The translations under genes and the position numbers were made by a program. Below the pieces are notes generated by a model. That model worked only from the letters and a program-made list of their open reading frames with translations. It did not search any database and was not told where the DNA came from. This document shows positions 1 to 51,914 of a DNA stretch of 51,914 bases, piece after piece. Position 1 is the first letter of the stretch; each line of letters begins with the position of its first letter. This stretch comes from Candidatus Aeolococcus gillhamiae (lineage in GTDB: Bacteria > Chloroflexota > Dormibacteria > Aeolococcales > Aeolococcaceae): contig QHBU01000079.1 of assembly GCA_003244045.1 (NCBI GenBank), positions 1 to 51,914 of the forward strand. The letters are read 5' to 3'.

Positions 1-495
1 GGGGAAGGTCGGCGGAACCACGAACACGTGGTGAAGTTGCTTGGCGAGGATGGTGGCCGACGAGGCGTACGTCGACATGTACGTCACCTGGGCACGCTCG
101 AGGACGGGGGCGGTGGCGATGGCGGCGTCGCTGAATCCCGTGCCAAGAAAAGCCCATTCCTTGGGGTTGTCGATGACCTGGTGGGCGATGGCCACGCTGC
201 GATCGATGCTCTCGGTGTCGTCGAAGCTGTCGATAACAATCTTCGCCCCGCGGTACGGCCCGGCCGCGATGCCACCGGCGGCGTTGACCTGGTCGCGGGC
301 CAGCTGGGCTCCGTCGAGGATGTGCTGACCGTCTGCGGCCGCGTCGCCGGTCATGGGACCGACAACGGCGAGGTGAATGTCCGCAGACGGGCCGGAGGTG
401 CTCGGGGCCGCCGAGCCGCATGCGCTGAGGGCCGCGACGGCGAGGGCGAGCACGCACCGGGTGGCGGTGCGGTCGAATCGACGGGGTGCCAGCAT
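1..495 (-). CDS. Branched-chain amino acid ABC transporter substrate-binding lipoprotein (LivJ-like), 3' end beyond window
   Basis: This is the first 165 codons of an exported ligand-binding protein that would deliver branched-chain amino acids or similar ligands to an inner-membrane ABC transporter. The ATG at 495 opens a short signal peptide that ends in a lipobox-like stretch (LSACGS, Cys about residue 26). It is followed by the start of a type I periplasmic binding fold: HLAVVGPMTGD, then GAQLARDQVNAAGGI, typical of Leu/Ile/Val-binding proteins. It lies 25 bp downstream of the LivH-like permease gene on the same strand, so the two are probably one operon whose ATPase genes would lie outside the window. 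The reading frame stays open to base 1, so the gene is cut by the window edge. Family assignment is firm; the ligand is unknown. Confidence 0.88.
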   Translation of the reverse strand, partial: MLAPRRFDRTATRCVLALAVAALSACGSAAPSTSGPSADIHLAVVGPMTGDAAADGQHILDGAQLARDQVNAAGGIAAGPYRGAKIVIDSFDDTESIDRSVAIAHQVIDNPKEWAFLGTGFSDAAIATAPVLERAQVTYMSTYASSATILAKQLHHVFVVPPTFP

Positions 496-520
496 CAGCT
501 CTCCTATGTGGGACGCCCGG

Positions 521-1399
521 TCATGGACGCGACGAGACGGCAACGCGGCGGATGCCGTCGGGCCGGAGCAGGATCAGGGTGACAAGCGCCATGAGGCCGA
601 ACGCGTCCGCCCAGCTGGAGCCGATCATCACCTGTGCTACGGCGTCCAGCGTTCCGAGGATCACTCCGCCCGCGGCGGCGCCGCGGAGCGAGCCGCCGCC
701 GATGATCGCCGCGGTGAAGGCGAGCAACGTGATCCGCCACCCCGCCCCAGCACCCGCGCTGCGCACATGTGCGGCCAGCAGCACCCCTCCGCAGGCCCCG
801 ACCAGCCCCGCGCAGGCGTAGACGTACGCCGCCAGACGGCGCACCGGGATGCCGGTGAGCGCGGCGCCGAGCGGATCGTCCCTGACCGCCACCAGTGCTC
901 GGCCCCAGCGTCGATGAAACAGCAGCGAGGTGGCTGCCCCGACAACCGCGAGCAGTACGGCTGCGCCGAGAGCGGTGGTATCAAGGGCAGTGCTGCCGAC
1001 GACCACCGACCCGGTTCCCAGCACGGGCGGAAAGGACCGGTCGTCAGCTCCGAAGGGAGCCAGAGTGAGGTTGCGCAGCACCAGCGCTGCGCCGACCGTG
1101 GCGATGATCGGCGCAAGGCGGTCGGCGCCTCCGCGAAGTGGTCCCACCACGAGGTGGTCGACGAGGAGCGATGCCGCCATCGCCGCGGCAAGCGCCACGG
1201 CTACCGCCAGTGGAAGGTTACGAGTTGCGGCGTACACAACTGCCGAGAACACGGTGGCAAGCCCGATGGTGTCACCGAAGGCGAGATTTGCCTCGCCGAG
1301 CATGTGATACGCAGCGGTGAAGCCGACGGCGAGCAGCGCATAGAGCCCCCCGAGAGAGAGCGCAACCGCAATCGTGCTGGCAAGTAGCTGGCTGCTCAC
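521..1399 (-). CDS. Branched-chain amino acid ABC transporter permease (LivH-like)
   Basis: Polytopic inner-membrane permease of 292 residues, the usual LivH length, with about eight hydrophobic segments. The LivH-type cytoplasmic coupling loop is visible as GRALVAVRDDPLGAALTGI (about residues 180-200), and the conserved GG(S/A)LRGA loop follows near residue 240. I chose the GTG at 1399 because the protein then begins directly with the first hydrophobic segment (VSSQLLASTIAVALSLGGLY). The open frame extends further upstream to 1792 but that extension is antisense-like sequence overlapping the SRPBCC gene. It is followed after 25 bp by the substrate-binding lipoprotein gene, so the two very likely work together. 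The specific substrate cannot be told. Confidence 0.9.
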   Translation of the reverse strand: MSSQLLASTIAVALSLGGLYALLAVGFTAAYHMLGEANLAFGDTIGLATVFSAVVYAATRNLPLAVAVALAAAMAASLLVDHLVVGPLRGGADRLAPIIATVGAALVLRNLTLAPFGADDRSFPPVLGTGSVVVGSTALDTTALGAAVLLAVVGAATSLLFHRRWGRALVAVRDDPLGAALTGIPVRRLAAYVYACAGLVGACGGVLLAAHVRSAGAGAGWRITLLAFTAAIIGGGSLRGAAAGGVILGTLDAVAQVMIGSSWADAFGLMALVTLILLRPDGIRRVAVSSRP

Positions 1400-1440
1400 A
1401 GGCGCCGGGCACGCCCGACCAGAGACCCCAGTCGCATCTC

Positions 1441-1878
1441 TCAGCGCGTCCGATTCAGGTGGGTTCTCAGGCTGGCATCGGCCTTCCTGCCGACGCGGTT
1501 GAACACGAGTTGCATCAAAGGGTCGGCGATGCGGGAGATGCCCTTGAACACCAGTCGCGCGTCGTAGGTCACCGTGGAGGCGGAACCTGCCGGGACGATC
1601 GTGATGGTGTCGACAGAGCCAAACGTGCCGTTCCACGCTTCGAGCACGACACGTCTGCCTGCGTCGAACTCCGTGATCTCGTAGCGCAGCGGCACGCTGC
1701 GGCCGGCAAACTTCGACACGATCCGGAACGCCGATCCCATGCCGAGCGCGCCAGAGTCCAGCCGCCGCGCCTCGACGACGCTGGGATCCCATTCCGAGGC
1801 GTTGTCGAAGCTGGCCATGTACTCGAATGCATCGACAGGCGAGAGCATTGAATCGACCGAGGTCGTGTAGCGCGCCAT
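1441..1878 (-). CDS. SRPBCC / polyketide-cyclase-like ligand-binding protein
   Basis: A 145-residue protein with the START/SRPBCC helix-grip pattern: it begins ARYTTSVDSMLSPVDAFEYM (membrane-less, cytoplasmic), has the WDPSVVEARRL segment after the first helices, and ends in a long amphipathic C-terminal helix (FNRVGRKADASLRTHL). This family binds hydrophobic ligands and often covers actinobacterial CoxG-like or cyclase-like proteins. No catalytic residues can be named. The ATG at 1878 is preceded by a good Shine-Dalgarno (GAGAGGTGA, about 6 nt away). It is the first gene of the leftward group with LivH 41 bp downstream, but a functional link to the transporter is only inferred from position. 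Confidence 0.82.
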   Translation of the reverse strand: MARYTTSVDSMLSPVDAFEYMASFDNASEWDPSVVEARRLDSGALGMGSAFRIVSKFAGRSVPLRYEITEFDAGRRVVLEAWNGTFGSVDTITIVPAGSASTVTYDARLVFKGISRIADPLMQLVFNRVGRKADASLRTHLNRTR

Positions 1879-2080
1879 CGTGTCACCTCTCGAACCTATA
1901 CGTTAACATCCTACGGAACAAGCGCCCGGGCGGATCAGCGCCGCCTCGGCCGAATCGGGCTCTCGCCAGAGCGACAGGAAACATCCTTCATGATGCGGCT
2001 CCCACGCGGCCGCTGCAGTTGGCTTCCTTTGTCGGCATGACAAGAGAGAGGTGGGAACGCCGGAGACGAGTCGCGCTCCC

Positions 2081-2109
2081 TTCAGTCCGGCGCTGCCAGT
2101 CCCTAGAGT
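2081..2109 (+). promoter_or_regulatory. Candidate leaderless promoter of the exchanger gene
   Basis: A -10-like TAGAGT at 2104-2109 lies exactly 6 nt before the GTG start at 2116, with a weak -35-like TTCAGT at 2081-2086 (17-nt spacer). There is no Shine-Dalgarno. Transcription would begin at or next to the start codon. The rest of the 237-bp gap (1879-2115) shows nothing else I can support. Confidence 0.45.
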
Positions 2110-2115
2110 GGCGCG

Positions 2116-3054
2116 GTGAACGCCCCCCTGTCCGTCCTCGCATTCGTCGCAGGTGTAGCCTTAGTTGTTGCCGCAACCGAGCGATTGCTCGAAGGCTTGG
2201 TCGGGATTGCCAGCGCGCTTCGACTTGCACCGTTTGTGGTGAGCGCGGTTCTCTCCGGCCTTGAGGCTGAAAATATTGCGGTCGGATTGATCGCCGGGCA
2301 CAACAATCAGGCTGAGATCGCCTTGGGCACGGCATTCGGCGGCGCGACCTTCCTTGTCTGCATAGCGCTTGGCCTCGGTGCAGTCGTGGCTCCCCTGCGG
2401 GTCACGTTGCCGAAGGGCGTTGTGTACTTGCTGGCCGGTGCGCCGATTGTGTCTGGTCTCGCTCTGCTTGGGGGTACCACCGCGCGTCTATCAGGGGTCG
2501 TGTTGCTACTCGCGTTTGCTGCCGCGATGATGTACTTGGTCAGCGCTTCGAAGAATCACACGTTTGTCGACTCCAGCGAAGTACGAGAGGCTCTGCAGGA
2601 ACCGTGCAAATTGTGGGTATCAGCGATTGTGTCCATCGCTGGCATTGCCGTCATCACTGGAGGCGGAGAGCTAGTCGCGCAGGGCGCTTCCGGAGTCATC
2701 TCCGCTTTCGGTGTACCGGCTCTACTGATGGGCATGGTGATTACCCCTGCGGCGATAGAAGCAGAGGAGGTGGTCCGCCAGATCGTCCCCGCCAAACGAG
2801 GCTTTCCGGATGTCGCCGCCGGCAACGTGATCGGAACCGTGCTGTATTTCACTCTGTTCAACCTCGGATTGATCGCTCTAATCACCCCGGTCGCGGTCCC
2901 AAGGCTTACTCGACTTCTCGATTGGCCCTTCCTGGTCGGCGTCTCGCTACTGGCGGCGTTCTTTCTGCTGCGTGGACGCGTCACCAGGTTGGGCGGCTTG
3001 GTCCTGGTGGTTCTGGGAGTGACCTACGGAGCCCTTCATGTGTTCGCCCGATGA
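2116..3054 (+). CDS. Sodium/calcium exchanger (CaCA) family membrane protein
   Basis: A 312-residue membrane protein with about ten transmembrane segments and the two inverted alpha-repeats of the CaCA superfamily. The first repeat reads VLSGLEAENIAVGL with HNNQAEIALGTAFGG behind it (about residues 45-78). The second reads ITPAAIEAEEVVRQI with DVAAGNVIGTV behind it (about 208-245). The paired acidic residues (E in LEAEN and in AIEAEE) sit where cation-coordinating glutamates lie in YrbG/NCX proteins, though the surrounding motifs are divergent. The likely role is cation/proton or Na+/Ca2+ antiport across the cytoplasmic membrane. It starts with GTG and seems leaderless. It stands alone between divergently oriented groups. 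Confidence 0.85.
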   Translation: MNAPLSVLAFVAGVALVVAATERLLEGLVGIASALRLAPFVVSAVLSGLEAENIAVGLIAGHNNQAEIALGTAFGGATFLVCIALGLGAVVAPLRVTLPKGVVYLLAGAPIVSGLALLGGTTARLSGVVLLLAFAAAMMYLVSASKNHTFVDSSEVREALQEPCKLWVSAIVSIAGIAVITGGGELVAQGASGVISAFGVPALLMGMVITPAAIEAEEVVRQIVPAKRGFPDVAAGNVIGTVLYFTLFNLGLIALITPVAVPRLTRLLDWPFLVGVSLLAAFFLLRGRVTRLGGLVLVVLGVTYGALHVFAR

Positions 3055-3133
3055 GCCCCGCCTGGGACTTCAGTGCGGACTCCAGGGGCAGGGCGCGCCC
3101 ATCCCGAAGGGGCGGCGGTGCCAGCCAGAGTTG

Positions 3134-3341
3134 CAGCGGGTCGGTCTCGGCAAGCGGGGTCCCAGGACTTTCATCCACGCAGCGTCGGCGATGGCACGGT
3201 AGGCGGCGGGATCAAACGGCGTTTGCAGCTCGGCCACGCCCTCGAAGAAGCGCTCCATCCCTGCCGGCGTGAACATCACGAGGAGCCTCGCCGGCTCGTC
3301 GCCGACGTTCTGAAAACAGTGAGGCGTGCCGCACCGCACGC
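3134..3341 (-). pseudogene. Cupin-domain protein, 3' remnant with frameshift
   Basis: The minus strand encodes the C-terminal part of a small cupin: CGTPHCFQNVGDEPARLLV, then FTPAGMERFFEGVAEL. Everything upstream of the cupin's second half is missing: homology begins abruptly at about 3338, where the plus-strand MMPL reading begins. Near the 3' end the frame also breaks. WMKVLGP runs on in frame as RLPRPT, while the expected family ending LAETDPL is found one frame over, consistent with a one-base loss in the G/C run at about 3156-3161. The remnant therefore has two lesions and cannot make a working cupin. I see no start codon with a ribosome-binding site. Confidence 0.7.
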
Positions 3342-5144
3342 TTGATCGGGCACGCCCAGACCGGCGACGGGGCATTTCTGACCAAGGACGGCCGCACCGA
3401 GTATTCGTACGCCTTCGATCCTCGCCAGAAGGGATTCATCGCCCCCAACCAGGCGCTGCTCGAGCACGCGATCGCGGTCAACGCGCCAACGGGAACGACC
3501 GGATACGTCACCGGCCTCGACCCGCTGGCCCAGACCACCGGCTCGTCATCCGGCCCCGGGGTGCTGCTCGAGACCATCCTCGGCGGTCTCGGTGCCCTGG
3601 CCGTGCTCGTGTTCGTCTTCGCCTCGCTGCTGGCGCTCATCCCGCTGGCGATCGCGGTTGTGGCCATCCTGACGACCTTCCTCGTCCTCCTCGGCGTCAC
3701 CTACGTCGCGGATATCAGCTTCATCGTGCAGTTCCTCGTCTCGCTCATCGGACTGGGTGTGGCGATCGACTACTCGCTGCTGATCGTCACCCGGTGGCGC
3801 GAGGAACGCGGTCATGGGCGCTCCAACCACGAAGCGGTCCTCGCCGCCATGGACACCGCGGGACGTGCGGTGGTGTTCAGCGGCCTGACCGTCGCGATCG
3901 GCCTGCTCGCGCTAGTGGTGATCCCCGTGCCGTTTCTGCGGTCGATCGGCTTCGGAGGCATGCTGATCCCGCTGGTCAGCGTCGCCGTGGCCATGACGCT
4001 GCTGCCGGCCATCCTGGCGAGCATCGGTCCGCGCGTCGACTGGCCGCGGATCCGCAAAGAGAGCAGGGCCAGTCCGTTCTGGACGCGCTGGGGGCGGCTC
4101 ATCGTCCGCCGGCGCGTGGTTGCCGCCGTCTCGGCGGCGGTCATTCTCGTGGGGCTGGCGATCCCTTACGTGAGCCTGCAGATCGGCCAGGCGTCATCGA
4201 ACTCGCTGGCCACTACGGGACCGGCGGTTGACGGACTGCACGCGCTCGACGCCGCGGGCGTCCCTCGCGGTGCGCTGACGCCGATGATCGTGCTGACCAT
4301 GTCCGGTGGGCAGACGGCGGTGGTCCAACGTCTCCGCGGTGTCGGCGCACTCTTCGATGTCACCGCCACCACGGATCCCGCCGACGCGCGCAACGGGACG
4401 ACGCTCCTGCTGGCGGTGCCGCAGCAGGAGACATCCAACGCCGACACCATCGACGTGGTGCGCCAGGTCCGCGCAGCGCTCTCCGGGACGCCGCCGGCGC
4501 TCGGGGTCAGCGGCGTCGGCCCGCTGCAACTTGACTACCAGGCGGGCGTGTACGGCAACCTCCCATACGTGATCCTTGTGATCGTGGTGGTCACGTTCCT
4601 GCTGCTGGCGCGCGCCTTCCGATCGCTGCTCCTGCCGCTGAAGGCAGTCCTCCTCAACCTGCTCTCCCTGGCCGCGACCTTCGGCGGATTGGTACTGTTC
4701 TGGCAGTGGGGCCACGGCTCCAGCCAGGTGTTCGGCATCGCCCCGACCGGATCGATCACCTTCTGGTTGCCAGTGATGATCTTTGCGTTCCTCTTCGGTC
4801 TGTCGATGGACTATGAGGTGTTCATCCTCAGCCGAATCCGCGAGGAGTACGACCATGCCGGTAACACCGATGCAGCGGTGATCACCGGCCTCGGCCGGAC
4901 CGGGCGGCTGGTGACGTCGGCGGCACTCATCCTCTTCCTGGCCTTCATCTCGCTGGCGAGCGGCCCGCAGACGGACATCAAGGTGTTCGCAACCGGCCTC
5001 GGGTTCGGCATCCTCTTGGATGCAACCGTGGTGCGCATGCTCCTCGTCCCCGCATTGGTGTCGATGTTCGGGCGGTGGAACTGGTACATGCCCAGAGCGC
5101 TGGCCCGGGTCCTGCGTGTGCCCGCCTCGCAGAGCGGCGCCTGA
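3342..5144 (+). CDS. MMPL/RND-family transporter, N-terminally truncated
   Basis: A 600-residue membrane protein of the MMPL family, which exports lipids or drugs. Two blocks of transmembrane segments are present, each with the family signature: GLGVAIDYSLLIVTRWREE in the first half and LFGLSMDYEVFILSRIREE in the second (the charged/Tyr pairs of the proton relay), plus the second extracytoplasmic domain between them. Intact relatives begin with a transmembrane helix and a first extracytoplasmic domain of well over 100 residues. Here only the last approximately 60 residues of that domain (from GDGAFLTKDGRT) precede TM2. The proposed TTG start has no Shine-Dalgarno and the frame stays open into the cupin remnant. 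The gene is thus probably non-functional although its remaining frame is intact. It ends 2 bp before the aldo/keto reductase pseudogene. Confidence 0.8.
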   Translation: MIGHAQTGDGAFLTKDGRTEYSYAFDPRQKGFIAPNQALLEHAIAVNAPTGTTGYVTGLDPLAQTTGSSSGPGVLLETILGGLGALAVLVFVFASLLALIPLAIAVVAILTTFLVLLGVTYVADISFIVQFLVSLIGLGVAIDYSLLIVTRWREERGHGRSNHEAVLAAMDTAGRAVVFSGLTVAIGLLALVVIPVPFLRSIGFGGMLIPLVSVAVAMTLLPAILASIGPRVDWPRIRKESRASPFWTRWGRLIVRRRVVAAVSAAVILVGLAIPYVSLQIGQASSNSLATTGPAVDGLHALDAAGVPRGALTPMIVLTMSGGQTAVVQRLRGVGALFDVTATTDPADARNGTTLLLAVPQQETSNADTIDVVRQVRAALSGTPPALGVSGVGPLQLDYQAGVYGNLPYVILVIVVVTFLLLARAFRSLLLPLKAVLLNLLSLAATFGGLVLFWQWGHGSSQVFGIAPTGSITFWLPVMIFAFLFGLSMDYEVFILSRIREEYDHAGNTDAAVITGLGRTGRLVTSAALILFLAFISLASGPQTDIKVFATGLGFGILLDATVVRMLLVPALVSMFGRWNWYMPRALARVLRVPASQSGA

Positions 5145-5146
5145 CC

Positions 5147-6135
5147 ATGGAGAAGCGAAAGCTGGCTGACCTTGAGGTCTCCACGCTGGGGCTCGGGTGC
5201 ATGGGGATGTCGGCGTTCTACGGCGCGGCTGACTAGGGTGAGGCGGTGGCGACGATCCAGCGCGCGCTGGAGCTTGGCATCGCCTTCCTGGACACCGCGC
5301 AGATGTACGGGCCCCTGACCAATGAGGAGCTCGTCGGTCGCGCCATCAAGGGTCACCGCGACGAGTACGTCATCGCCACCAAGTTCGCGCGCCGCGCCGA
5401 TCACGCCGTCGCCGGCGACATGTCGACGCTCGGACCGGTCGATGGCTCGGCGGAGCACGTGCGCAGCTCGATCGAGGGTTCTCTGACGCGCCTCGGCACC
5501 GACCATGTCGACCTCCACTACCAGCACCGCGTGGATCCGAAGGTCGAGATCGAGGAAACCGTCGGAGCGATGAAGGCGCTGGTCGAGCAGGGCAAGGTTC
5601 TGCACATTGGGCTCAGCGAGGCCGCACCCGAGACGATCCGCCGCGCCCACGCGGTGCACCCGATCACCGCCGTGCAGACGGAGTACTCGTTGTGGACCCG
5701 CGACCCCGCGCGGAGATTCTCCCCCTCTGTCGCGACCTTGGCATCGGCTTCGTGCCGTACTCGCCGCTGGGACGCTGATTCCTCTCCGGGCGATTCACCT
5801 CGCCGGACGAGCTCGACGAGGGCGACTTCCGGCGCCACGGACCTCGATTCAGCGGCGCCAACCTGGAGGCCAACCTGCGGCTGGCCGCCAAGGTGGCGGA
5901 GATCGCCCGCGATAAGGAGATCACGCCCGCTCAGCTCGCGCTCGCGTGGGTGCTCGCGCAGGGCAGGGACCTTGTGCCCATCCCGGGCACCAAGCGCCGC
6001 GCCTACCTGGAGCAGAACGCCCGCGCGGTGGAGGTCGTGCTGACCAGCGCGGACCTCGCGAGGATCGACGCGGAGCTGCCGGACGTCGCCGGCGCGCGTT
6101 ATGACGATGCAGGCATGGCGTCGGTCGACCGCTGA
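5147..6135 (+). pseudogene. Aldo/keto reductase, pseudogene (two stops, one frameshift)
   Basis: Read through its lesions this is a full-length aldo/keto reductase of about 329 residues (AKR13-like): it starts MEKRKLADLEVSTLGLGCMG, has the catalytic-region segments [18 protein letters not shown] (Asp, Tyr) and [11 protein letters not shown] (Lys), the active-site His region [11 protein letters not shown], and the NADPH-binding end [17 protein letters not shown]. Three disabling changes are visible. There is an in-frame TAG at 5234-5236 (GAAD*GEAV), a one-base deletion at about 5708-5710 (after WTRDP; the frame resumes as [13 protein letters not shown]), and a TGA at 5776-5778 where relatives have Gly (SPLGR*FLSGRF). 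The C-terminal piece from about 5893 is still open. Its ATG is 2 bp after the MMPL stop. Confidence 0.9.
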
Positions 6136-6277
6136 TCAGCGCGGCGAGGTCGCATCAACGCCCGCCGCACCGATCGTGTCCGGTCTGCGTGTTGCCCCAC
6201 CGAACTCGCTGATTGGAGACAGGGCTTACCGCGGTAGACACCCGTAGATGCCGGAACCGGTTCGCTACTGTCGAAGG

Positions 6278-7123
6278 GTGAGAGACGGCGAGTCCACCGA
6301 ACAACCGCGGCGGTCCCCGCCGCTGCCGGCGCTGACGGAGCCGGACATCGTTGCCAGGCTGCGTGCCGCCGGCTGCGTCTTCGCCGAGGACGAGGCACGG
6401 ATGCTGGTGGCGGCGGCACCCACCCCCGCAGACCTCGCCGCCATGGTGGAGCGCCGTACTGGCGGGTTGCCTCTCGAATACGTGATCGGCTGGGCGGAGT
6501 TCTGCGGTCTGCGCGTGGCCGTCGACGAGGGAGTGTTCGTCCCCCGACATCGAACCGAGTTCCTCGTCGACCGCGCGATGGCGCTGCTCCGGCCGGGAGC
6601 GGTGGTCCTCGACGTCTGCTGTGGCACCGGTGCCATCGGTGCCGCGCTGGTCGCAGCCATCCCGCGGATCCAACTGCACGCCACCGACATCAGCGACGCG
6701 GCCGTGCTATGCGCGCGGCGCAACCTGGCTCACCTTGGCGCCCGCGTGTACCACGGTGACCTGTACACCGCGCTGCCGGCACCGCTGTGCGGCGCCGTCG
6801 ACGTGATGGTCGCGAATGTTCCCTACGTGCCCAGCGCGGATGTCGAGATGCTCCCGCGCGAGGCGCGCATCTACGAGGCGCGCGAAGCGCTGGACGGCGG
6901 CACGGACGGACTTGACGTGCTCAGGCGCCTGGCAGCGGAGGCGGTGGTGTGGCTGGCGCCGAGTGGGCACCTGCTGGTTGAGACCACCGAGCGACAGGCG
7001 CAGACGGCGGTGGCGATCTTCAGCCACGATGGCTTGATTCCCCACGTGGAGCGGTCCGACGAGCTCGAGGCGACCGTCATCGTCGGGACGAGGCCGGCGG
7101 CACCGACCAGATCAGCGGTCTAA
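6278..7123 (+). CDS. PrmC/HemK-like protein N5-glutamine methyltransferase
   Basis: An S-adenosylmethionine-dependent methyltransferase of 281 residues. It has an N-terminal helical part, the PrmC-type linker GGLPLEYVIGWAEFCGL and VFVPRHRTEFLV, the SAM-binding motif VLDVCCGTGAIGAAL and the substrate motif NVPYVP in place of the canonical NPPY. It ends in a beta-strand-rich cap (LVETTERQ). PrmC methylates the GGQ glutamine of release factors; the NPPY-to-NVPY change marks the actinobacterial paralog group usually annotated only as putative, so the target protein is uncertain. I prefer the GTG at 6278 because a TACTGT -10 box sits 6 nt upstream (leaderless); an in-frame ATG at 6248 would add ten residues. 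No operon partners. Confidence 0.82.
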   Translation: MRDGESTEQPRRSPPLPALTEPDIVARLRAAGCVFAEDEARMLVAAAPTPADLAAMVERRTGGLPLEYVIGWAEFCGLRVAVDEGVFVPRHRTEFLVDRAMALLRPGAVVLDVCCGTGAIGAALVAAIPRIQLHATDISDAAVLCARRNLAHLGARVYHGDLYTALPAPLCGAVDVMVANVPYVPSADVEMLPREARIYEAREALDGGTDGLDVLRRLAAEAVVWLAPSGHLLVETTERQAQTAVAIFSHDGLIPHVERSDELEATVIVGTRPAAPTRSAV

Positions 7124-7140
7124 CGCCGCCGTCGACGCGC

Positions 7141-8496
7141 TCAGGCGCGCGCCACACTGGCGCTGCGCCGTGACAGCGAGTCGATGGCGACCGCGACGAG
7201 CAGGACCAGGCCGGTGACGATGAACTCCCATTCCACGTGCAGCCCGAGCAGGAACATGCCGTTGTAGATGCCGCCGATCACCAGGCCGCCGAGCAGGCCG
7301 TGCAACACGCGGCCTCGGCCACCGAACAGGCTGGTCCCGCCGATCACTGCCGCCGCCACCGCGTACAGCGTGAGCTGGCCGCCGTTGATGTTGTTCGATG
7401 CGCCGCCGAGGTACGAGACGTACAGGATTCCGGCAATCCCCGCGGTGACCGAGCACAGGATGAAGGCGATGGTACGGATGCGCGCCAGGCTGATGCCCGC
7501 TCGTCGGGCTGCTTCGGGATTGCCGCCGATGGCGTAGATGTAGCGGCCGAATCGTGTCCTCTCCAGGAGCAGCATCCACAACGCGAATACCCCGAGCACG
7601 ACCGGGATGACCCAGGGCACGCCGGCGACCGTTCCGAAATTGGCGCGGTTGACGTTGCAGATGGCCACCACGACCACCCCGACCACTGCGATGGCCACGA
7701 TCTTGATCATGGTGAGCGCGCGCGGCGGGGCCACCAGCCCGCTGCGCCGGCGACGCGCGTCTCGCAACCACAGGCTCACGCTGAGCAGGCCGACGATGAT
7801 GATCATCACGATCCAGCTGATGGTCGGGTCGATCCCGCTGCCATTCATGAGGTCGTAGAGCGCCTTCTGGTTTGGCGAGTTGCCGTTCAGGCTCGGGTAG
7901 CCCGAGAAAGGCCCGAAGCTGAGGACAATGAGCACGACTCCGTTGAGGATGAGGAAGCCGGCCAGCGTGACGATGAAGGACGGAACGCGCACGCGTGTGA
8001 TCACGGACCCCATTACCAAGCCCCACAAGGCAAGGGCCAGCAGTGCGGCGGCGATCGCGGCTAGCCAGTGCCAATTGGTTGTGCTCGGCTGCACCAGCTG
8101 CACCGCGATGACACCGGCGAGGGGTCCCGAGTAGCCGACGGAGAGGTCGATCTCGCCCAGCAGCAGGACGAAGCACTCCGCCATGGCCAGCACCATGAAT
8201 ACCGCACTCTGCTGGAAGAGGTTGACGAGGTTCTTGGGGTCGAGGAAGACGTTACTGGGGCTGATCGCCTCGAAGACGATGGCGATGAGCACCATGCCGA
8301 CGAGAACGGGGAGCACTCCGCTGTCGCCGTTGCGCACGCGAGCGGCCCAGCCGCGGAGATACTCGCCAAGGGACTGGGCGACCAGCGACGGTGGAACCAC
8401 CAGCTCCGCCGCGGCAGCAGCCTCGGCGGTCTCCGGCGCCGGCGGCTCCTCCCCGGCGCTCTGCAGCGCTGTCACGGGTTCGTCGACACGAGCCAT
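7141..8496 (-). CDS. Sugar ABC transporter permease (XylH/RbsC type)
   Basis: A 451-residue inner-membrane permease of the ribose/xylose class. After an Ala/Glu-rich cytoplasmic N-terminus (about 60 residues) come about ten transmembrane segments. Family landmarks are AECFVLLLGEIDLSVG, TRVRVPSFIVTLAGFLILNG, the coupling loop RYIYAIGGNPEAARRAGI, and the end AVIGGTSLFGGRGRVLHGLLG. The ATG at 8496 has a good ribosome site (GGGGAG, 8 nt upstream); the open frame reaches 8526 but lacks such support. It follows the ATPase gene after 4 bp and is the last gene of the ROK-binding protein-ATPase-permease operon. Length is toward the XylH end of the family, so a pentose or similar sugar is a reasonable guess. 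Confidence 0.92.
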   Translation of the reverse strand: MARVDEPVTALQSAGEEPPAPETAEAAAAAELVVPPSLVAQSLGEYLRGWAARVRNGDSGVLPVLVGMVLIAIVFEAISPSNVFLDPKNLVNLFQQSAVFMVLAMAECFVLLLGEIDLSVGYSGPLAGVIAVQLVQPSTTNWHWLAAIAAALLALALWGLVMGSVITRVRVPSFIVTLAGFLILNGVVLIVLSFGPFSGYPSLNGNSPNQKALYDLMNGSGIDPTISWIVMIIIVGLLSVSLWLRDARRRRSGLVAPPRALTMIKIVAIAVVGVVVVAICNVNRANFGTVAGVPWVIPVVLGVFALWMLLLERTRFGRYIYAIGGNPEAARRAGISLARIRTIAFILCSVTAGIAGILYVSYLGGASNNINGGQLTLYAVAAAVIGGTSLFGGRGRVLHGLLGGLVIGGIYNGMFLLGLHVEWEFIVTGLVLLVAVAIDSLSRRSASVARA

Positions 8497-8500
8497 TCGC

Positions 8501-9304
8501 TCAACTCCCCTGTGCGGCAGTGGCACCCGCTGCCGTGGTCTGGCTCGACGCTCCGGTCGTCATGTACTCGACAAGGCTCTGCCGGTTGAACTCGCTGGCG
8601 TTCGCCTCCGCGACCATGCGGCCGAGGTGCATCACAGCGATCCGGTCGGCCACCTCGAAGACATCGTTGAGGTTGTGCGAGATGAGCATCACCGCCAACC
8701 CGTTGTCGCGGAGGCGCCGCACCAGATCGAGGACCTGCCTCGTCTGGTTCACGCCGAGCGCCGCGGTGGGCTCATCGAGGATGACCAGCTTGGAGTTCCA
8801 CATCACCGCCTTGGCGACGGCGACGGATTGCCGCTGGCCGCCGGACAGGGACGCAACCGGCTGGCGGATCGACCTGACCGTGGTGACGCGCAGTCCGGCC
8901 AGCGTCTTGCTGGCCGCGCGCTCCATCGAATCCTCGTCGAGCAGGCGGCGCCGGACGATCTCCCGTCCCAAGAACATGTTCTGGACGATGTCGAGGTTGT
9001 CCGCGAGAGCGAGGTCCTGGTACACGGTCTCGATGCCCAGCCGCGAGGCGTCGCGGGCGCTGCGGATGTGCACCGGCTTTCCCTCCCAGCTGATCTGCCC
9101 GTGGTCGGGCGGATGGATGCCGGAGATGCACCGGGTGAGCACGGACTTGCCGGCGCCGTTGTCGCCGCACAACGCGGTGATCTCGCCGGCGCGGAGGTCG
9201 AGGTGGACCTTGTACAGCGCCTGCACGGGACCGAAGTGCTTGTCCAGGTCGCGCACGGTGAGGAGGGCCTCGGCGCCTGCCACGGCGGTGGTGACTTCGC
9301 TCAT
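8501..9304 (-). CDS. Sugar ABC transporter ATP-binding protein, single ATPase domain
   Basis: A 267-residue ATPase with Walker A GDNGAGKS, Q-loop at ETVYQDLAL, signature VASLSGGQRQ, Walker B KLVILDEPTAALG and switch His in VMLISHNL. Many ribose/xylose importers use a protein with two fused ATPase domains of about 500 residues; this one has a single domain, like FrcA/XylG-type short forms, so it would act as a homodimer. It lies between the binding-protein gene (132-bp gap holding a strong hairpin) and the permease gene (4-bp gap). The ATG at 9304 has an AGGG-containing ribosome site. The C-terminal tail is Ala/Ser/Thr-rich and carries no known domain. Confidence 0.92.
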   Translation of the reverse strand: MSEVTTAVAGAEALLTVRDLDKHFGPVQALYKVHLDLRAGEITALCGDNGAGKSVLTRCISGIHPPDHGQISWEGKPVHIRSARDASRLGIETVYQDLALADNLDIVQNMFLGREIVRRRLLDEDSMERAASKTLAGLRVTTVRSIRQPVASLSGGQRQSVAVAKAVMWNSKLVILDEPTAALGVNQTRQVLDLVRRLRDNGLAVMLISHNLNDVFEVADRIAVMHLGRMVAEANASEFNRQSLVEYMTTGASSQTTAAGATAAQGS

Positions 9305-9389
9305 GTCAGCCCTGCCCGGTGACCGCGGGCTGAGACAGGCGGCACCTCATCGCGATCGGCATTATGGTCCTCTCGTTGGGAAGGTGTGG

Positions 9390-9418
9390 GGCACCGCCGC
9401 GCCCAGCGCGGCGGTGCC
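9390..9418 (-). terminator. Strong intra-operon stem-loop (attenuator or mRNA stabiliser)
   Basis: A perfect 13-bp GC-rich stem (arms GGCACCGCCGCGC and its complement) with a 3-nt loop lies 19 nt past the stop of the binding-protein gene and 85 nt before the ATPase start. There is no U-run in the leftward direction, so it is not a textbook terminator. Such hairpins commonly protect the binding-protein mRNA or reduce read-through so that binding protein exceeds ATPase and permease. Confidence 0.6.
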
Positions 9419-9436
9419 TCCGGCAACGGTTTTTGC

Positions 9437-10708
9437 CTACGGGGTGATCCCGGCGGCGGAGCAGACGCTCGTACCCACCGCGGTGCACAGCGTCGAGGCG
9501 GACACGAACTTGTCCTTGATGACGGTCGTGGCCATGTTGGTCGCGTCGACCCACTGCGGGGTCAGCAGCGACGCGGGCTCGGCCGTGCCACTCCCGGCCT
9601 TAGCAGGCTGCGTCGTGGCGTTGACGAGGGCGGGAGGAGGAGTCTGGCCAGCGCGCAGGATGGTCGCCAGGGCGACGGCGTCCTGGGCCTCCAAGTAGAC
9701 GGCCTTGTACACGGACCCGCACTGGAAGCCCTGCAGAATGTTCTCCATGCCCTGAAGGGTGGCGTCCTGACCGGTGGTGGGGATCTTCTTGGCGCTGACG
9801 CCGGCGTTCTTCAGGACGGTGATGACGGCGTTGGCAAGTCCGTCGTTGGCCTCGATGGTGGCGTTGATCTCCTTGTGCGCGGTGTACTGCTGCTGGAAGA
9901 TCGTGCCGCCGGTGGCGTTGACCCAACCCGGGGTGATCTGGTCACCGACCAGCAGTGCCCCGTTGGCGCCGGTCTTGCCAGCGGGCTCAGGAGTGGTGGT
10001 GTCGCCCCAGACGACGGAGTTGTAGCCCTGGGCGAAGGAGACCGCGTTCGGGTCCGTGTCCTCGCCACCGTTGAGCGTGAAGACCTTCGGGCTGGTGACG
10101 CTCCAGGACTGCAGGCACGACTGGAATCCGGTACCGATCAGCTTGCCCACCTGGACGTTGTCGAAGCTGACGTAGTAGGTGTTGGTGCCCTGGAAGGTGG
10201 CGCGGTCGTAGCTGATTGCTTTCACGCCGTGCGACTGCGCGAGCTGCTGGATCTGCGCGCCCACGGTGCTGTCGAGCGGGTCGTACACGAGGACGCTGGC
10301 GCCCAGCGTGATGTCCGCCTGGGCGTCTGCGAGCTCGGTGGCGTCGCTGCCCTGGGCGTTGTCGATCTTGAAGTCCGAGCTGCTGTACCCGGCTGCGGTG
10401 AACGCCTGGGTCAGGTACGGGGCGTCGAAGTTGACGTACCGGGTCGACGAGGTCGTGTCAGGGAGGATGACACCGACCAATCCCTTGCCGGCCGAGTGCA
10501 GGTCCTTGAGCTGGCTCATCACGGAGAACGAGCTGTCGAAGGACTTGACGCTGAGGCCCGACGGGACCGTTGCACCACTTCCCGACGAGGACGGCGACGT
10601 CGTGTTGTTGCTGCTTCCGCACGCTGCGGCCACAGCGGCCACGCCGACCACCGCTCCCCATCGTGTCGCCCGGGTGAGCGTGCCCGAGCTTCTGCTGTTG
10701 ATCCGCAT
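9437..10708 (-). CDS. Sugar ABC transporter substrate-binding lipoprotein
   Basis: A 423-residue exported lipoprotein: basic N-terminus, hydrophobic stretch and lipobox VAAACGSS (Cys 30), a Ser/Gly-rich linker, then a type I periplasmic-binding fold (Peripla_BP_4-like). Landmarks are KGLVGVILPDTTSSTRY, ITLGASVLVYDPLDS, the hinge-region SYDRATFQ and STNTYYVSFDN-like segment, and IPTTGQDATLQGMENIL near the end, the pattern of xylose/rhizopine-type binding proteins (XylF group). It is encoded 18 bp after the ROK regulator gene and before the ATPase and permease genes, so it is the ligand-capture part of that importer. The bound sugar is not determined by the sequence; XylF-like features suggest a pentose or related monosaccharide. 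Confidence 0.9.
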   Translation of the reverse strand: MRINSRSSGTLTRATRWGAVVGVAAVAAACGSSNNTTSPSSSGSGATVPSGLSVKSFDSSFSVMSQLKDLHSAGKGLVGVILPDTTSSTRYVNFDAPYLTQAFTAAGYSSSDFKIDNAQGSDATELADAQADITLGASVLVYDPLDSTVGAQIQQLAQSHGVKAISYDRATFQGTNTYYVSFDNVQVGKLIGTGFQSCLQSWSVTSPKVFTLNGGEDTDPNAVSFAQGYNSVVWGDTTTPEPAGKTGANGALLVGDQITPGWVNATGGTIFQQQYTAHKEINATIEANDGLANAVITVLKNAGVSAKKIPTTGQDATLQGMENILQGFQCGSVYKAVYLEAQDAVALATILRAGQTPPPALVNATTQPAKAGSGTAEPASLLTPQWVDATNMATTVIKDKFVSASTLCTAVGTSVCSAAGITP

Positions 10709-10726
10709 GCCGAGGTCCTCCTGTAG

Positions 10727-11980
10727 CTAGCCGGCCAATGAGATTTGATGGGCGGATGCCCTGTCAGTGGAAACCAATTGGTCGCGGGCACCGTACGGCG
10801 CCACGCTGTCCCCTTCCTGGAGCGCGAGCGCGAGCGCGCCAAGGACGCCGGCGCGCTCGGAGAAGGCCCCGGTGGTGATCTTCGGGGCGTGGGCGGGGAG
10901 CGCCATGGTGCGCCGTGCGATCGACTCGCGAATCGCCGACAGCAGCACCTCGCCGGCGCCGGCGAGCTCTCCGCCAACGATGATCAGCTGTGGGCTGAGC
11001 AGGTTGCACAGGTTGGCCAGCGCCACGCCGATGTGCCGTCCCGCATCGGTGAGCACGCGCCGGCAGCCCACGTCCCCCTCCTCGCTGAGGCGGAGCAGGT
11101 CGGTCACGGTGAAGTCGTCCGGATAGCTCCTGCGCAGCAACTCGAGCAACGCCGGAGAGGCGGCGAACACCTCGAGGCAGCCTCGGTTGCCGCAGCGGCA
11201 CAGCGGGCCGTCCTCCTCGATGGTCGTGTGTCCGATCTCGCCCGCCGAGCCGGCAACACCCCGGTATAGCTGCCCGTTGAGCACGAGGCCCGCGCCGATA
11301 CCGGTCGACACCTTGACGTACGCGAAATCGCTGAACCCGCGGCCCACTCCCCAGAGGCCCTCGGCCAGCGCTCCCAGGTTGGCGTCGTTGTCGACGGTGG
11401 TTCGGACCCCGAGCGCTTCCTCGAAGGCCGCAGTCACGTTGAACCCGGCCCAGCCGGGGAGGATCGCTGAGGAGAGGGTGCGGCCAGAGTCGCGGTTGGT
11501 CGGCCCGGGCACGCCCACCGCGAGCACCTGGACGTCTGAGATGTGTGCGCCGGCGTTGGCGAGAAGCTCTCGGAACACGCGCGCCGCCTCCGACACGCTC
11601 ACGGCCGCCTCGTGGCCGTACGCGAGGGTCACATAGGCCTCGCCACGCACGGTGTGGGTGAAGTCCGCGACCGCTGCACGGATGTGGCGATTGCCGAAGT
11701 CGATCCCACCGACGAGGCCGGTCGATGGCTCGAGGCTCACCTCGGCGACCTTGCGGCCGTTGCGGTGCACCTCTGAGGTGCGCGCCAGGCCTTGGCTGGT
11801 CAGCTCGCGGACGATGTTGGACACCGAGGCATGCGAGAGACCGGTGGCACGCGAGATCTCCGCCTGGGTCAGAGGACCGTTCAATCGCAGCGTGGTCAGT
11901 GCCTCATGACGGTTGGCGCGCCGAAGATCCGTCAACGAACCCCCGCTACGCCGCCCAACCATGCCGCGGACTGTGCGCAT
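10727..11980 (-). CDS. ROK-family transcriptional regulator (XylR/NagC-like)
   Basis: A 417-residue regulator. Residues about 20-80 form a winged helix-turn-helix (LTQAEISRATGLSHASVSNI, then GLARTSEVHRNGRKV); the rest is a ROK sugar-kinase-like domain with the phosphate loop GGIDFGNRHIRAA, a GVPGP motif, and the zinc-site signature EIGHTTIEEDGPLCRCGNRG followed by CLEVFAA. The ROK sugar-binding residues are kept, so it likely senses the transported sugar or a derivative. It heads the operon (18 bp before the binding-protein gene) and is preceded by two GTCA-N5-TGAC palindromes, which suggests autoregulation and control of the transporter. The start at 11980 gives MRTVRGMVGRR; a start a few codons later is possible. 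Confidence 0.93.
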   Translation of the reverse strand: MRTVRGMVGRRSGGSLTDLRRANRHEALTTLRLNGPLTQAEISRATGLSHASVSNIVRELTSQGLARTSEVHRNGRKVAEVSLEPSTGLVGGIDFGNRHIRAAVADFTHTVRGEAYVTLAYGHEAAVSVSEAARVFRELLANAGAHISDVQVLAVGVPGPTNRDSGRTLSSAILPGWAGFNVTAAFEEALGVRTTVDNDANLGALAEGLWGVGRGFSDFAYVKVSTGIGAGLVLNGQLYRGVAGSAGEIGHTTIEEDGPLCRCGNRGCLEVFAASPALLELLRRSYPDDFTVTDLLRLSEEGDVGCRRVLTDAGRHIGVALANLCNLLSPQLIIVGGELAGAGEVLLSAIRESIARRTMALPAHAPKITTGAFSERAGVLGALALALQEGDSVAPYGARDQLVSTDRASAHQISLAG

Positions 11981-11994
11981 CCGCGATGGCCACT

Positions 11995-12049
11995 GTCAAG
12001 CTTTGACGGCATTTGTCCGCCGCTGCCCCTTCGGCCGTCAGATCTTGAC
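11995..12049. promoter_or_regulatory. Paired operator-like palindromes GTCA-N5-TGAC
   Basis: Two inverted repeats of the same form, GTCA-AGCTT-TGAC (11995-12007) and GTCA-GATCT-TGAC (12037-12049), both followed by GG, have centres 42 bp apart, about four helical turns. They lie in the divergent gap between the ROK gene (start 11980) and the PRC-barrel-like gene (start 12107). They are the natural candidates for ROK operators. Confidence 0.6.
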
Positions 12050-12106
12050 GGGGCTGGTTCAGGGGGCAGCGCCAGGCGGTTCGGCCTTCGCTAAGGTTGC
12101 GGCGAC

Positions 12107-12448
12107 ATGGCCGACGAACCCGAAGAACAGGTCTCGTGGATGGCGGTTGGTGCGCATCTTCCCGTCATCGCCAGCGACGGTACGGAGGTGGGCCACGTCC
12201 TCGAGGTGGCGGCATTGCCCGAGGAGGACATCTTCCACGGGATCGTGTTCTCGCATCGCCAGCACGGTCGCACTTACATGGCCCCCGCGGCGGACGTCGC
12301 CCGCATCACCACGAAGGCCGTGTACCTGAGCGTCGACACCGCCGCGGCCGAGCAATACGAGGAGTTCCATCAGCTGCACATCTCCCGGCTGGGGCTGCGG
12401 GGCATCCTCAACTGGAAGCACATGGGGTGGAAGGACTCGGCGGAGTAG
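12107..12448 (+). CDS. Small PRC-barrel-like protein of unknown function
   Basis: A 113-residue soluble protein without signal peptide or membrane segment. The first part looks like a PRC-barrel beta-fold: WMAVGAHLPVIASDGTEVGH, then VLEVAALPEEDIFHGIVF and YMAPAADVARITTKAVYL. Such domains occur in ribosome-maturation and stress/photosynthetic-complex-associated proteins; no catalytic residues are visible. The C-terminal end (LGLRGILNWKHMGWKDSAE) is rich in Trp and Lys. A TAAGGT -10 box ends 9 nt before the ATG, so the transcript probably has little or no leader. It is divergent from the ROK regulator and may share its operators, but there is no evidence it belongs to sugar uptake. Confidence 0.72.
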   Translation: MADEPEEQVSWMAVGAHLPVIASDGTEVGHVLEVAALPEEDIFHGIVFSHRQHGRTYMAPAADVARITTKAVYLSVDTAAAEQYEEFHQLHISRLGLRGILNWKHMGWKDSAE

Positions 12449-12513
12449 CGGGCGGACGCTCACGCAAGGAATTGCGGCTCGGACTCGTGCTGCGCCGCCG
12501 GCGGCGCATGCAC

Positions 12514-12903
12514 CTAATCGCGAGCTAGCGCCTCGACGCGGCTGCGGATCTCGTCGCGGACGATCTGCACCGCGGACTCGTCCCGGCCCGCAGGGTCATC
12601 CAGCTCCCAATCGACATAGCGCTTGCCCGGGATGAACGGGCAGGCGTCACCGCAGCCCATGGTGACGACCACCTCGGCCCACTCGGCGTCGGTATTCGTC
12701 AGCGGGCGCGGGATGCGCTCGCTGAGGTCGATGCCGACCTCGCGCATGACCGCGACCACCTCCGGATGCAGAGTGTCAGCTGGATCCGACCCCGCCGAGC
12801 GCGCCTCTCCACCGAGGCTCTCCCAGAATGCCTGGGCCATCTGCGAACGCCCCGCGTTGTGTACGCACACGAACAGTGCGCGGGGAAGGGTAGGCTGGGT
12901 CAT
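12514..12903 (-). CDS. arsC: Arsenate reductase, low-molecular-weight phosphatase fold (ArsC)
   Basis: A 129-residue cytoplasmic enzyme reducing arsenate to arsenite. The phosphate-binding P-loop is VCVHNAGRS (Cys13-X5-Arg19), preceded by LF and followed by QMAQAF; the second cysteine pair lies in MGCGDACPF (Cys84, Cys88). This is the arrangement of thioredoxin- or mycothiol-linked ArsC rather than the glutaredoxin-linked type. The Asp-Pro region is DWELDDPAGRD. Its ATG overlaps the aquaporin stop codon (ATGA, 12900-12903), which couples translation of the two, and an inverted repeat can hide its ribosome site and start. It is the last gene of the leftward arsenic operon. Confidence 0.94.
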   Translation of the reverse strand: MTQPTLPRALFVCVHNAGRSQMAQAFWESLGGEARSAGSDPADTLHPEVVAVMREVGIDLSERIPRPLTNTDAEWAEVVVTMGCGDACPFIPGKRYVDWELDDPAGRDESAVQIVRDEIRSRVEALARD

Positions 12904-13604
12904 GAGGCTTCCTCATGGGGCATGACGACGACACGCTGGGTGTCGACAAAGGTCGGGTAGAGAAGCCGGATCGCGCCGAAGGCGACGATGGACCCGACGA
13001 CTTGGAAGATCACGAACCCTGGCACGGACCCGGGTGAGATCCCTGCGAACGTGTCCGAGAACATGCGCGCGATGCTGACGGCGGGGTTGGCGAAGCTGGT
13101 CGACGCGGTGAAGAAGTACGCGCCCGTGATGTACGCGCCGACCGCGAATGGCGCCATGTGCGCGCGCCGGCTCCGCGCCAGCCCGAAGATAACCAGCAGC
13201 AGGCCAAAGGTGGCGACGGCTTCGGCGAGCCACAGACCACCCCCGCTCCGTGCCTTGTGCGAGATCTGCAACGCCGGCAGCGAGAACATCAGGTTGGCGA
13301 CGACGGTGCCGGCGCATGCGCCTGCGACCTGCGCCGCGACGTAGGCGGCGAGCTCAGCCCGGCGCAGGCCGCCGAACGCTGTGTCCACGAGGCTCACCAC
13401 CGGGTTGAGGTGCGCGCCGGAGACGGCCCCAACCGCGAGGATGATCGCCGCCAGGGCCGACCCGGTGGCGAGTGCATTCTCGAGCAGCTGAAGGCCGGTA
13501 TCCGACGGGCTGAGCCGCTGCGCGGCGATGCCCGACCCCACCACGGCGATGAGCAGCAATGCGGTGCCGACGAACTCGGCAAGGGCTCGGCGTGTCAGCA
13601 GCAC
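12900..13604 (-). CDS. Aquaporin/MIP-family channel (AqpS-like) in arsenic operon
   Basis: A 234-residue membrane channel with six transmembrane helices and the two aquaporin boxes: SGAHLNPVVSL (NPV in place of NPA, about residue 68) and SFANPAVSIAR (NPA, about residue 170). In Sinorhizobium meliloti an aquaglyceroporin, AqpS, sits in an arsR-aqpS-arsC operon and lets arsenite made by ArsC leave the cell. The same gene set here and the absence of an ArsB or Acr3 pump in the operon suggest that role. The gene overlaps the ArsI/CadI-like stop upstream (10 bp) and the arsC start downstream (4 bp). The GTG at 13604 gives MLLTRRALAEFVGT with the expected first helix. Confidence 0.9.
   Translation of the reverse strand: MLLTRRALAEFVGTALLLIAVVGSGIAAQRLSPSDTGLQLLENALATGSALAAIILAVGAVSGAHLNPVVSLVDTAFGGLRRAELAAYVAAQVAGACAGTVVANLMFSLPALQISHKARSGGGLWLAEAVATFGLLLVIFGLARSRRAHMAPFAVGAYITGAYFFTASTSFANPAVSIARMFSDTFAGISPGSVPGFVIFQVVGSIVAFGAIRLLYPTFVDTQRVVVMPHEEAS
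12901..12917 (-). promoter_or_regulatory. Inverted repeat covering the arsC ribosome site and start codon
   Basis: In the leftward mRNA the repeat CATGAGG-AAG-CCTCATG (7-bp arms, 3-nt loop) contains the GAGG Shine-Dalgarno in one arm and the arsC ATG in the other. Folding would block independent initiation; ribosomes finishing the aquaporin gene would open it. It also encodes the aquaporin C-terminus, so chance is possible. Confidence 0.45.
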
Positions 13605-14053
13605 GGGGCGGTGGCACTCCTCCCATCAGTTGCGCAGGCGCCGGCCCCGCACGTGCCGTTCGCGCGCAGGGTCGTGACGTGTGATCCATCAGCTTCGCCG
13701 CGCACGGTGTACACCTCCCAAGGCGCCCCGTCCGGATCGCTCACCCACACCTTGTCCTGGAGGGCGTAGCAGCACTCGACGCCGTCCTCGACGGCTGTCT
13801 CCAGACCGGCGGCTGCAAGACGTCGGGTGGCGGCGACGACCTCCTCGGTGGAGGAGACCTCGACGCCAATGTGGTTGAGCGTCGCGCCGGCGTCGGCCGA
13901 CTCGATGAGCACGAGCTTCAGCGGTGGCTCGGCGATCGCGAAGTTGGCGTACCCGGGACGGCGCTTGGCCGGTTCGGTGCTGAACAGCTTCGAGTAGAAC
14001 GCGACCGCCGCATCCACGTCGGTGACGTTGATGGCCAGCTGAACGCGAGACAC
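13595..14053 (-). CDS. ArsI/CadI-family VOC metalloprotein
   Basis: A 152-residue vicinal-oxygen-chelate protein close in pattern to mycobacterial CadI and to ArsI, the Fe(II) dioxygenase that breaks C-As bonds of methylarsenite. Visible landmarks are MSRVQLAINVTD, RPGYANFAIAEPPLKLVL, the metal ligand region LNHIGVEV (His61), the vicinal cysteine pair that binds organoarsenicals (Cys94-Cys95 in GVECCYALQDK, with Lys101), and the metal-ligand Glu113 in PWEVYTV. Position 5, a His in characterised Bacillus ArsI, is Gln as in CadI. I start it at the GTG at 14053, 2 bp after the stop of the cysteine-rich micro-ORF, because that gives the family N-terminus; in-frame GTGs at 14083, 14077 and 14065 exist. 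The C-terminal tail carries four more cysteines and a final CC. Confidence 0.88.
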   Translation of the reverse strand: MSRVQLAINVTDVDAAVAFYSKLFSTEPAKRRPGYANFAIAEPPLKLVLIESADAGATLNHIGVEVSSTEEVVAATRRLAAAGLETAVEDGVECCYALQDKVWVSDPDGAPWEVYTVRGEADGSHVTTLRANGTCGAGACATDGRSATAPCC

Positions 14054-14055
14054 GG

Positions 14056-14112
14056 CTAGAGGCACCCGCCGACGCACGGGCACTCACAGGGACACGGGCA
14101 ATCACACGGCAC
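14056..14112 (-). CDS. Cysteine-rich 18-residue micro-ORF at head of arsenic operon
   Basis: A GTG at 14112 stands 6 nt behind a perfect AGGAGG (14119-14124) and opens MPCDCPCPCECPCVGGCL before a TAG at 14056-14058. Seven of the 18 residues are Cys, six of them alternating with Pro, Asp or Glu (C-x-C-x-C). The next gene (ArsI/CadI-like) starts 2 bp after the stop and has no convincing ribosome site of its own, so it is probably translated by coupling. The peptide could bind arsenite or other thiophilic metals, or act as a leader that senses charged Cys-tRNA. I do not recognise it as a known family. Evidence for translation is the ribosome site and spacing only. Confidence 0.6.
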   Translation of the reverse strand: MPCDCPCPCECPCVGGCL

Positions 14113-14124
14113 GGCACACCTCCT

Positions 14125-14193
14125 ATCGATGACTGTCGATTGATTGTGTCCAGATGCTACACCGTCCCATCGACGCGTGTCAATGGGTATGAT
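14125..14193. promoter_or_regulatory. Divergent ars promoter/operator region
   Basis: Leftward promoter: TTGACA (complement of 14178-14183), 18-nt spacer, TAGCAT (complement of 14154-14159). Rightward: a TATGAT -10 box at 14188-14193 sits 6 nt before the arsR ATG, so arsR looks leaderless. A near-perfect 22-bp dyad (CCCAT...ATGGG, inner GAC/GTC; 14166-14187) covers the leftward -35, and a second dyad ATCGA-N6-TCGAT (14125-14140) lies next to the micro-ORF ribosome site. Both suit binding by ArsR, repressing both directions. Confidence 0.65.
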
Positions 14194-14199
14194 GCGCCG

Positions 14200-14553
14200 A
14201 TGACCACCGTGAGCGAGCTGCCGATGGCGACGACCCGCGTCAAGGGCTGCTGCCAGGAGCTGAGTGAGCCCTTGCCGGCGGCGGTGGTCGATGAGGCCGC
14301 TGCGCTGCTGCGCGCCCTGTCCGACCCCACCCGGCTCCAGATGCTGGCCATGCTCGCCCAGGCGGACGAGCCCATCTGCGTGTGCGACTTCACCGCGGCC
14401 TTCGACGTCGGCCAGCCAACGGTGAGTCATCACCTCGGCAAGCTCCGCGATGCCGGGCTGGTCACCAGCGCCAAGCACGGCATCTGGGCGTTCTACGCTC
14501 TGTCGCCGAAGCTGCCCGTGATCGCGCAAGCGGTGCTCGCCGGGCTGCTGTAG
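14200..14553 (+). CDS. arsR: ArsR-family arsenic-responsive repressor
   Basis: A 117-residue winged-helix repressor. It has the ArsR DNA-binding region (ALSDPTRLQMLAMLAQ, then FDVGQPTVSHHLGKLRDAGL) and the arsenite-binding cysteines in PICVCDF (Cys60, Cys62), the classic ELCVCDL motif of the alpha-3 helix. A further vicinal pair, Cys17-Cys18 in KGCCQEL, could supply a third ligand as in Corynebacterium/Acidithiobacillus-type ArsR proteins with N-terminal cysteines. The ATG at 14200 is preferred over the longer open frame because a TATGAT box lies 6 nt upstream. It is divergent from the arsenic operon and should repress both it and itself until arsenite binds. Confidence 0.94.
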   Translation: MTTVSELPMATTRVKGCCQELSEPLPAAVVDEAAALLRALSDPTRLQMLAMLAQADEPICVCDFTAAFDVGQPTVSHHLGKLRDAGLVTSAKHGIWAFYALSPKLPVIAQAVLAGLL

Positions 14554-14554
14554 C

Positions 14555-15409
14555 TCAGGCGGGGATGGGCACGGCGGTGCCCGCTACCCGGATCCCGCCC
14601 GAGCCCGGGTCGATCTCCACTGCGATAAGGCTGGGGCGCCCCATGTCGTCGCCCTGGTGGATGGTGATCGTCGCCGGCGGCTGAACAGCGCCGAGCTCGC
14701 GCAGGTAGGCGCCTAGGGCGGCGGCCGCGGCACCGGTCGCAGGATCCTCGACGACACCGCCGACGGGGAACGGCACGCGTGAATGGAAGATGGCGGGGCC
14801 CTCGCGCCAGACGAGCTGGATGGTGGTCCAATCCTCGGCGGTCATGAGCTGGCGCAGCCGTTCGAAGTCATAGGACAGCCTCGACAGCAACTCGCGCGAA
14901 CGCACCCCGAACACGAGGTGGTGCGCGCCGGCAAAGGCGATGCGCGGTGGCAACTGCGGGTCGATGTCGTCCTCTTGCCAGCCAAGCGCCGCAAGGGCTT
15001 CGGCGACAATCGCCGCCGGCGTCTCGCTCACCGACGGCGTGACGCTGGTGAGTGTCGCGACGGTCCGCCGACTCCCATCCGCGTGCACGCGCACGGCCAC
15101 CTCGCCCGCCGGTGTCTGGAAACGCAGCTCGCCACCGGCACCCTGATCGGCGAGCGCGACCGCCGAGGCGATCGTCGCATGGCCACAGAACGGAACCTCG
15201 GCGACCGGGCTGAAGTAGCGGATCGTGTAGTCACCAGGTCGCGGCAACGGCCACAGGAACGCCGTCTCGCTGTAGCCGACGTCGTGTGCGATTCGCAGCA
15301 GCGTCGCGTCGTCGAGTCCATTGGCGTCGAGCACCACCCCGGCGGGATTTCCGCCGCTGGGATCGTCGGAGAACGCCGTGTAGCGAAGAACCTCGACTCC
15401 GTTGTCCAT
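14555..15409 (-). CDS. PhzF-family isomerase/epimerase-like protein
   Basis: A 284-residue protein of the PhzF/YddE family with the two-lobed diaminopimelate-epimerase-like fold. Landmarks are DDPSGGNPAGVVL near the start, YSETAFLWP (the catalytic Glu of PhzF sits at this position), PVAEVPFCGHATIASA in the first lobe, and EDPATGAAAAALGAYLRE in the second. PhzF isomerises trans-2,3-dihydro-3-hydroxyanthranilate in phenazine synthesis, but no other phenazine genes are here, so this is one of the many homologs of unknown substrate. It begins 1 bp from the FAD oxidoreductase stop on the same strand, is the last gene of the leftward amine-catabolism operon and converges on arsR. Confidence 0.88.
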   Translation of the reverse strand: MDNGVEVLRYTAFSDDPSGGNPAGVVLDANGLDDATLLRIAHDVGYSETAFLWPLPRPGDYTIRYFSPVAEVPFCGHATIASAVALADQGAGGELRFQTPAGEVAVRVHADGSRRTVATLTSVTPSVSETPAAIVAEALAALGWQEDDIDPQLPPRIAFAGAHHLVFGVRSRELLSRLSYDFERLRQLMTAEDWTTIQLVWREGPAIFHSRVPFPVGGVVEDPATGAAAAALGAYLRELGAVQPPATITIHQGDDMGRPSLIAVEIDPGSGGIRVAGTAVPIPA

Positions 15410-15410
15410 C

Positions 15411-16802
15411 TCAGCCTCCCTGAAGCCGCGTCACCGCCCGGGCACGCCACGAGCGCCGCCCGGTGCGCCGTTCCACGTCGTCAGCGCCGCGCATGGCGCG
15501 CACGCTGGTGTTGACGCCCAGCCAGCGCAACGGCTCGGGCTCCCATCGTCGCGAGTGGTGCTGGACCCAGGGCAAACCGATCAGCGGCGACTCCCGGTCG
15601 AGGATCAGGTCGGCGAGCGTGCGGCCCGCAACATTCGCGGCGGTCACACCGTCGCCGACGTACCCGCCCGCCCAGGCAAGGCCCTTAGAACGGTCGATGC
15701 CCACCGACGGATTCCAGTCCCTGGCCACACCGATCGGACCTCCCCAGCGGTGCGTCACGGCAACTCCGCGGGTCTGGGGAACAAGGTCGTGCAGGGCCTC
15801 CTCGAGAGCGCGGAAGACGACGGGTTCGCGGTCGAAATCCTCGCAGATGCGCGAGCCGTAGTGGTACGGCGCTCCGCGCCCGCCAAAAGCGATGCGATCG
15901 TCGGCGGTCCGCTGCGCATAGATGAGCAGGTGGCGGCCGTCATTGACGGTCTCGCCCCGCGCCCAGCCGATCTCCGCCCACGCCTCGCTGGACAGCGGCG
16001 CCGTGCCGATCATCAGCGAGTAGAGAGGCAGGAGGGCTCGCCGCTCGCCGCGAAGGGTCGCGGTGTACGCCTCGGTGGCGCGCACCACCACCTTGGCCCG
16101 CACCGTTCCCCGAGATGTGAGAGCGCGGTGCGGTTGAACCTCGAGGACTGTGGTCTGCTCGGCGATGCGCCCGCCCAATCGCTCGACCGCTCGCGCGAGG
16201 CCGCGAACCAGCTTGGCGGGGTGGATGCGCGCGCAGTTCGGGGTGTAGGCGGCGCCACGGCACTCGGTGACCCGGATGCGCTCCGCAACGTCGCCGGCGT
16301 CGAGCCAGCACAGCGCGAGGTCCGCGTCTGCGCGCCGCTGCGAGTGAGCCACCTCGTCGCGCAGCTCCGCCTCCTGCAGCGACGTGCGGGCCAGCTTCAG
16401 CTGGCCACCGCGCAGCATGTCGGCCTCGACCCCCTCGCGATCGAGGGTTGCCGCGATGTCAGCGATGCCGTCGACCATGGCGCGGTGCATGGCGTTGGCT
16501 GCAGCCCTGCCGTGGCGGCGGGCAAGCCGAGCCCATGGCACTGGGAATAGATCACTGCACCAGCCGCCGTTGCGGCCGCTGGCGCCAAAACCGGCGATCT
16601 CGCGCTCGAGCAGCAGAACGGACAGCGTCGGGTCCTTCTGCAGCAGCGCATACGCGGTCCACAACCCGGTGAAGCCCGCACCGACGATGGCCACGTCGAC
16701 ATCCTGATCACCGTCGAGCTGGGCACGCGGGGTGAGGTCGTCATCAACGTAGTCGAGCCAGAGACTGAGGCCGCGGTAGTGCCGAGCGCTTGCGACCGTC
16801 AC
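15411..16802 (-). CDS. FAD-dependent amine oxidoreductase (PuuB-like)
   Basis: A 463-residue DAO-type flavoprotein. The ADP-binding fold reads VDVAIVGAGFTGLWTAYAL (about residues 34-52), followed by LLEREIAGFGASGRNGGWC, the FAD-contact pattern of gamma-glutamylputrescine oxidase and related enzymes that oxidise amines to aldehydes. Further on are the substrate-domain segments RIHPAKLVRGLA and the C-terminal flavin motif GGYVGDGVTAANVAGR. The GTG at 16802 overlaps the stop of the aldehyde dehydrogenase gene as GTGA and gives a standard N-terminus; the open frame up to 16940 is read-through of that gene. The aldehyde it makes would be the substrate of the neighbouring dehydrogenase. Exact amine unknown. 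Confidence 0.9.
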   Translation of the reverse strand: MTVASARHYRGLSLWLDYVDDDLTPRAQLDGDQDVDVAIVGAGFTGLWTAYALLQKDPTLSVLLLEREIAGFGASGRNGGWCSDLFPVPWARLARRHGRAAANAMHRAMVDGIADIAATLDREGVEADMLRGGQLKLARTSLQEAELRDEVAHSQRRADADLALCWLDAGDVAERIRVTECRGAAYTPNCARIHPAKLVRGLARAVERLGGRIAEQTTVLEVQPHRALTSRGTVRAKVVVRATEAYTATLRGERRALLPLYSLMIGTAPLSSEAWAEIGWARGETVNDGRHLLIYAQRTADDRIAFGGRGAPYHYGSRICEDFDREPVVFRALEEALHDLVPQTRGVAVTHRWGGPIGVARDWNPSVGIDRSKGLAWAGGYVGDGVTAANVAGRTLADLILDRESPLIGLPWVQHHSRRWEPEPLRWLGVNTSVRAMRGADDVERRTGRRSWRARAVTRLQGG

Positions 16803-18238
16803 GCCCCGATGTTGGACATCACATGCTTGATCCGCGTGTAGTCCTCGAGCCCGTACAGGGACAGGTCCTTGCCGTACCCGGAGTGCTTGAAACCGCCATG
16901 CGGCATCTCCGAGACCAACGGGATGTGCGTGTTGATCCACACGCAGCCGAAGTCGAGCAGGCGGGACATCCGCATCGCCCGGCCGTGGTCGCGCGTCCAG
17001 ACGCTGGACGCCAGGCCATACTCGACGCTGTTCGCCCAGCGCAGTGCCTCCTCCTCGTCGGTGAAGCGCTGCACAGTGACCACCGGGCCGAAGATCTCCT
17101 GCTGGATGAGCTCGTCGTCCTGGCGCACCCCGGCGATCACCGTGGCTTCCTGGAAGAAACCGGGTCCCTCCGCCGCTGCGCCGCCCACCGCGACGGAGGC
17201 GTGGCTGGGGATCCGATCGAGGAATCCTCGGACCCGGGCGAGCTGATCGCGGTTGTTGAGCGGGCCGTACGCTGCGTCGACGTCGTCGGGAGGACCGGTG
17301 TGAGTTGCGCGTGCCTGTTCGGTGAGCGCCGCGAGGAATTCGTCGTGAACACGCGGCCCGGCGAGCACTCGGGTGGCAGCCGTGCAGTCCTGGCCCGCGT
17401 TGAAGTACGCGGCGCCGGCGATGCCCTCAGCGGCCAGCTCGACGTCGGCGTCGTCGAAGACGATGACCGGCGCCTTGCCGCCGAGCTCGAGATGGACGCG
17501 CTTGAGGTCAAGTGCCGCCGCCTGGGCGACCTCGCGTCCCGCGCGCACGCTGCCTGTGATCGACACCATCGCTGGGATCCTGTGGGACACCATCGCGGCC
17601 CCCGTCGTACGATCGCCGCATACGACGTTGAAGACACCCGGCGGCAGCACCTCGCGGGCCAGCTCCGCCATGCGCACGGTGGTCAACGGCGTCGTGTCGG
17701 ACGGCTTGAGCACGACCGTGTTGCCGGCAGCGAGGGCTGGTGCGAACTTCCAGACAGCCATGAGCATCGGGTAGTTCCATGGAGTCACCTGGCCGCACAC
17801 TCCGACCGGCTCGCGACGGATCCAGCTGGTGTGGCCGGCCATGTACTCGGTCGATGCGCGACCTTCGAGACACCGCGCCGCGCCGGCCATGAAGCGCACC
17901 GTGTCGTGGAGCTGCGGAAGCTCCTCGCTCTCCGTCAGTGCAAGCGGCTTGCCCGTATTGCGGCATTCGAGCTCGACCAGCTCGCGGCCGTGGGCCTCGA
18001 GGATGTCGGCGAAGCGGAGCAGAGCGAGGCTGCGCTCCTTCGGAGTCGCGTCGCGCCAGTCGGGAAAGGCATCTGCGGCAGCGTGGTAGGCAGCGTCGAC
18101 GTCCTCCGCGCTCGACAGCGGCGACTGCGCGAACACCTCGCCAGTGGCGGGATTGACGATCGGGAGCGTGCCGCCGTCCCTGGTCTCCACCGACTCGCCG
18201 TTGACCACGTTGCGCACCGTCTCGACCGTCACAGCCAT
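16799..18238 (-). CDS. Aldehyde dehydrogenase, aminobutyraldehyde-type
   Basis: A 479-residue NAD(P)-dependent aldehyde dehydrogenase. Visible are PVGVCGQVTPWNYPMLMAVW (cofactor and oxyanion Asn), KPSDTTPLTT, the glutamate motif LELGGKAPVIVF, and the catalytic cysteine in YFNAGQDCTAATR (Cys285). The late motifs EIFGPVVTV and GCVWINTHIP are also present. The pattern is close to gamma-aminobutyraldehyde/betaine-aldehyde dehydrogenases, which in putrescine breakdown convert 4-aminobutanal to GABA. It is coupled to the FAD oxidase gene by a 4-bp overlap, and GABA aminotransferase and permease genes lie on the other side of the regulator, which fits a polyamine pathway. The ATG at 18238 is 30 bp past the regulator gene stop. 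Confidence 0.92.
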   Translation of the reverse strand: MAVTVETVRNVVNGESVETRDGGTLPIVNPATGEVFAQSPLSSAEDVDAAYHAAADAFPDWRDATPKERSLALLRFADILEAHGRELVELECRNTGKPLALTESEELPQLHDTVRFMAGAARCLEGRASTEYMAGHTSWIRREPVGVCGQVTPWNYPMLMAVWKFAPALAAGNTVVLKPSDTTPLTTVRMAELAREVLPPGVFNVVCGDRTTGAAMVSHRIPAMVSITGSVRAGREVAQAAALDLKRVHLELGGKAPVIVFDDADVELAAEGIAGAAYFNAGQDCTAATRVLAGPRVHDEFLAALTEQARATHTGPPDDVDAAYGPLNNRDQLARVRGFLDRIPSHASVAVGGAAAEGPGFFQEATVIAGVRQDDELIQQEIFGPVVTVQRFTDEEEALRWANSVEYGLASSVWTRDHGRAMRMSRLLDFGCVWINTHIPLVSEMPHGGFKHSGYGKDLSLYGLEDYTRIKHVMSNIGA

Positions 18239-18268
18239 GTCCGAAACCCCCGATGTGAAGTGACCGCG

Positions 18269-19087
18269 TCAGAACGTGCGCGGCGTGTTGATCCAGAGCA
18301 CCCGGGTGACCACCTGGCCCGGGTTCCACCAGCGGTGTCTGCGTGTCGACTCGAAGCAGAGCGACATCCCGGCCGCCACGTCGAACTGCTCATGGCGGTC
18401 GAGTGTGATCGAGAGCGTGCCTTCGAGCACATAGAGGAACTCCTCGCCCTCATGTGCGTACTCGCCACCGCTGCCCTGACCCGGCTCCACGCTGAACCGC
18501 TGCGGCTCGAGCAGCTCGGCGGTGCCGGAGAGATCCTCGATCCGCACACCGGGGATGGGGATGTCCATCGGCGCCAGCTCACCACCGAGAACGCGGCACG
18601 CCGGCGCAGCCACGGCGACGAGCGCTGCCACGGTGGTCCCCAGCGCGGCGCTCAGCTTCTGCAAGGAGGCGATCGATGGCTGCACGACGCCACGCTCGAT
18701 CTCCGAGACCAGGGAGGGCGAGACCCCGGCGGCTGCGGCCAGCGCGCGCAGCGACATGCCGTTGTCGTTACGCCTGTCGCGCAACCGCTTGCCGAGGCCA
18801 GTGCCCACATCGGACGATGCGAGTCGTGGTGCGCGGCGCGTCGTTCGCGCCGCCCCCACACGCAATCGGCGTGCGATCGCGTGAACAGCGAGCCCATCCA
18901 CCTCGCGCAGCCGGTGCACCTCGCGGGCACGGGTCACGTCGGTCGGGTCGTATCGGCGCCACCCTGCGGCGCTTCGCGATGAGCGGACCAAGCCGCGCTG
19001 CTCCCAGGCTCGCAACGTGGAGGGGCTGACACCGACCATTCGTGCGACCTCGCTCACCGAGTAGCGCACCGCTGCTGGGGTGCTCAC
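18269..19087 (-). CDS. MerR-XRE-cupin three-domain transcriptional regulator
   Basis: A 272-residue regulator with two different DNA-binding domains and one sensor. Residues about 8-75 are a MerR helix-turn-helix (YSVSEVARMVGVSPSTLRAW, then GWRRYDPTDVTRAREVHRL). About 95-150 are an XRE/Cro helix-turn-helix (MSLRALAAAAGVSPSLVSEI). About 190-265 are a small-molecule-binding cupin (EYAHEGEEFLYVLEGTLSI, then FESTRRHRWWNPG). The XRE-plus-cupin half resembles PuuR, the putrescine repressor. I chose the GTG at 19087 (GGGAG 6 nt upstream) over upstream codons at 19102 and 19132. It lies between the leftward dehydrogenase/oxidase operon and the rightward permease operon and probably controls both. Confidence 0.88.
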   Translation of the reverse strand: MSTPAAVRYSVSEVARMVGVSPSTLRAWEQRGLVRSSRSAAGWRRYDPTDVTRAREVHRLREVDGLAVHAIARRLRVGAARTTRRAPRLASSDVGTGLGKRLRDRRNDNGMSLRALAAAAGVSPSLVSEIERGVVQPSIASLQKLSAALGTTVAALVAVAAPACRVLGGELAPMDIPIPGVRIEDLSGTAELLEPQRFSVEPGQGSGGEYAHEGEEFLYVLEGTLSITLDRHEQFDVAAGMSLCFESTRRHRWWNPGQVVTRVLWINTPRTF

Positions 19088-19116
19088 CACCGTCTCCCAC
19101 ATCCCCGTGGACCCAC

Positions 19117-19176
19117 TTGACGAGCCTAGCATCCGCCGCTTAGGGTGTGCGCCGGCCCTTGCAGGTGTTCTGCAAG
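19117..19176 (+). promoter_or_regulatory. Permease-operon promoter with downstream operator dyad
   Basis: TTGACG (19117-19122) and TAGGGT (19141-19146) are separated by 18 nt, predicting a start near 19153. A perfect 7-bp-arm inverted repeat CTTGCAG-GTGTT-CTGCAAG (19158-19176) follows at about +5 to +23, a position from which a bound repressor would block transcription. The permease ATG (19207) has its own GGAGGTGGG ribosome site. Confidence 0.6.
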
Positions 19177-19206
19177 ATGGTCCTTGGGCAGATCGGAGGT
19201 GGGTGG

Positions 19207-20721
19207 ATGGCCACGGTCGCGGAGCCGATAGTTCACGAGCGGCGCGTCGAGTCGCAGCTCAAGACCAACACCCTGAATCTCTTCGACACGACGGTGATCG
19301 CCACCTCGAGCGTGGCACCCGCATACAGCCTGGCCGCGTCGGTGGCGCTGGTCTTCGCCTTTGTCGGGCTCGCGTCGCCGGCGGCGATCCTGGTGAGCTT
19401 CATCCCCGTCCTCTTCATCGCGATCGCGTACTACTACCTCAACCGGATGGATCCGAACTGCGGCGCCTCGTATTCGTGGGTGAGCCGCACGCTGAACCCG
19501 TACATCGGGTGGTTCTCGGGTTGGGTGCAGCTGGCCGCAAACGTGCTGTTCTGCGCCTCCGCGCCGATCGTGGCCGGCGCATACACCATGCAGTTGCTCA
19601 ACAGCGTGTTCCCGGGCCAGATCAGCGCCGACGCCGCCGGCAACAAGTACTGGATCGCCGGCGTCGGGGCGGCGTGGCTTGCGCTGGTGACGTTCATGGT
19701 GGTCCGTGGCATCCGGATCACGGCGAATTTCCAGTGGATCCTGGTCGCCATCGAGTACCTGATCGTGCTTGGGTTCGCCTTGGCGGCGATCATCAAGGTG
19801 ATCGGCGGTCAGCACGCTACCAACGCGGTCGCGTCCAGCTGGTTCAACCCCGGCTCCGTGGGTTTTGGGGCACTCGCCAGCAGCCTGGCGCTTGGTGTCT
19901 TCTTCTTCTGGGGATGGGACACTGCGGCCAACGTGAACGAGGAATCCAAGGCAGCCGACGAGAATCCCGGGCGCGCCGGGATCATCAGCATGTTCATCCT
20001 GCTTTTCATCTTCCTGATCGCGGCGATCGCGATGCAGCTGGTTATCAGCCAGGACGCCTTCGCCGATCCGAACAACTCGACGAACATCCTCTACTACTTC
20101 GCGCAGCAGCTGGCGAGCTCGCCGCTGACCTACCTCATGATCCTCGCGGTGGTGTCCTCGACGGTGGCGACCATGCAGACGACGCTGCTGCCCTCGAGCC
20201 GGCTCAGCTTCTCGATGGCGCGTGACGGAGTCTTCCCAAAAGCTTTCGCAACGGTGCACAGGAGCTGGCTCACGCCCTGGGTGGGAACGATTATCACCGC
20301 CGTCTTCGCGCTGGTGGTCATCGTGGTGACGTTGCTGTCGGACAGCGTGAGCACTGTCTTCGCCAACCTGATCCTCAACATCGGCGTCCTGGTTGCCGTG
20401 TACTACGGCGTCACCGGGATCGCGTGCACCTGGGCATTCCGCAAGGTGCTCGCCAGCGGAGCCAAGATGTTCATCTTCGCCGGGCTCCTTCCGTTCATCG
20501 GCGGCGTGGCATTGCTCGCGCTGAGCGGCTTCATTGAGTACCAGTCGTGGACGACCGACATCACCACGGCGATGCCGGTGCTGGTGACCATGGCCCTGGG
20601 AATCCCGCTCTTGATCCTGGCGGTGGTCACGAACCGCTCCGGATTCTTCCGCCAGAAGACCGTCTCCTACGTCATGGTTGACGGCAGGCTCACTGCAGCG
20701 CCGACGGCCTCCGTCAGCTAG
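19207..20721 (+). CDS. APC-family amino acid/polyamine permease
   Basis: A 504-residue permease with about twelve to fourteen transmembrane segments. The first helix carries the APC pattern NLFDTTVIATSSVAPAYSLA, and loops such as NCGASYSWVSRTLNPYIGW and FFFWGWDTAANVNEESK are typical of the amino acid/polyamine/organocation superfamily. The late segment ATMQTTLLPSSRLSFSMARD is the conserved cytoplasmic loop. The ATG at 19207 is used because GGAGGTGGG precedes it. Its neighbours (PuuR-like regulator, amine oxidase, aldehyde dehydrogenase, GABA-type aminotransferase 5 bp downstream) suggest putrescine, GABA or a related amine as substrate; the sequence alone does not decide. Confidence 0.9.
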   Translation: MATVAEPIVHERRVESQLKTNTLNLFDTTVIATSSVAPAYSLAASVALVFAFVGLASPAAILVSFIPVLFIAIAYYYLNRMDPNCGASYSWVSRTLNPYIGWFSGWVQLAANVLFCASAPIVAGAYTMQLLNSVFPGQISADAAGNKYWIAGVGAAWLALVTFMVVRGIRITANFQWILVAIEYLIVLGFALAAIIKVIGGQHATNAVASSWFNPGSVGFGALASSLALGVFFFWGWDTAANVNEESKAADENPGRAGIISMFILLFIFLIAAIAMQLVISQDAFADPNNSTNILYYFAQQLASSPLTYLMILAVVSSTVATMQTTLLPSSRLSFSMARDGVFPKAFATVHRSWLTPWVGTIITAVFALVVIVVTLLSDSVSTVFANLILNIGVLVAVYYGVTGIACTWAFRKVLASGAKMFIFAGLLPFIGGVALLALSGFIEYQSWTTDITTAMPVLVTMALGIPLLILAVVTNRSGFFRQKTVSYVMVDGRLTAAPTASVS

Positions 20722-20726
20722 GCGCC

Positions 20727-22058
20727 GTGCTCATGAAGCACCACGCCAACGCTGAGCTCCAGAAGGGGAGGGAACGTTCCGTCGCGCGCGGAATGGGGTC
20801 AACCATGACCGGGTTCGCCCACTCCGCGGCTGGCACCACCCTCATCGACTCCGATGGCAAGCGTTTCCTCGACTTCGCCAGCGGCATCAGCGTCAACAAC
20901 CTCGGCCATGGCCATCCCGACGTGGTCGCAGCCATCCACCGCCAGGTGGATCTGCTGATCAACTCTGGCGGCCCGGTGATGATGCCGGACGTCTACGTCG
21001 AGCTCTGCGAGCGACTCTGCGCGCTTGCTCCGGTTCCGAAGCCGGCGCGGGCACTGTTGCTCAACAGCGGCGCGGAGGCGGTCGAGAACGCGGTGAAGGT
21101 GGTGCGGGCGGCCACCGGCCGGCCGGCGATCATCAGCTTCCAGAACAGTTTCCACGGGCGCACGCTGATGGCGATGAGCCTGACGGGGAAGGTGCATCCG
21201 TACAAGCAGAACTTCGGGCCGTACGCGACCGAGGTGTACCAGGCAGCCTACCCCTACGCGTATCACGACCAGACGGCAGACGCGAGCCTGGAGGCGCTCG
21301 CCGCGCTCTTCGCCTCGCAGGTGCCACCCGACCGGGTGGCCGGGGTGATCGTGGAACCCGTGCAGGGTGAGGGCGGCTTCGTCGTGCCCCCCGATGATTT
21401 CCTCCCCCGGCTCGCACGCCTGCTCCATGAGCTCGACATCCCGCTGATCGCTGACGAGATCCAGACTGGGTTGGGGCGCAGCGGTGAGATGTTCGCGGTG
21501 AACCACTGGGGTGTCGAGCCCGACCTCGTGCTTCTCGCCAAGTCGCTCGGGGGAGGGCTGCCGCTGGCGGCGGTTGTCGGGCGCGCCGAGCTGATGGACG
21601 CACCCGCGCCGGGCGGCCTCGGCGGCACCTTCGGAGGCAACCCGGTGGCTTGCGCGGCAGCGCTGGCGGTGCTCGAGGTCATCGAGCGCGACGGCATCTG
21701 CGCACGTGCACGACACGTCGGCGAGACTGCCATCCAGCACATGCGACTGATGCAAGAGCGCCACGACTGCATCGGTGACGTGCGCGGCATCGGCGCGATG
21801 ACCGCGATGGAACTGGTTCACAACCGCTCTAGCCGTGAGCCGGCCCCGGAACTGGCCATCGCTGTTCTGCGCGAGGCGCACAGCCGCGGCCTCGCGCTGT
21901 TGCGCGCGGGGCTGTACGACAACGTCATCCGCCTGCTCATGCCCCTGACCATCAGCGACGACGAGCTGTCCAAGGGCCTCGAGATCCTCGAGCAATCAGT
22001 CGAGTCCGCCACCGCCGCTGAACCGGCGACCCTCACGAGGAGGCAACATGTCCGCTGA
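20727..22058 (+). CDS. Class III aminotransferase, GABA-transaminase-like
   Basis: A 443-residue PLP-dependent omega-aminotransferase. Landmarks are FLDFASGISVNNLGHGHPDV, LLLNSGAEAVENAVKVVRAA (phosphate site), SFQNSFHGRTLMAMS, VIVEPVQGEGGFVVPP, LIADEIQTGLGRSG (the PLP-pyridine Asp), and LLAKSLGGGLPLAAVVG with the Schiff-base Lys at about 272. GTFGGNPVACAAALAVLEVI closes the site. This is the pattern of 4-aminobutyrate and ornithine-type transaminases (GabT/PuuE). It starts 5 bp after the permease (GTG 20727, or ATG 20733) and overlaps the next aminotransferase by 11 bp. In the pathway it would remove the amine from GABA made by the dehydrogenase. Confidence 0.92.
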   Translation: MLMKHHANAELQKGRERSVARGMGSTMTGFAHSAAGTTLIDSDGKRFLDFASGISVNNLGHGHPDVVAAIHRQVDLLINSGGPVMMPDVYVELCERLCALAPVPKPARALLLNSGAEAVENAVKVVRAATGRPAIISFQNSFHGRTLMAMSLTGKVHPYKQNFGPYATEVYQAAYPYAYHDQTADASLEALAALFASQVPPDRVAGVIVEPVQGEGGFVVPPDDFLPRLARLLHELDIPLIADEIQTGLGRSGEMFAVNHWGVEPDLVLLAKSLGGGLPLAAVVGRAELMDAPAPGGLGGTFGGNPVACAAALAVLEVIERDGICARARHVGETAIQHMRLMQERHDCIGDVRGIGAMTAMELVHNRSSREPAPELAIAVLREAHSRGLALLRAGLYDNVIRLLMPLTISDDELSKGLEILEQSVESATAAEPATLTRRQHVR

Positions 22059-23478
22059 CGCAAGCAGCCCGAGGGGCCCGTGGCCGACGTCGTCGAGCAG
22101 TCCGCCCGGGCGCAGCACCAGCAGCGCCATCGACCCCAAGCGCGTCGCCGAGCTCACCGAGCGGGAGGAGCGCGAGTTCCTGGCCAAGCGCCAGCGATCG
22201 CGTGAGCTCTGGCAGGGTGCGACCCACTCGATGCCACGCGGCGTCCCATCGTCGTTCCAGGACACCCCACCGCAGCCGGTGTTCATCGACCGGGGCCAGG
22301 GAAGTCATGTCTGGGACGTCGACGGCAACGAGTACGTCGACTTCCACAACGGCTTCGGGGTCATGGTGGTCGGCCACGCGCACCCCTCGGTGGTCGCCGC
22401 CGTCAACGACCGCATGGCGCGCGGTTCGCATTTCGCGCAGCCGGTTGCCGAGGATGCCGCGGTCGCAGAGGAGCTCACGCGGCGGTTCTCGCAACCGCAG
22501 TGGCGGTTCACCAACAGCGGCACGGAGTCAACACTCGACGCGGTGCGGCTGGCACGAGGGTTCACCGGGCGCGAGCGGCTCGTCAAGATCGAGGCCTCGT
22601 ACCACGGCCACCACGACTCGCTGATGGTCAGTGTGGAGCCGGCCCCTGACCTGATGGGCCCCGTCGACCATCCCAACTCCGTCCCGTATTGCGAGGGCAT
22701 CCCGCGGGCCAACGTCGACCTGGTCACCGTCGTTCCGTTCAACGATCTCGACGCCTTGGAGCGTGCCTTCAGCCACCACGACGACATCGCCGCCGTGGTC
22801 GTCGAGCCGGTGATGATGAACATCGGCATCGTCCTGCCGGATGACGGCTATCTCGCCGGGGTGCGCGACATCGCCCACCGCCACGGCGCCCTGCTCGTCT
22901 TCGACGAGGTGAAAACGGGCGTGACCATCGCCCCCGGTGGAGCGTCGGAACGATTCGGCGTCACCCCCGACATCGTCTGCCTCGCCAAGGCGATCGGTGG
23001 TGGTCTGCCATGCGGCGCCATCGGCGGACGCGAGGACGTGATGGCCACGATCACCGACGGGCGTGTCGCCCAGATGGGCACGTTCAATGGCAACCCGCTC
23101 ACCACGGCGGCGTCGCGCGCCACCCTCCTCGAGGTGCTCACACCCGGCGCGTACGCGCATTTCGATGCGCTCGCCGAGGAGCTGCAGGGCGGCCTGGACG
23201 GCATCATCAGCGAACACGACCTGCCGTTCCATGCTCTCACCCTCGCCGCACGCGGCTGCGTGACGTACCGCAAGGAGAAGGTGCGCAATTACCGCGACTA
23301 CCTCGACATCGACAAGTCGGTGCCGTACCTCTCCTGGCTGTACCAGAGCAACCGCGAGGTGCTGATGGCGCCCGGCGCCGAGGAGAACTGGACCCTGTCG
23401 GTGCAGCACAGCGAGGCGGACGTGCGACGCTACATCGACAACTTCGCGGAGTTCGCTCGCGACCTGACCAGCGCCTAG
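22048..23478 (+). CDS. Class III aminotransferase, glutamate-1-semialdehyde-aminomutase-like
   Basis: A 476-residue PLP enzyme. After a Ser/Pro-rich N-terminal extension of about 30 residues come FIDRGQGSHVWDVDGNEYVD, FTNSGTESTLDAVRLARGF, KIEASYHGHHDSLMV, VVVEPVMMNIGIVLP, LLVFDEVKTGV and CLAKAIGGGLPCGAIGG (Lys314). The layout matches the HemL-like branch of class III, but several HemL motifs are altered and a heme cluster is absent, so a catabolic aminotransferase or aminomutase acting on another amino acid is more likely. The ATG lies behind GAGGAGG inside the end of the preceding gene (11-bp overlap), so the two aminotransferases are co-translated. Substrate unknown. Confidence 0.85.
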   Translation: MSADASSPRGPWPTSSSSPPGRSTSSAIDPKRVAELTEREEREFLAKRQRSRELWQGATHSMPRGVPSSFQDTPPQPVFIDRGQGSHVWDVDGNEYVDFHNGFGVMVVGHAHPSVVAAVNDRMARGSHFAQPVAEDAAVAEELTRRFSQPQWRFTNSGTESTLDAVRLARGFTGRERLVKIEASYHGHHDSLMVSVEPAPDLMGPVDHPNSVPYCEGIPRANVDLVTVVPFNDLDALERAFSHHDDIAAVVVEPVMMNIGIVLPDDGYLAGVRDIAHRHGALLVFDEVKTGVTIAPGGASERFGVTPDIVCLAKAIGGGLPCGAIGGREDVMATITDGRVAQMGTFNGNPLTTAASRATLLEVLTPGAYAHFDALAEELQGGLDGIISEHDLPFHALTLAARGCVTYRKEKVRNYRDYLDIDKSVPYLSWLYQSNREVLMAPGAEENWTLSVQHSEADVRRYIDNFAEFARDLTSA

Positions 23479-23581
23479 CCTTCGCCAGCGCCAAAGGCTG
23501 ACTCACGACGGTACCGCCTGCCTATGCTCCACCCCGCCCGCCGCGGGAGCGGGTGCCGGGCGGAGGAGGAGGAGCGGCGCC

Positions 23582-25041
23582 GTGAACGTCTTGCGGACCA
23601 AGTCGATCGAGCAGTCGATCGAGGACACCGAGGACGCCGAGAACGGCCTGAGGCGGAGGCTCGGCCCCATCGACCTGACGGTGTTCGGCGTCGGCGTGAT
23701 CATCGGCACTGGGATCTTCGTGCTCACCGGCAAGGCCGCCGGCGTCCAGGCCGGCCCCGCGGTCGCCCTCTCGTTCGTGGTCGCCGGCATCGCGTGCGGG
23801 TTGGCGGCCCTGTGCTACGCGGAGTTCGCCAGCACCGTCCCGGTGGCGGGATCCGCCTACACCTTCTCGTACGCGACGCTCGGCGAGATGGTGGCGTGGA
23901 TCATCGGCTGGGATCTCATCCTCGAGCTGGCGCTGGGCGCGAGCACGGTGGCCGTGGGTTGGTCGACCTACGCGGTCGACCTTCTGAAAGCCGGCGGGAT
24001 CACCATCCCGAGCGCGCTCATCGGTGATGGCCACAACGTCATCGCGGCGGCGATCGTGCTGGTGCTCACCGGGGTGATCTGCTTCGGGATCAAGGTCTCG
24101 TCACGGTCAACCTGGTCGTGGTGACCATCAAGGTGGCCATCGTCCTCTTCGTGATCGTGGCCGGGCTCTTCTACATCCACGCCGCCAACTACTCGCCGTT
24201 CATCCCACCGAGCGGGACCATCCCGTCAGGCGGCGCCACCGTCACCAAGTCGCTGTTGCAGGACCTCGGGGTGGCGCCCGGCTCCTTCGGAATCAGCGGC
24301 ATCTTCACCGGCGCCGCGCTCGTCTTTTTCGCCTTCATCGGTTTCGACATCGTGGCCACCGCGGCCGAGGAGACGAAGAAGCCGCAACGCGACCTGCCAA
24401 TCGGAATCATCGCCTCGCTGGCCATCTGCACCGTGCTGTACGTGGCCGTCTCGCTGGTGGTGACCGGGATGGTCAAGTTCAACCACATCAGCATCGCCGC
24501 ACCGCTCGCCGCAGCCTTCCGCTCGGTCGGCCACCCGGGTTTCGCCAACATCATCTCGGCGGGCGCGCTCGCGGGCCTCACCACGGTGATGATGATCCTC
24601 ATGCTGGGGCAGAGCCGGATCTTCTTCGCGATGAGTCGCGATCACCTGCTGCCCGCGGCCTTCGCAAAGGTCAACAGGCGCACCGGAGCACCAGTTCGGA
24701 CCACCCTGGTGACCGGCGCCGTGGTGGCGGCGGTGGCGTTCTTCGTCCCACTCGCCGACCTCGCCGACCTCGTCAACATCGGAACGCTGTTCGCCTTCGT
24801 CCTGGTGGCGATCGCCGTCCTGATATTGCGACGCACGCGCCCCGACCTCAAGCGGGCATTCCACACTCCGGGCATGCCGGTGACGCCGGTGCTCTCCGTG
24901 TTCGCGTCGGTCTACCTAATGCTCAACCTGCCCGCCCTGACCTGGTTGCGGTTCGTCATCTGGATGGCGATAGGGCTGGTCGTGTATGCATCGTACGGGG
25001 CGAGGCACAGTCGCGTCGGTCAGCGAAGAGCCGCCAGCTGA
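23582..25041 (+). pseudogene. APC-family (CAT-like) amino acid permease with a one-base frameshift
   Basis: The first 174 codons from the GTG at 23582 (purine-rich GGAGGAGG site upstream) give a normal cationic-amino-acid-transporter N-terminus: LTVFGVGVIIGTGIFVLTGK, then YAEFASTVPVAGSAYTFSYA. After FGIKVSSR the frame goes to WSW and stops (TGA at 24122). The rest of the protein is one frame over: VNLVVVTIKVAIVLF, FIGFDIVATAAEETKKPQRD and QSRIFFAMSRDHLLPAAFAK, running to 25041. Restoring one G at about 24105 rebuilds a continuous permease of about 486 residues. It is either a recent pseudogene or an assembly/sequencing error at a short G run. Its substrate is presumably an amino acid, in keeping with the upstream cluster. 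Confidence 0.88.
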
Positions 25042-25101
25042 CCGCGCGCACGGCCCCCACGACGACCTGACTGTCAACGCCATCGTCGATCGGCTGCTTG
25101 C

Positions 25102-26160
25102 CTAGGGCAGGAAGAGCATCGAGTCACCGAACTCGTGCCAGAGATAGCCGGCGTCCACCGCGGTTGCGTAGGCGTCGGCGACCATCTTGGGCCCGGCGAC
25201 CGCCTCGAGCAGCAGCAGGTGACTCGACTCCGGAAGGTGCAGACCCGTGATCAGGCCGCTCACCACCCGTGCCGGGCGGTCAGGCTCGAGAACGAGATCC
25301 GTCCAGCCCTCACCGCCCCGTATCTGGCCATCCGCCGCCACCGTCTCGAGGGCGCGCACCACCGTGGTGCCGACGGCGACGACGCGCCTGCCGGCGCGAC
25401 GTGTGTCGGCGACCAGCCGGGCCGTGCTCACCGGCACGGAGTAGCGCTCCGGTGCCGGGGGTTCGTGGAACTCCGGGCTCGAGACGCCAGCGTGCAGTAT
25501 CAGAGGGGCGACAGTGATCCCGGCGGCCATGAGACGAACGAGCAGCTCGGCGGTGAAGGGCCGACCGGCGCTCGGCATCTCCGCACTGCCGGGCTCATCC
25601 GCGTACACCGTCTGGTGGGCGCTCAGCGGAAGGGAGTCGGCGAGGTGGCCGTACGCGATGGGGCGTCCGTGCACGCCGAGGTACGGCACTGGCTCCGTTG
25701 TCGGAGTGACAGACACCACCCAGAGCCGCGTGGGAGCGGACGCAGAGTCCGGATGCGGGCGCTCCAACGTGAGGGCCACGCCACCGGGAAGTCGAAGCAC
25801 CGAACCCGCGGCGCCGCCCCGGTCGGGCCCGCGGTTGTCAGCACGGCGGACCTCAACGATCCAGTGCGCCGGGTCGAGCCAGCCGGAAAGATGCACGCGC
25901 GCAGGCTGGCCATCCTCGCGCTCGGCGCGCAGCGCGGCGGGCACGGTCGCCGACGTGTTGACCACCACCAGGTCGCCCGCCTCGAGCACCTCAGGAAGGT
26001 CGCGGAACCGGCGATGGGACAAATCGGCACGCGTTGCCACGAGAAGGCGCACGCCGTCGCGTGCGATGCCGCGCTGTTCCGCCGGCACCGCCGCCTCGAG
26101 CCCTTCACGCGCGATGAACCGAGTGTGGGGGCGGGCCATGCCCCGAGCCGGCGCGATCAT
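25102..26160 (-). CDS. QueA-like S-adenosylmethionine:tRNA ribosyltransferase-isomerase
   Basis: A 352-residue protein of the QueA family, which transfers the ribosyl part of SAM onto 7-aminomethyl-7-deazaguanine in tRNA to give epoxyqueuosine. Recognisable parts are EAGDLVVVNTSATVPAAL, VPYLGVHGRP, SAHQTVYADEPGSAEMPSAG, RPFTAELLVRLMAAGI, LILHAGVSS and VVAVGTTVVRALE. The canonical GSVAAPTAGLHFT motif is altered to GSAEMPSAGRPFT and no other queuosine genes are present, so this may be one of the divergent actinobacterial paralogs whose activity is unproven. It overlaps the upstream SDR gene by 4 bp (ATGA) and is its operon partner. Confidence 0.82.
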   Translation of the reverse strand: MIAPARGMARPHTRFIAREGLEAAVPAEQRGIARDGVRLLVATRADLSHRRFRDLPEVLEAGDLVVVNTSATVPAALRAEREDGQPARVHLSGWLDPAHWIVEVRRADNRGPDRGGAAGSVLRLPGGVALTLERPHPDSASAPTRLWVVSVTPTTEPVPYLGVHGRPIAYGHLADSLPLSAHQTVYADEPGSAEMPSAGRPFTAELLVRLMAAGITVAPLILHAGVSSPEFHEPPAPERYSVPVSTARLVADTRRAGRRVVAVGTTVVRALETVAADGQIRGGEGWTDLVLEPDRPARVVSGLITGLHLPESSHLLLLEAVAGPKMVADAYATAVDAGYLWHEFGDSMLFLP

Positions 26161-26888
26161 GGGGAGGTCGCCGAGTTGGCGAGCTCGCCCACCGTGTAGC
26201 GACCGCTGGGAAGCTCGCCCTCGACCAGGCGCACCAGTGACGGGACGACACTTTCGGCGGTGGGCCGATCGCTGATGTCCTCACCGGGGAATGCCTGCTG
26301 CTGGAGGTCGGTGCGCATGTCGCCGGGGTCGAACGCGTAGACGCGAAGCCCGGGATGCTCGACGCCGAGGATGGCGGTGATGTGGTCGAGCGCCGCCTTG
26401 GACGACCCGTAGCCACCCCAGCCCTCGTAGGGCTCCGTCGCCGCGTCGGACGAGACGTTGATCACCCGGCCCTGACGCTCCGCGAGGTGGGGGAGGAGAA
26501 GCTGCAACAGCGCCACGGGTGCGAAGGTGTTGACCGCGTAGACGGCCGCGAGCGCCGCGAGTGGATACTCGGCGAGCCGTGGTTGGGGGCTCGGCCCCAG
26601 CACGCTGGCGTTGTTGACGACCAGGTCGAGGCCGCCGGCAGCCGCCACGGCGGCGGCGATGCGTCCACGATGGTCGGGATCCGCGACGTCACCGGGAATT
26701 GCGCTGACAGACGCCGGTTCAGGCATCGCTGCGGCGGCGGCCGCAAGGCGGCCGGCATCACGGCCGTCGATGACTACGTGCCACCCGCGACGAACCAATT
26801 CGGTGCTCAGCGCGTGGCCGAGCCCGCGCGAGCCACCGCTGACGTAGGCGACCCGCGGAGTGGGGGTGGTCCGGCTGGAGGTTGTCAT
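26157..26888 (-). CDS. Short-chain dehydrogenase/reductase (SDR)
   Basis: A 243-residue SDR with the NAD(P)-binding motif VSGGSRGLGHAL, the Asp-loop PGDVADPDHRGRI, VVNNASVLGPSP (NNAS in place of NNAG), and the active site VSSDAATEPYEGWGGYGSSK (Ser, Tyr-X3-Lys), followed by DPGDMRTDLQQ. It is an oxidoreductase of unknown substrate. Its promoter faces that of the soxR-like gene: TTGACA, 19-nt spacer, TACCCT, with the -10 ending 6 nt before the ATG, so the mRNA looks leaderless. A 19-nt spacer is characteristic of promoters activated by MerR-family proteins, making it the likely target of the divergent SoxR-like regulator. It is coupled to the QueA-like gene downstream. Confidence 0.92.
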   Translation of the reverse strand: MTTSSRTTPTPRVAYVSGGSRGLGHALSTELVRRGWHVVIDGRDAGRLAAAAAAMPEPASVSAIPGDVADPDHRGRIAAAVAAAGGLDLVVNNASVLGPSPQPRLAEYPLAALAAVYAVNTFAPVALLQLLLPHLAERQGRVINVSSDAATEPYEGWGGYGSSKAALDHITAILGVEHPGLRVYAFDPGDMRTDLQQQAFPGEDISDRPTAESVVPSLVRLVEGELPSGRYTVGELANSATSP

Positions 26889-26925
26889 GTCGCCAGGGTA
26901 GAAGTTAAAGTAAGCCTTATGTCAA
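26882..26925. promoter_or_regulatory. Overlapping face-to-face promoters of SDR and soxR-like genes
   Basis: Leftward: TTGACA (complement of 26920-26925), 19-nt spacer, TACCCT (complement of 26895-26900), ATG 6 nt on. Rightward: TTGTCA (26882-26887), 18-nt spacer, TAAAGT (26906-26911), ATG 7 nt on. The two promoters occupy the same 44 bp, each -35 touching the other gene's start codon. A weak AAG-N11-CTT dyad is centred in the 19-nt spacer. Confidence 0.6.
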
Positions 26926-27392
26926 GTGGGGTGAGCGTGCGCAGTGACGACCACCTTCCCATTGGCGAGGTGGCGCGCCGGGCGGGCTTTGCCGCCTCGG
27001 CCCTGCGCTACTACGAGAAGGAGAGCCTGATCAGCGGAGCGCGCAGCGACGGGGGCCAGCGCCGCTACCCGCGCAGCGTGCTTCGCAGGCTCGCGTTCAT
27101 CCGGGCCGCCCAGAATGTTGGGCTGTCGCTCGACGAGATCCGGGCCGCGCTGGCCGCGCTGCCCGAGTCGCGCGTTCCGACCAAGGCCGATTGGGCGCGT
27201 CTTTCCAGCTCCTGGCGCAGCCGGCTCGACGAGCAGATCGCTGGGCTCGTGGCGCTGCGCGACGGACTGTCTACGTGCATCGGTTGTGGGTGCCTGTCGC
27301 TCCGCCGCTGCGCACTGTCCAACCCCAGCGACGTCGCCGCTGGGGCTGGCGCAGGCGCGCGGTTCCTCCCCTCGTCTCTCCGGCGACCCTAG
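26919..27392 (+). CDS. SoxR-like redox-sensing MerR-family regulator
   Basis: A 157-residue MerR-family protein. The DNA-binding domain reads LPIGEVARRAGFAASALRYY, then GGQRRYPRSVLRRLAFIRAA; a dimerisation helix follows, and then the SoxR-type [2Fe-2S] cluster ligands in CIGCGCLSLRRC (CX2CXCX5C). SoxR proteins are activated by redox-cycling compounds through cluster oxidation. The ATG at 26919 fits the family N-terminus and lies 7 nt after a TAAAGT -10 box. The only obvious target is the divergent SDR-QueA-like operon, which has the stretched 19-nt promoter spacer. The C-terminal tail (after the cluster) is Ala/Gly-rich, about 28 residues. Confidence 0.93.
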   Translation: MSSGVSVRSDDHLPIGEVARRAGFAASALRYYEKESLISGARSDGGQRRYPRSVLRRLAFIRAAQNVGLSLDEIRAALAALPESRVPTKADWARLSSSWRSRLDEQIAGLVALRDGLSTCIGCGCLSLRRCALSNPSDVAAGAGAGARFLPSSLRRP

Positions 27393-27633
27393 GGCGCTAC
27401 GACATGGAGCACCCGCCGGCGTGGTTGCTCCACTCCGATTCACGATGTACGGATGATCGTTGGCGTACAGGTCGGCTCCGGCCCCGTTGGTGGCGCCGAA
27501 GATGAGCCTCGACCAGGCCGCCGTTGTACCGCAGGTTGTTCGAAGCCGCGGCTGCCGCGTTTGCTGCCTTAGCGGGTCTCGCGGCGAACCCGCCAGACGA
27601 CGAGAGCGTCACAAGGTGGTCGGGGGCTCTTGC
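27393..27633. other. Intergenic region, no supported gene
   Basis: About 240 bp between the soxR-like gene and the hexad-repeat gene. One minus-strand frame reads like a short protein fragment (GATNGAGADLYANDHPYIV) without a start or a full domain, possibly a gene remnant; I cannot name its family. No hairpin or tRNA is evident. Confidence 0.4.
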
Positions 27634-27645
27634 TAGGCTGCTCCG

Positions 27646-28095
27646 ATGGCCTCGCCCGACGTCCACGTCCTCGGCCGCACCGCCGGCTCTGATGACAGCG
27701 ACGAGACCGCGAGCGTCGCCACCGCCGGCAGTGTCGACACCCGGTGGAGCGTCGCCACCGCCGGGAGCGTGCGCACGCGCGCCAGTGTTGCCATGGCGGG
27801 CAGCGTAGCGACCTACGCCAGCGTCGCCACCGCTGGAAGCGCAGGGACTGCGGCCAGCGCGATGACCGCCGGCAGCGCGGCGACCGTGGCCAGCGTGGCC
27901 ACCGCCGGAAGTGCGCTGACCGTCCTCAGCGCCGGCGTCGCCGGCTCGGTGCTCAGCGTTCTCTCGGTCGCGTTGCGTGGCTGCGTGGCGTGCGTCGCCT
28001 GCGTGCGCTGCACGCGGTGTATCGCCTGCTTTCGCTGCGTTGACTGCAGCGGCCTGGTCGGAGCCGTGGGCAGCACCGGCGTGCACAAGGGCTAG
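27646..28095 (+). CDS. Hexad-repeat (beta-solenoid-like) protein with a terminal ladder of eight cysteines
   Basis: A 149-residue protein of no family I recognise. From residue 24 to 137 it consists of 19 uninterrupted six-residue units V-x-T-x-x-S (for example VATAGS, VRTRAS, VATYAS). In the last units the Thr and Ser positions both become Cys (VAC-VAC, VRC-TRC, IAC-FRC), giving eight Cys at residues 113, 116, 119, 122, 125, 128, 131 and 134. The units differ mostly at third codon positions (Gly-Ser-Val is spelled several ways), which argues for selection on the protein. The hexad form recalls left-handed beta-helices, with the Cys ladder as a stacked edge or metal-binding face. No signal peptide. 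A TAGGCT -10 box lies 6 nt before the ATG, so it is probably leaderless and monocistronic. Confidence 0.75.
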   Translation: MASPDVHVLGRTAGSDDSDETASVATAGSVDTRWSVATAGSVRTRASVAMAGSVATYASVATAGSAGTAASAMTAGSAATVASVATAGSALTVLSAGVAGSVLSVLSVALRGCVACVACVRCTRCIACFRCVDCSGLVGAVGSTGVHKG

Positions 28096-28126
28096 GCGTG
28101 CCGTCCCGGGCCGTCTGCGAAGTGCG

Positions 28127-28255
28127 TCAGCCGGAGGTCTGCCCGGTCTGGTGTGCCTTCTTGGCCGCTTCCCGGCGCGCCGCCTTCCCTGTGGAGGGAG
28201 CCTTGGGCTTCTTCTGCTGTTTCTTGGGCGCGCCGCGCGTCTTCTCGCTGGCCAT
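28127..28255 (-). CDS. Small lysine-rich basic protein (42 residues)
   Basis: A 42-residue ORF on the minus strand beginning MASEKTRGAPKKQQKKPKAP and ending AKKAHQTGQTSG. It is made almost entirely of Lys, Arg, Ala, Gly, Pro and Gln, has no hydrophobic core and is probably disordered; it may bind nucleic acid. A good Shine-Dalgarno (GGAGG, 8 nt upstream of the ATG at 28255) supports translation. Short Lys-rich proteins of this kind are common and uncharacterised in high-GC bacteria. It converges on the hexad-repeat gene with a 31-bp gap and is followed in the opposite sense by the glycosyltransferase gene. No function can be given. Confidence 0.65.
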   Translation of the reverse strand: MASEKTRGAPKKQQKKPKAPSTGKAARREAAKKAHQTGQTSG

Positions 28256-28338
28256 GTGGGCTGCCTCCAGTGGGATTCGAGTGGACGTGTTCCGCCCCTG
28301 GAACGCTACATCACCTCGGGGTGCCGGGTGGCACAGCG

Positions 28339-29709
28339 TCAGCTACGCGAGCCGGTGTTCTCCGCGACACTCACCGCCGCCGAGGCGGCCCGCCGGCCGG
28401 TCAGCAGCACCGGCCGGGCAACGAATTGATCGTCGCGCTCGATGCGACCCGGCGCCACGTCGCCGCCGAAGTACGCCGGGAGGAAGAAGGCGTAGAGGAA
28501 CGCGGCGAAGATGGTTTGTGCGCCAAGGACGCAGAGGACCAGCGCGGCGATGCCGGGCCGCACCTCCTGCAGTGGTCCGAAGCCCTCGGTGGCCCACTTG
28601 ATGGCAATGGCGGCGCCGGCGAGGACGCCGATGCCGAGCACGCCGGCGCCGCCCAGCAGCGTTCGCTCGATGGTGAGACGGCGGTTGACGAAATCGGACA
28701 ACCGGTCAGTGACCCCGGTCGGTAGCGGCAGACAGACGCGCACCAGCACCCCCAGCTGAATCATCTGCCAGCCGATGATGGTCAGGACGGCACCGACGAG
28801 CATGGGGTGCAGGACCAGGTTGATGGGCCCGAGGTGCACAGGGCCGAAGGTCATGGGGATGACCAACGCGAGCCCGAGCACAAAGGCGAAGATGCCGGGG
28901 ATCAGGTACAGCCAGGTTGGGCTCGCCAGCAGCAGGAACTTGAGGTGGCGCCACCCGTCGGGCCACGTCTGCAGCTTGGATTCACCGACGCGTGGGTGGT
29001 ACGGGATGGGCATCTCGCCGACCCGCAGCTTGGCCCGCGCGGCCTGCACGATCATCTCGGAGGCGTACTCCATCCCCGGCGTCCTCAGCCCCAGCGAGGC
29101 GTAGGCGCGCGCGTCGATCGCGCGCATCCCGCTGTGGGCGTCCGAGACGGTGATGTTGAAGAAGCGGTTGAGGAGCCGGGTCAGGATCGGGTTGCCGATG
29201 TAGCGGTGCTTCCATGGCATCGCCTTCTTGCCGATCGCACCCATGAGCCGGCTGCCGATCACCATGTCGGAGGTGCCGTACAGAACCGGGTAGGCCAGCT
29301 CAGGAATCGCCTGCATCGGGTAGGTCCCGTCCGCGTCGGCCATGACCAGGACCTGGCCGCGCGCGGCGGCCATCCCTGCGTGGTAGGCGTTGCCGTACCC
29401 GCGCACTGGCGCGCTCACGACGCGGGCACCGGCGGCCTCGGCGATCTCGGCGGAGGCGTCGGTGGAACCGTTGTCGGCGACGATCACCTCGCCATCAAGT
29501 CCGGCCTCGCGCAAGGCAGCGAACGCCTCGCGGATCACCGTCCCGACCGAGCCGGCCTCATCGAGGCACGGGAGGACGACGCTCACGAGGGGGGAGTCGG
29601 GGTCGGCGGCCCGCCGAAGCTCGAGCATCTGCCGCCCCGCCCGGTCGACGGTCGCGACAGGCGAAGGCGCACGGCGTCGCGGGACACCCACCGGCAAGAA
29701 GGACTTCAC
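28339..29709 (-). CDS. GT2 glycosyltransferase with C-terminal membrane domain (DPM-synthase-like)
   Basis: A 456-residue protein. Residues about 40-250 are a GT-A domain: LVSVVLPCLDEAGSVGTVIR, VIVADNGSTDASAEIAE, the metal site VMADADGTYP, and SDAHSGMRAIDARAYASLGL, as in polyprenyl-phosphate mannose/glucose synthases. After that come four predicted transmembrane segments (from LLLASPTWLYLIPGIFAFVL to LGAQTIFAAFLYAFFLPAYF). It would make a lipid-linked sugar at the cytoplasmic face that membrane GT-C enzymes such as the one at 36832 can use. The GTG start at 29709 has only a close-set AAGGGA; a start nearer residue 28 is possible. It lies downstream of the GH5-like gene on the same strand (74-bp gap). 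Confidence 0.88.
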   Translation of the reverse strand: MKSFLPVGVPRRRAPSPVATVDRAGRQMLELRRAADPDSPLVSVVLPCLDEAGSVGTVIREAFAALREAGLDGEVIVADNGSTDASAEIAEAAGARVVSAPVRGYGNAYHAGMAAARGQVLVMADADGTYPMQAIPELAYPVLYGTSDMVIGSRLMGAIGKKAMPWKHRYIGNPILTRLLNRFFNITVSDAHSGMRAIDARAYASLGLRTPGMEYASEMIVQAARAKLRVGEMPIPYHPRVGESKLQTWPDGWRHLKFLLLASPTWLYLIPGIFAFVLGLALVIPMTFGPVHLGPINLVLHPMLVGAVLTIIGWQMIQLGVLVRVCLPLPTGVTDRLSDFVNRRLTIERTLLGGAGVLGIGVLAGAAIAIKWATEGFGPLQEVRPGIAALVLCVLGAQTIFAAFLYAFFLPAYFGGDVAPGRIERDDQFVARPVLLTGRRAASAAVSVAENTGSRS

Positions 29710-29783
29710 ATCCCTTCTAACGACGGACCATGCAATCCCTTGCAGCGTGCGACGAGATCACCCGTGGCCGGCCACAGAACCTC

Positions 29784-31115
29784 TCAGCCGAGCCAGCCGT
29801 CGAGTGTGACAGCGACGCGCGCCATGACGGCTTCGGTGGGATCGCCGGGCTGGACCTCATAGTTGTCCGTGCGTGGGCCCGCCGCGTACTGCCAGATCAG
29901 GAAGCCCGCGATGCCCGCGCCGAATTGAGCCTGCAACTTCTCCTTGAGGAACGAGGCACGCTGCGCCAGCGACGCCGCCGTGACCGGCCCGCCGGTGCTC
30001 CCATCCGCGGCGATCGACGCCTGGAGGCCGACTTCGCCCGCGAAGATCGGCTTGTTGAGCGAATGGCACTGGTTGATGCGTACTGCAACGCCGTGCCACT
30101 GGTCACCTGGCAGCCCGCCGCGGCCGAAGTAGTCATGGTATTCGCAGATGTCGATGAGGCCGGAGTGGAGGTTCAGGAAGTCGGACGTGCTCGAGGTGCC
30201 GCACTGGCCTGTGGCGATGGTGCCAAGGCTCACCAGGTGGCCTCGGTCATTGACCTTGATGATCCCGGCGACGTCGTCGGCGAAGGAGCGAAGAGCGGCA
30301 TTGGCGGCCGCGTCCTCACAGGCACTCCCGACGCCGTCGAGGGCCTCGGCCTCGTTGACCAGCTGCCAGAAGGCGATGGTCGGGTTGTTCCGGTAGTGGG
30401 CGGCGATCGCAGCGGCGTAGTCCCGGTACGACAGGCTGTAGCCGTAGTCGACGGCGCGATATCCCGACTGGTACCAGGCGAGCGTGCGGTACGGCGCCTG
30501 CCCGGCCGGCCACGGTTCGCACGCCGCCCACTGGTCGGCGAGGACCGGGATCACCTTCATCCCACGCGCGGCAGCGGCCGACAGGACGTGATCGAACTGG
30601 CTCCAGTTGCCGGGCCCGCCGTATGCCTGCATGAACCAGGTCCGCACCACGGTTGCCCCGGAGTTGTTGCGGATCTCGTCCAGGGCCGCGGCCACGTCAG
30701 CGCTGCTCTGCGCACCACCGCACTGGTGGCCGGGCGACGCCGAGGTCAGGCGGTAGTCGTCGTAGCCGGCAAACTGCCAGGGACTGCCGTTCAGCATCAG
30801 CGAGGTGCCGTTGCGGCTGACCAGCCCCGATCCACCGGCGGCACCGGCTGAGGGGCCAGCCGATGCGGTCGGATGCGCGCTTGCGGCGGAGGGGTTCGAA
30901 CCCGCGGCGCCGCCGGCGCTCCGTTGGCCGGCGGTTCCTGACAGACCAGTGGAAGGGTTGTTCCCGGACGCCGACGTCCCTGCGGCCGACGGGAGGGAGT
31001 GGAGGAGGTCCGCGCCGAATCGAAGGGTGCCGTCAGCGTTGCCGTGCGGCGTCTCGCCTCCCGCCGCGAAGCCGGCGCAGCAGAGCACCGCCGCCAGGAG
31101 GGGCGCGCCGACCAC
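29784..31115 (-). CDS. Secreted GH5-like (cellulase/mannanase-type) glycoside hydrolase
   Basis: A 443-residue exported enzyme. A hydrophobic N-terminus (GAPLLAAVLCCAGFAAGG, two cysteines) is followed by a Ser/Gly/Ala-rich linker to about residue 95 and then a (beta/alpha)8 catalytic domain. It starts NGTSLMLNGSPWQFAGYDDY; the acid/base Glu is in FWQLVNEAEA (Glu255) and the nucleophile Glu in IFAGEVGLQA (Glu361), the pattern of GH5 and related clan GH-A mannanases. Six or more Cys in the catalytic domain suggest disulfides. The GTG start at 31115 leaves no basic n-region; translation may begin upstream at a rarer codon. It probably trims a surface or environmental beta-glycan, and sits divergent from the exosortase operon. 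Confidence 0.82.
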   Translation of the reverse strand: MVGAPLLAAVLCCAGFAAGGETPHGNADGTLRFGADLLHSLPSAAGTSASGNNPSTGLSGTAGQRSAGGAAGSNPSAASAHPTASAGPSAGAAGGSGLVSRNGTSLMLNGSPWQFAGYDDYRLTSASPGHQCGGAQSSADVAAALDEIRNNSGATVVRTWFMQAYGGPGNWSQFDHVLSAAAARGMKVIPVLADQWAACEPWPAGQAPYRTLAWYQSGYRAVDYGYSLSYRDYAAAIAAHYRNNPTIAFWQLVNEAEALDGVGSACEDAAANAALRSFADDVAGIIKVNDRGHLVSLGTIATGQCGTSSTSDFLNLHSGLIDICEYHDYFGRGGLPGDQWHGVAVRINQCHSLNKPIFAGEVGLQASIAADGSTGGPVTAASLAQRASFLKEKLQAQFGAGIAGFLIWQYAAGPRTDNYEVQPGDPTEAVMARVAVTLDGWLG

Positions 31116-31416
31116 CGATCGGTGGCTGAGCTGGCGCAGGCGGGCAAAGGGGCGGGAGATGGCTGGTCCTCGTCATCGACGGTCCGTGGGGCCAGACCGG
31201 GGGGCGATGCCGATTCACCGTATTCGGGGCAGGGACTCGCTGCGGTGACCTTCGGCTAACGCTCATGCGACGAACCGGGTGCCATGGCGCGCTCGCTGCG
31301 TGCAAGTTTTCCCGTAGGGCGGTCGTTCTTGTGGGTGAACTTCCGCGGAGCCTTCTCAGGTGGCGCGCAGCGCCCGGGGACCAGCCTGACCTCCATGGAA
31401 GGGAGGAGACTCTTCA
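31116..31416. other. Divergent intergenic region of the surface-glycan locus
   Basis: About 300 bp between the leftward glycosidase and rightward exosortase genes. The only clear element is the exosortase ribosome site, GGGAGGAG, about 10 nt before a TTG start. I find no convincing riboswitch, terminator or short ORF; the promoters for both directions must lie here. Confidence 0.5.
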
Positions 31417-33195
31417 TTGAGCGCGGCATCCTCGCTTCTCGCGCGGCTTCTCGCGCGTGCCCGCGACGTCGGCGGCCGGCAGGCGGACGCCTTCCTTACC
31501 TGGGCCCGTCAGCACCGCGCGCTCTGGCCCGCGGCGGCCATCGTGCTGGTGACGGTGGTCGGGTACAGCCTGACGCTGGGCAGCATGTTCGACTACCTGC
31601 GCCTGGAGACGCCGCTGGCCTACCTGCCGCTGCTGCCCTTCTTCGCCCTCGGCATCGCGCTGTTCACCGCGCATCGCTACCGCAACGTCAGCGCGGGGAT
31701 TCGGGATCGCCAGATCGACTTCCTCATCGGCATTCCGATGATTGTCTTCGCTCTGTTGCTGATCACCATCGTGCCGGCGCTGGCCTCCACCTACTACTGG
31801 AGCAACCGGCCGGACGTCCTCTCGATGGCGCTGTTCGCGGGTGGGCTGATCACCATCTTCTACGGGATCAACTGGTTCTGGCGGCTCAAGAGTGCGCTCG
31901 TCTTCCTGGTGCTGATGTGGCCGGCGCTCTACCTCAACATCATGCCGGGGCTGATGCAGTCCTTCACGGACGCCACCAACAGCGCGCTGGGCAAGGTGGT
32001 GCACCTGCTCCCGCTGGGCGTCTCGCTGACGGGATCACCGGGGATCCTCTCGGTCCACCAGGCGAGCGGCGCGCCGCTGACCGTCAGCGTGGGAACCGCG
32101 TGTTCGGGCGCGGACTCGGTTCTCGGGTTCCTGCTCATCGGCGCGGCAATTCTCACCGCCGTCGGCGGCGGCGGCATTCGCAAGTTCCTCTGGATGGTGT
32201 TCGGCCTGGCGCTCACGTTCGCGGTCAATGTCTTCCGGTTGACGTCCATCCTGGCCCTGGCGTCGGCAGGCCACCCCGATCTCGCGCTCGGCGGCTACCA
32301 CGCGGTGATCGGACTGATCCTGTTCACGCTGGTGATCGCGGCGATGATGCGGCTGCTGCCGATCTTCGGACTCCACCCACGACCCGACGTTGTGCAGACA
32401 GGCAGATCGCGGCAGTTGACCGCGATCGCTCCGCGTCGCCCCACACTCCGCCGGCGCCGGGCCACCATCGGCATCATGGCGGCGCTGGCCGTCCTCGTCG
32501 GGCTCGCCAACCAGGGTTTGGCGCCCTACGCCGCCTTCCAGGACGGCACTGGCTCGCCGAGCGTGGTGCCGTTTTCGATCGGATCGGCACCGGGGGGGAT
32601 GCAGGTCAGCTTCTACCAGGAATACCCGTGGGCCAAGCAGTACTTTGGCGCGAACTCGACCTTCACCCGCTACTACTTGAGCGGGATCCCGACACCGCCC
32701 AAACCGGCGACGGCGACGGCGAAGACGACAAGCCTGGTGCAGTCGAACCTCGTCTACGCGGACGTGGTCCGCACGGACGACAAGGGTTCGCTGGACGCGT
32801 ACAACCTGCAGAATTGCTTCCTCTTTCACAACTACAGCATCTCCACCTCGCAGCGGATCGACATCGGCAGCGGCGTCACCGCGTTGCTGCTCAACTACCA
32901 GGCCCCCGGCAACCCGCCGCAGCGCTGGGCCAGCGTGTCATGGGCATGGCCCGTCGACTACAAGGGACAGACCTACTACGAGCGCGTCACGCTGACGTCG
33001 AGCCTGACCACCGGGGGCGCCGACGCCGACGTCTCGCCAAGCGGCGGCTTCCAGGGGATGCTGGTCAGCTTCCTGAACCTGCTCAACGGTAGTCACGACG
33101 ATCCCAAGCTCGACGCGAAGTACAAGAGTGCCGACGCGCTGCTTCGCGCCGACGCGGCGGCACTCGTCAGCCACGCGGTCAAGCACCGGGTCTGA
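31417..33195 (+). CDS. Exosortase with EpsI-like C-terminal domain
   Basis: A 592-residue polytopic membrane protein. The first 320 residues form an exosortase/archaeosortase core with about eight helices and the Cys-Arg-His triad: Cys229 in GTACSGADSVLGFLLIG, Arg274 in FAVNVFRLTSIL and His295 in GGYHAVIGLILF. These cysteine-protease-like enzymes cut C-terminal PEP-CTERM-type signals and transfer the protein to a surface acceptor. After a basic linker and another helix (residues about 345-365) comes an extracytoplasmic EpsI-like domain, as in the exopolysaccharide-associated Xrt-EpsI fusions. The TTG start has a strong ribosome site. Downstream, 2 bp on, is the giant glycosyltransferase; candidate substrates lie at 42072 and 44529. 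Confidence 0.9.
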   Translation: MSAASSLLARLLARARDVGGRQADAFLTWARQHRALWPAAAIVLVTVVGYSLTLGSMFDYLRLETPLAYLPLLPFFALGIALFTAHRYRNVSAGIRDRQIDFLIGIPMIVFALLLITIVPALASTYYWSNRPDVLSMALFAGGLITIFYGINWFWRLKSALVFLVLMWPALYLNIMPGLMQSFTDATNSALGKVVHLLPLGVSLTGSPGILSVHQASGAPLTVSVGTACSGADSVLGFLLIGAAILTAVGGGGIRKFLWMVFGLALTFAVNVFRLTSILALASAGHPDLALGGYHAVIGLILFTLVIAAMMRLLPIFGLHPRPDVVQTGRSRQLTAIAPRRPTLRRRRATIGIMAALAVLVGLANQGLAPYAAFQDGTGSPSVVPFSIGSAPGGMQVSFYQEYPWAKQYFGANSTFTRYYLSGIPTPPKPATATAKTTSLVQSNLVYADVVRTDDKGSLDAYNLQNCFLFHNYSISTSQRIDIGSGVTALLLNYQAPGNPPQRWASVSWAWPVDYKGQTYYERVTLTSSLTTGGADADVSPSGGFQGMLVSFLNLLNGSHDDPKLDAKYKSADALLRADAAALVSHAVKHRV

Positions 33196-33197
33196 CG

Positions 33198-36100
33198 ATG
33201 ACCACCCGGCCGGACGGGGCTCCGAGCCTCTGGGCACGACTGGCGGCCGGTGTCGCGTGCGCTGCCGCAGTCGGGCTGGCGCTGACGCCTCTCATCCCAC
33301 ACGACACTGCCGGGCAGAGCGCGCCCGGAACCTCGTCTTCGGCACCCGTTGGTTCCCCGGCTTCCAACAGCGCCACGCTCTGTCCGACGCCGTCGATCTC
33401 GACAGTGACCACCGAGACCACCCCCGGGTCGGGCGTGTACACCGCGCCACCCGCGGACCCCAAGGGTGTGTGGGTCCAGGTGACCGGCACCAACCTCGTG
33501 AGCCCGGTGTGCCAGCGGTCCGTGTACGTGGGCACCGTGCAGCAGCCGGGTGACCAGAACACGCCCGGCCCGGTGACGCCACCCAGCCCGGCTGCTTCGC
33601 CGACACCGACGACATCGCCGTCGCGGGCGTCGTCACCGACCCCATCACCCACCGCGCCTCCTCCCGACACGGAGACCCTGTACTTTTCGTCTAACGGCGA
33701 CAGCGGCCCGGTCTCGGTTCACTTCGCCGACCCGAGACACAGCAGCGCCCCGGTGCTGAGCAACAACAATTTCACCTTCCTGTCCCCACCGGTGATCACG
33801 GGAATGTCGACGCAGACCCCGTCGGAGAGTGCGTACATCGCGCTCGCTGGAACCGGCTTCACGATGGGCGGCCTCAACCCCATGACCGGGGTGACGTACT
33901 ACCAGGGTCCCGCGTCCTCCGAGGTCGGCTGCGACGCCGTGGCCGCCGTCTTCAGCGACGACGCGCACATGACGCTCAATGCGCCGACCACGTACTGCAA
34001 CGGCGACGTCGTGGTCACCTTTGAGACGCAGCTGGACACGCGCTACCCGATCTCGAGCAGCAACATGAACATCATCGAGGCCGCGACGCCGCAGCCGATC
34101 CAGGTGCGCGGTGTGGTGTCATCCATCCTTCCGAAACAACCCAGCCCGGGTGCGACCATGTACGTCATCGGCTCCGGGTTCGGCGCCACCTCGGGAACGG
34201 CCACACTGAACGGGTCCTCTCTCCAGGTGATCTCCTGGAACGACCGCGTGGTATCGCTGGTGGTTGCTAAGGATGCGACCAGCGGCTCGGTCGTCCTCAC
34301 CCGCTACGACGGCACCACGGTCCCCATTGGCGGCGTGACGTTGGTCCCACCGGCGCTTGCCTTCCCCGGCGGGTCGTCGGCGGCGGCAGCTGCTGCGGCG
34401 GCCGCGTCGGCGGCCGCCAAGAAGCCGATCATCTTCGGCCTGCCGGTGCCGCCGAGTAGGCCGCTGTCAGGTGGCGAGACCGTGACGGGCCAGCTCAACC
34501 CCGCTCCGTCGCTGTCGCCGTTCGTCAACAACATCAACTACACCACGACACCAGTCGGATTCGCGCCATTTGCAGTACTGGCCGCCATCGTTCTCATTGC
34601 CGCCTTCATCCTGGGCTTCGTTCAAGCCGGGCTCTTCGTGCTCTTTGCGCGGCGGAGCCGTCGAATCGCAGCAGCGGCACGGGCTGCGGCTGAGAACGCG
34701 CTGGTCGAGCGTCGTCGCGGACGCGAGCTGCGGCTGGGGCGGCACGTACGCAACGTCGAGGTCATCGGACGGGCGGCGCCAATCGGACACCTTCTCTTGC
34801 GCGCCGGTGCCATCGACCGCCATGCGTTGCGCGAGGCTCTCCACCAGCACCGCACCGAAGGACGTCCCCTCGGTGAGGTGTTGGTTGCACGCGGGGCGGC
34901 CAGCGAGAAGGCGGTCTGGGGCACGCTCGGCGATCAGTGGGGCATCTCACTGGGCGACCTGGAGAACCATTGGGTGGACGTCACGCTCGCGCAGCGGCTC
35001 CCGGCGGTCGACGCCATCCGATACCGCGTGCTTCTGGTGCGAGGCATCGGAGAGACCGTCGTGGTGGCCATGGCTGACCCGTTCGACACGCGGGCACGCC
35101 TTCACGTGGAGCGCGTCGTGGGGCTCCGTGTGGTCCCGATTCTTGCCACGCCCAGCGCCATCCGTCGGCGACAGGAGCAGGTGTACTCCGCAGCCCTCCT
35201 CGACGAAAGTGTCGAGTCACTCCAACGAGCACACCCCGAGGCATCGGCGCATCTCCTCCTGACGCGGCGTCAGCGAATCACTGCGGTCATGGGGGGCGTG
35301 CTGGCCATCAGTCTTGCAGTGGTGTTCGGGGGCCCGTTCTTCATCGGTGTCGCGGGATTCGTCGTTGGACTCTACGCCGTCGTCGTTGTATTCCGAGCGT
35401 ATGTGATTGTTCGCGGCTCCAAGTTCCTTGGCGTCGTGGACATCACGGCCGCAGACCTCGCCGCCCTTACAGACCTGCCCATCTACACAATCCTGTGCCC
35501 CCTCTACCGGGAGGCCGGCGTCTTGCCGCAGCTTGTCGAAGCCTGCGCGGCGCTCGACTACCCCGCGTCTCTCCTCGACATCAAGCTCTTGCTCGAGGCC
35601 GATGACATTGAAACACTCAACCTAGTACTCGACTACCCGTTGCCCGGCAACTTCGACGTCATCGTGGTGCCAGCGGAGGGCCCACGGACAAAGCCAAAGG
35701 CTTGCAATTACGGCCTGCAGTTTGCTCGTGGCGAATACGTGGTGATCTTCGACGCCGAGGACATCCCGGAGCCCGACCAGCTGAAGAAGGCGATCGCGAC
35801 GTTCAGGCGGTCAGGCCCAAGTGTAGGTTGCGTGCAGGCGAAGCTCAACTTTTACAACCCACGCCAGAACGCCCTCACGTCTTGGTTTGCGCTTGAGTAC
35901 ACGGCCTGGTTCGACTTCTTCCTCCCAGGCTTGGTCGACCTCGGCCTTCCGGTGCCATTGGGCGGGAGCAGCAACCACTTCCCCACGGCACTGTTGCGCC
36001 ACCTCAATGCCTGGGATCCGAACAACGTCACCGAGGACGCGGACCTTGGGATTCGCCTGCATCGCGCCGGCTACCGCACCGTGATCATGTCGTCAACCAC

Positions 36101-36692
36101 GCTCGAGGAGGCCAATAGCGACTTCGTCAACTGGGTGAAGCAGCGCTCGCGGTGGGGAAAGGGCTACGCCGTCAGCTGGCTGGTACAGATGCGTCACCCA
36201 GTGACCCTCTACCGCCTGGTGGGGTGGAAGAGCTTCATCTCTGTCCACCTGACTCTCGGAGGAACCTTCGGAGTTTCGGTGCTCAACCTGGCGGTCTGGC
36301 TGCTCACCCTCCTCTGGGCTCTGGCTCAGTTCAACTTCATCGCCTACCTGTTCCCCTCGGCCATCTACTACGTAGGGATGCTTGAGCTTCTGGTCGGCAA
36401 CTTCTTCTTCCTGTACATGGGCGTCTGGTCTTGCCAGCACCGCAAGTCATGGGAGCTGACCCGAGTTGCGCTGTTGGCGCCGGCCTACTGGCTGATGATG
36501 TCCCTGGCCATGCTGAAGGCCGGGCTCCAACTGGTGACCAAACCCACGTACTGGGAGAAGACCGTACACGGCCTCTTCGACAACGGGTCGGTTGTGCAGG
36601 ACGTTGCTCTGGTTGGCACTAGCGCCCCGACAAACACGTCGGCCCCTGTACTCGCTGACGAAGCCGCAACTTCGAGTCGAGCGAAGCAATGA
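33198..36692 (+). CDS. IPT-MshEN-GT2 fusion: surface-domain-bearing, probably c-di-GMP-responsive glycosyltransferase
   Basis: A 1164-residue protein. An N-terminal signal/anchor helix (about 11-30) is followed by a Pro/Ser/Thr-rich stretch (about 120-155), IPT/TIG-like Ig folds (clearest at about 300-385, GATMYVIGSGFGATSGTATL), an Ala run, and a membrane helix (about 455-485). An MshEN/GspE-N domain starts at about 525 (IGHLLLRAGAIDRHALREAL, then LGEVLVARGAASEKAVWGTL), two more helices follow, and then a cellulose-synthase-like GT2: D802 in LEADDIET, FDAEDIPEPDQ (852), TEDADLGIRL (945), QRSRW (982), with C-terminal transport helices. MshEN domains bind cyclic di-GMP, and NfrB of E. coli has the same MshEN-GT2 pairing. 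Here outer IPT domains are added. It follows the exosortase gene by 2 bp. Confidence 0.88.
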   Translation: MTTRPDGAPSLWARLAAGVACAAAVGLALTPLIPHDTAGQSAPGTSSSAPVGSPASNSATLCPTPSISTVTTETTPGSGVYTAPPADPKGVWVQVTGTNLVSPVCQRSVYVGTVQQPGDQNTPGPVTPPSPAASPTPTTSPSRASSPTPSPTAPPPDTETLYFSSNGDSGPVSVHFADPRHSSAPVLSNNNFTFLSPPVITGMSTQTPSESAYIALAGTGFTMGGLNPMTGVTYYQGPASSEVGCDAVAAVFSDDAHMTLNAPTTYCNGDVVVTFETQLDTRYPISSSNMNIIEAATPQPIQVRGVVSSILPKQPSPGATMYVIGSGFGATSGTATLNGSSLQVISWNDRVVSLVVAKDATSGSVVLTRYDGTTVPIGGVTLVPPALAFPGGSSAAAAAAAAASAAAKKPIIFGLPVPPSRPLSGGETVTGQLNPAPSLSPFVNNINYTTTPVGFAPFAVLAAIVLIAAFILGFVQAGLFVLFARRSRRIAAAARAAAENALVERRRGRELRLGRHVRNVEVIGRAAPIGHLLLRAGAIDRHALREALHQHRTEGRPLGEVLVARGAASEKAVWGTLGDQWGISLGDLENHWVDVTLAQRLPAVDAIRYRVLLVRGIGETVVVAMADPFDTRARLHVERVVGLRVVPILATPSAIRRRQEQVYSAALLDESVESLQRAHPEASAHLLLTRRQRITAVMGGVLAISLAVVFGGPFFIGVAGFVVGLYAVVVVFRAYVIVRGSKFLGVVDITAADLAALTDLPIYTILCPLYREAGVLPQLVEACAALDYPASLLDIKLLLEADDIETLNLVLDYPLPGNFDVIVVPAEGPRTKPKACNYGLQFARGEYVVIFDAEDIPEPDQLKKAIATFRRSGPSVGCVQAKLNFYNPRQNALTSWFALEYTAWFDFFLPGLVDLGLPVPLGGSSNHFPTALLRHLNAWDPNNVTEDADLGIRLHRAGYRTVIMSSTTLEEANSDFVNWVKQRSRWGKGYAVSWLVQMRHPVTLYRLVGWKSFISVHLTLGGTFGVSVLNLAVWLLTLLWALAQFNFIAYLFPSAIYYVGMLELLVGNFFFLYMGVWSCQHRKSWELTRVALLAPAYWLMMSLAMLKAGLQLVTKPTYWEKTVHGLFDNGSVVQDVALVGTSAPTNTSAPVLADEAATSSRAKQ

Positions 36693-36831
36693 TATTCAAC
36701 GGCGCAGTCCGAGACGTGATGTGCGGCAGGGTCCTCGCCGCTGCCGTCTCGCGCACTGCGCCACCCGGGGCCCGGACCGGCGGCGTCGTGCCGCCGGTCC
36801 CGCCATCCCACCCGGCGAGACGGTGCACGGC

Positions 36832-38505
36832 GTGAGCAGTCTCACAGTCGCGCTTCCCAGGGCCTTGCGGCGGGGTGACCGGTCAAGGGTCGCTGCGCGG
36901 CGCGTCCCTCGACGCTGGCCCATCGAGAGCACCTTCCTGTTCCTGGTGTCCTTCATCGTGTACATGGCTGTGGCTGACTACCTCGTCATCCACCTTCACT
37001 ACACGAACGCGGACGCTTACACAAGGGTGGCGGATGCCACGTATGTGCTGTACAGCCGCGACCCGCACCTGGGTGCCATCGGGTTCATCTGGCCACCCCT
37101 GCCTGGTTTGCTCAACATCCCGATCCTGGCACTTCAGCATTGGTTTCCCTTTCTGATCAACCACGCATTCGCCGGCAGCGTGCAAGCGGCCCTGTTCGGC
37201 GCAGGCAGCGTTGTGCTCATCAACCTGGGGCTGCGGCGGGCAGGCGTGATCCTGCCAGTTCGCTGGCTCGTGCTCGCGGTGTGGATCGCTAATCCCATGA
37301 CGGCGCTCTACTCGGCCCAGGGCATGAGTGAGGCTCCGTTTGTATTCTTCGTGATCGCGTCACTACTCTCGTTCATTCGTTGGACCGATTCGCGCAAGCC
37401 TGGCGAACTGGCGGCCCTCGGAGTGCTGGTCGGCCTCGGCACCCTGGTGCGCGTTGAGATGATTCCCATGGCGATTGCCGTCGGGGCTGGTGTGTTCGTT
37501 TGCTCGCTGGCCAAGAAGACGAGCTGGCGTCAGCTGGAGACCCAGATGCTGCTGTACGCCCTTCCCGCGGTCTTCCTCTTCGCGCTATGGATCGGCTCGA
37601 CCTGGGTCATCGAGCGCGACCCACTGTACATCTTCCACTCGAGCTACTCGCAGCAGGCTGCAGCCACCGGCGGCTTCGGGGCTAGCGCGGTTGGCAACTT
37701 CACTCAATGGCACAACGTCGTGTCCTACATAGGCCTGCAATATCTGCAGCTGTTCCCGGCCGTTGTCGTGCTCGTAGCGGCGGTCGCTGTGCGCACGCTG
37801 GTCGCCAGAGATCGTCGTCCTGGTCTGGTTCTGCTCGGGTTGGCGCTCCCCGTGCCGCTCGTCGACATGTACCTACTTCACTCAGGGAACTTGCCTCTAA
37901 TCCTGCGCTATCAGATCTACGTGATCCCTTACACAATGGTGCTCGGAATCTTCCTGCTCAAAGAATTCGGACGCGTGAGCCCGAGAGTCGTATCGGTCGC
38001 TGCTCTACTGCTCGTTGCAGTGGTCGGCATCTCTAATATGTCCTCCTTCCAGCTGATGTCTGACGTTCAACGTGCACCCGAGGAATCGGTGGCGATTCTC
38101 GCGGCGGAGAACAACGTGTCAGCGGGCGCGGTCAACAACCAGATGGACCCGTACGACTCGGCGATCGCGGTGGCTCAGTCGGTCGCCCTGGCCGACAAGG
38201 ACCACGGCCTCATTGCGATGGACACGTTTCGTGGGTCCGCCGTGTATATGACCGCACCGGACCGAAGCACGTATGTGGTGACCAGTGATGAGGACTTCGA
38301 GGCTGTCGTGAATCAGCCGCAGGTGTACCACGTGGAGTACTTTCTCGTCCCCAAGCCCGAGGGCGAGAGCACGCTCGACCATATCAATCAGCTATACCCG
38401 ACTCTCTGGGCGAACGGTGACAATTTCGCAACCAAGGTGGCGGAGATTGGCGGGCAGCTGCATTGGCGGCTGTACCGGATCACCGGCGTCACCGGACGAG
38501 CCTAA
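36832..38505 (+). CDS. GT-C-type membrane glycosyltransferase (GT39/ArnT-like)
   Basis: A 557-residue protein with about eleven transmembrane helices. After the first helix the loop NADAYTRVADATYVLYSRDP carries an Asp in the position of the catalytic acidic residue of GT-C enzymes, followed by GFIWPPLPGLLNIPILAL. The C-terminal approximately 150 residues are an extracytoplasmic soluble domain (from NVSAGAVNNQMDPY). Such enzymes use polyprenyl-phosphate sugars on the outer face; the GT2 at 28339 could supply the donor. I start it at the GTG at 36832, just before the basic N-terminus; the open frame upstream to 36592 overlaps the previous gene and looks non-coding. The 139 bp before it show nothing notable. 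Confidence 0.82.
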   Translation: MSSLTVALPRALRRGDRSRVAARRVPRRWPIESTFLFLVSFIVYMAVADYLVIHLHYTNADAYTRVADATYVLYSRDPHLGAIGFIWPPLPGLLNIPILALQHWFPFLINHAFAGSVQAALFGAGSVVLINLGLRRAGVILPVRWLVLAVWIANPMTALYSAQGMSEAPFVFFVIASLLSFIRWTDSRKPGELAALGVLVGLGTLVRVEMIPMAIAVGAGVFVCSLAKKTSWRQLETQMLLYALPAVFLFALWIGSTWVIERDPLYIFHSSYSQQAAATGGFGASAVGNFTQWHNVVSYIGLQYLQLFPAVVVLVAAVAVRTLVARDRRPGLVLLGLALPVPLVDMYLLHSGNLPLILRYQIYVIPYTMVLGIFLLKEFGRVSPRVVSVAALLLVAVVGISNMSSFQLMSDVQRAPEESVAILAAENNVSAGAVNNQMDPYDSAIAVAQSVALADKDHGLIAMDTFRGSAVYMTAPDRSTYVVTSDEDFEAVVNQPQVYHVEYFLVPKPEGESTLDHINQLYPTLWANGDNFATKVAEIGGQLHWRLYRITGVTGRA

Positions 38506-38508
38506 CGT

Positions 38509-39507
38509 TTGAGTGCGTTCGCCGCGCAAGGCACGTCCGCGTCGGACCCGTGGCTGACGGTTGTCATCCCGACATACAACGGAGGGCGTTACCTGCGCAG
38601 CACCTTGGCCAGCATCGAGCGCGAAAGGCCGGTCGGCATCGAGATCATCGCTGTAGACGATGGTTCCTCTGACGCAACCATGGACATTCTGACCTCGAGT
38701 GCCCGAACGTTGCCCATCCGACTGGTGCGTGGTCCGGGTCGGGCAGGCTGGGTTGGGGCCACCAATATCGGCGCACGCGAGGCTCGCGGCACCTGGCTCT
38801 GCATGCTTCACCAGGATGACCTGTGGTTGCCAGGGCGGCTGCGATCACTGCAACACACGAGCAGCCACAACCCGCACGCCGGTCTCCTCGTCGGCGAGTC
38901 GGAATTCCTTGATGAGTCGGGACGAAGGATCGGGCGATGGCGGCTACCGTGGCACGGGACGCCACCACAACCGACTGAGATGGCACGGCGTCTCTATGTG
39001 CAGAACTGGCTTGCCCTCCCGTCATGTGCCGTAAAAACGAACCTGTTGAAGGCGTTGAACTACCTTGACGAAGACCTCTGGTATACCGCCGACTGGGACC
39101 TATGGCTCCGGCTGGTCCGCGACGCGCCCATAGCGATCGCTCACGGTGTGCTCTCGGGTTTCCGGATCCATGGCTCTTCCCAGACGGTCGAACGCAGCGC
39201 CGACATAGGCGCGTTCGAGAGTCAGATGCGCACTGTGCAGGAGCGCCACCGCTGGGCTGCTGATGGGCGAAGCGATGTGCTCGCAGCGGGCGAGATGTCA
39301 ACGCTGACCAATGTCGCCCTCGCGTCGCTTCTTCACCGCGGACGGTTCCCCGCATCCGCGTTGGCACGCCAGGCCCTGCGGCTGCGCGGCGGAGGGTGGC
39401 GAAGGTTCGCTCGCGATTCGCGGATCGTGGATCGAGCGGGTCCCCGCATCCGCCTTGCCGTCCGATCTCGCTCCGCTGCCGCGTGGCCGATCAGCACGAC
39501 CACGTGA
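38509..39507 (+). CDS. GT2 glycosyltransferase
   Basis: A 332-residue soluble family 2 glycosyltransferase with a GT-A fold: LTVVIPTYNGGRYLRSTLAS, IIAVDDGSSDATMDI, the metal-binding region MLHQDDLWLPGRL, and an acceptor-side stretch YTADWDLWLRLVRD, then HGVLSGFRIHGSSQT. The C-terminal 60 residues are basic and probably lie at the membrane surface. The start is a TTG at 38509, 3 bp past the preceding stop, chosen because it gives a normal lead into the first strand; no strong ribosome site is visible. It overlaps the methyltransferase gene by 4 bp (GTGA). It probably adds one sugar of the same surface glycan. Confidence 0.88.
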   Translation: MSAFAAQGTSASDPWLTVVIPTYNGGRYLRSTLASIERERPVGIEIIAVDDGSSDATMDILTSSARTLPIRLVRGPGRAGWVGATNIGAREARGTWLCMLHQDDLWLPGRLRSLQHTSSHNPHAGLLVGESEFLDESGRRIGRWRLPWHGTPPQPTEMARRLYVQNWLALPSCAVKTNLLKALNYLDEDLWYTADWDLWLRLVRDAPIAIAHGVLSGFRIHGSSQTVERSADIGAFESQMRTVQERHRWAADGRSDVLAAGEMSTLTNVALASLLHRGRFPASALARQALRLRGGGWRRFARDSRIVDRAGPRIRLAVRSRSAAAWPISTTT

Positions 39508-40166
39508 GGGTGGGACCATTCGTCCGGCAGCGTTTGGGGCGGTTCGAAGAGCCCGCAGCCGAGGCATATCGCCGTCCCTTCATCGATCTCGACGACCTCG
39601 CCCGGACGCTGGCACGACTCGACCGTGTGTGCACGGTGCTTGAGGTGGGCGCTGGGGAGGGAGCCATGGCAACGCGAGTCGTGCGCGCCTTCCCGCAGGC
39701 GAGGTACCTTGGCATCGATATCATTCGGCGGCCGGGCCGCCTGTTCCGCGGCGACGAGGAGCGGGCCCAGTTCTGCGCAATGGACCTCGAGGATCTGCCG
39801 CCAGATCAACTCTTCGACCTTGTCCTGTTGGTGGATGTTCTCCATCACGTGGCGCCCCCGCTGCGCGAGAAGGTGCTGGCCGGCGCGCGACGCCATGTGA
39901 GGTCCGGGGGTCACCTCGCGATCAAGGAGTGGGAGAGAACTCGATCGCTCGGCCAGATGGCCTGGTTCATCGTCGACCGCTACATCGGAGGGGACCCGAA
40001 CGTGCGGGCGTTCGCTCCTGGCGAACTCATGGCCACGGTGGCCAGGGTGTGCCCTGGTGACCAGGTGACAATCGAGGCCCGGGTCCCACCACGCCGGAAC
40101 AACCTTCTTCTGGTGATCGCCTGTGGAGGCCCAACAGCGACGGATCCGGGGCATATCGAACGTTAA
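39504..40166 (+). CDS. Class I SAM-dependent methyltransferase
   Basis: A 220-residue methyltransferase with motif I TVLEVGAGEGAMATRVVRA, motif II-like YLGIDII, a motif around CAMDLEDLPPDQLFDLVLL, VDVLHHVAPPLREKVL and GGHLAIKEWER. Its place after glycosyltransferases suggests O- or N-methylation of a sugar or lipid in the surface polymer. The GTG at 39504 overlaps the GT2 stop as GTGA, which couples translation; in-frame codons at 39483 and 39510 are alternatives. It ends 8 bp before the M23 peptidase gene, so the operon continues. The acceptor is unknown. Confidence 0.85.
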   Translation: MRVGPFVRQRLGRFEEPAAEAYRRPFIDLDDLARTLARLDRVCTVLEVGAGEGAMATRVVRAFPQARYLGIDIIRRPGRLFRGDEERAQFCAMDLEDLPPDQLFDLVLLVDVLHHVAPPLREKVLAGARRHVRSGGHLAIKEWERTRSLGQMAWFIVDRYIGGDPNVRAFAPGELMATVARVCPGDQVTIEARVPPRRNNLLLVIACGGPTATDPGHIER

Positions 40167-40174
40167 GAGATGAC

Positions 40175-42061
40175 ATGAGGACCATCTCCCGATCGCGCTC
40201 GCGTGGCCGTCGGTGGGCCGCGGCCGTCACTGCCGGCGCCGCGTTGCCGCTGATGTTGGCGTGCTGGAGCGTGAGTGCCTCCGTCACCGTGAACGACGGT
40301 GGAAACGTGGGGCCGGCCGTCCCAAGCCTGGTGCCGATCGCTTCCAACCTGGCAACACCCAGCCTGTGCCCCACCACGCCGCCACTCCCGACGCCAACCC
40401 CGGTCCCCGGTTTGGTGCCCGCCTGCCCGACGGCCGTGCCGGCAACCGCGCTCCCCACGCTGCCAACTTCGCCCGGCACCCCTCCGACGGCGCTCCCGAC
40501 GGCCCCTCCCACGACGCCTCCCACGGCTCTCCCAACGGCGTCGCCAACCGGGTCACCGACTCCATCACCAACCTTGCCTCCGAATCCCGGTCCCACCCCA
40601 CCTCCAGTCGCGTCTGGCCCGGGAACACCCGGCCAGGGGACGGCGGGCGGCGCCCTCGCCGGTGACGGGTCCGGGGGAGGCACAACCGGCGGCCCTGCTC
40701 CCGCCAGCGGTGGCGCCGGCAGCACTGCCGGCCCAGGCTCCGCGATCGGCGGCGGCTCTGCGGCCCCTGGAGCCGGCGCGTCTGCGACCAACTCCGGTCC
40801 TCCGTCGATGTTCGGCAGCGCTGTCGGCCTCCTATTGGCACCGTCCTCGGTCGGAGTGGAGCATCCCGCGCTACGCCATTTCGTCCTGCAGGCGGCCGTC
40901 ACCGCCTCCGTGACCCCGGCTCCTTCGCACACGATCTTCGGTTTCATCCCCAACCCGCTTGCCGGCGTCAAGCTGCCCAGTGAGTTGCTCCTCTCGATCC
41001 TGGTTCCGTCACTACTGCTGACCGTGGGGCTGATGGTGGTGCGGCGAGGCGTGACCCGTCGCATGAAGCGCTGGGTGGAGGTCGTCGCTCTTCCATTCGG
41101 CGCGGCGGCTGCGCTCAGCCTCGTGATGCTCGTTCCCAACCTCGCTCCCTCCGCCACGACCGACCTCACCGCGGGTCCGGACGCGGTGAGCACCCCGGCA
41201 CCGGCCGTCGCACCCGTGGTGGCCAAGGCTTCTTCGGAGGGGCCCCCCGCCTGGCAGCAGCTCCTCGGCGTCGAAAGCACCGTCACCCAACTCCAGGCGC
41301 GGCTTCAGAGCTCCAGCACGACCCTGGCGAGTCAGAACGACCCTGGCCTGCACCCGGCACGCTCGACCGGTTCCGCGGAGCAGACGGTGGCAGTCCAGCT
41401 CGACAACGCCCTCCAGGCTGAGTACTCGTTCTACCTGAGCGCCGTCCAGCATCCCGACCAGCAGAACGCTCTGCTCGCGGGCACGCAGAAAGTGTCGTCC
41501 AATATCCGCGACGTCGTCATCTACGACCTCCAGGCTGTGGAGACCCAGGTCGCGCAGGAGGCGGCGATCCAGGCCGCGCAGCAGTCGGCTCTCGCCGGCA
41601 CGGGACCCGTGCCCACCACGTTGCTCGCGCCCGAGGTGGGGGCGATCACGCAGGCATTCGGCGCCAGCGACTTCGCGATGGAGCCGCCGTTCACGTTCGG
41701 TGGCGTCACGTACCCGCACTTCCATACCGGCGTGGACATCGCGGCTCCGCTGGACACGCCGGTGGCGGCTGCCGCCGACGGGGTCGTGGTCATCGCCGGC
41801 GCCAGCACTGACCTCGAGCGCAACCTGGTCGGCTACGGCAACTACGTCGTCATCGCCCACGGCGGCAAGATGGTCACGCTGTACGGACACCTCGACAAAC
41901 TGCTTGTCCATGCCGGTCAGCCGGTGCACGCTGGTGACGTGATCGCTCTCGAGGGCTCGACGGGCAACTCCACCGGACCGCACCTGCACTTCGAGGTCCG
42001 CGTCGCCGGCCTGCTCGCCGACCCGATGCGCTACCTCGGGACCCAGATCAACAAGCAGTGA
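40175..42061 (+). CDS. Exported M23 (LytM) peptidase with Pro/Thr-rich spacer
   Basis: A 628-residue protein. Signal sequence RWAAAVTAGAALPLMLACWS is followed by a long Pro/Thr/Ala then Gly/Ser low-complexity stretch (about 50-215), two hydrophobic segments (about 270-330), a helical part, and a C-terminal M23 domain. The zinc and catalytic residues are visible: HFHTGVDIAAPLDTPV (His517, Asp521), YGHLDKLLVHAGQPVHAGD and GPHLHFEV (His603, His605). M23 enzymes cut peptidoglycan cross-links; a complete active site suggests it is active. The Pro-rich part may span the cell wall. The likely role is to open the wall for assembly of the surface structure encoded by this operon. Confidence 0.9.
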   Translation: MRTISRSRSRGRRWAAAVTAGAALPLMLACWSVSASVTVNDGGNVGPAVPSLVPIASNLATPSLCPTTPPLPTPTPVPGLVPACPTAVPATALPTLPTSPGTPPTALPTAPPTTPPTALPTASPTGSPTPSPTLPPNPGPTPPPVASGPGTPGQGTAGGALAGDGSGGGTTGGPAPASGGAGSTAGPGSAIGGGSAAPGAGASATNSGPPSMFGSAVGLLLAPSSVGVEHPALRHFVLQAAVTASVTPAPSHTIFGFIPNPLAGVKLPSELLLSILVPSLLLTVGLMVVRRGVTRRMKRWVEVVALPFGAAAALSLVMLVPNLAPSATTDLTAGPDAVSTPAPAVAPVVAKASSEGPPAWQQLLGVESTVTQLQARLQSSSTTLASQNDPGLHPARSTGSAEQTVAVQLDNALQAEYSFYLSAVQHPDQQNALLAGTQKVSSNIRDVVIYDLQAVETQVAQEAAIQAAQQSALAGTGPVPTTLLAPEVGAITQAFGASDFAMEPPFTFGGVTYPHFHTGVDIAAPLDTPVAAAADGVVVIAGASTDLERNLVGYGNYVVIAHGGKMVTLYGHLDKLLVHAGQPVHAGDVIALEGSTGNSTGPHLHFEVRVAGLLADPMRYLGTQINKQ

Positions 42062-42071
42062 TCGCGGACTG

Positions 42072-44495
42072 ATGGCGGCCGACGCGCGGCGGCGCACCGC
42101 GGCCTCGCGTGCAACTCGTCTGATCGTGGCCGCGGGCGTGGGTGCGACGCTATTCGCCGCTCCAGCTGCGGCCAGTGCGGCCACACCCAGTCACGCGTCC
42201 GTCTTCGGATCCGGGCCGGTGGTGTTGGCCCGTGCCTCGGAGCCCGTGGTCATCAATGGGAGGGACATCCCGAGCTGGAGCCGGTTGGCGGCGACGGGGG
42301 TGACCGCTCCGTTCCCGTCGGGGGTCACCAACGCGGATGGCGGCGACAACGTGCGCTCGGCGCACAACGGGATCCTCACCGTTCCGCCCGATCCCCGCAC
42401 CGGTGTCAATCCGGACCAGATTGCCGCCTATCGATTCGACGGCAGCTCGTGGACCGAGATCCCGGTGCAGGTCGACCAGATGTACCTGTACCACCTCGCC
42501 AACGGACACTCCTCATTCAGTGTGTACTCCGGCACCGACCAGGAGCTGGCCTACGCCTGGAACCCGACAGCGCACGCGGTGGGGGAGGAGGCGTGGAAGA
42601 AGGTGTTCGGCGGCATCAGCGGCATCACCAACGCCGCGTACACCGATCCCAACCCGTGCACCGCGCGCTACCAGCTGCCCGGCGCTGCCGGCCAGATCGA
42701 GCTGGCCCGCGCCATCGCCAACGGCGTGGTCTCCCCACCGAAGTCGCCCGGCATTCCGCCTGACGACTACACCCAGGCCATGCAGGATCCGGTCAACGCG
42801 GCCGTCGGGACGCCGCAGCTGAACGACGACGACCAGATCGCGATGATGGCCGGCGATGCCGGCGTGCAGGCGCCGGGTGGAACGTCGCAGCCGACCGGCA
42901 CGGTGGCCAACAACGGCCAGGAGGTCAGCATCCTCGACCCGACGTCGAGCTCGGATGGCAGTGCCCAGCGCAGCTACATCTACCTGTTCCTTCAGCCTGG
43001 CGGCTCGCACTTCACCTCGTCGAACGGCTACGTGCAGATGACCCGCGGCGCCAACGCCGACCAGTGGATCGATCGCTACTCGTTCTCACCCGCGAGCACG
43101 GAGAAGCTCGGCGTCAGCAACACCAGCTATGGGGCGAACCTCTCGGGCCAGGTCTGCGTGACCGCCGCTGACAACGACGCCAACCCGAAGATCACCACGG
43201 CCAACGGGCAACCGCGCGCTTCCATCGATCGACAACCCAGCGACGCCATGACCCTGACCACGCCGACCTACACCGTGGATGCAAGTGGGCGGTGGATGGT
43301 TCGCAAGCTGCGGGTGGTGAACCCGGGAACCAGCACGTACGGACCGAACCTGATCTCGCGGTGGAAGGGGCGCGCTTTCCAGTCGAGCCCAAACTCCTCT
43401 GTCTCGTTGGTCGGATTCGAGGACGAGCAGGTCAACTGGGAACTCAACTCCGCCTTGCTCGGGTGGCGGGTCGGACCGGTGCGTGCCATCCGCGAGGTGT
43501 GGGGTGCGGACTCGGGCACGAACGTCACCAAGGTCGAGATCTACTACCGCGACTCGTACACGTTCCAGTACCACGTCCGCGTCCATCCGATCCCCACGGA
43601 TGGCCTGTACACGTCGTGGGATTTCAACTACGGGCAGGTGTCGACGTACTACAACCAGCTGCACGCGGCCGGTGTGCCGATCGACGGGACCAACACGCAC
43701 AGTGTCGGCGAGGTCGATTCACTCCCAGTGACCCACCAGCCGGCGTTCGTCAACAGCTGTGACCCGACGTTCGACCTCTGCTCCGCGCTCAACAACCCCG
43801 AGGAGATTGCCGGGGCCCACGGCAGCCTCGTCTACGTGGCCGCGCCGCTGTCGAGCCAGAACAACTACCTGCCCGACCAGGCTCTGCTCCCGCAGTTCTC
43901 CACGCTGGTCAACCCCGAGGTCGTTCCCTATTACCGCGACGATGCCTGCTTCGACGATGGCACAGGTGATGGGCCCGTCCCACGACCGTACCCAGGCAAC
44001 GCCTCGACCGACGCCAACGTGCAGAACGGGTACGTCGCCTACTGGAAGGCCCACGGCGCGCCGTCGTCGATCCAGTACAGCGATTTGAAGTGCCAGCCGC
44101 CGACGGCGACATCGCCGGCCTACCAGCAGCCGAGTGCCATCACCTACCAGACGCTGCCCTTCCAGGGGGCGATCGGCGAGATGGGGCTGCACTTCTTCTT
44201 CACCGCCGACAGCGACAACGCGTTCGGCCCGGTGCCCATCGACGAGATCGACGCCGAGCAGCAGGTGTATCCGGTGCCCTCGTCGGCGCCCGCCAACCTC
44301 ATCTCGGCAACCGACTCGGCTGCGGGACATGACTACGGGCTCAACGTGGTGGCCCCCCTGCAAACGGTGGTGACGCCCTTCGGAGCCCTCCCCGCCGCCG
44401 CGCCCGAGGTGCCGGTTGCGGCCCTGCTGCCGGTGATCGCCGGCTTGATCGCCGTGCCCGTGCTCCGCCGCCGCTGGCGGCGTCGAGGAGCCTGA
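42072..44495 (+). CDS. Large exported protein with PEP-CTERM-like C-terminal sorting signal
   Basis: An 807-residue protein starting with a Sec signal peptide (ATRLIVAAGVGATLFAAPAA, cut after ASA). The ectodomain (to about 770) is rich in Asn, Asp, Tyr and Trp, with several Cys; I recognise no family. It ends PEVPVAALLPVIAGLIAVPV followed by LRRRWRRRGA: a Pro-Glu motif, a single hydrophobic helix and an Arg cluster, the three parts of a PEP-CTERM-type signal cut by exosortases. With an exosortase in the same gene run this is the most obvious candidate substrate. It lies 10 bp after the M23 gene and is the last gene in the rightward run, converging with the small double-signal gene. Confidence 0.75.
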   Translation: MAADARRRTAASRATRLIVAAGVGATLFAAPAAASAATPSHASVFGSGPVVLARASEPVVINGRDIPSWSRLAATGVTAPFPSGVTNADGGDNVRSAHNGILTVPPDPRTGVNPDQIAAYRFDGSSWTEIPVQVDQMYLYHLANGHSSFSVYSGTDQELAYAWNPTAHAVGEEAWKKVFGGISGITNAAYTDPNPCTARYQLPGAAGQIELARAIANGVVSPPKSPGIPPDDYTQAMQDPVNAAVGTPQLNDDDQIAMMAGDAGVQAPGGTSQPTGTVANNGQEVSILDPTSSSDGSAQRSYIYLFLQPGGSHFTSSNGYVQMTRGANADQWIDRYSFSPASTEKLGVSNTSYGANLSGQVCVTAADNDANPKITTANGQPRASIDRQPSDAMTLTTPTYTVDASGRWMVRKLRVVNPGTSTYGPNLISRWKGRAFQSSPNSSVSLVGFEDEQVNWELNSALLGWRVGPVRAIREVWGADSGTNVTKVEIYYRDSYTFQYHVRVHPIPTDGLYTSWDFNYGQVSTYYNQLHAAGVPIDGTNTHSVGEVDSLPVTHQPAFVNSCDPTFDLCSALNNPEEIAGAHGSLVYVAAPLSSQNNYLPDQALLPQFSTLVNPEVVPYYRDDACFDDGTGDGPVPRPYPGNASTDANVQNGYVAYWKAHGAPSSIQYSDLKCQPPTATSPAYQQPSAITYQTLPFQGAIGEMGLHFFFTADSDNAFGPVPIDEIDAEQQVYPVPSSAPANLISATDSAAGHDYGLNVVAPLQTVVTPFGALPAAAPEVPVAALLPVIAGLIAVPVLRRRWRRRGA

Positions 44496-44528
44496 CGCCG
44501 GGAGGACTGCCAGTTGGTGGGAGCTGGT

Positions 44529-44981
44529 TCAGTCCTTGGAGCGACGACGGCGGCTTCGGGTCACGGCCGATACCACGGTGCCGGAGACGATCAGCACGGC
44601 GGCGGTGAGCCAGGGGATGTCCGCGCCGGTGAACGGTGTCGTCTGACTGATTCCGCTCACGTTCTGTCCGGCCGGGTCGGTACCACCACCTGAACATGAG
44701 CTGGTGGCGGCGGACGCGACCACGGTGCTGAGCAGCGCGCCGGCGAGCACAGCGATCGTCAGCGTCGACACAACCGTGGCGGACAGTCCGCCGCGGCGGC
44801 GCCAGTAGGCGAGAAAGCCCAACGCGCCCAGAGCCGCGACGACAAGCAACACCGGCCCAGCCGGCGACTCGGGCACGATCGTTCCCGGACAGTCGTTTGC
44901 GGTGGCCGCGAGGGAGCGCAGCGGGTGGGCCACCAAAGCGATGACGACCGCGCCCGCGGCGATGCCGATGCGAGCTCTCAT
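44529..44981 (-). CDS. Small exported protein with two tandem sorting-signal-like units
   Basis: A 150-residue protein built as two similar halves. Half one: signal peptide (IGIAAGAVVIALVAHPL), a short Cys-containing stretch, VPESPAGP, a hydrophobic helix (VLLVVAALGALGFLAY) and WRRRGG. Half two: another hydrophobic helix (TIAVLAGALLSTVVASAA), a short Cys/Gly-rich stretch, TPFTGADIP, a helix (WLTAAVLIVSGTVVSAV) and TRSRRRRSKD. The first motif looks like PEP-CTERM, the second like an LPxTG-type sortase signal. I do not recognise the family. It may be a small surface-anchored or membrane-held subunit handled by the exosortase at 31417. Its ATG start at 44981 is ordinary. Confidence 0.6.
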   Translation of the reverse strand: MRARIGIAAGAVVIALVAHPLRSLAATANDCPGTIVPESPAGPVLLVVAALGALGFLAYWRRRGGLSATVVSTLTIAVLAGALLSTVVASAATSSCSGGGTDPAGQNVSGISQTTPFTGADIPWLTAAVLIVSGTVVSAVTRSRRRRSKD

Positions 44982-45037
44982 CGGGGCGCGTAGCTGGGAC
45001 CTGCCGACGGTGCGAGGGCAGGGCGCGCCGAATCAGA

Positions 45038-45053
45038 GGTGATCGACATCACC
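45038..45053. promoter_or_regulatory. Inverted repeat upstream of the small surface-protein gene
   Basis: GGTGAT-CGAC-ATCACC, a perfect 6-bp-arm dyad, lies 57-72 bp before the gene starting at 44981, inside a 205-bp gap (44982-45186). It may be an operator; nothing else in the gap is distinctive. Confidence 0.35.
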
Positions 45054-45186
45054 GACTGTTGACCGCCCTTCCCAAAAGCTACCTCGGACTACCACAAGTG
45101 CCACTGCTGTTAAGAACGTGCCTGGCGCCCCAATCCTACGGTGCCCGACGCCCTGTGATGGGCGAAATCCCCTCCCCAGCCGCTGG

Positions 45187-45573
45187 TTAGTCCGAGGGAT
45201 GGGCCTCGCCGGCGGCCGCCGCGGAGCGAATGGCGCGGATCACCGCCTCTGGTGGCGCGTCCTTGGTGAGGTAGCTGACCGCGCCCGCCGCCAGGGCCTG
45301 GGTGATCTTCTCCCGCTCCGAATACGAGGTGAGCATCACCACGCGGGCGTGGGAGTCCATCTCGACGAGCTTCTCCGTGGCCTCGATGCCGTCCATCCCG
45401 GGCATGGAGATGTCCATGAGCACGATGTCCGGCTTGACCGCGTAGGCCAGGGCGACGGCGGCGGCGCCATCCTCCGCGGACCCGACCACCTCAATGCCTT
45501 CCACGCCGTTGAGGATGTCGGCAAGTCCCTTGCGCATCAGAGGATGGTCGTCGGCGATGAGAACGCGGATCAT
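45187..45573 (-). CDS. Stand-alone NarL-type receiver domain protein
   Basis: A 128-residue response-regulator receiver with acidic pocket IRVLIADDHPLMRKGL, phosphoacceptor Asp54 in PDIVLMDISMPGMDG, Thr/Ser in VVMLTSYSE and Lys in YLTKDAPPE. NarL/LuxR-type regulators continue with a helix-turn-helix of about 65 residues; here the protein stops just after the receiver (AIRSAAAAGEAHPSD), and no HTH is found in any frame downstream. It therefore acts through phosphotransfer or protein contact, or is a truncated regulator. The ATG overlaps the kinase stop codon (ATGA), so kinase and receiver are made together. Confidence 0.9.
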   Translation of the reverse strand: MIRVLIADDHPLMRKGLADILNGVEGIEVVGSAEDGAAAVALAYAVKPDIVLMDISMPGMDGIEATEKLVEMDSHARVVMLTSYSEREKITQALAAGAVSYLTKDAPPEAVIRAIRSAAAAGEAHPSD

Positions 45574-46997
45574 CGGTCCGCGGGCTTGTAGCATGGCAGG
45601 GTCAGCATAAGTGAGGTCCCGTGGCCCGGCTCGCTGGTCAGCGACAGGCGGCCGCTCGAGGCCTCCACGGCGTTGTTGAGGAGATGGAGGCCGACGTGCC
45701 CCTCCTCACGGCGCCGGGAGCGATCCGCCGCGGAGAACCCGCGCCCGTTGTCGTCGACCTGGAGGGTCACGGTGCCGTCGACGTAGCGCAGCTTGGCGAT
45801 CACCTTTGTGGCCTGGCTGTGATTGACCACGTTGCGGATCGCCTCCTGGGCAACGCGGAACACCAATGAGGTCTTGTCAGCCGGCAGGTGGGTCGCCGTG
45901 CTGGCCTCCAGCTCCACCTCGATCCCGCGAGCTGGGAGGGGCTCGAGCAGCTTGCGCAGGGCACCGTCCACGCCGGTTTCGCCCAGGTCCGGGGGCGCGA
46001 TCTCGATCATCAGGGTGCGCAGGTCGGTGACCGACGAACGGAGCGTATCGGCGGCCTCGAGGAGCTGCGGATCTGCCGTCTTGCCGGAACCGCGCGCGGC
46101 CAGTGAGAAGGCGAGGCCGGCCAGCGTCTGCACCACGCCGTCGTGGAGGTCGCTGGCGATGCGTTTGCGTTCAGCATCGCTGGCTTCGATGGCCCGCTGG
46201 AGCAATGCTTCGCGTTCTTTTGCGTGCTCGGTTCGTTCCTGCTGTTGCGCTCTGATTCGGTGCGCTAGCATCACTAGAAAGCCTTGGAGAAGGACGATCG
46301 GAAGGAGGGTGGTTGTGAACCCGACTGTTCCTGCGACCCCGTACAGCAGCACCGCACCGTAGGCAGCCCAGCCGTAGCCGAGGTTGTAGAGGAGCACCGA
46401 CGACATCGTGCCCCTGAAAACGGCCCAGCCCTTGATCTTCCCGCGGGAGGCGAGGCCGATGACCACCGAGAGGAGTCCGTTGTTGATCGTGCACTCAACG
46501 ACAGCGGCGACCGTCGCGGAACACGCGCCCCACAACACGCCTTGGTGCAAACGCACCAGTGTCGAAAACACGATCCATGCGCTCAGGTCGGTGAGGAAAT
46601 AGTTTGACGCGTTGAACGTCGCGCGAAACCAGCCAGGTTTCATCCTGATGACGTTTGCTGCCGCTTGCGTCAGAGAGGCGGCGAGCGCGCCGAGCGGGCC
46701 GAATGTGAAGGTTAGGGCAAGGTGAACGAACACGCTCGCAGTCCACGCTCCGTCGACTCCTTCGGCCACACGAACGCTGCAGTAGGCGGTCGCGAAGACG
46801 ACGGCGGCTCCAATAGCCAGCGTCGAGGCATCGCTGACTGGCCTGAGCGTGATCGGTAGCAGGACGAGCGATATTGCCAGTAGAGAGGCGACGAACCCGT
46901 AGAGCGGCAGGGTGTAGTCGACAGGAGCCGGCCGGTTCTCCTGGGGCAGAAGACCGTGCAGTCGGCGGACGACGGTCAGAACCCCTACGTCTCCCAT
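45570..46997 (-). CDS. NarL-type sensor histidine kinase with membrane sensor domain
   Basis: A 475-residue kinase. About eight hydrophobic segments fill residues 25-245, a multi-helix membrane sensor; then a coiled linker (RIRAQQQERTEHAKEREALL), the HisKA_3 domain ASDAERKRIASDLHDGVVQT with His285, and an HATPase_c domain (NVVNHSQATKVIA, VDDNGRGF, GHVGLHLLNNAVE, SEPGHGTSLMLTLP). Such kinases phosphorylate NarL-type receivers; its partner overlaps its stop codon. I take the ATG at 46997 as start; the frame is open to 47156 but that part is not protein-like. The signal may be membrane-related. It sits beside the exosortase/glycan locus. Confidence 0.9.
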   Translation of the reverse strand: MGDVGVLTVVRRLHGLLPQENRPAPVDYTLPLYGFVASLLAISLVLLPITLRPVSDASTLAIGAAVVFATAYCSVRVAEGVDGAWTASVFVHLALTFTFGPLGALAASLTQAAANVIRMKPGWFRATFNASNYFLTDLSAWIVFSTLVRLHQGVLWGACSATVAAVVECTINNGLLSVVIGLASRGKIKGWAVFRGTMSSVLLYNLGYGWAAYGAVLLYGVAGTVGFTTTLLPIVLLQGFLVMLAHRIRAQQQERTEHAKEREALLQRAIEASDAERKRIASDLHDGVVQTLAGLAFSLAARGSGKTADPQLLEAADTLRSSVTDLRTLMIEIAPPDLGETGVDGALRKLLEPLPARGIEVELEASTATHLPADKTSLVFRVAQEAIRNVVNHSQATKVIAKLRYVDGTVTLQVDDNGRGFSAADRSRRREEGHVGLHLLNNAVEASSGRLSLTSEPGHGTSLMLTLPCYKPADR

Positions 46998-47200
46998 GGG
47001 GCCATCGTCATGTTGCCGGGCCCCAAAATGACGGTCTGCGACACGATCGCCACACGGGTGTACGGTCGCTGCGCCAAGGCCGGATCTCCGCTTAGGAATG
47101 GCGGGGTCTGCAAAGAGTCGTAAAAATTTCCGCGCCAAACGGGCAGAGCAAACCAATCGCGCCCATCTGACGAGCGCTTTGGCGCACAGTCGCCCCAGGT

Positions 47201-47218
47201 GCTGAGCGAGGGCTCAGC
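47201..47218 (+). promoter_or_regulatory. Hairpin before the Trp-rich micro-ORF
   Basis: GCTGAGC-GAGG-GCTCAGC, a perfect 7-bp stem with a 4-nt loop, ends 4 nt before the GGAGGG ribosome site of the micro-ORF at 47235. It could regulate ribosome access or mark the 5' end of a leader RNA. Confidence 0.4.
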
Positions 47219-47234
47219 TGACGGAGGGAAACAG

Positions 47235-47279
47235 ATGGCGACCTGGGATACCCAGTGCCAGCACTGGAGCTGGATCTAG
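47235..47279 (+). CDS. Possible 14-residue Trp-rich leader peptide
   Basis: An ATG preceded by GGAGGG (6 nt spacing) opens MATWDTQCQHWSWI before a TAG. Three of the 14 residues are Trp. It lies in the otherwise gene-free gap (46998-47403) upstream of the MFS transporter and is followed by two 15-bp palindromes. This is the layout of a leader peptide in a translation- or transcription-attenuation system, possibly sensing ribosome stalling or tryptophan charging. There is no direct evidence that it is translated, and the MFS start is 125 bp further on. Confidence 0.35.
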   Translation: MATWDTQCQHWSWI

Positions 47280-47283
47280 TTCC

Positions 47284-47366
47284 GACCACTGTGGTCGTCG
47301 TTCAAGGTAGCCCGTTCTTGTAACGGACCCTTGGACAAAGGTGTGACGCACCGGTCACGGTGACCG
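47284..47366. promoter_or_regulatory. Two 15-bp palindromes upstream of the MFS gene
   Basis: CGACCAC-T-GTGGTCG (47284-47298) and CGGTCAC-G-GTGACCG (47352-47366) share the form CGnnCAC-n-GTGnnCG, centres 68 bp apart. Around the second, GTGAC/GTCAC half-sites recur on both sides (47343-47370). They suit a dimeric TetR- or GntR-like repressor controlling the MFS gene, or alternative hairpins in a leader RNA. Confidence 0.5.
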
Positions 47367-47403
47367 TCACACAGGAGGACGCTCCTCTGCCAACCTAGCC
47401 GGC

Positions 47404-48702
47404 GTGGCGATGGAAGTAGAGCCGGGCGCTCCGATTGAGGGGGTTTGGTCGCCGGCCCGCAGCGGGCCGGCGACATCGCCGCCTGGTCGCAACACGCCTG
47501 CACTCAGCGGACCGGTCGCGCGGTATTTCGTCGCCGTCTTTCTGTCTGCCTACGGCGACTGGCTCACGACGGTTGCCCTGGTCGTGGTGCTCTTTCAGCT
47601 CACGCACAGCCCCGCCGGCCCAGCGGGCTACATCCTGGTCCGCGTCGCCCCACGAGCGCTGGGCCCGTGGCTGGGTGGAAGCCTTGCGGACCGCCTCTCG
47701 CCACGCCGCATCATGATCGTGACGGCAGCTGTACAGGCGATCTTCACCGCCCTCTTGATCACGTCGAATCGGGCAGGCAGCCTGTGGGCGATCTATACCG
47801 CGGTGGGGATTGCGCAGTTCGCGGGTGCGCTTTCGCGCCCCAGCCAGGGGTCGATGCTCCCGCGACTGGTCAGCGATGTCGCCCTACCGCGCGCCAACGC
47901 GGTGTACTGGCTGTTCTTCAGCACCAGCATTTTTGCAGGACCTGCGATCGGTGCCGTGCTCCTGACCCGCGCCGGCCCCAATCTACTCTTCGCCATCGAC
48001 GCGGCCACCTTTGCTCTCAGCGCCGGACTCGTTGCCACGCTGCCTCGCGGGGCGGCAGGGCAGTCGCTAGGTGAGGTCACCGGTTCATCACCGCCTGGGA
48101 CGCTGGCCGGATTACGCCTTGCCCTGCGCGATCCGGTCATCCGGGGGGTCGCTGCGGCCAACTTTGCTAGTGGGCTCGCCGTGACGGTTACGCAAGCCCT
48201 TCTCGTGGTGACTGCGCACGAGCGGTACGGGGGCGACGCCGCTGTTGGGTACCTGTACACGGCGGTCGGAGTTGGTGCGACGCTCGGCGGGATCATTGCG
48301 CTCCGCGCGATCCCGGCTAGACATTGGGTCAAGGCAGCGATATTCCTCGTAGTGGTCGTTGAACTTGTTTCGCTGGCGGGTTTCAGTGCGGTATCGGGTC
48401 TGGCGGCCGCGTTCGCGTTGTTGGCGATCAGCTCGCTGGCCGGTAGCTCCTTCGACATATGGGGCGGGACGGAGGTACAACGGTTAGCCCCGTCCGGGTT
48501 TATGGGACGTTTCAACTCGGTGATTTGGCTGTCGCAGTATTCAGGCATGCTCGTCGGTGCGTTGTGGGCGCTTGGCACGTCTTCGCTGATGCACTGGGAT
48601 CGTGCTATTGAGATCGCCTGCGCCGCCATGCTTGTCGTCGCCAGCGGTGCGCTGCTGATCGGCGGAAGCGCACCCAGTATCCCAGCACAAGAAGAACCCT
48701 GA
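47404..48702 (+). CDS. MFS transporter (drug/metabolite exporter type)
   Basis: A 432-residue major facilitator with about twelve transmembrane helices after a 30-residue Pro/Gly-rich N-terminus. The first helix carries FVAVFLSAYGDWLTTVALVV and the conserved loop 2-3 motif appears as GGSLADRLSPRRIMIVTAAV. The later half ends LGTSSLMHWDRAIEIACAAM. This subgroup (MFS_3-like, enterobactin-exporter-type) commonly exports drugs, siderophores or metabolites; no substrate can be assigned. Start is GTG 47404 or ATG 47410, neither with a good ribosome site, though AGGAGG occurs 26 nt upstream. The palindromes and possible leader peptide upstream suggest inducible expression. Confidence 0.87.
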   Translation: MAMEVEPGAPIEGVWSPARSGPATSPPGRNTPALSGPVARYFVAVFLSAYGDWLTTVALVVVLFQLTHSPAGPAGYILVRVAPRALGPWLGGSLADRLSPRRIMIVTAAVQAIFTALLITSNRAGSLWAIYTAVGIAQFAGALSRPSQGSMLPRLVSDVALPRANAVYWLFFSTSIFAGPAIGAVLLTRAGPNLLFAIDAATFALSAGLVATLPRGAAGQSLGEVTGSSPPGTLAGLRLALRDPVIRGVAAANFASGLAVTVTQALLVVTAHERYGGDAAVGYLYTAVGVGATLGGIIALRAIPARHWVKAAIFLVVVVELVSLAGFSAVSGLAAAFALLAISSLAGSSFDIWGGTEVQRLAPSGFMGRFNSVIWLSQYSGMLVGALWALGTSSLMHWDRAIEIACAAMLVVASGALLIGGSAPSIPAQEEP

Positions 48703-48744
48703 GGGGGCTGTCACCTCCTCCAGCATACAAGTGCCTCGACGCGC

Positions 48745-49116
48745 CTATTTCTCGGGTGTTAGCGCGTAGGTCAGCAGGCCGCCGATGATGGCGAGGTTCT
48801 TGTCGAAATGGATGAGCTGGCTGGCCCGCGCGGCGGGCTCGGCCTGGTTCCAGAACTGATGACCGACGTACGTCGTCGGCACCAGTGTTGCCGCCAGCTC
48901 GAGAGCTGCGAGTCTGGGCTTGATCCCGAGCGCAAGGGCAGCACCGCCCGCCACCATCAGGCCGCCGTTGAGTCGCACCATCAGGTCCGGTCGCGGCAGA
49001 GGAAGCGTCTTGGCGACCAAGTCAGGACGGCGACCCGGTTCGGTGGCGGTCTTCACACCCATCGCTAGAAAGATCCACGCGAACATCGTGCGGGCAAGGA
49101 AGCGCAGCAGGCCCAT
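48745..49116 (-). CDS. DoxX-family membrane protein
   Basis: A 123-residue integral membrane protein of the DoxX family with about four hydrophobic segments: LLRFLARTMFAWIFLAMGVK, VRLNGGLMVAGGAALALG, LAALELAATLVPTTYVGHQF and LAIIGGLLTYALTP. Actinobacterial DoxX proteins are linked with membrane oxidoreductase complexes and oxidative-stress resistance, but the biochemical role is unclear. I use the ATG at 49116 (AGGTGG upstream) because the extra 25 residues from 49191 are hydrophilic and unlike the family start. It converges on the MFS gene with a 42-bp gap that shows no clear terminator, and diverges from the dodecin gene. Confidence 0.85.
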   Translation of the reverse strand: MGLLRFLARTMFAWIFLAMGVKTATEPGRRPDLVAKTLPLPRPDLMVRLNGGLMVAGGAALALGIKPRLAALELAATLVPTTYVGHQFWNQAEPAARASQLIHFDKNLAIIGGLLTYALTPEK

Positions 49117-49243
49117 GGGAGTACCACCTGACGTCGGTCCGACGCCGTCCATCGTAGCCAGCCCCGCGATTCGTCGTCGATCGAGCCCCATGCCGACACG
49201 CCAGAATGCACAGCCCTGTCAGATCTCGTGGAGGACCCCTTCG

Positions 49244-49468
49244 ATGGCCGATTCCGTCTATCGCATCACCGAGCTCGTCGGCGTCAGCACCGAATCGTGG
49301 GAGGACGCAGCCCGCCGCGCCGTCGAGACAGCCTCGGGCACGCTGCGCGACCTGCGCGTCGCCGAGGTGGTGAAGCTGGACATCACCGTCGAGGACGGCA
49401 AGGTGGCGCGCTTTCGCACGCGTCTTGCGCTTTCCTTCAAATACGAGCCCGGCAGCACCGGAAGCTAA
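49244..49468 (+). CDS. Dodecin, flavin-binding protein
   Basis: A 74-residue protein with the dodecin pattern VYRITELVGVSTESWEDAAR, RAVETASGTLRDLRVAEVVK, then DGKVARFRTRLALSFKY. Dodecins assemble into hollow twelve-subunit spheres that store riboflavin or FMN; the Trp in STESWEDA stacks with the flavin. The length is right and no residue of the core appears missing. The start is an ATG with GGAGG about 9 nt upstream. It overlaps the end of the convergent reductase gene by 4 bp. It stands alone, not in a flavin operon. Confidence 0.92.
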   Translation: MADSVYRITELVGVSTESWEDAARRAVETASGTLRDLRVAEVVKLDITVEDGKVARFRTRLALSFKYEPGSTGS

Positions 49469-50562
49469 GCGGCGCGGGGAAGACCCGTATCAGCCAGCGC
49501 GTGGGCCATGGTGTCGAGGCCGAACGCCTCGACCGGCCCGCGCGCTCCGGCCGCCGCTGCCGCGCCGTCACGGAGCTGCATCGCACCCCACACGAGCAGC
49601 CGCGCGGTGAGCGTGTAGGCGTCGACGCCCTCGAGCCGCGCCGTGGCCAGCTCCTTGCCCCTGGCGTCGCGGGCAACGGCAACGACCCGCGAGGTCATCC
49701 GGCCGCGCGCGGCAGCGTCGGGTCCGCCCGTCGAGCCGCGCGCGAACCGATGCGTGGCGCGGTCGATCAGCGTGCTCGCGCCCGGCAACCGTTCCAGCTC
49801 GGTCTGCGCCGCGCCAAGCACCTTCACGCCTTTGGTCAGCGGCCCGAACCATCCGACGTAGGTGCCGATGGTGCGCAGGCGTGGGTAGCTGCGGGGAAGT
49901 CCGAGGTGCTCGGAGCCACCAAACGACAGGGCGTCGGCGCGGTGATCGCCCAGGTCGAAGCTGGCGATGTGCGCCCCGCCGCGCTCGGTGCGAAGAGCAC
50001 CGTCCCGCCAGGCGAAGCTCGGCGCGCGGGTCACCCCCAACAGGGAGGCGAGCGTGCCGCCGCTGGGGCGTCCCCGGGTCACGAAGTAGCCGACGTCGAC
50101 CTGAACGGCCTTGGCGCCGGCGTCCTCCAGAGCAAGCGCGGCGGCGACGTTGCCGGGCACGCAGTCGTAGCCGAAGGCGGTGAGCAGAACCACTCCCTTG
50201 CGCTCGGCACGCGGACCGAAGTCCTCGAACACGCGGCGCACGAACTGTGGCTCGCCAGTGGAGTCGATGTACCCGGCGCCGCGCTCGATCGCCGCGTTGA
50301 CCGCGGGGTCGCCCCACCGCGCGAAGGGGCCGACCGTGCTCACCAGCACGTCGCCCGGGCCGACCAGCGCGGCGACGCTGGCGGGCTCACCGACGTCCGC
50401 GGTGGCGATATCGAACGTCCCGCGCAAACGTGACGCCAGCTGCTCCAACCGCCCGCGATCGCGGCCCGCCAGCACCGCCGGGATGCCCGCAGCGGCGAGC
50501 TCCTCGGCGGCCAGGGTCCCCGTATAGCCCGTGGCTCCGAACACCACAATCCGCCCCGCCAT
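49465..50562 (-). CDS. Saccharopine-dehydrogenase-like NAD(P)-binding oxidoreductase (trans-acting enoyl-reductase type)
   Basis: A 365-residue protein with an N-terminal Rossmann fold, RIVVFGATGYTGTLAAEELA, followed by AGRDRGRLEQLA, VLVSTVGPFARWGDPAV and the family segments YIDSTGEPQFVR and LLTAFGYDCVPGNVAAAL. The pattern matches saccharopine-dehydrogenase-like proteins, including the mycobacterial trans-acting enoyl reductase group. No polyketide genes are near, so the substrate is unknown. The C-terminal half is alpha/beta with YVGWFGPLTKGVK. The ATG at 50562 gives the usual N-terminus immediately before the Rossmann strand. It diverges from the alpha/beta hydrolase gene. Confidence 0.88.
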   Translation of the reverse strand: MAGRIVVFGATGYTGTLAAEELAAAGIPAVLAGRDRGRLEQLASRLRGTFDIATADVGEPASVAALVGPGDVLVSTVGPFARWGDPAVNAAIERGAGYIDSTGEPQFVRRVFEDFGPRAERKGVVLLTAFGYDCVPGNVAAALALEDAGAKAVQVDVGYFVTRGRPSGGTLASLLGVTRAPSFAWRDGALRTERGGAHIASFDLGDHRADALSFGGSEHLGLPRSYPRLRTIGTYVGWFGPLTKGVKVLGAAQTELERLPGASTLIDRATHRFARGSTGGPDAAARGRMTSRVVAVARDARGKELATARLEGVDAYTLTARLLVWGAMQLRDGAAAAAGARGPVEAFGLDTMAHALADTGLPRAA

Positions 50563-50657
50563 GCCGGCAGTCTAGGGAGACGTCCTCGCAAAACGCGCGC
50601 AATCGGTACGAGCGACGCAAAATCGCCGGAGCGACAGTTCGCCACGGAGAGCCTCCG

Positions 50658-51590
50658 ATGTCCCAGAGCGTCCGTCACGGCAGCTTCCACAGCCGGGGTC
50701 AGCGGCTCGCCTACACGATGCACGGCTCCGGCGACCGCCCGGTGATCCTGCTGCCCGGGCTCCTCCTCCCGGCCCGGATGAACACGCCGCTGGCGGAGCA
50801 CCTCGCCGAGCGCGGCCACCGGGTGATCCTGCTCGACCCGCTCGGCCAGGGCGACTCCGCCCGGCCTCGGGACATGTGGCGCTATTCGATGACCCAGTTC
50901 GCCCGCGACGTGGTTGCGCTCCTCGACCATCTCAAGCTCGAGCAGGCCGTGGTCGGAGGCACCTCGCTGGGCGCCAACATCACTCTCGAGGTCGCCTCAA
51001 TCGCTCCCAAGCGGCTGCGCGCGATGGTCCTGGAGATGCCGGTGCTCGACAATGCCCTGGTCGGCAGCGCCGTCGCCTTCTCGCCGCTGCTCGTTGCGGT
51101 GACGATCGGCGAACCGGTGATGCGCTTGGTGTCGCGGCTGGCCCGGCTGATCCCGTCGTCGGTGGTGCCGTTCAACCTCGGCATCGTCCTCGACACGCTG
51201 CGCCAGGACCCGGGACCGAGCGGCGCGCTTCTCCAGGGTCTGTTCTTCGGCCGCACCGCGCCCCACCGCGAGGAGCGGCGCACCTTCACCGCGCCGGCGC
51301 TGGTCATAGGTCATCACCGCGACCCAGTCCATCCCTTCTCCGACGCCGGCATGCTGGCGAAGGAGCTACCCAACGGCCGCCTCGTGGAGGCCAGCTCGAT
51401 CCTCGAGATGCGCCTTCGGCCCGAGCGCCTCTACGGCGAGATCGACACCTTCCTCGAGCAAGTCTGGGGGCCACGCATGCGCGTGGTGCGCCAGAGTCGC
51501 GGCGCCCCCCGCGCCCCCGCCACACGCCGTGCCGCCGCGCGCCGCAGGTCGTCGGCTCGGAGCTCGGGGAGTCGCCGCGCCCGCTCCTGA
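50658..51590 (+). CDS. Alpha/beta hydrolase
   Basis: A 310-residue alpha/beta-hydrolase-fold enzyme. It begins HGSFHSRGQRLAYTMHGSGD, has the oxyanion loop VILLPGLLLPARMN, the nucleophile elbow VVGGTSLGANITLEVA (G-x-S-x-G, Ser in GTSLGA), and the acid and His region ALVIGHHRDPVHPFSDAG. Esterase, lipase or C-C hydrolase activity is possible; substrate unknown. The ATG at 50658 has GGAGAG 8 nt upstream and gives the family start; the upstream open frame to 50430 is antisense to the reductase gene. The C-terminal 40 residues are an Arg/Ala/Ser-rich tail outside the fold. It ends 43 bp before trpS. Confidence 0.88.
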   Translation: MSQSVRHGSFHSRGQRLAYTMHGSGDRPVILLPGLLLPARMNTPLAEHLAERGHRVILLDPLGQGDSARPRDMWRYSMTQFARDVVALLDHLKLEQAVVGGTSLGANITLEVASIAPKRLRAMVLEMPVLDNALVGSAVAFSPLLVAVTIGEPVMRLVSRLARLIPSSVVPFNLGIVLDTLRQDPGPSGALLQGLFFGRTAPHREERRTFTAPALVIGHHRDPVHPFSDAGMLAKELPNGRLVEASSILEMRLRPERLYGEIDTFLEQVWGPRMRVVRQSRGAPRAPATRRAAARRRSSARSSGSRRARS

Positions 51591-51633
51591 CTGACCGCGA
51601 CCGGCGCGGATGCGCCGGTATCCTTCGCCGATC

Positions 51634-51914
51634 GTGTCCAGCCCCCTTGCCGTCGAGAGCGTGCCGCCGCGCGGAGAGCGTCCCCGCGTGCTCAGCGGCA
51701 TCCAGCCGACGTTCCAGCTCCACCTCGGCAACTACCTCGGCGCCCTCCGCCATTGGGCGCGCGAGCAGGACAGCTTCGAGAATTACTTCTGCATCGTCGA
51801 CCTGCATGCGCTGACCGTTGTGCCCGACCCGGACGTGGTGCGCAACAGCGTGCTCGAGCTCGCCGCGCTCTACATCGCGTGCGGTCTCGAGCCCGATCGC
51901 AGCGTCATCTTCGT
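51634..51914 (+). CDS. trpS: Tryptophanyl-tRNA synthetase, 5' part
   Basis: The first 93 codons of a class I aminoacyl-tRNA synthetase that charges tRNA-Trp. After a short N-terminal extension comes RVLSGIQPTFQLHLGNYLGA, in which QLHLGNYLG is the HIGH-type ATP-binding motif as found in TrpS, then FCIVDLHALTVVPDPDVVR and YIACGLEPDRSVIF. The GTG at 51634 is preceded, 9 nt upstream, by a TATCCT -10 box, suggesting a very short or absent leader; a start 30 bp further on (GTG before LSGIQPT) is possible. The frame runs off the window end. Confidence 0.95.
   Translation, partial: MSSPLAVESVPPRGERPRVLSGIQPTFQLHLGNYLGALRHWAREQDSFENYFCIVDLHALTVVPDPDVVRNSVLELAALYIACGLEPDRSVIF

Follow-up and report, generated by a model that had tools for sequence, protein, structure and literature searches.

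An undescribed bacterial protein family in which a period-3 Ser/Thr ladder turns into a Cys ladder

Described solenoids and Cys repeats

In the 12-residue coil of the beetle hyperactive antifreeze proteins (TmAFP/DhbAFP, 1EZG), residues 2, 5, 8, and 11, that is, every third residue, point inward, and the core contains Cys (PMC8038014). The ladder protein described here is encoded in a window of 51,914 nucleotides (the whole stretch of DNA that was analysed). It likewise has a 12-residue repeat, residues of period 3 that would face inward, and Cys in the putative core. However, the ladder family lacks the TCT ice-binding motif (its consensus is SVAVAGSAxTxx), carries Cys at one end only, where they occupy all putative inner positions rather than one pair per coil, and is bacterial with no obvious signal peptide. 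There is no detectable sequence match to the beetle β-helix, and no match to it in a Foldseek search of the PDB at E 0.001.

The Cys segment resembles phrog_15341, found in Campylobacter phages and in the IMG/VR arrays L113 and L114, in its unbroken Cys at every third residue. The segment matches the phrog_15341 profile with an E-value of 9e-4 for the window protein and 2e-7 for the M. gordonae protein. In contrast to the ladder family, phrog_15341 proteins lack a Ser/Thr ladder; their N-terminal cap is distinct, and Cys run through the entire repeat. The likeness is one of pattern and does not prove descent. In L113 and L114 (about 1147–3647), at least five pure Cys-ladder genes form a tandem array, the longest with dozens of Cys each; the proteins share an N-terminal cap like WITDANGNRASV.RWGS.EAARAAL.SL, and those of L113 match phrog_15341. 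In the Campylobacter phages (Eucampyvirinae; P0001 and P0002), the proteins with Cys at every third residue are encoded at 622–1047 of L115 and 625–1185 of L116, next to helicase and phosphoesterase genes, and are hypothetical where annotated.

Like the ladder family, two Ser-ladder proteins from the bacterial class of the window genome (L015 and L021, SILSIGSAG repeats) have Ser at a period of 3, flanked by aliphatic residues and Gly/Ala. They have no Cys ladder, their E-values are weak (6.8e-4 and 0.009), and the relationship is unproven. Bactofilin (PF04519) and the hexapeptide and pentapeptide solenoids are also built of Val/Ala/Gly/Ser repeats, some of them membrane-anchored, but differ in period and unit. 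Only one of 34 members matches PF04519 (E 0.069), and the window protein does not.

No member scanned matches a Pfam or NCBIfam model above cut-off, and literature searches by architecture and peptide strings returned no paper on the ladder family or on the pure-Cys phage proteins, in agreement with the sequence-only reading, which knew of no described family with this pattern. What is new is an undescribed family whose putative core switches from Ser/Thr to Cys, on a type of coil that is probably already known.

The gene and its repeat pattern

The ladder gene is a real protein-coding gene (Table 1). The GC content of its codon positions 1, 2, and 3 is 0.64/0.69/0.88, and the third position resembles that of the neighbouring genes. 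Pairwise dN/dS between homologues is 0.07–0.38, which indicates purifying selection on the protein. An open reading frame of 229 residues overlaps on the minus strand, and the ladder frame could in principle be a spurious one beside or opposite the true gene. However, GC at position 3 is highest in the plus frame, whereas the minus-strand frame has its high GC at position 1, and the low dN/dS together with conservation across phyla refutes such an artefact, the chance of which we put at practically nil. A gene on the other strand, named in advance as an outcome that would overturn the sequence-only reading, is ruled out by the codon-position GC and dN/dS.

The hexamer TAGACT, similar to the probable -10 element of the window gene, lies 6–8 bases before the ATG in six homologues from another genus of the same family, whereas four other homologues of the family lack the element. 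The position of the hexamer suggests a leaderless mRNA.

Table 1 Features of the ladder gene in the window
Feature	Position	Strand	Basis
Ser/Thr-to-Cys ladder CDS, 149 aa	27646–28095	+	Codon-position GC, homologue dN/dS, 77% identical homologue in same genus
-10 promoter element TAGGCT, probable	27634–27639	+	6 bases before ATG, read from sequence
Ser/Thr ladder, residues 23–107, 12-residue unit VATAGS-VxTxxS	27712–27966	+	Sequence, phase and lag counts
Junction VALRG, residues 108–112, in phase with both ladders	27967–27981	+	Phase counted in 34 homologues
Cys ladder, residues 113–134, eight Cys three apart	27982–28047	+	Sequence; Cys columns in 34 homologues
Gly-rich conserved tail SGLVGAVGSTGVHKG, residues 135–149, family form GLRGAVGxxGV	28048–28092	+	Alignments A1, A2

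Residues 24–137 of the window protein consist of 19 ungapped hexads, as the sequence-only reading had reported. The columns largely follow its V-x-T-x-x-S form, with Val usual rather than fixed: the first column holds V 13, A 5, and I 1, the third T 11, C 4, and one each of M, V, S, and L, and the sixth S 14, C 4, and L 1. The ladder of eight Cys that it had derived from the Thr and Ser columns is borne out: the Cys lie exactly three residues apart (113, 116, 119, 122, 125, 128, 131, and 134) and alternate between the earlier Ser column and the Thr column. One phase modulo 3 holds 35 of the 37 Ser/Thr/Cys of residues 22–137, compared with a maximum of 23 in 20,000 shuffles. CxxCxxCxxC occurs nowhere else in the six frames of the window, and a DNA pattern that encodes five Cys so spaced has four matches, all in the ladder gene, where 0.03 are expected. 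Chance does not account for this regularity. The 12-residue units differ from each other most at the third codon position, though not overwhelmingly (0.25, 0.44, and 0.53 for positions 1, 2, and 3), which agrees with the earlier observation on the copies.

The pattern is kept in an alignment of 34 homologues (A2), the basis of our consensus and profile. The consensus comprises the 12-mer SVAVAG-SAxTxx, a short junction, V-x-C triplets, and GLRGAVGxxGV. The repeat and the Cys spacing are thus retained in homologues with dN/dS well below 1, as the homologue search proposed earlier was meant to establish. A single phase modulo 3 holds 368 of the 372 Cys, and 656 of the 754 Ser/Thr upstream of the Cys part are on that same phase. 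Therefore, the two ladders are one continuous pattern. Five Cys (C115, C121, C124, C127, and C130 in the numbering of the Actinomycetospora homologue L046) are invariant, and changes in the length of the Cys ladder are multiples of 3.

The hexads are present, but the repeat unit is 12 residues, not the six proposed at first. In the 34 homologues, lag 12 gives a self-identity of 0.65, compared with 0.42 for lags 6 and 18 and ~0.16 for odd multiples of 3. The excess at lag 12 makes a six-residue unit and an 18-residue hexapeptide helix less likely. As read from the sequences, the 12-residue rhythm runs on through the Cys part. The residue before each Cys alternates roughly as two bulky or charged and two Gly/Ala, and this small-versus-bulky pattern of the outer residue recurs at 12 residues rather than 6 or 18, with a concordance of 0.73 overall. 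Counting distinct patterns only, the concordance is 0.67, compared with 0.51 for shuffles, which keep the shared ancestry. In addition, many members have Arg and Asp 12 residues apart in the Cys ladder, as expected for stacked partners.

Fold and possible role of the Cys ladder

The AlphaFold2 model of the window protein, made from 11 sequences, is poor (pLDDT 44). For the homologue L046, 34 sequences give a solenoid-like model with a pLDDT of 79 and a pTM of 0.61, the other four of the five models being lower. In this model, three-residue strands recur every six residues, and one-residue bridges recur every three in the Cys part. AlphaFold2 is reported to build confident yet unrealistic β-solenoids from repeats (PMC11795689). 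For this reason, and because four of the five models are lower, the L046 model gives moderate support only. Foldseek finds no match in the PDB at E 0.001 (best E 0.26); the highest-ranking viral model is that of a Mimiviridae 'TNFR-Cys' protein (E 6.8e-6). With this support from the models, the ladder protein probably folds as a very tight solenoid. The tight β-solenoid of the sequence-only reading is thus backed by the homologue but not by the window protein's own model. Of the polar Thr/Ser face that was to become a Cys face, the change from Ser/Thr to Cys stands; the face itself is more probably an inward core column than an exposed one, to judge by the period of 3 in a 12-residue coil, as in the beetle antifreeze protein.

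The reading that we prefer, with a probability of roughly 0.45, is a small stand-alone tight β-solenoid with an all-Cys core at one end that binds a soft metal. The 12-residue repeats would wind into a very tight parallel β-solenoid, which in the window protein would have ~9–10 coils. The Ser, Thr, or Val at every third position would face inward and make up the core. The inward positions of the final two or three coils would turn into Cys, four per coil and 8–14 in the family, and the stacked coils would line the core with thiols. The thiols would most likely hold a soft metal (Zn2+, Cu+, or an Fe-S cluster), capping or cross-linking the rod, and the Gly-rich tail would terminate it. In one lineage, the N-terminal hydrophobic segment would be a membrane anchor. 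We infer the inward Cys, the bound metal, and the cellular role; the Cys ladder may bind metal. The low pLDDT of the window model and the lack of PDB matches count against this reading, as do gene neighbourhoods with no consistent link to metal handling. Stacked outward Val is unusual in a soluble monomer. Therefore, oligomerisation or membrane contact may be involved.

The same tight solenoid could instead hold a stack of disulfides, in which Cys six residues apart pair across one coil and staple the C-terminal cap, in an exported protein or under oxidising conditions. Such pairing matches that of C2 with C8 in the beetle coil (PMC8038014), and the N-terminal hydrophobic segment, found only in one Dormibacterota genus (g6) and in L030, could export the remainder of these Dormibacterota members. 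However, the window protein has no such segment, and inspection of the homologue sequences reveals no obvious export signal in most members, the window protein included. In addition, the number of Cys per protein, 8 to 14, is often odd (9, 11, and 13 occur), and there are four Cys per coil versus two in the beetle protein. We consider a disulfide stack unlikely. Metal coordination is likelier than disulfides, because the Cys should be reduced in proteins with no export signal and their number is not always even. For the same reasons, the pure disulfide cap is weaker than the metal wire or the redox scaffold, the other two roles suggested by the sequence-only reading.

Next in rank, and also rather unlikely, is a low-complexity protein that is disordered or associated with the membrane. 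The repeat would then lack a defined fold and the Cys segment alone would be important, for instance as a metal sink similar to metallothionein. In favour of this reading are the hydrophobic stretch at residues 88–123 (KD over 1.6), the poor model of the window protein, and the weak resemblance of the Cys segment to CXXC zinc domains. However, the strict phase, the 12-residue unit, and the invariant Ser/Thr columns imply a fold, and an α-helix is incompatible with a strict period of 3.

A bolder form of the metal-binding solenoid, which we regard as doubtful, has metal ions or clusters standing in a row inside the Cys core. It would be a metal or redox wire encased in protein at the end of an insulating rod of Ser/Thr. 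Mycobacteria and soil Dormibacterota would carry such a wire, and phages would have a pure-Cys form. There is a natural series, all Ser/Thr, mixed, and all Cys, among apparent tight period-3 solenoids. With this series, one could ask whether metals can be held in a row by four inward Cys per coil. The series would also be a natural test set for the reality of the β-solenoids that AlphaFold2 builds from natural repeats.

A collagen-like triple helix or polyproline-II bundle would likewise have a period of 3, and 11 of the 34 members give sub-threshold matches to Pfam Collagen (best E 0.0001). However, Gly makes up 36% and Ala 34% of the Gly phase, the three proteins counted contain 0–1 Pro, and the 12-residue superperiod is foreign to collagen. 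L046 scores 18 bits against PF01391, below the curated cut-off of 27.2, and the family lacks the strict Gly at every third residue that defines collagen. We regard this reading as very improbable, and reject it on the sub-cut-off score and the Gly share of the phase. Least probable of all for a genuine protein, and rejected because the modifying enzymes are missing from most carrier genomes, is a RiPP precursor whose Ser, Thr, and Cys, the substrates of such enzymes, become azoles or lanthionines as in heterocycloanthracin-like bacteriocins: three of 11 members weakly match TIGR03601 of NCBIfam (E 0.31), but YcaO is absent from 14 and LanC-like proteins from 15 of the 20 carrier genomes, the window genome (84% complete) has neither, no neighbours are conserved across clades, and dN/dS is low along the entire length.

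Distribution and genomic neighbourhood

The family is conserved and undescribed, has no name and no Pfam or NCBIfam model, and is widespread, occurring in soil Dormibacterota and many mycobacteria. In the window's Dormibacterota family, the ladder protein is clear in 12 of the 32 genomes searched, including the window genome (2.96 Mb in 302 contigs), and is cut by the contig end in one more. The nearest homologue, from Candidatus Amunia macphersoniae isolate Mitchell_Peninsula (Candidatus Dormiibacterota), belongs to the same genus; homologues across the family are 55–60% identical. A pattern scan of GTDB genomes gave 35 loci, in Pseudonocardia, Actinomycetospora, Desertimonas, Acidimicrobiaceae, Ilumatobacteraceae, Mycobacterium, and some MAGs. 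The mycobacterial carriers include M. gordonae, M. asiaticum, and others, and Acidimicrobiia also carry the family. The A2 profile detects the ladder protein in 63 of 148 genomes of the M. gordonae genus, in 9 of 150 genomes of the family that includes Actinomycetospora, and in 5 of 296 genomes sampled from the Desertimonas phylum. As a rule, there is one ladder gene per genome. A Polyangiaceae MAG gives an isolated match, the single one among 141 genomes of its phylum, possibly owing to transfer or misbinning. The 'Acidobacteria' label of MAG REEB489 is probably wrong, because the sample based on REEB489 consisted of the same genomes as that for Actinomycetota. Searches of plasmid and phage collections with tblastn gave no match to the ladder gene, and the two IMG/VR loci are of a different, pure-Cys type; we therefore reject a plasmid- or phage-borne gene.

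Comparison of the loci reveals no neighbour gene common across clades and nothing that points consistently to metal handling. Neighbours are shared within clades only, and we reject an operon partner. One Dormibacterota genus has an MFS transporter upstream and, by eye, a convergent dihydroxyacid-dehydratase-like gene downstream, and the mycobacterial loci share neighbours other than those of Dormibacterota. On M. gordonae contig L108, a 130-residue open frame with a collagen-like GSVGVP repeat lies on the minus strand ~150 kb from the ladder gene. Directly upstream of the ladder gene in the window, a SoxR-type MerR regulator with a CIGCGCLS...C [2Fe-2S] motif is encoded on the same strand (26922–27392), and the L064 homologue has another SoxR-type gene two genes upstream. 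SoxR-type genes near two of about 36 loci may be due to chance. At 28339–33195 of the window, a gene for an exosortase-family protein (PF09721, 31417–33195) lies near a glycosyltransferase gene and a cellulase-like gene, and the region is probably an exopolysaccharide or surface-protein locus.
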